Source of the DNA: Halomicronema sp. CCY15110
GTDB lineage: Bacteria > Cyanobacteriota > Cyanobacteriia > Phormidesmidales > Phormidesmidaceae
Length of the DNA stretch: 34,500 bases
Direction of reading: 5' to 3'
Assembly (NCBI RefSeq): GCF_016888165.1
Contig: NZ_JACSWC010000426.1
Location: 1-34,500 of the forward strand
Position numbers and translations under genes: made by a program. The notes below the pieces were generated by a model. That model was not told the origin of the DNA and searched no databases. It worked only from the letters and a program-made list of their open reading frames with translations. Below, piece by piece: positions 1 through 34,500 of the stretch (position 1 is the stretch's first letter; every line of letters begins with the position of its first letter).

Positions 1-462
1 GTTGCTTTGCGTAGCAAAGATGACCTAAGTCCCTTGAGATTGGTCTGAAATGCTTCTTTTATCGTCGTGTTTCTAGGGCCTGTCATCATTTAGTCATCAA
101 AGCCTTGCGGCAAGAGGACGACAGGCCCTAGTTTATTTCAGGAGTGCGGGCGCGGTAATGCTGATCCCACCAGATCTCTGGAATTAATTGATGACGCGCC
201 CTAGGTGTCCCAGGTAGCAAAACCTTGGCAAGAGAACTTTTCAAACACCCTCTTAAACTGATTCGTCATTAACCAAGCCTATAGCTGCTGTGAAGGTGAT
301 GGAGACATCTTTGGCTGCAATCGATTGATATAGCAATCCGCTGTTAGGTTCGCACACCTTAAAATGCCAAGAGCCTTGTGCTTCAAGGGTTTCATTTTTG
401 AATTTCGAACTTTACCGTTTGAATTTGGCTCTAGCAACCTGTAGTTCTAAACAGCGGGAGGC
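1..462. other. Intergenic region downstream of glgA
   Basis: No convincing reading frame is visible here. It contains a short hairpin at 5-19 (CTTTGC, loop GTA, GCAAAG) and the larger inverted-repeat element at 73-131. The rest is AT-rich and unremarkable. It lies 3' of the minus-strand glgA gene, but no terminator with a T-tract is obvious. Confidence 0.6.
73..131. repeat. 59-bp inverted-repeat element (MITE-like)
   Basis: A perfect 12-bp inverted repeat, CTAGGGCCTGTC at 73-84 and GACAGGCCCTAG at 120-131, encloses a 35-nt spacer with a small inner hairpin (CTTGC/GCAAG). The outer CTAG tetranucleotides could be a target duplication. This is the layout of a miniature inverted-repeat element or of fused insertion-sequence ends, and no transposase is present. 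The family is not recognised. A transcription terminator is less likely because no T-run follows the right arm. Confidence 0.5.
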
Positions 463-1920
463 TTACTCGCCTTTGGTCGACAATTTAGGCGGCGATGCCG
501 ACTTCGCAACGATCGCCTCGGGCCGCACGTCTAACTGGGTCTGATAATCCACGCCGATAATCTCCGAGTAGAGGCGCACGTACTCAACGGCGGATTTGTC
601 CCAGCTAAAGTTTTGCTCCATGCCGCGTTTTTGCAGGGCTTGCCAGGCATCTTTATAACGGAAGCCTTCCCACGCTCTCACCATGCAGGTGTAGAGGTCT
701 AGCGGTTCATAGCGGTCAAAGCAATATCCGGTGCCCGCGTTCTCGGCCGGTTCATGGTGCAGCACCGTATCCACCAGGCCACCCGTGCGGCGCACAATGG
801 GCACACAGCCATAACGCATAGCAATCATTTGGCTAATGCCGCAGGGCTCAAACCGGGACGGCATCAAAAAGGCGTCAGCCCCCGCATAGATTTGGCGGCC
901 AATGCCGTCGCTGTACATGAGGTACACGGCAACTCGTCCGCGATAGCGGGAGGCCATTTCCCAGAGTTGATTTTCGTAATAGCGATCGCCTGTCCCCAGC
1001 AGTACAAACTGCGCATCGGTGTAGGCCAAAAACCGATCCATCATTTGCAATACCAGATCCAGCCCTTTTTGTTCGACTAAGCGGCTAATCAAGCCCACCA
1101 GAAAGGCTTTGGAGTTGACTTCCAGGCCCATTTCTTCCTGTACTTTGACTTTGTTAAAGCGGCGCTTTTCCAAAGTTTCCGCAGAGAAACGGGTACCGAT
1201 CTGCGGATCGGTCTCTGGGTCAAACAGGTTAAGGTCAATGCCGTTTAAGATGCCGCTGAGTTTGCCACTGACAAAAGACAGCAAGCCTTCCAATTCTTCG
1301 CCATACTCAGCGGTCTGAATCTGTTGGGCATAGGTGGGCGAGACGGTGTTGACGCGATCGGCATATTGCACGGCTGCTGCCATCGTGTTGTGCCCTTGCA
1401 TAAACCAGGGACACCAGGTCATTTGCTCCAGCTTCCAGCGCCATGGCCCCTGATAGGCCAAGTTGTGGATGGTGAAGACGGTACCAATGTCAGAGGTTTC
1501 TTTCATCCACACCGGAATCATGCCCGTGTGCCAGTCGTGGCAGTGGATGATTTGTGGTTTCCAGTAGTTCCAAGCGAACTCAGCGGCCCCGTTGGCAAAG
1601 AAGGTAAACCGCCAATCTTCGTCAGAACCGCCATAAACGTTGCGTCCATCAAAAGCGGGGTGACCAAACAAATAGAGGGGGACATCGGTGCCCGGCAGAA
1701 CCGCCTCATACACCGCAAAGTCGTTAAACATCGCGTAGCCCTGCCAGACGGGTGCCTTGGGAATGTCCATCTTGTCGGGCAGAAAGCCGTAGTAAGGCAT
1801 CAATATGCGGACGTCGTGCCCCATCTTGCGTAGCACTGTGGGCAACGAGCCGACGACATCGCCCATGCCGCCGACCTTCGCCAGTGGTGCTGCTTCAGCT
1901 GCTACGAACAAGATCCGCAT
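463..1920 (-). CDS. glgA: Glycogen synthase (ADP-glucose type)
   Basis: It transfers glucose from ADP-glucose to the non-reducing end of alpha-1,4-glucan in the cytoplasm, the elongation step of glycogen synthesis. The 485 residues match the usual GT5 length. The N-terminal Rossmann domain opens with the K-x-G-G ADP-glucose motif ([13 protein letters not shown], Lys15). A second Rossmann domain carries the conserved stretch [18 protein letters not shown] and the TGGLVDTV loop near residues 375-410. The ATG start is the first residue of the family's usual [14 protein letters not shown]-terminus, with AAGGG upstream. The gene stands alone but shares the window with glgX, the debranching enzyme, so both arms of glycogen turnover are present. 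Cyanobacteria often have two GlgA paralogues, and which one this is was not resolved. Confidence 0.97.
982..989. repeat. HIP1 octamer GCGATCGC (one example of many)
   Basis: GCGATCGC is the highly iterated palindrome of cyanobacterial genomes. This copy lies inside glgA. Others are at 2046-2053, 3033-3040 and 28176-28183, with many more in coding and intergenic DNA. Its presence in the sulfatase genes shows that this accessory region has cyanobacterial sequence character. Confidence 0.9.
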
Positions 1921-2068
1921 GCGATCGCCCTTTAGAAAGTTTTTAGGTTCCTCAACAGTCTACGGGCGTTGGGGATCTCTGCATAGTAGCGGTCTAAATC
2001 TTGCGCCTAGAGGAAGTTACCGCCGGTTTCAGCAAGCTCGACGGGGCGATCGCAACGGCCCGAAAGCT

Positions 2069-2830
2069 TTATTCCAAAACGGGTTGATTGAGTTTGAGCA
2101 CCGGGCGCGGCAGTTCGCTGGACTCATTGGTCGAGCCGAGTAGCCGCTCCGGGGGAATCGACTCCGCCAAGTTAGGTCCGACGATGCCGCCCGATAGCAA
2201 GACCTTAAACGCATCTTCGATGGAGATGGTGAGGTTGATCACATCTGACTCTGGGACGACTGCATACCAACCACTGGTCGGATTGGGCGTGGTCGGAATG
2301 AAGACGCTCAGCATCTGGGGGGTCGCGGCACTTGGCTCAGACGTGATCACGGTGCCAGTCACGAACGCCACTGCCCACAATCCGCGGCGAGGATACTCCA
2401 CTAAAATGACGCGGCGGAAGCGACTTTTGGAATCTTGAAAGACCGTTTGTAAGAGCTGTTGGAGAGTTTTGTAAACCGATCCGGCTAAGGGGATCGACTG
2501 CACCACTCGCTCCCCCAGATCTAGCAGCCAGCGGCCGGCGATATTACGAGTGGTCAACCCGATCAACAAAATGCCGAGCAGGGGAACGGCCATGCCCACT
2601 GAGAGATTCAGTAAATCTCCCAGCAGCGGCGGCAGCCCTGTGAAGGGGTTGAGTTGCTTGGGAAACCGCGTCAGGAACCGTACGACCCAAAAGGCGACGG
2701 TTATGGTCAACCAGATTGTCGTTGCCAATGGAATCACCACCAACAAACCGGCAATCAAGTCATTTTTTATGTCCTGCTTGAATTTTTGAAGCACAGGTAA
2801 CCCAGCGAATGTTGGACAACTGCTAATCAA
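2069..2830 (-). CDS. DUF502 family membrane protein
   Basis: This protein of about 253 residues belongs to the DUF502 family of unknown function, common in cyanobacteria and plant plastids. Two hydrophobic segments are visible at roughly residues 25-50 and 70-98, with a short loop containing LGDLLNLSVGMAVPLLG between them. The family-typical stretch AGRWLLDLGERVVQSIPLAG follows, then a soluble beta-rich C-terminal half (VILVEYPRRGLWAVAFVTG). The longest frame opens with TTG at 2830. A GTG at 2794 (giving VLQKFKQDIKN) fits the family N-terminus better and may be the true start. It lies about 150 bp upstream of glgA on the same strand and could be transcribed with it. No molecular function can be assigned. 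Confidence 0.85.
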   Translation of the reverse strand: MISSCPTFAGLPVLQKFKQDIKNDLIAGLLVVIPLATTIWLTITVAFWVVRFLTRFPKQLNPFTGLPPLLGDLLNLSVGMAVPLLGILLIGLTTRNIAGRWLLDLGERVVQSIPLAGSVYKTLQQLLQTVFQDSKSRFRRVILVEYPRRGLWAVAFVTGTVITSEPSAATPQMLSVFIPTTPNPTSGWYAVVPESDVINLTISIEDAFKVLLSGGIVGPNLAESIPPERLLGSTNESSELPRPVLKLNQPVLE

Positions 2831-3084
2831 TCATCATAGGAGAAGAGCTTTGCCTTTCGCCAAGGGGTGACTTGACCGAGGCAGCTTCCTCTCTCATAGT
2901 GTAAACTTTTGTCTCAAAAAATGCGGCTGAGACGACGCGTTGCCGGCCGCAGACCATCAATTATCGTGATTATTTGGATTTTAGCGAAAAATGTATCTCA
3001 GCTAACATCAAGCCTGATGACGGTCGGATTTTGCGATCGCTTCCCCAGTCTCTATATCGCCTGCTAGCCCCGCGATCGCGCTCC

Positions 3085-4506
3085 CTACAGCTTGAGCACA
3101 TAACGCGCCAGGTTGAGATAAATCAGCACGCCCAAGACATCCACCACCGTGGTGATGAATGGAGCCGACATCAAGGCGGGATCAAAGCCAATGCTGCTGA
3201 ACAGGAACGGCAGGGCAGCGCCAGCCGTGGAAGCGAGAATGGCGATCGCCACCAAACTGATGCCCACGACGATCGACACCTCTAAATTGCCTTGCAGGAG
3301 ATAGGCCCACCCCGTCACCACGACGCCCAGCATGATGCCGAGAAAAGCCCCCGCGATCGCTTCTCGCCGGATTACAGTAAACGCGCTGCGGTTGTCCACC
3401 TCTTGGGTGTTGATGCCGCGAATCACCACCGTGGAAGACTGCGCCCCCACGTTGCCCCCGGTCCCAATGAGCAATGGGATAAAGGCCGCCAGCACCACCA
3501 CCTGCTCTAATACTGCTTCTTGGCTGCGGATCACCCAAGTAGTGACGGTATTGGTGAGTAACAAGACTGACAGCCACACGACGCGCTTGCGGGCCACGGT
3601 CAGCAAATTGGTTTGAAAGTAGTTGTCGCCGCCAGCCTGCACCCCACCCAGCGCATAAATGTCTTCAGTGGCTTCTTCTTCCAAAATGTCCAGCACATCA
3701 TCGACGGTGACAATGCCCACCAGGCGCTGCTCGGTATCGACTACGGGCACGGCCAAAAAGTCGTAGCGCTGAATGAGTAGGGCGACTTCTTCTTGGTCGG
3801 CGTCGGTTTGCACCGAAACAAACTCCCGCGTCATGACATCGCCAATCGTTTGCTCGGGTTGTCCCATGACCAGATGCCGCAGTGACAAAATGCCCGTGAG
3901 TTGGCGAGCGGAGTCCGTCACGTAAAGGTAGTAGACGGTTTCGCTCATGTCGGCCCGGTTGCGGATATGCTCCAACGCCCGGGAAATACTCCAGGTTTCT
4001 TTCAGCGCAATGTATTCCGGGGTCATGATGCGCCCGGCGGTATCGGCTTCGTAACCCAGCAATAGGGCCGTGGCTTGGCGTTCTTGCGAGCTCATTTGAC
4101 TCAGGAGACGGCGGACAACTTTGGCGGGCAGTTCATCAAAGAGGCGGGCGCGATCGTCCGGCGACATTTTGTCCACAATGTCCAGCACGTCCTGCCGTTT
4201 GAAATCTTCAATCAGCGTTTGCTGCACACTGGAGTCGAGGTTTTCGTAAACTTCGATCGCTTCATTTTTAGAGAGCAGTCGGAAGCCGATCGCCTGCATG
4301 GTTTCGGGTAGTCCTTCGATGGCTTCGGCAATATCCACCGGCTGCACCGGGACTAACAGTGCTTTCGCCCCTTGAAAGTTTTGCTGTTCGAGGAGCATTT
4401 TCAATTGCGATCGCACCAGTTCTCGCAACTCTTGCCGCGAGATCGTTGCCGGAACCGATGCCGATTGAATCGTCTGCTCTGTCAAAAGCTCACTCCGAAG
4501 TTCCAC
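3085..4506 (-). CDS. mgtE: Magnesium transporter MgtE
   Basis: This is a Mg2+-gated Mg2+ channel/transporter of the inner membrane. Domains in order are an MgtE N-terminal helical domain (about residues 30-145, with FRLLSKNEAIEVYENL and ELPAKVVRRLLSQM), a pair of CBS domains (about 150-270, ending GIVTVDDVLDILEEEATEDI), and a five-helix membrane domain (about 300-473). The membrane domain contains the conserved pore-region stretch IGTGGNVGAQSSTVVIRG. The length of 473 residues is usual. The frame opens with GTG (GTG GAA CTT CGG), and no ATG lies upstream in frame, so GTG at 4506 is taken as the start. It is the only ion-transport gene near the cyclase gene, which is upstream on the same strand about 380 bp away. 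Confidence 0.95.
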   Translation of the reverse strand: MELRSELLTEQTIQSASVPATISRQELRELVRSQLKMLLEQQNFQGAKALLVPVQPVDIAEAIEGLPETMQAIGFRLLSKNEAIEVYENLDSSVQQTLIEDFKRQDVLDIVDKMSPDDRARLFDELPAKVVRRLLSQMSSQERQATALLLGYEADTAGRIMTPEYIALKETWSISRALEHIRNRADMSETVYYLYVTDSARQLTGILSLRHLVMGQPEQTIGDVMTREFVSVQTDADQEEVALLIQRYDFLAVPVVDTEQRLVGIVTVDDVLDILEEEATEDIYALGGVQAGGDNYFQTNLLTVARKRVVWLSVLLLTNTVTTWVIRSQEAVLEQVVVLAAFIPLLIGTGGNVGAQSSTVVIRGINTQEVDNRSAFTVIRREAIAGAFLGIMLGVVVTGWAYLLQGNLEVSIVVGISLVAIAILASTAGAALPFLFSSIGFDPALMSAPFITTVVDVLGVLIYLNLARYVLKL

Positions 4507-4883
4507 AGGCGTGGTGATATCAGTCTGGTGCTGCTCGCCAAATGTCAGCGGTAAAGGTGCCTCACCCGTCCACCAATTCAGGGCACAGACAGCTCGTATA
4601 AAGCTTATCTTGCTTTGGCTCTCTAGCGCAGAGCCCCACTGCCACCTTAAAGCATCGCTTCCGGGGACTGGCGACTCCGGGGCGGCAGTCGTCGGGGGGA
4701 GCGGGGAAAGGGGGCTCAGCGATCGCCCGTCACCAACCGCTTAGGGATCAGCGGGAAAATAACATCCCGGTAATGGTAGTGCTTGGGTGGCTGGGTAGCT
4801 GGGTGCCTGGTTACGACGCTTTCTGTAGGGGTTAGGCATTGCCAAACCCCTACGATCGGGGACGTTATTTTTAAGCAGCTCCC
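4507..4883. other. Intergenic region between the cyclase gene and mgtE
   Basis: No gene is supported. Reading on the minus strand toward mgtE, the last 60 bases before the GTG contain GGGTGAGGCACCTTTACC. Its GGTGAGGC core recalls the 5' conserved block of the M-box (ykoK) Mg2+ riboswitch, but the remaining conserved blocks would have to fall in the coding region, so no riboswitch is called. A palindromic element lies at 4825-4853, beyond the cyclase stop codon. Confidence 0.4.
4825..4853. repeat. 29-bp palindromic element (GTAGGGGTT...AACCCCTAC)
   Basis: Arms GTAGGGGTT and AACCCCTAC are perfectly complementary and enclose a second stem GGC-ATT-GCC, separated by an A/A mismatch. It starts about 30 bp beyond the cyclase stop codon (minus strand), where it could act as a terminator or mRNA 3'-end stabiliser, but no T-tract follows. 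Palindromes with GTAGGGG/CCCCTAC ends are a common dispersed type in cyanobacterial intergenic DNA. Confidence 0.6.
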
Positions 4884-7079
4884 TTACCGTTTGTGGGTAA
4901 AAGCCCAGACGCCATCCCAATTTTCGGGAATGCCTTCTGCCATGAGTTGCTGAATGCGCTGCTGGTACAGCTCGGCGGTTTTGTCTTGGGGACATTGCTG
5001 CAGGATGGTGGTGAAATGGCCGTGGGCAGTGTCCCAGTCGCGATCGCTATACGCCTTAATCCCCGCTTCAAAGGTAGCGAAGGTGGCCAGTTTCTCCCGT
5101 CGCCGTTCCTCGGGCTCGGCGTCCAGCACTTCGTAAATGGCAATGGCTTGGGTGCGTCCTTTGACAATGACGCGATCGAGAAATCGCAGCTGGTAGCGAT
5201 CAGGAGCTTGCAAGCGGTTGTACACCGCCTCGGAAATGATGAGGGCTGCGCCGTAGACCTTCGACAAGCCTTCGAGGCGAGCGGCAAGATTGACCGTGTC
5301 CGAAATCGCATCGGGCTGAATGCGATCGGGCTCACCGATCATGCCCGCCATCACATGGCCGGTGTGCAAACCAATGCCGATCTCGATTTCAAAGGTTTGG
5401 CGCGCGTCGGGGTCGAGATGTTGGTTATAGTCGCGCACGCCCTGGAATTGAGCGATCGCTGAATCAATGGCATCTTCCACCGCATAGGGAAAAATGGCCA
5501 TCATGCCATCGCCAATAAATTTCACCACAAAGCCATTGTGGGTTCTGACCAGGGGCGAAATGCGTTGCCAATAAGTATTGATGAACCGAAAAGTTTGTCG
5601 AGCCCGCATCGTTTCCGCCAGGCGGGTAAAGCCGCGAATATCGGAAAACAGCACCGTCATTTCTTTGCTGATGTGATCGCCCAGCTTCACATCTTGCACG
5701 CTGTCTTTGTTGAGGAAGCGCAAATACTCTGGTGGAAAAAAGCGGGAAAAGGCATTGCGCTGTTCTTCGAGTTGCTCAAAGGATTGCTGAATTTGGGTGG
5801 CCATCGTGTTGATGGAATCGGCGAGCTCACCCAGTTCGTCTGTCCGGTTAATGGCGACCCGCTGCTGCCAGTGTCCAGCACTGATTTCTTTGACGGCGGT
5901 GTTGAGCTGCAAAATTGGGTTGGTCAAGCGGCGCGACAGCCAAGTGCCGACGAGCATCGCAATGACCAAGGCCAACCCACACAGCACAATCGTGATGCGG
6001 GTATTGAGCTGAATCTGGCCCATAAATTCGGACTCGGGCACCACCACGACAATGAGCCAATCCAGCCCAATGCCATCGCTAAACGGCAGCACTTCCAGAA
6101 ACTGTCGCTCACCGTCCACCACAAAGCTTAACTGGCGGCTTTGCTGAATGTTTTCAAAGGAACCAAAGCGATTTTCTAAATACGTGGCGGATTCTTTGAC
6201 GTAGGTGTCGGAGCTCTGAGTCGCCTGGCGAAATTGGGGCACTTGCCCGAGCATTTTCATTAAGGGCTCGTCGGTGGAGCTGGAAATGAGGTGGCCCTGG
6301 CGATCAATGACGAAGGCTTGTCCCGTTTGGCCGATTTCGAGCTGTTTGAGAAAGGTGCGAAATTCTTCGGGTAGCACCACATCCGCCGCACAGACCCCCA
6401 AGAGGCGACGATCGCGGCGATCGTACACGGGCAAACTCGCGGTCACATTGGGCAAGCGCGTGGTGAAGGCGACATACACATCCGTCCACGTCGGGCCTTC
6501 CTGGCTGAGGGCGGCGATAAACCAGGGCCGCACCCGCGAGTCGTAAGTCGACCCGCCTTGGCCAAGAAAGTGCTGCCGATAGCCCCGGACATCGAGACTG
6601 TATTCGCGCCGCTCAAAGTTGGTGCTCGGATTGCTGTAAGTCAATAACAGTTGACCCGTATCGGGCGATCGCAAAATGCCAAAAAATTCCCCCGATTCGG
6701 CACTGCCGCAGTACACCAAGGCAATTTCAGGATAAATGCGCATTTGTTGAAACAGCAGATGTTCGCCCTGGGTCGCCCCGCGAATATCCAAGTCACCATG
6801 GCTAAACGCCGTCGCATTGAGACGGTTGATAGCGTGGGGGTTGCCAAAATAACTCCGGAGCTCGCCCTGAATGCGGGCCGACACTTCGCTGCGCAGCTTT
6901 GACGCCAGCACCTCCACCGCTTGCTGACCATTGCGAAAAGATAGGTACCCCACCAACCCCACCGCCACAAAGATTTGCACCAACACCGGCAAGGTAAAGG
7001 CCCGATGCAGCGAGTTACGTCGCACGGCTTGATGCGTGCGACGGCCAAGTTTACGAAAGTGCTGAGGGAGCTTACTCAC
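4884..7079 (-). CDS. Sensor adenylate cyclase (dCache-HAMP-class III cyclase)
   Basis: This is a membrane receptor predicted to make cAMP from ATP. A first membrane helix lies at about residues 31-48. An extracytoplasmic sensor of about 300 residues with double-Cache features (residues 50-355, including YDSRVRPWFIAAL and TGQAFVIDRQGHLISSS) follows, then a second helix (361-384), a HAMP domain (about 385-440), and a class III cyclase domain (about 470-650). The catalytic set is complete: metal aspartates D480 (LFSDIRGFT) and D524 (FIGDGMMAIF), adenine-selecting pair K520 and D594, and N597/R601 (SDTVNLAARLEG). The Lys/Asp pair argues for ATP rather than GTP. A TPR-like tail of about 70 residues closes the protein. 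The frame opens with GTG (GTG AGT AAG CTC). The ligand is unknown; Cache domains usually bind small metabolites. Confidence 0.93.
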   Translation of the reverse strand: MSKLPQHFRKLGRRTHQAVRRNSLHRAFTLPVLVQIFVAVGLVGYLSFRNGQQAVEVLASKLRSEVSARIQGELRSYFGNPHAINRLNATAFSHGDLDIRGATQGEHLLFQQMRIYPEIALVYCGSAESGEFFGILRSPDTGQLLLTYSNPSTNFERREYSLDVRGYRQHFLGQGGSTYDSRVRPWFIAALSQEGPTWTDVYVAFTTRLPNVTASLPVYDRRDRRLLGVCAADVVLPEEFRTFLKQLEIGQTGQAFVIDRQGHLISSSTDEPLMKMLGQVPQFRQATQSSDTYVKESATYLENRFGSFENIQQSRQLSFVVDGERQFLEVLPFSDGIGLDWLIVVVVPESEFMGQIQLNTRITIVLCGLALVIAMLVGTWLSRRLTNPILQLNTAVKEISAGHWQQRVAINRTDELGELADSINTMATQIQQSFEQLEEQRNAFSRFFPPEYLRFLNKDSVQDVKLGDHISKEMTVLFSDIRGFTRLAETMRARQTFRFINTYWQRISPLVRTHNGFVVKFIGDGMMAIFPYAVEDAIDSAIAQFQGVRDYNQHLDPDARQTFEIEIGIGLHTGHVMAGMIGEPDRIQPDAISDTVNLAARLEGLSKVYGAALIISEAVYNRLQAPDRYQLRFLDRVIVKGRTQAIAIYEVLDAEPEERRREKLATFATFEAGIKAYSDRDWDTAHGHFTTILQQCPQDKTAELYQQRIQQLMAEGIPENWDGVWAFTHKR

Positions 7080-7348
7080 AACTAAAACGCACGGATGGGG
7101 GCGTCAGGGCATCAAGGGGGCAAACACCCTGGCCAGGTTCACGGCAGCCCGAGGGTTCGCCCGCTGCTCACCACGATAATAAGCCGTCTCAGGTTGCTCA
7201 GCCAGAGCTCATATCCCGCATGGAAGCCAGCGGCAGCAGTCGGCATAAATGGGCTCAGATCGCGGCTCCCATTACGGTCTGACGGCCGATCGCGAGTCCT
7301 CTTGCGGAGCGCCAGGCTTCACGGAAGTTTACGGATGTCTGAGTCCTG

Positions 7349-7516
7349 TTAACCGAACTGTTTTTTAGCGTCTTCGTAGACCGATTCGGTGATTTCGTCC
7401 AACCCTTGGGCTTGGGCAAACTTTTCAATTTTCTTACGGGCGGCGGGGCGCACAAAAAAGGGAATTTCTTTCAGGCGTTTTTCGGCCTCAGCAGTCCAGA
7501 CAGGGGAGTTGGCCAT
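7349..7516 (-). CDS. PCP-reductase-family small protein
   Basis: This 55-residue protein (ATG at 7516, TAA at 7349) resembles the small helical PCP_red domain (protochlorophyllide-reductase C-terminal-like; Pfam PF08369 from memory). That domain occurs at the end of light-independent protochlorophyllide reductase ChlB/BchB and as stand-alone cyanobacterial proteins. Diagnostic stretches are WTAEAEKRLKEIPFFVRPA and RKKIEKFAQAQGLDEIT. Stand-alone members are poorly characterised, so a role in chlorophyll synthesis is only an inference. It reads away from the secreted TPR protein at 7699. No clear Shine-Dalgarno sequence precedes the ATG. Confidence 0.85.
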   Translation of the reverse strand: MANSPVWTAEAEKRLKEIPFFVRPAARKKIEKFAQAQGLDEITESVYEDAKKQFG

Positions 7517-7519
7517 AGC

Positions 7520-7691
7520 TAATTAAGGGGGGGCGGCGATCGCGTTAATCATTATCAAACTGATTATTTCAGATCTGTGAAGGGATGGCGGCAACCGTCA
7601 CAAAATCCACTGCGGCGAAACGCGAAACCTTAGCTATCCTTAGTGAGCAAGTGTGCTTAGTGGTTTGATAGCCCAGGTTTAATTAAGGGGG
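7520..7691. repeat. 12-bp direct repeat pair TAATTAAGGGGG
   Basis: TAATTAAGGGGG occurs exactly at 7520-7531 and 7680-7691 in the divergent intergenic region. The second copy supplies a purine-rich ribosome-binding stretch about 7 nt before the GTG start at 7699. The first copy abuts the start of the minus-strand small gene. A shared regulatory role is possible but unproven. Confidence 0.4.
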
Positions 7692-7698
7692 CTCGGTT

Positions 7699-8280
7699 GT
7701 GGTTAGTTTTGCCCAGTCTTTGAATTCTCGCTGTTTCACGATCGCGACGCTGGTGTTGTTGGGAGCCGTTGGGGTGACGAGTCCAGGGGCGATCGCCGAT
7801 GGCATTCCTGGGGTCACCCTGGGTACCGAAACGGGGGCTCCCCCGGAGGCCCCGACCGACACCGGGCCAGAGCTGACGGAACAAGGGCTAGCGCCTTATA
7901 CCCAAGCGATGTTGCTCGGCTATGCGGCGGAAGAACAAGGCGATTATCAAACCGCGCTGATCAATTTTCGGCGGGCCTTGGCCGAGCGTCCGGGGGACTC
8001 CTATGCGCTGCGGGCGATCGCTAATATGGAATCGTACATTGCGGCGGAACGACGGGAAATTGCCCGCCAACAGCAGTTAGCCAACCTAAGACAGCGAGTT
8101 GATACTGCCGTCTCCGTGAGAGATTGGGCCTGTGCCGCCGCCACCGTGGATGAAATGATTACGCTGGTGCCGTCCAACTCATTAGAACGGAGTCGGCTGG
8201 TGACCTACCGAGGGGAACTGTCATCGCTGCTCGATGCTCGGTCTGACATTAGTCAGTGGTCAAGTGTTTGCCCCGGTTAA
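7699..8280 (+). CDS. Secreted TPR-like protein of unknown function
   Basis: This 193-residue protein has an N-terminal hydrophobic export signal (TLVLLGAVGVTSPGAIADG) and probably acts in the periplasm or thylakoid lumen, or membrane-anchored. A tetratricopeptide-like helical region follows at about residues 65-180. The repeat MLLGYAAEEQGDYQTALINF has TPR spacing, and a second, less regular pair includes RDWACAAATVDEMITLVP. Two cysteines are present, one in the helical region and one near the C-terminus. The GTG start at 7699 is preceded by AAGGGGG. It stands alone on the plus strand ahead of the TerB-like/glgX pair. No enzyme motif is visible, and a scaffold or assembly role would be guesswork. 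Confidence 0.75.
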   Translation: MVSFAQSLNSRCFTIATLVLLGAVGVTSPGAIADGIPGVTLGTETGAPPEAPTDTGPELTEQGLAPYTQAMLLGYAAEEQGDYQTALINFRRALAERPGDSYALRAIANMESYIAAERREIARQQQLANLRQRVDTAVSVRDWACAAATVDEMITLVPSNSLERSRLVTYRGELSSLLDARSDISQWSSVCPG

Positions 8281-8386
8281 CGACTTCAGCCAGTTGTTCA
8301 GTGATTTGCGTTTACTGCAATCTCGGCCCTACGGGCGATCGCCGCTCGATCCGCTGACCCCATAGCCATCTACCTAGAAACCTGAC

Positions 8387-8620
8387 ATGAATGTTCCCGA
8401 TTCCAGTTCTGCCGCTTCGCCTTCTGACGATCCCCAGCATCTCTCACGGCTGCGATCGCTGATTGAGCGGGTCATGGCCGACGGCAAAATCTCCGCCGCC
8501 GAAGCGACTGAACTCCGTGCCGCCTTAATTGCCGACGGCCAAGTCACCCCCGACGAGATGGAGCTGATTCGCACCGTGATGAAAAAGCACCTCGGCGATG
8601 GACATTTAGAGTTTGAATAG
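8387..8620 (+). CDS. Small TerB-like protein
   Basis: This is an acidic 77-residue helical protein. The core alternates helices with two acidic loop stretches (VMADGKISAAEATELRAAL and IADGQVTPDEMELIRTVMKK), a pattern seen in TerB-like and EF-hand-like small proteins. The D-G-K/Q repeats could bind a divalent cation, but no complete EF-hand loop is present. It ends 9 bp before the glgX start, so the two are probably co-transcribed and translationally coupled. The function is unknown. Confidence 0.7.
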   Translation: MNVPDSSSAASPSDDPQHLSRLRSLIERVMADGKISAAEATELRAALIADGQVTPDEMELIRTVMKKHLGDGHLEFE

Positions 8621-8629
8621 GAACCAGCC

Positions 8630-10693
8630 ATGTCCTTGAGAATTACCCCTGGCAATAGCTTCCCGCTTGGGGCGACCGTCGAACCGACCGGCGTCAACTT
8701 TTGCATTTACTCCCAACATGCCACGGGCATCGACCTGCTGCTTTACGCCTCCCCAGACGCGCCGTTCCCCGAGCATACGATTCACCTGACGCCCCAAAAT
8801 CATCGGTCGTTCAACTACTGGCACGCCTTTGTCAAAGGCATCGGAGCGGGTCAAGTGTATGCCTACCGTGCCACTGGCCCCTACGCCCCCGAAAGAGGCC
8901 ACCGCTTTGATCCCGGCAAAGTCTTGCTTGACCCCTACGGCCTGGCCGTGGTCGGGCAAGACCGCTACGATCGCCAAGCGGCCTGCTATCCGGGCGAAAA
9001 TTCGCCCCAGGCCCTGCGGAATGTAGTGCTGGATCTGGCCGCTTACGACTGGGAAGGCGATACGCCCCTCGATATTCCTTATTCCCGCACGGTGATTTAT
9101 GAAATGCATGTGGGCGGCTTTACCAAACACCCCAGCTCCGGGATCGCCCCCGAAAAGCGCGGCACCTTTGCCGGCGTGATTGAAAAAATCCCCTATCTCA
9201 AATCCCTGGGCGTGACAGCGCTGGAATTGCTGCCCGTACATCAATTTGACGAGCGGGATGGGCCGTTGGGGCTGAGCAATTATTGGGGCTACAGCACCAT
9301 CAGCTTTTTTGCGCCGCATCACGGCTACAGCTCCAACCGTGACCCGATGGGGCCAGTGAATGAATTTCGGGATATGGTCAAGGCGCTGCACAAGGCCAAT
9401 ATCGAGGTCATCTTAGATGTCGTGTTTAACCACACGGCAGAGGGCGATCATCGTGGCCCGACCCTCTCGTTTCGGGGGTTAGACAATCAGACCTACTACA
9501 TTTTGGAAAACAAAGATGCCGCTCGATACGCCAACTACAGCGGCTGCGGCAATACCGTCAAAGCGGACCACACCGTCGTCAGTCGCTTCATTTTGGATAG
9601 CCTGCGATACTGGGTTTCCGAAATGCACGTCGATGGTTTTCGCTTTGATCTGGCGTCGGTGATGTCGCGGGATAAAGCGGGGGAGCCGTCGGATGATCCG
9701 CCGATTTTGTGGGCGATCGAGTCAGATCCGGTGCTGGCGCGGACCAAGCTCATTGCCGAAGCGTGGGATGCAGCGGGGCTTTATCAAGTGGGGTCGTTTA
9801 TCGGCGATCGCTTTGCCGAGTGGAATGGCCCCTTTCGGGACGATGTGCGCCAGTTTGTCAAAGGCGATGAAAATACCGTCGGCACCCTGGCGTCGCGGAT
9901 TCTTGGCAGCCCTGATATTTTTGTCGATGATCCCCAGCGGGAAACCAATCGCAGCATTAACTTTGTCACCTGCCATGACGGCTTCACGCTGTACGACGTG
10001 GCGGCCTACAACGAGAAGCACAACACTGCGAATGGTGAAAAAAACCGTGACGGTACCGACGCCAACTTTAGCTGGAATTGCGGCGTCGAAGGCCCGACCA
10101 CGGACGCCGAGATTCAACGGCTCCGCATTCAGCAGCTCAAAAATATGGTCACCATTTTGCTGATTGCCCAGGGCACGCCCATGCTGCTGATGGGCGATGA
10201 AGTGGCCCGCACCCAAAACGGCAACAACAATGCCTACTGTCAAAACAATCCCCTCAGTTGGTTTGACTGGAATCATCTCAACACCCACAGCGAGGTGTTT
10301 CGATTTACGCAACGGATGGTGGATTTGGTGCAAAACTTGCAGCTCTTTCAGCAGACCCACTGGCTACAGGTCACAGAAAAATGTGTTGATGCGCCCCATA
10401 TTGTCTGGCATGGGGTGGAGTTATTTGAGCCCGACTGGACGGAGCATTCCCATACCCTGGCGTTTACCCTCCATGATCCCCAGGTAGAAGAGGAAATGCA
10501 TGTCATCCTCAATGCCTATTGGGAACCGCTCGATTTTGCCCTGCCGCAACCCCATGCCCACAGTCACTGGTATCGCATTGTGAATACGGCTCGCCCCGCG
10601 CCCAGAGACATTGTGGATGGCACCACCGAAGCGGTAAAAAGTAATCGCTATCGGGTCTCACCCCGCTCCTGTGTGGTGTTGATGGCGCTGTAG
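8630..10693 (+). CDS. glgX: Glycogen debranching enzyme GlgX
   Basis: It hydrolyses alpha-1,6 branch points of glycogen or limit dextrin in the cytoplasm. The 687 residues fit the GlgX/isoamylase (GH13) family. A CBM48 N-terminal domain (about residues 1-150, starting PGNSFPLGATVEPTGVNFCI) is followed by the TIM barrel. The catalytic residues are visible: nucleophile D340 in DGFRFDLASV, acid/base E377 in LIAEAWDAAGLYQVG, and transition-state stabiliser D450 in FVTCHDGFTLYDV. The signature VILDVVFNHTAEG is also present. ATG at 8630 gives the expected N-terminus. It pairs with glgA at the left end of the window for glycogen turnover, and the small TerB-like gene immediately upstream is likely in the same transcript. 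Confidence 0.96.
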   Translation: MSLRITPGNSFPLGATVEPTGVNFCIYSQHATGIDLLLYASPDAPFPEHTIHLTPQNHRSFNYWHAFVKGIGAGQVYAYRATGPYAPERGHRFDPGKVLLDPYGLAVVGQDRYDRQAACYPGENSPQALRNVVLDLAAYDWEGDTPLDIPYSRTVIYEMHVGGFTKHPSSGIAPEKRGTFAGVIEKIPYLKSLGVTALELLPVHQFDERDGPLGLSNYWGYSTISFFAPHHGYSSNRDPMGPVNEFRDMVKALHKANIEVILDVVFNHTAEGDHRGPTLSFRGLDNQTYYILENKDAARYANYSGCGNTVKADHTVVSRFILDSLRYWVSEMHVDGFRFDLASVMSRDKAGEPSDDPPILWAIESDPVLARTKLIAEAWDAAGLYQVGSFIGDRFAEWNGPFRDDVRQFVKGDENTVGTLASRILGSPDIFVDDPQRETNRSINFVTCHDGFTLYDVAAYNEKHNTANGEKNRDGTDANFSWNCGVEGPTTDAEIQRLRIQQLKNMVTILLIAQGTPMLLMGDEVARTQNGNNNAYCQNNPLSWFDWNHLNTHSEVFRFTQRMVDLVQNLQLFQQTHWLQVTEKCVDAPHIVWHGVELFEPDWTEHSHTLAFTLHDPQVEEEMHVILNAYWEPLDFALPQPHAHSHWYRIVNTARPAPRDIVDGTTEAVKSNRYRVSPRSCVVLMAL

Positions 10694-10801
10694 CCTCTGA
10701 CCGATGCCCCCTGTTGGGGTCGAGCCGAGCCGCAGCCATCCGGCGGCCTGGGGATGATCGGATAATGGGTGGCCGCGGCGGTTGTCCCGATGGAGTGGTC
10801 G

Positions 10802-11572
10802 ATGATTGAACTGGGATTGGTGCAAATTGCGCTGGCGCTGGGGTTCATGGTGGCGGCGATCGCCCTCGTGCGGTGGCAAAAACTGGGGTTGGAGCTGTCT
10901 CTACTGAATGCGACGGCGCGGACGGGGGTGCAACTGCTGACGGTGGGGTATGTGCTGGCGATCGTCTTTACCTGGCGCAATCCCTACAGTGTGATTGCGG
11001 TGATTTTGGTGATGCTGGCGATCGCCACTGTCGTCGCCCGCAACCGCATCGACAAGCGGCTGTCACGCCTACTGCCCATTTTGGCGGGTTCATTACTCAC
11101 CACGCTGGTGTTGACGCTGGTCTACACCCTGGGCGTCGTCATTCGCCCCGAGGTTTGGTACGAGCCGCGTTACCTGATTCCCCTGGCGGGCATTGTGTTG
11201 GGCAATGCGATGACGGCGGCGACCATTGCCGGCGATCGCCTCGTCACCACGATGAAAAGAAATCCCACGGTGATTGAAACCCATTTGAGTTTGGGGGCCT
11301 CGCCCCAACAGGCGATCGCGGCTTACCGCCAGGAGGCGATCAAAGCCGGACTCATCCCCACGCTGAACGCCATGATGATCGTGGGAATTGTGAAACTACC
11401 CGGCATCATTACGGGGCAACTGCTGAGCGGGGCCGATCCGCTCAATGCGGCGCTGTATCAAATACTGATTATGTTTATGTTGGCGTTTGCGGATTTGCTG
11501 GCGGCGATTCTAGTGACGGCGGGCATTCAAAGACTGTTCTTCAACGAAGCCGAGCAATTAGTGCTGCCATAA
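10802..11572 (+). CDS. fetB: UPF0014/FetB-type ABC transporter permease
   Basis: A polytopic inner-membrane protein of about 256 residues from the UPF0014 family, whose studied E. coli member FetB works with the ATPase FetA in iron export. About seven hydrophobic segments are visible. Family-typical stretches are LLNATARTGVQLLTVGYVL, IPLAGIVLGNAMTAATIAGD, THLSLGASPQQA and GIVKLPGIITGQLLSGADP. ATG at 10802 is chosen because GGAG lies 6 nt upstream; in-frame alternatives are ATG 10790 and GTG 10769. No partner ATPase gene is in the window, so the substrate is inferred from the family only. It faces the reductase gene at 11643 convergently. Confidence 0.88.
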   Translation: MIELGLVQIALALGFMVAAIALVRWQKLGLELSLLNATARTGVQLLTVGYVLAIVFTWRNPYSVIAVILVMLAIATVVARNRIDKRLSRLLPILAGSLLTTLVLTLVYTLGVVIRPEVWYEPRYLIPLAGIVLGNAMTAATIAGDRLVTTMKRNPTVIETHLSLGASPQQAIAAYRQEAIKAGLIPTLNAMMIVGIVKLPGIITGQLLSGADPLNAALYQILIMFMLAFADLLAAILVTAGIQRLFFNEAEQLVLP

Positions 11573-11618
11573 TTCTGGTGAAACCTCAACGGTTCAGGAC
11601 GAGTGTCGGGGCCGCCGA

Positions 11619-11632
11619 GTTGGCGCGCCAAC
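11619..11632. other. 14-bp perfect palindrome between convergent genes
   Basis: GTTGGCGCGCCAAC is its own reverse complement and lies between the fetB stop and the stop of the convergent reductase gene. It could form a cruciform or a weak bidirectional terminator, but it has no loop or T-tract. Confidence 0.3.
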
Positions 11633-11642
11633 CAGCGAACAT

Positions 11643-12170
11643 TCAGGGCTGTTGGTAGTGCAGCTCCACCAGACCGGATTGAAATTGCCGACTATTGATC
11701 AGCCGTAACGGCTGGAACGGAACGTTTTGATAGAGCGAAACGCCGTCGCCGAGGATAACCGGGGCGATCGCGACAATCCACTCGTGAACCAGGCCGCGAC
11801 GCATAAATTCGGCGGCGACTTGTCCGCCCCCGACTAGCCACACCCGCTGGCATCCCGAGTGCTCCACCTCGGCCAACAGGGTCTCGACATCCGGGACAAA
11901 GGTGACGTCAGCGCGATCGCTCGTCAATGATCGCCGCGTCATGACATAAGACGGTTTTTGGGCATAGGGCCAGTCGCCAAAGGTCAGGACCTGCTCATAG
12001 GTCGTCGCCCCCATCACCAGCGCCTCAATCGTGTGGTAAAAGGCTTCGTAGCCCACGTCTGCGCTCCCCACATCCAGCTCAGTCAGCCAATCAATGCCAC
12101 CATCCACGCTGGCGATGTAGCCGTCTAGTGTGGTCGCAATGTAGAGGATGAACTGGGGCGGTTGGGGCAT
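11643..12170 (-). CDS. RibD C-terminal/DHFR-like reductase
   Basis: This 175-residue cytoplasmic oxidoreductase belongs to the dihydrofolate-reductase-like superfamily (RibD_C domain), predicted to use NAD(P)H. The first strand and loop read FILYIATTLDGYIASVDGGI. The middle contains LVMGATTYEQVLTFGDWPY, and the nucleotide-binding glycine motif is VWLVGGGQVAAEFM at about residues 120-135, followed by APVILGDGVSLY. The domain stands alone without the RibD deaminase half, so it is unlikely to be the riboflavin enzyme itself. Stand-alone members are usually annotated only as dihydrofolate reductase family proteins, and the substrate is unknown. Confidence 0.88.
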   Translation of the reverse strand: MPQPPQFILYIATTLDGYIASVDGGIDWLTELDVGSADVGYEAFYHTIEALVMGATTYEQVLTFGDWPYAQKPSYVMTRRSLTSDRADVTFVPDVETLLAEVEHSGCQRVWLVGGGQVAAEFMRRGLVHEWIVAIAPVILGDGVSLYQNVPFQPLRLINSRQFQSGLVELHYQQP

Positions 12171-12248
12171 GGACGCAATGAGAGCAGCGGGGCATCATCC
12201 CCAATGGGGGCAGGTAAAACACTGGAGACAGACGACTTCGGCGATCGC

Positions 12249-14144
12249 TTACTCTTTCACAAAGCCGCCGTACTCGGGCTTGTAGCGAGCAATCAACTGA
12301 CGATTATCGTCGTAAACAACGATGGGCAACTGCACCTGATTGCCCAACTGCATGATGTTTTGCACCAGTTGATGGGTCTCCGCCATGACGGCATTATTCC
12401 GGTTCAACTGCCCCTGCGTAGAAGGCGGCGAGATGGACTGGCGAATCGCGCTGTCGTAAGGCTCGCGCAGGGTTAACGCCACCTCTTGGGGGCTGTAGGT
12501 ATAGGTGCAGATGCCATCGGCCAGGGGACAAAGCGTGGCTAAATCTTCGTCAATGGATTGCAAGGCCACGGCTTGCTTGAGCTGCGTTTGGGCCTGCTTC
12601 AACGAGGCTTGATAACTGCTGAGCAGCGCCTGGGCATCGGCGTAGCGCAGGGTATTTTTCGGCACCTGGCGCATTTGCGCGTAGGCCTCACGCCAAGCAT
12701 TCGCCGCTTGGGTCCACTGATTGTTGCGCTCCGCAGCTTGGGCCTGGGCCGCCCCAGCCAGCGCTTCTTGATAAGCCCGTTCGCCAGACTGCTCAAAGGT
12801 GACTCGGGTGCGGGTTTGGATGGATTGGCGGCGATAGTCCGTCAGCAGCGATCGCGCCTCTGCGTAGGCCAACGTGCCCTGGGGAATGTTGCTAATGGCT
12901 TGCATGGCGCGATTCCATTCGCGCTGAGCCACCCGCCAGTCGTTCAAGGTGGTGGCGGTCTCGGTTTGAACCGTCGCCAGATCACCCGCCTCGATCGCCT
13001 CATTCAAAGACGCTTCGGCGGCTTCTTCAATCACGAGCCGTTCGCCAATCGTCTCATAATTCGCCTCATATTCCCGCAGCTTGCGATTCGCAAAGCTCGC
13101 CAAATAGCTCTCCTCCGGTACTCGTTCGAGATGGTTGATCGCCTTCTGCCACAGCAGATGCACCTCCACCCAGAGAGACACCGGGTGGGGAGGATTTTGG
13201 CTAGTTTCCGAGGCTTGCGTGGCGCTCTTTTGAGCGGCCAGCACCCACTCCAAATCGGATAGCTGGGTACGATAGCGCAATAACTCGGCTTGGGCCGCAT
13301 CGTAATGGGACGACCAGGGCGGAATGGCCGCCACTAAGCGAATCGCGGTTTGCAAGTCTTGCCGCGCCACTTGCACCTCGTCCGGTGTGGGGTTGCCCGC
13401 AAGGCTGTCGAGGGTTTCTTGGCTGAGATCACTCGCCGTTTGCCGCTCTTCACAACTGCCAAAGGTGCAAGGCCGCGTGGTGCCATAGGCGATCGCCCCC
13501 ACGGTCACCCCCGCCAGCGCCAGCCCCAACACCGATCGCCACGGTAATGCTTGCCAGTTTTCTGACCAGGTTTGCCAGTCCTGGCGCAGACCGCCCGGTT
13601 CAGTCCATCCTTTCAACGTCTGCCACAGACTTGTGGGCGTTGCCAACGCCCCAGTTGCCGGTGCAGCGGCCTTATCATCATGCGGCTGCGGCACCAATAC
13701 CAGAGAACTAGAAGTCACCTCAGGCGTCGGCACTTCGGCCTTGGGCTCAGCCGCTTCCCCAGCCTCCGCATCCGGCAGCTCAGTGATCGCCAAACTCGCT
13801 TGCCAATGCCATGTGCGGGCCGCATAGGGACTCGCGGTGCCCAGTTCCCGCAAATACAGCCGCACCGACAACTCGCCATCGTCCGCCAAAATATCGTCGG
13901 GCAGTTCAGTGGTTTGAAGGCTTTGATCCAACGCCACGGCTAGCGCTGTAAACCGCTCATCGCGATCGACCGCCGTGATGGCCGCCACCTTGTCTTCTGA
14001 CAGCACCAACAAGCGCCCCTGCTGAAACCGACAGCGAATGGTGGGCGTTATGTCTGGTACGGTTTCAGCGATCGCCTGTTGAATGCTTTGCTCCAGGGCG
14101 GCCACAAAGCGATCGAGGGCGGCGAAAGAAAACGAGGAAGTCAT
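12249..14144 (-). CDS. Membrane-anchored coiled-coil/TPR-like protein
   Basis: This protein of about 631 residues has an unknown role. The cytoplasmic N-terminal third (MTSSFSFAALDRFVAALEQ) has alternating beta segments. A proline/alanine-rich linker leads to one membrane helix near residues 210-230 (VLGLALAGVTVGAIAYG), followed by a Cys pair (RPCTFGSC). The C-terminal part of about 400 residues is helical, Ala/Gln-rich and built of repeated units containing A-x-N-x-W-x-x-A and L-x-Y-A-x-A-x-x-L (as in LRYADAQALLSSY). This suggests TPR-like or coiled-coil repeats outside the membrane. ATG at 14144 is chosen because it starts a well-formed domain. It may be an envelope or thylakoid scaffold, but that is inference. 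Confidence 0.8.
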   Translation of the reverse strand: MTSSFSFAALDRFVAALEQSIQQAIAETVPDITPTIRCRFQQGRLLVLSEDKVAAITAVDRDERFTALAVALDQSLQTTELPDDILADDGELSVRLYLRELGTASPYAARTWHWQASLAITELPDAEAGEAAEPKAEVPTPEVTSSSLVLVPQPHDDKAAAPATGALATPTSLWQTLKGWTEPGGLRQDWQTWSENWQALPWRSVLGLALAGVTVGAIAYGTTRPCTFGSCEERQTASDLSQETLDSLAGNPTPDEVQVARQDLQTAIRLVAAIPPWSSHYDAAQAELLRYRTQLSDLEWVLAAQKSATQASETSQNPPHPVSLWVEVHLLWQKAINHLERVPEESYLASFANRKLREYEANYETIGERLVIEEAAEASLNEAIEAGDLATVQTETATTLNDWRVAQREWNRAMQAISNIPQGTLAYAEARSLLTDYRRQSIQTRTRVTFEQSGERAYQEALAGAAQAQAAERNNQWTQAANAWREAYAQMRQVPKNTLRYADAQALLSSYQASLKQAQTQLKQAVALQSIDEDLATLCPLADGICTYTYSPQEVALTLREPYDSAIRQSISPPSTQGQLNRNNAVMAETHQLVQNIMQLGNQVQLPIVVYDDNRQLIARYKPEYGGFVKE

Positions 14145-14158
14145 GACCTGAAGAACCC

Positions 14159-14260
14159 CTAAAAACCTGGGCCAGCAGCTATCCACAACAGAGAAATAGC
14201 ACTAGCTATGGCACCGAAGTATAACAAGGCTTTTCCGGTATGGAACACTGGCAAGGGCAT
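14159..14260 (-). CDS. Possible single-helix membrane micropeptide
   Basis: A 33-codon frame (MPLPVFHTGKALLYFGAIAS..., ending AAGPGF) ends 14 bp upstream of the coiled-coil protein gene. It encodes one hydrophobic helix and could be a translationally coupled small membrane protein. The frame stays open upstream to about 14404 but becomes low-complexity. No clear Shine-Dalgarno sequence is seen, so the call is weak. Confidence 0.25.
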   Translation of the reverse strand: MPLPVFHTGKALLYFGAIASAISLLWIAAGPGF

Positions 14261-14550
14261 CGCTTCAGGATTATTGGGAATCTGTTGGGAATCTGATAGA
14301 GAAACGGTTTGGGGCGGGTTACTTGAAGGCGACTCGGGACAACCAGCCTCGCCGCCGCCCCGTCTGACTGGTTTGAGCGGGGCCAGCGAGGAGACCCGCC
14401 CCAACCGGGCTCCCTCGCTGATGTGGGGAACGGGAACGGGATCATCTGGCTGACTTCGGATCCTGATCCCAAGCTTTTTGGGGTTCCCGAAGCTGGAAGT
14501 TGCCCCCTACTCTCGGCGATCGCGATGATGGTGCATCCCGCCGTAAACGG
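14261..14550. other. Intergenic region, GC-rich
   Basis: It lies between the 3' end of hemN and the upstream region of the coiled-coil gene. Open frames here have unnatural composition and no family signature. No terminator or RNA gene was recognised. Confidence 0.5.
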
Positions 14551-15951
14551 TTACACCGACTGCGAAAATTGCCGGGCTAGCTGACGATGCAAGAACGTGT
14601 CGAACACTGCCGCAATATTGCGAATCAGCAACCGCCCCGCTGGCGTGACCTCAATATGGTTGGGCGATAAGCGCACAAGTCCATCGGCGGCGAGGGCCTG
14701 TAGTTCGGCCTGCTCTGGGGCAAAGTATTCATCAAAATCGGTGTCAAAGCTGAGGTGATACTTCGCCTCCAGAGCGGCCTTGTCGAGCTGAAACTGACAC
14801 ATCAACTCCATGATGATGGTGCGCCGAATCACGTCGTCGCGGTTCAGATTGACCCCCTTGGCAATGGGCAGGCGATCGCGCTCGATCGCCTGATAAAAGT
14901 CCTTTAACGACTTGTGGTTTTGCACATACACATCGTGGGTCATGCTGATAGCGGTCATGCCAAAGGCCAGCAGATCCGACTCGGGCTGGGTGGTGTAGCC
15001 CTGAAAGTTGCGGTGCAGCTCGCCCTGACGCTGAGCGATCGCCAACTCATCCTGCGGCTTCGCAAAATGATCCATGCCGATGAACTGGTAGCCGTGGGTG
15101 GTCAGCTCATCAATGGTCATGTGAAAAATTTCGAGCTTTGCTTCGGGGTCAGGCAGCGTCGCCGGATCGATGTGCTTTTTCTGGGTGGGTTTCATCCAGG
15201 GCACATAGGCAAAATTGAACACGGCAATGCGATCGGGGTCGAGGGCGCGGGTTTTCGTCAGGGTTTCGCGAAAAGTCTGGCGGGTCTGATAGGGCAGGCC
15301 GTAAATCAAATCAACGTTGACGCTTTCGAACCCAGCTTCGCGAATCCATCCCATCACCTCAAATAACAGCGCTTCGGGCTGAATGCGGTTAACGGCGACT
15401 TGCACCTGCGGGTCAAAATCTTGAATGCCAAAGCTGATGCGGTTGAACCCCAACTGCCGCAGCAACATCACCTGTTCACGACTGAGATAAGCCGGGTTCA
15501 CCTCGATGGAAACTTCGGCGTTGTCGGCCAGGGTAAAGTGCTGGTTCAGGGCCGTCCACAACCGTTCAATTTGCGCGAGGGATAGATAGTTGGGAGTGCC
15601 GCCGCCCCAGTGCAGTTGGTTGACCGGGCGGCGATCGCTGGTCAAAGCGGCCATCTGTTCGATATTGCGAATTAAGGCATCCAAATACGGATCGGCAACG
15701 CTTTTGAGCTGGGTAATAACGGTGTTGCAGCCGCAGAAGTAGCAGGCGCTTTCGCAAAAGGGAATGTGGCAATAGAGGGAAAGCGGCGTTTGCTTATAGT
15801 TGCCGGTGGCGATCGCGGCGCGAAAGTCCACTTCGTGAAAGTCGGCGGATAGCTCGGTCGCGGGCGGATAGCTGGTGTAGCGGGACAGCGGTTGATTGTA
15901 TTTATGCAGCAGGTCGGCATTAAATTCCACTGCGGAAACGTCGGTGAACAT
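14551..15951 (-). CDS. hemN: Oxygen-independent coproporphyrinogen III dehydrogenase HemN
   Basis: This radical-SAM enzyme decarboxylates coproporphyrinogen III to protoporphyrinogen IX without O2, in the cytoplasm. The 466 residues are typical. The cluster motif is C66-x3-C70-x2-C73-x-C75 in CHIPFCESACYFCGC, matching the HemN pattern with the extra fourth Cys. HemN-typical stretches follow: NQLHWGGGTPNYLS, SIEVNPAYL, FNRISFGIQDFDPQVQ and VNVDLIYGLPYQT. The C-terminal HemN domain (about residues 370-460) is intact. It lies 180 bp downstream of the HO2-type heme oxygenase gene on the same strand. This is the arrangement seen in low-oxygen tetrapyrrole operons of cyanobacteria and suggests micro-oxic induction. 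Confidence 0.96.
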   Translation of the reverse strand: MFTDVSAVEFNADLLHKYNQPLSRYTSYPPATELSADFHEVDFRAAIATGNYKQTPLSLYCHIPFCESACYFCGCNTVITQLKSVADPYLDALIRNIEQMAALTSDRRPVNQLHWGGGTPNYLSLAQIERLWTALNQHFTLADNAEVSIEVNPAYLSREQVMLLRQLGFNRISFGIQDFDPQVQVAVNRIQPEALLFEVMGWIREAGFESVNVDLIYGLPYQTRQTFRETLTKTRALDPDRIAVFNFAYVPWMKPTQKKHIDPATLPDPEAKLEIFHMTIDELTTHGYQFIGMDHFAKPQDELAIAQRQGELHRNFQGYTTQPESDLLAFGMTAISMTHDVYVQNHKSLKDFYQAIERDRLPIAKGVNLNRDDVIRRTIIMELMCQFQLDKAALEAKYHLSFDTDFDEYFAPEQAELQALAADGLVRLSPNHIEVTPAGRLLIRNIAAVFDTFLHRQLARQFSQSV

Positions 15952-16132
15952 ATGCAGAGTATTGGGATTCAGCGTATTTAGAGCAGTGTCGGGGCGGTGA
16001 AAAAGGGCGGGAACGGGCAGCGGGCAGCGGGGGCGCGAAGAAAGGCCGAGGCATCAACCCGGATCGCCTCGGCCAAGGTTCGGAGGGACATCGAGGGCTG
16101 TCAGGTCTGAGCTAACTCAGCACAGCCGGGAA

Positions 16133-16882
16133 CTACGCTTCAGCCGCGATCAGTTCAACGGCAGACCGTCCCGGAGCGCGATCGGTGCTGCCCGGTTTGT
16201 CTTGACGGGTGATCAGGTCAAAAACGTGATCCCCGATCGCCGCGCGCACGTCATCTTCCATTTCGTGGAAGACATCACGATTCATTTGGAACGCCAGGTT
16301 AGCTTCATCCACAATGGCCTGGGCCGTGGCCTCATCCACTTCAACCGCATTCAGCGCATCGCGGTAGGTCATTTTGAAGGCTCGCCGCGACTCGACCGTG
16401 GGAAAGGCGTCGAACTCATGGAGTCCGGTGCCGCGATCGGGGGGTAGGCTCATGGCAGAGCGGGCAATGTGGCGCAGGCTTTGGCCGCCGGACAGGTCGC
16501 CCATGTAGCGCACGTAGGCATGGGCAATTAGCAATGCTGGGTTTTCCTCGGCGACGGTTTGAATGCGATCGACATAGGCGACGCCCTTGGGAGAGGCTTG
16601 AATTTGGTGACGCCAGTCATCGCCGTAGTAGTAGGCCAAGTCGGCTGCCAGCTTGGGCACTCGCCGCAGGGCCGGAAAGTAAACCTTGCTCACTTCCGGA
16701 TGGTGGGCATATTCATCCATGGCGTCTTCTAACGCCTGATAGACAAAATATAAGTCAGCCGTCAGTTTGCGAAAGGGCTCACGCTCGACAATCCCCTTCA
16801 AAAAACACTTCATAAAGGCGGTATTTTCTGCTGCGGTGTGCGCATGTTTAGTCCCTTCCCGCAGGCGCATGGCCAGATTCAT
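16133..16882 (-). CDS. ho2: Heme oxygenase, HO2-type
   Basis: It oxidatively opens heme to biliverdin IX-alpha, CO and Fe2+ using ferredoxin electrons, supplying bilins for phycobiliproteins. The 249 residues fit the family. The proximal heme ligand is His15 in REGTKHAHTAAENTAF, and the distal-helix motif is YMGDLSGGQSLRHIA. The stretches CFLKGIVEREPFR and HVFDLITRQDKPGST look closer to Synechocystis HO2 than HO1 as I recall those sequences. ATG at 16882 is chosen because AAGGAG lies 7 nt upstream; the frame extends further to 16921 without family similarity. hemN follows on the same strand. In Synechocystis, ho2 and hemN lie with chlAII in an operon controlled by ChlR; no chlAII gene is seen here. 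Confidence 0.94.
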   Translation of the reverse strand: MNLAMRLREGTKHAHTAAENTAFMKCFLKGIVEREPFRKLTADLYFVYQALEDAMDEYAHHPEVSKVYFPALRRVPKLAADLAYYYGDDWRHQIQASPKGVAYVDRIQTVAEENPALLIAHAYVRYMGDLSGGQSLRHIARSAMSLPPDRGTGLHEFDAFPTVESRRAFKMTYRDALNAVEVDEATAQAIVDEANLAFQMNRDVFHEMEDDVRAAIGDHVFDLITRQDKPGSTDRAPGRSAVELIAAEA

Positions 16883-17930
16883 AAATTCGCTCCTTTTGGA
16901 CTTATTTAAGGTCATTAGCATTCAGTGGAGTCGCTGTACTGCTATCAAGCCAGCATCTTCTGCCCCCAGTCAACGAATGCTTGGGGAGTCAATCCGACCC
17001 GATAAATCGCGTCTCTTTTGAGGAAGATCGACGCGCAGAATGAAAAACAGTGGCGCGATCGCGCCAAGGGTGCAGAGCTGAATATTTCAGCCCAACCAGA
17101 ATACTTTTATGACTTTAGAACAATCAATAACCATTATGAAATCAGGGCTTCATTCCTTAATAAATGCACAAAAAAGTGACTTTCAAAATTGTTTTGACTC
17201 ACGATAAAACCTGCATCTAAAGTCGCAATTTCAATATTTTTACCTGGCGTAACTAACAGTAGATCAAGTCGAACAGCGGCAGATGCAGTTGCGATACGCC
17301 TACTGGGTCAGACCGCTACTCGCCCTGAGCAGGATCGCCCTACCAGCGACACCGCGAATGATCGCTGGAGAACACTATCATCCCCTCGATTCTGAGCACT
17401 CCTGGGCCAGTTCTTCGGAACCGCCAATCGCGATCGCCCCCAGCGACGCCATTAACCAATCACCACCGACTGGGGTCTTCTAAATTGGTTAAATTGCGGC
17501 TGAGTGTCACCTCGACTGCTATGAAACTTGATCGGATTGGCCGCCGCTGTTTGTCTCATGGCCCACGATCAAGACGGCCCCTCGATTCATCGTCAGATCC
17601 TGCTCTGCCCAGCGGCGAAAAGATATGCGAACTGACCAGGTTCAAATTATGCCCTAAAAAATAATTCAAAACATGTTCTATTCAGGACACTACTCTGGGT
17701 GAAATAGTCCTTGCAAAGCGCAAGTCACATGCATCGACGATAACCTATAATTAAAATCACAATAACTCGCCATTTGAAATATCCCGAGTGATTTTATTTC
17801 CCCACTATGTATTTACTTGCGTTTGCAAGCTTTTGCAAATATTTACGGTAGTTTTAGTTTCTAGATTGGTTGAAATGGTGTTTTTGGGGGAGTGGTGATT
17901 TATTAGACTGGATATTTGGGAGCATAAAAA
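16883..17930. other. About 1 kb AT-richer intergenic region upstream of ho2
   Basis: No supported gene lies here. An open frame at 17283-17483 has no family features. It is the divergent promoter region for ho2 (minus) and the membrane protein at 17931 (plus). Visible items are AT-rich stretches around 17100-17240 and 17690-17870, and an operator-like inverted repeat at 17822-17839. Confidence 0.6.
17822..17839. promoter_or_regulatory. Operator-like inverted repeat TTTGCAA-GCTT-TTGCAAA
   Basis: Perfect 7-bp arms are separated by 4 bp, about 90 bp upstream of the plus-strand membrane protein gene. The size and symmetry suit a dimeric regulator, but none is identified. The hypothesis rests on symmetry alone. 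Confidence 0.35.
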
Positions 17931-18614
17931 ATGGTTCACGAAAGATCATCAGCTTTTCGGATACGAGCTACAGCACCGAAAGCGGCAGCCATAGCCGGAA
18001 TTTTGTTTTCCGTCCTCCTTTTCATCAGTTTGGCATTGCTGTTAAATGCACTCTCTGCTGGTGCTGATATTAGTAGGGTAGAGTTTGCTGCTGACAAGCA
18101 GCGGATTATGCTAGCCCTGAATCTGATACCCTTCGCGAGTATTGCCTTTCTATGGTTTATGGGAGTCGTTCGTGACCGATTTGGCGATCAGGAAGATCAG
18201 TTTTTTAGCACGATATTTCTAGGTAGCGGACTGTTATTTATTGCCATGCTGTTTGTGAGTTCATCGGTCGCTGGAAGTTTCTTTTTGCTGTCAGAGATTG
18301 AGGCTGGTCAGCTGATGAATCCTGGCTATTATAACTTTAGTCTTGTCGTTGCTCGAGAAACTATAACCAATTATGGCATTCGTATGGCCGGGGTATTTAT
18401 GATTTCCACTTCATCCCTCTTTATTCGTACCCAGGTTATTCCCCGCTGGTTAGCCTGGTTAGGACTTGGCTTAGCGGCAATTATGATTTTAAGAATTGGC
18501 TATATTAATCGATTGGGTTGGGTATTTCTATCCTTTCCCCTATGGGTACTTCTGGTCAGCATTTATATTTTGATTGATAACTATCGGAAAAAGAAAGAAA
18601 TTTCGGCCCGATGA
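17931..18614 (+). CDS. Multi-pass membrane protein of unknown function
   Basis: This 227-residue protein has about six hydrophobic segments, at roughly residues 20-42, 60-80, 92-115, 138-158, 170-188 and 196-215. The N-terminus is basic and cytoplasmic (VHERSSAFRIR), and the C-terminus is a lysine-rich cytoplasmic tail (NYRKKKEISAR). No transporter or enzyme signature is recognised; the layout recalls DUF4386-like proteins, but this cannot be confirmed by eye. ATG at 17931 follows GGGAG by 8 nt. The base composition is more AT-rich than the neighbouring housekeeping genes, which may reflect a different history. It is monocistronic, with nothing co-directional within 5 kb. Confidence 0.75.
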   Translation: MVHERSSAFRIRATAPKAAAIAGILFSVLLFISLALLLNALSAGADISRVEFAADKQRIMLALNLIPFASIAFLWFMGVVRDRFGDQEDQFFSTIFLGSGLLFIAMLFVSSSVAGSFFLLSEIEAGQLMNPGYYNFSLVVARETITNYGIRMAGVFMISTSSLFIRTQVIPRWLAWLGLGLAAIMILRIGYINRLGWVFLSFPLWVLLVSIYILIDNYRKKKEISAR

Positions 18615-18775
18615 TAAATTTCATTGAATCAAGGCTGGTTGGCACTGCCCACCCTAGGGTCGAACCAGGCTTTCGGTGGTCTATGAATGCTATTCTTCCC
18701 GATGATGGCTGATCAGAAATGATTGGCAAAAGTCTTCGGTAATGGCACATTCGCCGGGGCATAAGAAACAGATTT

Positions 18776-19108
18776 TTAGAGGGCTTGCAGGCGTCGGATC
18801 CCTTCTTGGAAGCCCTCGTCATATGCCGTGGTGGCCCGAAAATTGTCGTAGGGCAACCCATTCAGGGCATCTTGCAGCCCGCGAAAGAATTCCTCGTCCG
18901 GGGATACAGCTTGTTGGCGCTCAGCCTCGATCGCGCGTCGTTCGGCATCGTTCGCTCGGCGGTTGGAGTTGATAACGGCACTCGTGCCTGCTGCGACCCC
19001 AACCCCCCACATAAAATCCCCAAAGCTAGCTTGGGCCACCTTGGCCGTCGGAGCCAGGGACGCGATCGCGATCAAGACAGATAAGCCGGTAGCGCTGGAT
19101 CGTTTCAT
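18776..19108 (-). CDS. Small secreted protein, glycine/arginine-containing
   Basis: This 110-residue protein has an N-terminal signal peptide (SVLIAIASLAPTAKVAQASF, probable cleavage after AQA). A short Gly/Ala-rich segment (MWGVGVAAGTSAVINS) may insert in or lie against a membrane. An Arg/Glu-rich amphipathic helix (NRRANDAERRAIEAERQQA) and an acidic C-terminus follow. ATG at 19108 is preceded by GAGG at 8 nt. It is the last of a run of minus-strand genes for exported proteins (19177-21242 upstream). No family is recognised. Confidence 0.7.
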   Translation of the reverse strand: MKRSSATGLSVLIAIASLAPTAKVAQASFGDFMWGVGVAAGTSAVINSNRRANDAERRAIEAERQQAVSPDEEFFRGLQDALNGLPYDNFRATTAYDEGFQEGIRRLQAL

Positions 19109-19176
19109 AATGTCAACCTCGTCATTTCAGATACAAAAGCTGCATGCAGCGTTGTTTTTGTAGTGTTGTGTCCGAA

Positions 19177-19728
19177 TTAATCTGGGGCCGGCCGAGCCGC
19201 CATCCAGCCATCCACCGTTGCCGATGTCACCCGCACCTGACCATCGACTCGACCGAAATACAGCACCGTTTGACTAGCCGCTATCCAGGCTTCCCCCGCT
19301 AACGTTTCCACGGTTTCCATCTGATAAATTTCGGCGATGCCCAACCCATCATCGACAATGCGGATCGTCACGTAGTTTTCCAGGCTGTCCCGACTTTGAA
19401 CCTGGCCAAAGGATTGCTCTAGCATTTGACGATGGGCATCCACCCCGGCTATCCGACTCGTGGTACTGGCGGAGCCGTCGCCGTTTTTCACCGTGACGAC
19501 TGTGACCGCAAATGGGGCGATCAGTTCCAGGGTGCCTGCGACATCCTGATTGTTCCGGGCAAGTTGCAACTGATCAACAACCGCCTGCACATTTTCGGCG
19601 GTCAGCCGCCCATCCGCCTGCGCCATTTCTATTGGCGAGGCAAGGGGCACTGCCTTGGCCACCAGAGGCAGGACGGTTGTCGTCAATCCCCAAAACAAAG
19701 CCGAACAGGCTAACAACCTGACCTTCAT
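19177..19728 (-). CDS. Secreted SnoaL/NTF2-like protein
   Basis: This protein of about 183 residues has an N-terminal signal peptide (MKVRLLACSALFWGL, cleavage near AKA). The rest has the size and pattern of an NTF2/SnoaL-like cone fold: an N-terminal helix (VQAVVDQLQLARNNQDVAGT), a strand with VTVVTVKNGDG, a helix with AGVDAHRQMLEQSFGQVQ, then long antiparallel strands (VTIRIVDDGLGIAEIYQMET and TVLYFGRVDGQVRVTSATV). ATG at 19728 is chosen for its signal peptide, with GGAG 9 nt upstream. It lies 32 bp downstream of the beta-barrel gene, so the two are probably one operon. No catalytic residues are evident; it may bind a small ligand. Confidence 0.8.
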   Translation of the reverse strand: MKVRLLACSALFWGLTTTVLPLVAKAVPLASPIEMAQADGRLTAENVQAVVDQLQLARNNQDVAGTLELIAPFAVTVVTVKNGDGSASTTSRIAGVDAHRQMLEQSFGQVQSRDSLENYVTIRIVDDGLGIAEIYQMETVETLAGEAWIAASQTVLYFGRVDGQVRVTSATVDGWMAARPAPD

Positions 19729-19760
19729 ACTCACAATCTCCATCCATGCAACAAAGTTCA

Positions 19761-21098
19761 CTAAAACCGAAACTTAACCCCGACATTCGGCCCGTGGGTA
19801 AACAGGTCAAGACCCGAGTTGCCGCTGCTGTAATCGAGATAGGTGAACCCATAGGACGCCATTAGCGAGGTGTTGCCAGAAAATAACCAGTCGATACCGC
19901 CATAGCCCGCGACGGAAAAGGTTAGGTCCCCCAAACCGAAGCCAGACATGGTACCTCCGGCCACCGCTGCCAGGTTAGAGGAGAGGTTCCAACGGGCACG
20001 CCCCCCAATCATTGGTTCGAGCACCGTGCGCGACTGGTCAAACTCAAACTGATTGCCTCGAGGACCAGTCAACACCAGGTCATTGTTGAAGCTGTAGAGC
20101 CGTAAACCAGCCATCGCGTCAAAGACAAATGGCCCCAGATCAAATTCCGTGTTGGCGGTTCTGAGGGCCGTTGGCAAGTCACCATCGCCAAAGCGGTAGG
20201 CACCGCCCAGGTCAAGTTGGGTGAAAGCCGTGCCCACTGCCGCCTCAACCGGAAGCTGAGACGGTAAACCGACCTGTTGCAAAACTGGGGGCACCGGGAT
20301 ATCCGCCGCGCGACCCGTGCCCAGATTCATGTAGGCTCCGCTGAAGAAGATGCCCCAGGGGCCTTTCCAGCCTTCCACCCGACCAAAAGCGGCAAAGTTA
20401 AGGTCGTTCACGATCGCATCAAAAATGTCACCGATACCCGCATCAATCGGGGCGCTGATTCCCCTCACGGTGATGTCGCCATTGGCTCCAAAGGGTACGT
20501 AAAAGAAGGGCTCGAAGTTAAACCGCCAGGGGATGTCAGCCGTGGAATCGGCAATCTGAGCGATCGCGGGTTCCCCTGCAAAAGTCCACTCGACGGCAGG
20601 CTCAGCAACGGTGCCAGCCCCTTCCGCAACGGCGCTATTTCCTGAGGATAGCGTCGTCAGGTCAGCGGCCACCGCCCCGGCCAATGGAGCAACGCTAGGG
20701 AAATCAAACGCCACGGCGGCCATGGGAGATTCGACCGGTAGCGGTAGGTCAAGGCTGGCTGCGGGATCAGCATCTGCAACCGCCGAGGTTGCAAACGGCG
20801 AATCATCTGCATCTGCATTTGTGACAAGACTTACAGTTGGGAAGGGAGGGGCTGCAGGGGACTCAGTTGTCAGTTCAGGCCTTGAGTTGGTGGCGGTGGG
20901 GTGAACCTGGAAGTCCTCTCCCCTCCCAAAAGTTAGCACCGGCAAATTACCAGTCTTCAAGACCGGATCCGCCTCGGTCTTTGTCAAACTTTGGAGGTTG
21001 CTTCCGAGCCGATTTTCACTCGCTGCAGCGGCGGCATTCGTCACTAAAAAACTGCTCAACCCCAGAGCCAGAGCTACCAATCTGTAACTCAATCGCAT
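19761..21098 (-). CDS. Outer-membrane beta-barrel protein
   Basis: This protein of about 445 residues is predicted to sit in the outer membrane. A signal peptide (MRLSYRLVALALGLSSFLV, cleavage near NAAAAA) precedes a low-complexity Ala/Pro/Ser/Asp-rich region to about residue 170. The rest has alternating hydrophobic/polar strands with aromatic girdles (WRFNFEPFFYVPF, GPWGIFFSGAYMNLG, FVFDAMAGLRLYSFN) and ends in GPNVGVKFRF. That terminal Phe is the classical barrel-assembly signal. The open frame extends to 21242, but ATG at 21098 gives a proper signal peptide and is preferred. The SnoaL-like gene follows immediately. The substrate is unknown. The long disordered N-terminal linker is unusual for a simple porin. 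Confidence 0.82.
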   Translation of the reverse strand: MRLSYRLVALALGLSSFLVTNAAAAASENRLGSNLQSLTKTEADPVLKTGNLPVLTFGRGEDFQVHPTATNSRPELTTESPAAPPFPTVSLVTNADADDSPFATSAVADADPAASLDLPLPVESPMAAVAFDFPSVAPLAGAVAADLTTLSSGNSAVAEGAGTVAEPAVEWTFAGEPAIAQIADSTADIPWRFNFEPFFYVPFGANGDITVRGISAPIDAGIGDIFDAIVNDLNFAAFGRVEGWKGPWGIFFSGAYMNLGTGRAADIPVPPVLQQVGLPSQLPVEAAVGTAFTQLDLGGAYRFGDGDLPTALRTANTEFDLGPFVFDAMAGLRLYSFNNDLVLTGPRGNQFEFDQSRTVLEPMIGGRARWNLSSNLAAVAGGTMSGFGLGDLTFSVAGYGGIDWLFSGNTSLMASYGFTYLDYSSGNSGLDLFTHGPNVGVKFRF

Positions 21099-21376
21099 CC
21101 CAGAGTGGGCGGTAGTGCCACGGGCTAGATGTGGTCTCCCAATAGCTGCCCTGGAGGCCTGGGAGGACACTGAGACTGGGCGATGGAGAAAGACGTTAGG
21201 GGCAGACAGCATTGAAAATTGGCTCCACACGCGAAAAATCAAGGTGAATTAAAAGGGTACTCGCAGGCGGCTACTGAAATGGTGTAAAAGTGGCCGTTAA
21301 TCTCGCCTCTGCGAACGTTCACTACCGCTGGTGCCGTCCTGTCGGGGACTCAAAGGGAATCGAACACGAGTAAACT

Positions 21377-21823
21377 TTAATTGCTTTGACGGCAAGTACT
21401 CCGTCCCCATTGACCGTCATAGCCAACTGAGATTTGATCTCCGGGCTGGGCTGGACGATTCGCAAGATGAACAAGAGTCACACTGGCCGCATCGTTTACA
21501 GAACCACGCCAAATGGCCTGTCCTTTGTCATTTTTTTGATCGAAACTGAGGAAGGTTTCTGAAATTAATGATCCACCAGAGCGCCGTCGAAATTCAATCC
21601 GAGAAAATCCGGCTTCGCGGGTAAAAAATGCGGAATAGTCAACGTCATTCACCCCAATTGAGCCGTTGCAAGTCATTTGCAAACTGTCTTGATTTGGCTC
21701 TTGGGCCACTAAGGAGGCTGTTTTGCTAGTGACTAAGGGATCAGCGATCGCTGGGTCGCTGTGATCCAAGATGAGTGTTCCTGAAATAAGTACTAGAGCA
21801 GTGCCAAAAAGAACGCGATACAT
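21377..21823 (-). CDS. Small secreted protein of unknown function
   Basis: This 148-residue protein has a signal peptide (MYRVLFGTALVLISGTLIL, cleavage near AIA). The mature part has two cysteines (MTCNGSIG and RSTCRQSN) that could form a disulfide, and beta-rich stretches such as FSRIEFRRRSGG and ASVTLVHLANRPAQPGD. ATG at 21823 is preceded by GGGAG. It sits upstream of the beta-barrel gene on the same strand but nearly 280 bp away, so it probably has its own promoter. A partner copy of the 27-bp repeat lies about 390 bp upstream (22214-22240). Confidence 0.72.
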   Translation of the reverse strand: MYRVLFGTALVLISGTLILDHSDPAIADPLVTSKTASLVAQEPNQDSLQMTCNGSIGVNDVDYSAFFTREAGFSRIEFRRRSGGSLISETFLSFDQKNDKGQAIWRGSVNDAASVTLVHLANRPAQPGDQISVGYDGQWGRSTCRQSN

Positions 21824-22001
21824 AATTCTCCCTGGAGTTGAATTAAGCTACTTTAAGGAAAATCGAGTTTAAGGAGTTGCCCAACAAATCACTCTAGAAC
21901 AAGAAAATATGAAGCCTCTATGGTGGAAAAAGCGATCGCTGTTGCTCTGGAAGGTCAAGCAATTGGTGATGCAGGACACCGATCAAACTAAAGCAGTAGC
22001 A

Positions 22002-22046
22002 GACAATCCGTATTCTAAAAAGTTTCTTTTTAGAATACGGATTGTC
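22002..22046. repeat. Perfect 20-bp hairpin with 5-nt loop
   Basis: GACAATCCGTATTCTAAAAA at 22002-22021 pairs perfectly with 22027-22046 across the loop GTTTC. The A-run/T-run at the stem top resembles a bidirectional terminator, but no gene ends nearby on either strand. The strength and perfection suggest a recent palindromic element or a small structured RNA. Confidence 0.6.
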
Positions 22047-22213
22047 CATAAAATAAAAGTCTCATCCTTAAAATATTTTGTGCTCTCCTCGCTGAAGAAT
22101 TAGTAGCAAGAATACAATATAAAATGGGCTTTTAGCGGGGCAGGCACAGCTTTATAAGGCTAGTGAACCACTTGGATAGTATTGAAATTCACTGATAGCA
22201 AACCTTTCAGAGT

Positions 22214-22240
22214 CGCTATTCAAAAAGTGCAAACCTGTTT
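22214..22240 (-). repeat. 27-bp repeat, left copy flanking araC-type gene
   Basis: Read on the minus strand this is AAACAGGTTTGCACTTTTTG followed by AATAGCG. It matches the plus-strand copy at 23537-23563 at 25 of 27 positions. The two copies point outward from the AraC-type gene. It also encodes the end of a short minus-strand frame (NRFALFE-stop). Confidence 0.6.
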
Positions 22241-22481
22241 TCCATTGCATCTATAGCACTCAAGAGAATTCGACCGGTATGGCTTGACACTGATATGCCG
22301 ATCAACCCAGCCATCTAATATTTCGTAAGGGTTTCGTCCCATGGAAGTTCCAATAGGTTCACGATCACCCATTGAGGTGCGATCGCATCGATGAAGTCAG
22401 ACGCCGAAGCCCAGCCCATAACGAGACAATTTTAGACCGATGGCGAGTCAAAAACATCGTCAAATCCTTTAGTCGAATAAC

Positions 22482-23474
22482 TTATCTAGCCAACGTCTGC
22501 GAAGGCGATTCACCAAATAACTGCTTATAGTCCCGAGCAAAGTGCCCCATACTGCAAAATCCCCAAGCGCAGGCCACCTCTTTTACCTGCAGACTTTGCG
22601 GTTCCGCACTCAGCAACAGGCGGCGAATCGCGTGGAGCCGCAACACCTTAAGAAATGCCATCGGCCCCATACCAAACATGTCTTGAAACCCATAGTGGAG
22701 CGATCGCTTACTGGCATGCACCGCCTGGCAAATATTGGCCAGGGTTAGAGGGCGTTGCAGGTTCACCTCCATAAATTCTTGGGCATCCTTAACGATGTCA
22801 GCACGAGGATAAGGACGCAGGAATGCCCCATCCTCTGCGGGTTTTAACGCATTGATCAGCAGGGGCAGCAAGTCTTGCTCAATCAGATGCGTAGCCAGGG
22901 CCGTTCTCACCAGGTCCGGCTGCTGCTGACTGATCCAAAAGAGTTGCTGTAGATAGCAGACCAGGGGCGCGAACCGGCTGCCCTCGGGCACCACCACATT
23001 GCGCCGCATAAAGACTTCATCAAGATCATCGCGTCCTGATTGGGTGACATAGGTTTGAAAGAGTGCCTTTGACACGGTGATGCAGCCCAGGTTGGCCCCC
23101 TGGGAATGGGTGATGTGATTGACTTCGCGATGCGCATCAAACCCAAAAATACAGTCTGTTGTTAGAGCAATATCGTAGGCATAGGCAGTTTGACGAAAAG
23201 AGTCGAGAGGAAGGGTAAATACCAAGCTGTTTGTCGGTTTAGCGCCCATGACTTGCACGGCATGCTGCAGCTGGAGTTGGTAAATTTGCAAATTTCCCTG
23301 ATCAAGAAATGTCAGTCCCCCCTGAAACGGCCCTTGGGTCAGTTGAGTACAGTTGACTTCCCAACCCTTGAGGCTCTCGCTCATGCAGTCAACATCATTA
23401 AAACAAGCACTTATGAGCCGAGGCATTCCATCCAAAAAAGGTGGGCTAGCGGTCGTTAATTGATTAAGATTCAT
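22482..23474 (-). CDS. AraC-family transcriptional regulator
   Basis: This 330-residue cytoplasmic regulator has a C-terminal AraC/XylS double helix-turn-helix (about residues 225-330): RPLTLANICQAVHASKRSLH, FQDMFGMGPMAFLKVLRLHA and VKEVACAWGFCSMGHFARDY followed by FGESPSQTL. The N-terminal part of about 200 residues is a beta-rich sensing region without a recognised sugar-binding signature. ATG at 23474 is used. It is divergent from the sulfatase/nucleotidase region and is the only regulator nearby. Inverted copies of a 27-bp sequence lie 63 bp upstream of its start and 241 bp beyond its stop. This suggests autoregulation and control of both flanks, but that is inference. Confidence 0.92.
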   Translation of the reverse strand: MNLNQLTTASPPFLDGMPRLISACFNDVDCMSESLKGWEVNCTQLTQGPFQGGLTFLDQGNLQIYQLQLQHAVQVMGAKPTNSLVFTLPLDSFRQTAYAYDIALTTDCIFGFDAHREVNHITHSQGANLGCITVSKALFQTYVTQSGRDDLDEVFMRRNVVVPEGSRFAPLVCYLQQLFWISQQQPDLVRTALATHLIEQDLLPLLINALKPAEDGAFLRPYPRADIVKDAQEFMEVNLQRPLTLANICQAVHASKRSLHYGFQDMFGMGPMAFLKVLRLHAIRRLLLSAEPQSLQVKEVACAWGFCSMGHFARDYKQLFGESPSQTLAR

Positions 23475-23975
23475 GTTCTTTATCTTTTCTTAGACAAAAT
23501 ATAAATGCCTTCTTCGGCAATTAAAATCGCCAAAGTAAACAGATTTGCACTTTTTGAATAGTGCGGTCAGGAGCTATTCTGTCATGGTTTTCAAGGCTTT
23601 TGGTAGGTGACGAAGGGGATTAATTAAAAATATAAACAATGTTTGCTTATTCTATTCTTGCACTGAATTAGCAATATTCTCAGAATGTATGAACCTGGTG
23701 TGCTCTTCAGGCACTTAGCCTGGTTCGAGACCGACATTATCCGATTGTTACTGATCCCAAGCCATGGTGTCCTATGGGCTTCGCATCTTGAGAAAGTAGT
23801 CTTGATGAAATCAGGTTTTGAGCTGAGAGGAATTCAACAGTTTTATCTGTTTTTCAAAAAATAACATGAAGCGACAGAGACGGCTTTCAGAAATAATAAT
23901 TTCCTTGCCGGCTACCTCCTTTAAGATTGCCAACCTTGCCCTTACTGTATTTCTTCGCTAATGGAGATTTTCTCT
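23475..23975. promoter_or_regulatory. Divergent intergenic region between araC-type gene and the sulfatase locus
   Basis: About 500 bp, AT-rich, without a convincing gene. It contains the right 27-bp repeat at 23537-23563 and probably the promoters for the AraC-type gene and for the plus-strand locus. No sigma-70 boxes could be assigned with confidence. Confidence 0.5.
23537..23563 (+). repeat. 27-bp repeat, right copy flanking araC-type gene
   Basis: AAACAGATTTGCACTTTTTG followed by AATAGTG differs from the left copy (22214-22240, opposite strand) at two positions. It lies 63 bp upstream of the AraC-type start and about 410 bp upstream of the truncated sulfatase gene. It may be an operator or an end of an eroded mobile element. 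Confidence 0.6.
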
Positions 23976-24749
23976 ATGAGAAAGCTGAGATCTGAGGAGT
24001 TTTCCGTGGGAGTTGCTCAGCATTTTCACCTCCGATTCTTGGGTTGCTGTGTGGCGATCCTGCTGGCCTTTGGGATGGCCTTTTCGCCCCTGCACGGGGC
24101 AGCTTTAGCCGCGGCTTATTCGTCCTATGGTTCTTACCAGCAAGGTTGGGAAGGAGCCTTCCGCATTCCCTTCCTGGTGCGCTGGCCGGGGCACATTCCC
24201 GCTGGTAGCGTGTCCAATAACATCATGTCTCACCTGGATTGGTTGCCGACGTTGCTGGCGGCAGCTGGGGCTCCGGATATTACAGACAAGCTGCTCACGA
24301 GCTACAAAGCCAACGGCAAGCGCTTTAAAGTCCATCTCGATGGCTATAACTTCCTGCCGTATTTGACCGGCGAAACGCAGGCATCCCCCCGTGAGTCTTA
24401 CTTCTATTTCTCCGATGACGGCGACCTGCTGGCGATGCGCTATGACAACTGGAAGCTGCATTTTGCCCAGCAGCGGACACCGGGCACCCTGGATATTTGG
24501 GCGGAGCCGTTCGTCAAAACTCGCGTACCGTTCATCTACAACTTGCGCACGGATCCTTACGAACGGGTCTCGATTACGTCCAATACCTATTGGGATTGGT
24601 TGCTTGACCATGCCTTCCTGCTGGTTCCGGCCCAATCGTATGTGGGCCAGTTCCTGGCGACCTTTAAGGACTATCCGCCTCGGCAGAAGGCGGCCAGTTT
24701 TACCGTGGATGAAGCCCTGGAAATGCTGCAAAAGTCTGCCAGCAGCTAG
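23976..24749 (+). pseudogene. Sulfatase C-terminal half joined to a signal peptide
   Basis: The product of about 257 residues starts with an export signal (HLRFLGCCVAILLAFGMAFS). It then jumps, through a Ser/Tyr-rich junction (AAYSSYGSYQQGWEGAF), directly into the C-terminal half of an arylsulfatase: IPFLVRWPGHIPAGSVSNNI, MSHLDWLPTLLAAAGAPD, KVHLDGYNFLPYLTGET, YFSDDGDLLAMRYDNWKL and FIYNLRTDPYERVSI. The N-terminal half that carries the metal-binding aspartates and the C-x-P-x-R formylglycine motif is missing, so it cannot be a working sulfatase. It looks like an internal deletion that kept the reading frame. Start choices are ATG 23961, ATG 23976 (GGAG at 9 nt) or GTG 24006 (GAGGAG at 6 nt). 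It could still be expressed and secreted. Confidence 0.8.
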
Positions 24750-24751
24750 TC

Positions 24752-24816
24752 AATCGGGTGTCGAGTACCCGATTAACGATGGCAGCCTCTCTTCCCTTGA
24801 TCTGGATCGAGAGGCT
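24752..24816. terminator. Two consecutive hairpins after the truncated sulfatase gene
   Basis: AATCGGGT (24752-24759) pairs with ACCCGATT (24767-24774), starting 3 bp after the stop codon. AGCCTCTC (24784-24791) pairs with GAGAGGCT (24809-24816). Neither has a T-tract, so intrinsic termination is uncertain. The position directly behind a gene supports a 3'-end role. Confidence 0.4.
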
Positions 24817-24971
24817 ACCCCGAAGGATTGCTAGAGCGTGGTTTGAAACTTGGTCAAAGCCTGATGCTGTCGTGAGAGAGATCAGGACTCTCAAAGGGTG
24901 GCAAAACACTATCTAGCATTTACTTGTGGTGTAAGAGGTTGTTTTTTACCAAATAGTAATGGGATAAAACC

Positions 24972-25361
24972 ATGCATAAGCCTAATCAAATTGACTCTAT
25001 CGGCCAGGCTGTACTGCTTTTAGGGAGCACTTTGACGATTGCTGTTTTGGGCAGCTTTTCTGCTCAAGCAATTGAAAGCATCCAGCCTCCCAGTCAAGCG
25101 GCTCCGCAGCTCTTGGCCCTGGAGCTGAATGACCGTGCTGATCTGGAGGAAGGTTCTTTTCAATGTGTAAATAATGGAGATCCCATCTGTGGCAATCCTG
25201 TTTTTCACACCTCGCCGTGGACGCTTGCCGAGGAGGATGATTTCTTCACAACAGACGGATTTCGAGGGCAATATTACGAAAGCATAGAAGATGGCACAGG
25301 GCCGACGGAAGAGCAGCAAACCACCCTGCGGCAGGCTTTAGATGAGTTCAACAATGAATAA
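24972..25361 (+). CDS. Small acidic secreted protein
   Basis: This 129-residue protein has a signal peptide (QAVLLLGSTLTIAVLGSF, cleavage near AQA). The mature part of about 95 residues is strongly acidic, with two cysteines (SFQCVNNGDPICGNP) close enough to form a small disulfide loop and a C-terminal helix rich in Gln/Glu (PTEEQQTTLRQALDEFNNE). ATG at 24972 starts the frame. It lies between the truncated sulfatase gene and a decayed sulfatase fragment, so it may belong to the secreted-enzyme locus. No family is recognised. Confidence 0.7.
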   Translation: MHKPNQIDSIGQAVLLLGSTLTIAVLGSFSAQAIESIQPPSQAAPQLLALELNDRADLEEGSFQCVNNGDPICGNPVFHTSPWTLAEEDDFFTTDGFRGQYYESIEDGTGPTEEQQTTLRQALDEFNNE

Positions 25362-25392
25362 CTAAAGCTTGTTAGACCGAGGAAGCATGAGC

Positions 25393-25470
25393 CGCCCTAT
25401 CAAAGGCGGTCAGTTTCACCGTTGACGAAAGCTCTGGAGAGACTGGGGAAATCTGCCAGCAGCGAGTCAG
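25393..25470 (+). pseudogene. Decayed 3' end of a second sulfatase gene
   Basis: This stretch is clearly similar to the last 75 or so bases of the sulfatase fragment ending at 24749. Translation in one frame gives KAVSFTVDE against KAASFTVDEALEM there, then a frameshift, and near-identical DNA resumes (AATCTGCCAGCAGCGAGTCA against AGTCTGCCAGCAGCTAGTCA). Point changes and at least two indels destroy the frame. It shows that an additional sulfatase gene copy once ended here. Confidence 0.7.
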
Positions 25471-25476
25471 TCAAGC

Positions 25477-25510
25477 CAGCCCCCAAGGACTAGTCAGTCC
25501 TTGGGGGCTG
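25477..25510. repeat. 15-bp perfect hairpin (CAGCCCCCAAGGACT arm)
   Basis: CAGCCCCCAAGGACT at 25477-25491 pairs perfectly with 25496-25510 across the loop AGTC. It is followed by ACGCCCCTAC, not a T-tract. It follows the decayed sulfatase end and precedes the lipoprotein gene, so it may insulate them. GGGGGC/GCCCCC palindromes are common dispersed elements in cyanobacteria. Confidence 0.55.
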
Positions 25511-25606
25511 ACGCCCCTACCACTTTTGGCCACGACGAAAGCGTGTAGACCGTTGACGGCAGGTTGACGATCGCCTTCCATGAATTTGATCCCAGGAGTT
25601 GAAGCA

Positions 25607-26080
25607 ATGTTGAAAATCAAACTATTTGGCTTGTTGGGGGCGATCGCCCTCATCGCCATGGCGACAGCCTGTACCCCACAGTCCCCGACCCCCGACCCGG
25701 AATCCGACACCGGTGCCGAATCTGTTGCCCCAGACTTGGAAACTGCAGAGGGGCGGGCGGCTTACAGCGAGGTACCCTTACCCCCAGCAGAGCAACTGGT
25801 GGGCACTGACCCTGAAGCAATCGCCCTGGCTGCTTTTGGTATGGCCGATCCGGGGGAAGGCAATTTCGCCCAGGAGGTCACGGTGGACGAGCAGACTGCC
25901 ACGGATGCCGTCGTCACCCTGACCCAGACGGGGCTACTGGATGACTCGGTAGAGGGCATGCGATACCGACTAGAATTTACCGCCGCCGACAATCAATGGG
26001 AGATGATGTGGGCCGGACGCCAGGTGCGCTGCCAACCCAACCGGGGCTCCCAGGAATGGGCCACCGACCTGTGTAGTTGA
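25607..26080 (+). CDS. Lipoprotein of unknown function
   Basis: This 157-residue protein has a lipoprotein signal. A Lys-containing start (MLKIKLFGLLGAIALIA) leads to the lipobox MATAC with Cys22 as the acylation site. A flexible Pro/Asp/Ser-rich spacer (PQSPTPDPESDTG) and a compact domain of about 100 residues follow, with two further cysteines near the C-terminus (VRCQPN and TDLCS) that could form a disulfide. ATG at 25607 is preferred because AGGAG lies 8 nt upstream; the frame is open from 25580. It precedes the exported nucleotidase by about 100 bp on the same strand. It is probably attached to the outer face of a membrane. Function unknown. Confidence 0.8.
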   Translation: MLKIKLFGLLGAIALIAMATACTPQSPTPDPESDTGAESVAPDLETAEGRAAYSEVPLPPAEQLVGTDPEAIALAAFGMADPGEGNFAQEVTVDEQTATDAVVTLTQTGLLDDSVEGMRYRLEFTAADNQWEMMWAGRQVRCQPNRGSQEWATDLCS

Positions 26081-26177
26081 TGCCTTGCGACGATCGCAGT
26101 TCCTTTCCGGTTTTTCCCACAAGGTTGAGATGGCCTTCGAGAGAAGGCTATCCCGTCTGGAATCGAGTCCAATTGCC

Positions 26178-28082
26178 ATGAACAATATTCCACTCAATCG
26201 TCGGGCATTTTTAATAACTTCTTTGATTGCAGCCCCCACTGCCATGTTTTCTGTCAATGCCTTAGAAGCCCTGGCCGCTACTCCCGGCAAGCAAGTCTTC
26301 TCCATTCTCCACACCAACGACATGCACTCTAATGTCGTTGGTGTGGGGCCGCTGCGCGACTATACCCCCCTGAGCCGCAACGACGACCAGACGCGGGGTG
26401 GCTACGCTCGCCTGGGGGCACTGATTGCCCAGCGCAAAGCCGAACTGGAGCAGCTTGGCCCAGTGCTCGTCCTGGATGCGGGGGACTTCAGCATGGGCAC
26501 GGCAGTGGCTGCCGCCTGTCGGGAATTGGGGGCCGAACTCCAGCTCATGGGGCAAATGGGCTACGACGCTACTACATTTGGCAACCATGAATTTGACCTG
26601 GGGCCTGACGGCTTGGGGCAGGCGATCCAACAGGCCCAAGCAGCGGGAGACATGCCGACCATACTGGCGACCAATAGTGATGTGAGTGCCCCTTCAGACC
26701 GGCTGAAGGAGCTGCAAACGCTAGTCGAGGCGGGAGCCATTCAGCCCTACACCGTGATTGAACGGGGCGGCTTGCGGTTTGGCCTGGTGGGTTTGATTGG
26801 GAACGATGCCTTTAAATATGCCCTTGATCCGGGGGAGGTGGTGTTTAGCGACCCCATCGAAACGGCTCGAACCTGCGTGACAAAACTCAAGCAGGAAGAC
26901 CAGGTGGATGTGGTCATTGCCCTCAGCCACGGGGGCGTCGTGCAAGGCCCTGATGGGCAATTTACCAGCGGTGAAGACCTGACTTTACTGACCGCCGTGC
27001 CGGAGCTGGATGTGGTGATTGGTGGCCACACGCACTCTGAACTGACGGAGCCGCTAAAGGTGGGGAATCGTCCCGTCGTCCAAACTGGCAAGTATGGCGA
27101 AAACCTGGGGGAACTGGTGCTCAGTCTGGAAAACGGCCAGATTCAGGTTGAATCTTATCGGCTGATTCCGGTGGATGATCAGATTCTGGGCGATCGGAAG
27201 CTCCAGGCCCAGGTGGACTCGTTTTTGCAACGATCAGGCCCGGCGGCCTTTGCCTCTCGCGGCTACGCAACCAGCCAGCCCCTGGTCGTAATTTCCGAAG
27301 ATTGGCCGATGGATTATGCCGATATTGAGGCCAGCACGCCCCTGGCCAATGTGGTCTCCGATGCGTTCCGTCTGGCGACGGGCAGCCAAGTGGGATTTAC
27401 GGCAAATGGCCTGATTCGGGCGGGGTTAGTGAAGGGCAATCGCGGTGGCGTGCAAACCGTGTATGACGTATTTGCGATCGCCCCCCTGGGCGGCGGCATC
27501 ATCGACCCAACGGCAGGCAGTGCTCTCGTCAAAGGCTACTTTACCGTAGCCGAATTGAAGAACATTCTGGAGTTTTGTCTGATCGATGATCCCCATCATC
27601 CCGGTGAGTTTTTCCCTCGGGTATCGGGGCTGCGGTTTTACTACGACCCTAGTCGTCCTCGCTTTGATCAGGTTATGGCGGTGGAGCTCGGCAACCTGGA
27701 TGAGGGCTATCGCCGCCTGGACTGGGCCGATCCGACCCTTTACAGCGTCGCGACCAGTTTATTTGGCGGCAAAATCGTTGTGGCGATTCCTCAACTGACG
27801 AAGGGAGCGTTACCGCTACAGGCCAAAAAGGCCGACGGTACGCCACTGACAAATCGCCTGGAGGCTTTGGTTGACCCGCGCGAATCAACCAGCCCCTATG
27901 TGTTGTCTACCCATTCCGATCTGGATGCATCTGTGGCTGCCGTCGATGTCGCCAATCGAGAAATCAAAGAGTGGCAGGCCATTATGGATTACTTTGTCAG
28001 CTTACCCAACAAGACCCCAGACGGCATTTCGCAGCTGACTAAAGATGCCCACACGCAGGAGGTTCGAGCCATCAAGGTCTAA
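26178..28082 (+). CDS. Tat-exported UshA-type 5'-nucleotidase/phosphoesterase
   Basis: This 634-residue enzyme of the 5'-nucleotidase family releases phosphate from nucleotides or related esters outside the cytoplasm. The N-terminus carries a twin-arginine signal (LNRRAFLITSLIAAP), implying export folded with metals. The metallophosphatase domain (about residues 40-330) has all signature motifs: HTNDMHSN (D48, H50), DAGDFSMG, GNHEFD (N136, H137), SHGG and GGHTHSE. The C-terminal substrate-binding domain follows (about 370-600), with STPLANVVSDAFR, FTANGLIRAGL and VFAIAPLGGG. ATG at 26178 begins the Tat signal; an open extension to a TTG at 26085 is not needed. The sulfatase gene follows after 45 bp, suggesting an operon for nutrient release from organic esters. 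Confidence 0.93.
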   Translation: MNNIPLNRRAFLITSLIAAPTAMFSVNALEALAATPGKQVFSILHTNDMHSNVVGVGPLRDYTPLSRNDDQTRGGYARLGALIAQRKAELEQLGPVLVLDAGDFSMGTAVAAACRELGAELQLMGQMGYDATTFGNHEFDLGPDGLGQAIQQAQAAGDMPTILATNSDVSAPSDRLKELQTLVEAGAIQPYTVIERGGLRFGLVGLIGNDAFKYALDPGEVVFSDPIETARTCVTKLKQEDQVDVVIALSHGGVVQGPDGQFTSGEDLTLLTAVPELDVVIGGHTHSELTEPLKVGNRPVVQTGKYGENLGELVLSLENGQIQVESYRLIPVDDQILGDRKLQAQVDSFLQRSGPAAFASRGYATSQPLVVISEDWPMDYADIEASTPLANVVSDAFRLATGSQVGFTANGLIRAGLVKGNRGGVQTVYDVFAIAPLGGGIIDPTAGSALVKGYFTVAELKNILEFCLIDDPHHPGEFFPRVSGLRFYYDPSRPRFDQVMAVELGNLDEGYRRLDWADPTLYSVATSLFGGKIVVAIPQLTKGALPLQAKKADGTPLTNRLEALVDPRESTSPYVLSTHSDLDASVAAVDVANREIKEWQAIMDYFVSLPNKTPDGISQLTKDAHTQEVRAIKV

Positions 28083-28127
28083 CGATGAGTTGTGCAACTG
28101 GCGGTATTCAATCTTTTTGAGGCACTT

Positions 28128-30503
28128 ATGCTTAAACGCATCTGGAAATTCGCCCTGACCTGGGTGGTAATGGTGGCGATCGCCCTGCAATCGGCTGCCG
28201 TCCCCACCCAGGCCGCTCCCTATCCTGCGGCCCAGGCAACCCTGGCTACCGCCACCCAACTGCCCCAGCCCGACCCCAAATTTACGGGGAAAGTCGGCAA
28301 CACCTACCAAGATTCGGTCCCCAGCTATCCCCAGCCGATTAAAGCCCCGGCGGACGCCCCCAACGTGCTGCTGATTTTGCTAGATGACGTCGGCTTTGGC
28401 ATGACCTCCCCCTTTGGTGGTCCCGTGCCCACCCCCAACCTGGATAAGCTGGCCCAAAACGGCCTTTCCTACACCCGCTTCCACACCACCGCCCTGTGCA
28501 GCCCCACCCGGGGAGCCCTGCTGACCGGACGCAATCACCACAGCATCGGCACCGGGGTGATTACCGAATTGGGCACGGGCTACCCCGGCTACACAGGCAT
28601 CATCCCCAAAAGCACCGCCTTGGTGTCGGAAACCCTGAAGGACAACGGCTACGCCACCGCCATGTTCGGCAAATGGCACAACACCCCGGAACAGGACATC
28701 AGCCCCGCTGGTCCCTTCGATCGCTGGCCCACCGGCCTCGGCTTCGACTATTTCTACGGTTTTAACCAGGGGGAGGCCCACCAGTATTACCCCACCCTGT
28801 ACCGCAACACCGTCCACGTCGATCCCCCGGCCACCCCGGCAGAGGGCTACCACTTCACGACCGATATGACCGATGAGGCGATCGCCTGGACTCGCAACGT
28901 CCGTGCTGCCAACCCCGACAAGCCCTGGTTTGTCTACTTCAGCACCGGAGCGGTTCATGCCCCGCACCATGTCCCGCCGGAATGGCGCGCCAAGTTCAAA
29001 GGCCAGTTCGACTCCGGCTGGGATAAGCAGCGGCAACTCACCCACGCCAAACAACTAGAGCTGGGCGTCATCCCCGCCGGGACGCAGCTCACCCCTCGTC
29101 CAGCGGAAATCCCCGCCTGGGATAGCCTCACCGACGACGAGAAGACCGTCTACACCACCTTGATGGAAAACTACGCCGGGTACATGGCCCACACCGATTA
29201 CCATGTGGGTCGCCTGGTTGATTCCCTGGCAGCCTCTGGTGAACTGGACAACACCCTGATCTTCTACATCATTGGCGACAACGGCGCGAGTGCCGAAGGC
29301 GGACTGGAAGGCACCTTCAGCGAGCTGGCCAGTCTACTAGGGATTCAGCTCGGTCTGGAAAGTACCATCAACCGTCTGGATGAAATCGGCGGCCCCACTA
29401 GCGAACCTCACGTTCCCGTGGGTTGGGCCTGGGCGATGGATGCGCCCTTCCAGTGGACGAAGCAGGTGGCCAGCCACTTTGGCGGCACCCGCAACCCGAT
29501 GGTGGTGCACTGGCCCAACGGCATTCAGGCCAAAGGCGAGGTCCGCACCTAGTTCCACCATGTGATCGACGTGGTGCCGACCATTCTGGAAGCCGCCCAC
29601 ATTGCGGCCCCGCAGGAGGTCAACGGCATTACCCAGAAACCCATCGAAGGGGTCAGCATGGCCTACTCCTTTGACGCTGCCGCTGCGCCCGATCGCCGCA
29701 CCAATCAGTACTTTGAGATGTTCACCAACCGAGCCATCTACGATCATGGCTGGACGGCGGTGAGCCGCTTTGGCCTGCCCTGGGACACCAACAGCCGCAC
29801 CGGCAATTTTGAGGAGTCGCCCTGGGAGCTGTACCACGTCGAGGAAGACTTCAGCCAGGCCAATGACCTGGCAGCAGAGAATCCGGCCAAGCTGAAGCAG
29901 CTACAAGCCAAGTTCATTCGGGAAGCGAAAAAGTACAACGTCCTCCCCCTCGACCCCCGCTTTGCCGAGCGCCTTGACCCCACACTACGGGTGGGGGGCG
30001 AACCAGCCACCCACTGGACCTACTATGGCAACAACGTCTGGCTCCCCGAACCCGTCGGCCCCCAGCTGTTTCCCCGAGGGCACACCATCACCGCTCAGGT
30101 GGATATTCCCCAGGGCGGCGCGGATGGCGTGATCGCCTGTGCCGGAGGCTTTTCAGCAGGCTGGTCGCTGTTCGTGCAGGATGGTAAGCCCAACTTCCGC
30201 TATACGGTGTTTGAAGTCGGTGATGTCACCATCCCCGGCACGGTGAAGCTGCCGGAGGGCGAGGTCACCCTCAAAACCGAGTTCATCCCCGATGGCGTTC
30301 CCGAAGGGGCTGGCACGGTGAAGCTGTACGTCAACGACCAGCCAGCGGGAGAAGGGAAGCTGACCCGCACCCTCTTCCGCCACGGTCTAGAGCCCTTTGA
30401 AGTGGGGCGCGACTCGATTACCGCGATCGCTCCCGAGTACCAGAATCAGGGCAAGTTCGAGTTCACCGGCCAGATCGAGCAGGTGGCCTTTGCGCTGAAG
30501 TAA
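28128..30503 (+). pseudogene. Sulfatase interrupted by a single in-frame amber codon
   Basis: This exported sulfatase would have about 791 residues if read through. A signal peptide (MLKRIWKFALTWVVMVAIAL) leads to the type I sulfatase domain: metal site NVLLILLDDVGFGM, formylglycine motif C124-S-P-T-R in HTTALCSPTRGALLTGR, MFGKWH, and GDNGASAEGG. Codon 475 is TAG (29550-29552), exactly where the tandem paralogue has Gln in RFQFSHVID (here RT-stop-FHHVID). The frame continues undamaged to 30503 through HVIDVVPTILEAA and a C-terminal beta-sandwich. A CAG-to-TAG change explains it. The upstream part alone (486 residues at most) lacks the C-terminal region. Otherwise the length and sequence parallel the intact 787-residue gene 60 bp downstream. 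It is a pseudogene, a suppressible allele or a sequencing error. Confidence 0.9.
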
Positions 30504-30511
30504 ACGTTGTC

Positions 30512-30548
30512 CTAGAACTCCGAGGTCTTTGAGACCTCGGAGTTCTAG
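30512..30548. repeat. 17-bp perfect hairpin between tandem sulfatase genes
   Basis: CTAGAACTCCGAGGTCT at 30512-30528 pairs perfectly with 30532-30548 across the loop TTG. It fills almost the whole 60-bp gap between two co-directional genes and ends just before the ribosome-binding sequence AGAGGAAAAG of the downstream gene. No T-tract follows. It may be an intercistronic stabiliser or attenuator, or a dispersed palindromic insertion. Confidence 0.65.
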
Positions 30549-30563
30549 ATCTAGAGGAAAAGT

Positions 30564-32927
30564 ATGTTCAATCGCATCTGGAAATTTGCTCTGGCCTGGG
30601 TGGCGATCGCCGCCTTCGTGCTCCAATCCGCCGTGCCCCCCGCCCTGGCTCAGGAAATTTTGCCCCACCCGGACAAGCCCTTTGCTGGCAAAATTGGGCT
30701 GACCTATAAAACATCCGAACCCGTTAAATCACAGCTCAAACTACCCAGCACCTACGGCATCGAAAACGCTCCCAACGTACTGCTGGTGCTGATTGACGAC
30801 GTGGGCTTCGGCCAGTTCAGCAGCTTTGGCGGCAGCATCCCCACCCCCACCATGGATCGGGTGGTGAAAAACGGGTTGCAGTTCACCCAGTTCCACACCA
30901 CCGCCCTCTGTTCCCCCACCCGCGCGGCGCTGCTCACCGGGCGCAACCACCACTCCATCGGTAACGGCGTGATTACCGAAGCAGGCACGGGCTTCCCTGG
31001 TTATTCCGGAGTAATTCCTGACAACGCCGCGACGTTTGCTCAAGTTTTGCAGGCCTACGGCTACGCCACCGCCTGGTTTGGCAAAAACCACAACGTGCCC
31101 GACTGGGAAAGCAGCATGGCTGGCCCCTTCGATCGCTGGCCGCGCGGCTTGGGCTTTGACTACTTCTACGGCTTTGTCGGCGGCGACACCGACCAGTTCC
31201 ACCCTGCCCTGGTGGAAAATACGACCCGCATTGAACCGCCTGAAATCAACGCTGATGGCTCTCCCTATCACCTCAGCACCGACCTGGCCGATCACGCCAT
31301 CAACTACATTCGTCAGGTGAACGCGGTTTCTCCTGAAAAACCTTTCTTCGTCTACCTCTCACCCGGTGCCACCCATGCCCCCCACCAGGCTCCCCAAGAG
31401 TGGATCGACCAATTCAAAGGCCAGTTCGACAGGGGCTGGGACCAGTACCGCATCGACACTTTCGAGCGGCAGAAGAAGCTCGGTGTAATTCCCGCTGACG
31501 CCAAGCTCACCCCCCGTCCCGCCGCCCTCGCCGCCTGGGCTTCCCTCTCCCCCGAGGAGCAGCGGGTCTATGCTCGCATGATGGAAGTGTTTGCCGGATT
31601 CACCGCCCATGTGGACCATGAGGTGGGTCGTGTGGTGGATGCGATCGACCAGATTGGCGAACTCGACAACACGCTGGTGATCTACATCGCGGGCGACAAC
31701 GGCTCCAGCGCAGAAGGCGGCTTCAACGGTCTGTTGAACGAAATGACCTTCTTCAACGGCCTGTCCGAAAAGCTGGAAGCAAAGGTGGCGGCGATCAACG
31801 ACCTGGGCGGTCCCCTGTACTACAACCACTTCCCCGCCGCCTGGGCCTGGGCCATGGATTCCCCCTTCCAGTGGACCAAGCAAATTGCCTCCCACTTTGG
31901 CGGCACCCGCAACGGTATGGCGATGTCCTGGCCCAACGGCATCAAAGATCAGGGCAGCAAACGCTTCCAGTTCAGTCATGTGATCGACATTGCGCCGACG
32001 ATTTTGGCGGCGATCGGCATCGACCAGCCCGTGCAGGTGAACGGCATCACCCAGAAGCCCATTGAAGGCACCAGCCTGACCTACACCTTCGAGGATGCGA
32101 AGGTCCCCACTCGCCACACGACTCAGTATTTTGAGATGGCGGGCAATCAGGGCATTTACAGCGACGGTTGGATGGCTAGTGCCCTGTGGAGCGAACCCTG
32201 GGTACCGGAACCGCCAGCGGATAAAAACATCCTGAACCTGGATTGGGAGCTGTACCACATTGACGAAGACTTCACCCAGGCGGTGGATCTGGCCGACCAG
32301 ATGCCCGAAAAGCTCCAGGAGATGAAAGACCTGTTCTACGCCGAAGCGGCTAAGTACAATGTGCTGCCCTTGGATGGTCGCAAAATCGCCAGATTGAATG
32401 TCGCCAACCGTCCCAGCCTGACGGCAGGTCGCACCCACTTTGCCTACCCACGGGGCATTCGTGTCCCAGAAGGTTCATCCCCTGACCTGAAACACGTCAA
32501 CCACACCATTACCGCCCATGTGGAAATTCCCTCCCAGGGGGCGGAAGGCATGTTGATGACCCTGGGGGGACGGTTCGCCGGATACGGCCTGTTTGTGAAG
32601 GACGGCAAACTCGTCTACCACTACAACCTGGCCGGGGTCGAGCGGTACAACATTGAGTCTGATCAGCGTATCCCCACGGGCAAAGTGGTGCTCAAGGCGG
32701 AGTATAAGACTGATGCCAACCAGCCCTATGCCGGGGGGACGGTAACGCTGTACGCCAACAACAAAAAAATTGGCCAGGGTCGGGTGGAGAAGAGCATTCC
32801 CAACCGCGTCACCCTGGACGAGACGATGGACATCGGCTTCGATACGGGGACTCCGGTGATGGAAGCCTACGAGCTGCCCTTTGCCTTTACCGGCAAGCTG
32901 GATGAGGTGGCGATCGACTTGGGTTAG
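30564..32927 (+). CDS. Secreted sulfatase (formylglycine-dependent), intact
   Basis: It is predicted to hydrolyse sulfate esters outside the cytoplasm. The 787 residues open with a signal peptide (MFNRIWKFALAWVAIAAFVL, cleavage near ALA) nearly identical to the upstream paralogue. The sulfatase domain spans about residues 65-560: metal aspartates in NVLLVLIDDVGFG, C116-S-P-T-R (Cys converted to formylglycine) in HTTALCSPTRAALLTGR, WFGKNHN, SPGATHAPHQAP, and metal site AGDNGSSAEGG. A C-terminal LamG-like beta-sandwich (about 640-787) begins at HTITAHVEIPSQGAEG. AGAGGA precedes the ATG. The long C-terminal domain is typical of large bacterial arylsulfatases. A formylglycine-generating enzyme is not encoded in this window and must act in trans. 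The natural substrate cannot be read from sequence. Confidence 0.94.
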   Translation: MFNRIWKFALAWVAIAAFVLQSAVPPALAQEILPHPDKPFAGKIGLTYKTSEPVKSQLKLPSTYGIENAPNVLLVLIDDVGFGQFSSFGGSIPTPTMDRVVKNGLQFTQFHTTALCSPTRAALLTGRNHHSIGNGVITEAGTGFPGYSGVIPDNAATFAQVLQAYGYATAWFGKNHNVPDWESSMAGPFDRWPRGLGFDYFYGFVGGDTDQFHPALVENTTRIEPPEINADGSPYHLSTDLADHAINYIRQVNAVSPEKPFFVYLSPGATHAPHQAPQEWIDQFKGQFDRGWDQYRIDTFERQKKLGVIPADAKLTPRPAALAAWASLSPEEQRVYARMMEVFAGFTAHVDHEVGRVVDAIDQIGELDNTLVIYIAGDNGSSAEGGFNGLLNEMTFFNGLSEKLEAKVAAINDLGGPLYYNHFPAAWAWAMDSPFQWTKQIASHFGGTRNGMAMSWPNGIKDQGSKRFQFSHVIDIAPTILAAIGIDQPVQVNGITQKPIEGTSLTYTFEDAKVPTRHTTQYFEMAGNQGIYSDGWMASALWSEPWVPEPPADKNILNLDWELYHIDEDFTQAVDLADQMPEKLQEMKDLFYAEAAKYNVLPLDGRKIARLNVANRPSLTAGRTHFAYPRGIRVPEGSSPDLKHVNHTITAHVEIPSQGAEGMLMTLGGRFAGYGLFVKDGKLVYHYNLAGVERYNIESDQRIPTGKVVLKAEYKTDANQPYAGGTVTLYANNKKIGQGRVEKSIPNRVTLDETMDIGFDTGTPVMEAYELPFAFTGKLDEVAIDLG

Positions 32928-32944
32928 TCTGATTGGTCAGGTGG

Positions 32945-33669
32945 GCGGTGCTCACGCGATCTCGTCCTCCCCTGCCGCCGCTAAAGACCTGGCTGAGGTG
33001 TGCCCCGATCGCCCCGGCCTCACTCGTTGCCGTCACCACCTGACAGCCTTGCTCGACCAGCCCCTCGACCGATCGCCGCACGTCTTGAAACAGGGGGGCA
33101 TCGGGCACAGGAAGCAACAGAACGCTGTCGGGAGCCGCGATCGCATTCAGCCACGCCAATTCATCTCGCCGAGGCTGGAAGTAGCCATAAACCAGCACCT
33201 TTTGGGGGGCAGGCGACTGCTCGATCGCTCGCCAATACAACTCGCTCAGGTCAATCAGCCTTTCCCCATGCAACGCTTGCTGAAACGTTTGCGCCACCGG
33301 CAAAAGTCGGTTGGTTCGTGCGGAAAATTACCGGGAAGATGGCTCAGGTCAGGGCTGCTTTGCAGGAGCGATCGCACCATTGGCAACCAAGCATTAGCAG
33401 TACCCCACCGATCGACGGGTTGCAGGGTGTCTTGCAAGACCTGGCGAAAAATAGCTTGGGCCTTGAGGGTAGAGGCGATCGCCCAGCCTGCGCATGCTAA
33501 CGTCTTGGTCGCCCCATGAGTGAGCAATTGATGGGGAGCATTGAGAGCACGGGCGGCCAGTCTCGATGCAGTGATGACTTGCTGATCAGCAGATCCCGAT
33601 AACTGGGCTGCCTTTGGGAAAAAATTTGGACAAATATACAGCGTTCCCCTGCTGGATAAGGTACAAATT
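32945..33669 (-). pseudogene. AddB/RecB-like helicase-nuclease N-terminal remnant
   Basis: Minus-strand translation gives a protein start typical of cyanobacterial AddB-like recombination nucleases: LYICPNFFPKAAQL, QQVITASRLAARALNAPHQL, then AIFRQVLQDTLQPVD. A frameshift at the A-run 33324-33327 (T4 on the coding strand; adding one T restores GNFSARTNRLLPVAQTF) switches to LPVAQTFQQALHGERLIDL, YGYFQPRRDELAWLNAIA and LFQDVRRSVEGLVEQG. The frame then runs into the antisense of the sulfatase end and stops. The start lacks ATG, GTG or TTG and abuts a possible MITE. The C-terminal nuclease domain, usually hundreds of residues on, is absent. The assignment rests on motif resemblance and is moderately sure. 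Confidence 0.55.
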
Positions 33670-33741
33670 TAGATCTGAGACTTAAGCGTGACAAGGATTT
33701 CAGGGCTAACGCTGTACCTCACGGGAGCGGGAACCGCTGTA
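33637..33741. mobile_element. Possible MITE (80- or 105-bp imperfect inverted repeat)
   Basis: TACAGCGTTCCCCTG at 33637-33651 is mirrored by CAGGGCTAACGCTGTA at 33701-33716 and again by GCGGGAACCGCTGTA at 33727-33741. The two possible right ends suggest nested or adjacent inserts. No transposase frame is inside. It abuts the nuclease remnant and may have disrupted its start. Confidence 0.45.
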
Positions 33742-34500
33742 AAGCAGACGAGCCATGAGGGTATATTCCGTTGAGAAATTCAGCCCTAACCCAGAGAAAG
33801 TAAGGACTGCTACGACTGGGCCTGCGATCAGCTTTCCCAACCATTTCCGTGATCTCACGTAAAAATTGGGAAACAAAGCACGGATCACTACAACTTTACG
33901 TTGTGGTTTTCGATCAGTAGGAGCGCCAATATTGGCGGAGGTGGCCTGTCTTATTGGGGGGGAATCTAGTCAACTTCCAAATAGATTTGAGGAAGAGGAG
34001 TTTCTGGTTTCGGTAAGAATGTGTCCAAATAAATCGAACCTGATATAGATGCCAAAGTTCAGAAGTGGAAAATATGCAAATCCATAAGCTCATCCCAAGG
34101 TCATGTTTGAAAAATCACTGGCAGGCAAGCTGTCCACCCTGAAGCATGGAGGCATTGGCATGCCTGGGATATCCCAAATCAGACACATTGTCTCGTGCCC
34201 TTAGCTGAACCTTGAAAGGCGCTACTAAGATTCACTTTCATAGGTGTAAGGGATCACTTTTTAACCGTCATGTTTTAATTAGCCGGGCTCAAACAGCTGG
34301 CCTTTAAAGCAGTCAGAGCTGTATTGATGAGCCTTTCTGACGGCCATGCATTAATCAACTCTTTCGATTGCGACACAATCAACAATCGTTGATCTATTGA
34401 TTCTGAAATGACGATGGCTTAGCTAGTCTAGTACCGCATAGCGGAAATGCATATACCCTTAAGGAGTGAGTTTTAGAGGCTGACGTCGAATGCCTGGTCC
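33742..34500. other. Gene-poor right end
   Basis: No supported gene lies here. Short open frames (for example 33866-34048, plus) have no family features, and the composition is more AT-rich than the sulfatase genes. The last 300 bp look like promoter or intergenic DNA. A small CCGC-ATA-GCGG hairpin lies near 34434-34444. A gene may begin beyond the window. Confidence 0.5.

Follow-up and report, generated by a model that had tools for sequence, protein, structure and literature searches.

Either side of an AraC-type regulator gene in the cyanobacterium Halomicronema sp. CCY15110 lies a copy of the same 27-bp sequence, and the question this raises is whether the copies are sites at which the enclosed regulator acts on the genes beyond them or have some other origin. 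The window in which they occur is the whole stretch of DNA analysed, 34,500 nucleotides. The favoured answer, highly probable on comparative grounds, is that both copies are operators of the enclosed regulator, by which it would govern, to its left and right, genes for secreted proteins, sulfatases and a nucleotidase.

A regulator between two copies of one sequence

The features from which the question arises are as follows.

22482..23474, minus strand: AraC-family regulator, 330 aa (Pfam HTH_18 78 bits, HTH_AraC 46.6 bits)
22214..22240 (core 22216-22233), minus strand: predicted left operator copy, 25/27 identical to the right copy, facing a secreted-protein gene
23537..23563 (core 23544-23561), plus strand: predicted right operator copy, facing a sulfatase-type gene, with a counterpart in the sister genome G001

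The agreement of the two copies at 25 of 27 positions, and their inverted, outward-facing disposition around the regulator, from which the original prediction set out, are confirmed by an all-pairs scan of the whole window. With a threshold of at least 25 matches, the scan returned just one pair besides this one (which appears in two registers): a direct repeat whose members, at 29469 and 31887, lie within the two sulfatase paralogues. No such pair arose in any of 40 dinucleotide shuffles of the window. The repeat at 22214 and 23537 is the sole non-coding 27-mer pair of its kind in the window, and the exact core common to its two copies is TTTGCACTTTTTGAATAG. The predicted distance of some 390-410 bp to the outward-reading genes likewise holds: 391 bp separate the left copy from the gene start at 21823, and 398 or 413 bp the right copy from the possible starts at 23961 and 23976; counted from a 17-base core, the ORFs start 392 and 399 nt further on. 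Autoregulation through the right copy, whose start stands 63 bp before the regulator's start codon, is possible, as a candidate only. Between the left copy and the secreted-protein gene, at 22002-22046, two 20-base arms form a perfect inverted repeat around a loop of 5 bases; at up to 2 mismatches it has no other place in the window's own genome (G000) and none in G001.

The regulator reading frame is intact. Both of its Pfam scores exceed the cut-off, and the C-terminal double helix-turn-helix domain of the AraC type is present; in the AlphaFold model (mean pLDDT 91.4) this follows a predicted, strand-rich N-terminal domain. Foldseek places CuxR, ToxT and Rns at the top of its listing, with whole-chain TM-scores that are low (at most 0.41), and its weaker matches are to proteins that we take to be cupins. 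The nearest NCBIfam models are EutR (106.8 bits, cut-off 319) and AndR (97.4 bits, cut-off 350). The similarity to both is partial and far under the cut-offs, which places the protein outside EutR by score, and its neighbours are sulfatases rather than eut or anthranilate genes. The gene neighbourhood is set out below.

19761..21242, minus strand: 493-aa protein, next gene leftward and possible target, with homologues beside the regulator in relatives
21377..21823, minus strand: 148-aa protein, putatively secreted, a candidate for control through the left copy (G001 orthologue 70% identical)
23961..24749, plus strand: sulfatase remnant, 262 aa, a signal-like start joined to a C-terminal part
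26085..28082, plus strand: 5'-nucleotidase/metallophosphoesterase by Pfam, possible member of a right-hand transcription unit
28092..29552, plus strand: sulfatase (Pfam Sulfatase 206 bits), same direction as the right copy
30564..32927, plus strand: sulfatase (Pfam Sulfatase 198 bits), same direction as the right copy, relatives' homologues being preceded by the site

Neither the 148-aa nor the 493-aa protein has a Pfam match. The latter has homologues of 54-58% identity next to the regulator in G445, G444 and G001. Further left, at 18776-19761, are two small genes, also lacking a Pfam match, whose homologues in several relatives (61-82% identity) are likewise close to the regulator.

Core sites in related genomes

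In G001, which belongs to the same genus, the regulator is 74% identical and the locus partly rearranged. Counterparts of the core stand in front of three genes there: the 148-aa secreted-protein orthologue (1 mismatch), a full-length sulfatase of 632 aa (2 mismatches) and, with a copy of its own, the nucleotidase orthologue (3 mismatches). The total within 3 mismatches is 8 places against 3 for a reversed control. When the left spacers of the two genomes are compared, the best local alignment is the site itself, scoring 22 where shuffled sequences reach 16 at most; on the right it is again the site, at a score of 15, the same as the shuffled maximum. The spacers have otherwise diverged.

A search of G000 with the 18-mer at up to 3 mismatches gave 10 places, versus 3 for a reversed-pattern control, and among them no further convincing copy beyond the pair. 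One additional place has a single mismatch (G000:C39:16314). It was set aside as probably coincidence, because it is coding, within an 851-aa ORF, and the equivalent stretch of G001 has 3 mismatches.

Across 386 genomes of the phylum, TTTGCANTTTTTGAATAG occurs at 5 places in 3 genomes: three in G000, one in G001 and one in a distant genome (G123), the last taken as chance. Within the 63 genomes of the family, TTGCRNTTTTTGAATAG occurs at 25 places in 10, and its reversed control at 1 place. A close regulator, defined by a best E of 1e-76 or lower (47-100% identity), a cut chosen after the list was known, is present in nine of the 63 (G000, G001, G425, G429, G432, G436, G440, G444 and G445). The core accompanies it in all of these except G432, i.e. 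in 8 of 9, and is found in 2 of the 54 others (G430 and G442), for which Fisher's test gives p 1e-7, to be read as a guide since related genomes are not independent. Relaxing the cut to E 1e-30 leaves the core in 9 of 15 genomes with a match and 1 of 48 without. The exception, G432, whose regulator is 52% identical, has no core in a genome that is 84% complete.

The genes that follow the 25 places were identified by searching 1500 nt after each with marker proteins (tandem sites before one gene being counted separately, with three such pairs among the 25). The expectation that extra copies would lie upstream of sulfatase or nucleotidase genes is borne out in relatives, the window's own genome showing no further convincing copy. 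Over the 25, a sulfatase lies ahead at 17 places and a nucleotidase at 1; small, putatively secreted-type genes follow at another 4. The sulfatase is in sense after 16 of the 25, the window's remnant among them, and at the place in L211 another gene comes first, with the sulfatase after about 1.25 kb. The small genes comprise the 148-aa family at two places and a 176-aa gene, without a Pfam match, at two. Altogether 22 of the 25 face a sulfatase, nucleotidase or small gene, and 24 precede or adjoin genes; the remaining three are two sites antisense into the regulator (G444 and G445) and one coding coincidence. The proposal that the copies are operators of one regulator is thereby supported, the site standing before target-type genes and co-occurring with the regulator in relatives.

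Some observations on individual loci may be added. The two antisense sites, at L170 9680-9697 (G445) and L171 9359-9376 (G444), are good copies directed into the 3' end of the regulator gene and carry the -10-like hexamers TATATT and TATATG, possibly giving an antisense transcript. The 272-aa gene that a site precedes in G429 was searched against the window and nine related loci, and no homologue came up at E 1e-3. An SBF-type transporter, DUF202 domains and a formylglycine-generating enzyme cluster near sulfatases at L052 9674-13374 and L054 4050-4886.

G425, G429, G444 and G445 carry tandem sites at a distance of exactly 52 bp, with either a sulfatase or the 176-aa gene downstream of them. 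Their positions are:

L170: 5891 and 5943
L171: 11604 and 11656
L173: 11514 and 11566
L175: 10962 and 11014

The spacing, about five helical turns, suggests that a pair of regulator molecules binds along the same face of the helix. A second copy at this spacing was sought in the window, where no other matrix match exceeded 6 bits; the matrix scores of the two window sites are themselves circular, both having belonged to the training set.

Promoter geometry and competing explanations

A YANNNT hexamer lies exactly 20 nt after the 16-base site at 15 of 29 family sites, always as TANNNT; the next best spacing has 7. Among the 29 are upstream members of tandem pairs, in which no hexamer would be expected. 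At sites from other named loci the proportion is 12 of 14 (11 CANNNT and 1 TANNNT), with 3 at the next best spacing, the scarcity of TANNNT among them counting against the operator reading. Class II AraC-type activators bind a site that sits in place of the -35 element. In relatives the site would span roughly -48 to -33, the place of that element, and the class II geometry, a site at a fixed distance from the -10 element, is found in them at spacing 20. Conservation of the site, its co-occurrence with the regulator, its placement before target-type genes and its spacing are established by comparison of these genomes.

From this we infer that the regulator binds and activates, and that both window copies are presently active. 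It would bind operators of about 18 bp, TTTGCACTTTTTGAATAG, flanking its own gene, with its two helix-turn-helix motifs most likely contacting TTGCA and GAATAG across the T-tract. Given the 20 nt that separate site and -10-like hexamer in relatives, the bound regulator would replace the -35 element, recruiting RNA polymerase by class II activation. The trigger, judging by the neighbour genes alone, would probably be a sulfate ester or sulfur need. Solved homologues in the PDB include MarA, SoxS, Rob and RamA, which share the homologous DNA-binding domain and, in their promoter architecture, an asymmetric site of about 18 bp by the -10 element in the -35 place. The window regulator differs from them in its predicted additional N-terminal domain, in its site and in having sulfatase and nucleotidase genes as candidate targets.

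The case is at its weakest on whether both copies are still active in the window's genome. Neither TANNNT nor YANNNT stands at spacing 20 beside either copy, and the distance to the ORFs is long; a consensus promoter scan, with 1 promoter-like site versus 4.2 in shuffles, was uninformative. Next to the right copy, moreover, the product of 23961-24749 covers just positions 241-301 of the Pfam Sulfatase profile (its last 61). With the C-terminal portions of two proteins, of 632 aa and 581 aa, it shares 77-78% identity, and by comparison with intact relatives it has been reduced in frame, the middle with the CTAGR motif, catalytic in sulfatases, being absent. Full-length homologues are present in G001 and, in the same genome, at G000:C361, and the truncation may be either a real loss or an assembly fault. 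The window copies might accordingly be decaying relics with disused promoters, in a regulon that is real in relatives, a possibility that qualifies the operator reading and is compatible with it. It is rather unlikely, though worth keeping in mind, given that the two copies agree at every base of the 18-base core, that the regulator frame is intact and that the downstream nucleotidase and two sulfatases retain their Pfam domains.

Much less probable is that the sites are regulon operators bound by another protein, e.g. a paralogous AraC regulator, with adjacency to the present one incidental. Such a paralogue does exist in the genome with a sulfatase for a neighbour, and G442 and G430 carry the core without a close regulator match; these two genomes, however, are just 87% and 83% complete, and against the notion stand the presence of the core in eight of nine genomes with the close regulator, its rarity otherwise, and the site variant that related regulators have in their own upstream region. 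The paralogous regulators of both G000 and G001 adjoin sulfatases likewise. Between regulator and sulfatase, the G001 paralogue has a clear site variant (15.2 bits) and the G000 paralogue a weak one only (9.8 bits, versus 9.6 elsewhere in the same locus).

The other two origins raised by the original prediction found no support. Inverted, outward-facing copies around one gene, the regulator being the sole gene between them, are what the terminal remnants of a small mobile cassette might look like; in relatives, however, single or tandem copies precede individual genes, and about 9 bases outside the window copies on either side are unmatched, with no direct duplication of the target type. Nor do the G001 copies bracket the same unit: there the regulator is separated from the sulfatase by an ORF of 436 aa, so the copies bracket no constant unit, and a cassette origin is very improbable. 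Duplicated coding DNA is scarcely credible, for while the C39 copy is coding and both window copies can be read as NRFALFE-stop, the latter is trivial for two copies of one DNA sequence, and what relatives conserve before genes (24 of 25 places, as above) is a short DNA motif and no reading frame.

Related regulators across the cyanobacteria

That the operators belong to the enclosed regulator, the reading preferred above, can be pursued beyond the family. A profile scan of contigs found no loci with a two-sequence alignment and 76 with seven homologues, of which 53, cyanobacterial by title (L093-L144 and L148), were analysed and 23 dropped. The site matrix, built from examples within the window's own family and cut to the core, was applied to the 400-base stretch upstream of regulators, at least 400 bp being available for 50 of the 53 loci, reduced to 29 non-redundant ones. 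The relaxed motif is significant at 14 of the 29, pointing away from the regulator in 12 of the 14, and not significant at 15. With 100 column-permuted matrices the mean was 2.95 and the maximum 12, and the excess over them is clear, though such a control yield is too high to be neglected. Many picocyanobacterial loci have the motif as TGCACTTTTTGAGTG or near it; L093, a Leptolyngbyaceae MAG contig, shows no site.

By tblastn, 32 of the 47 loci that have over 1.2 kb of upstream sequence carry a sulfatase divergent from the regulator and no further than 1 kb from it, Synechococcus and Cyanobium loci included. Any sulfatase is found in 40 of the 53, and a homologue of the formylglycine-generating enzyme in 29. 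A literature search, drawing mostly on sources other than subscription journals, found no AraC regulator of cyanobacterial sulfatases. According to one study, freshwater and not marine picocyanobacteria carry arylsulfatases, which are tied there to scarce sulfur (PMC9361551). The sulfatases of the Synechococcus and Cyanobium loci, which lie divergent from relatives of the window regulator, may be of this kind; AraC goes unmentioned in the main text of that study.

These several lines lead us to favour, with some reserve, a new cyanobacterial sulfatase regulon, in which one AraC subfamily, from filamentous forms of the Leptolyngbya/Nodosilinea type to Synechococcus and Cyanobium, would act through one recognisably conserved operator exactly 20 nt before the -10 element. 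It would switch on sulfatases, with the nucleotidase and sulfatase-maturing enzyme nearby, and its N-terminal domain would sense organic sulfate or sulfur shortage. Because the mechanism is the classical AraC arrangement, the gain is a new regulon and not a new principle. It supplies a specific operator, a promoter layout and a set of genes through which many cyanobacteria may regulate how sulfate is freed from organic compounds, which for those living in fresh water is a matter of nutrient supply.
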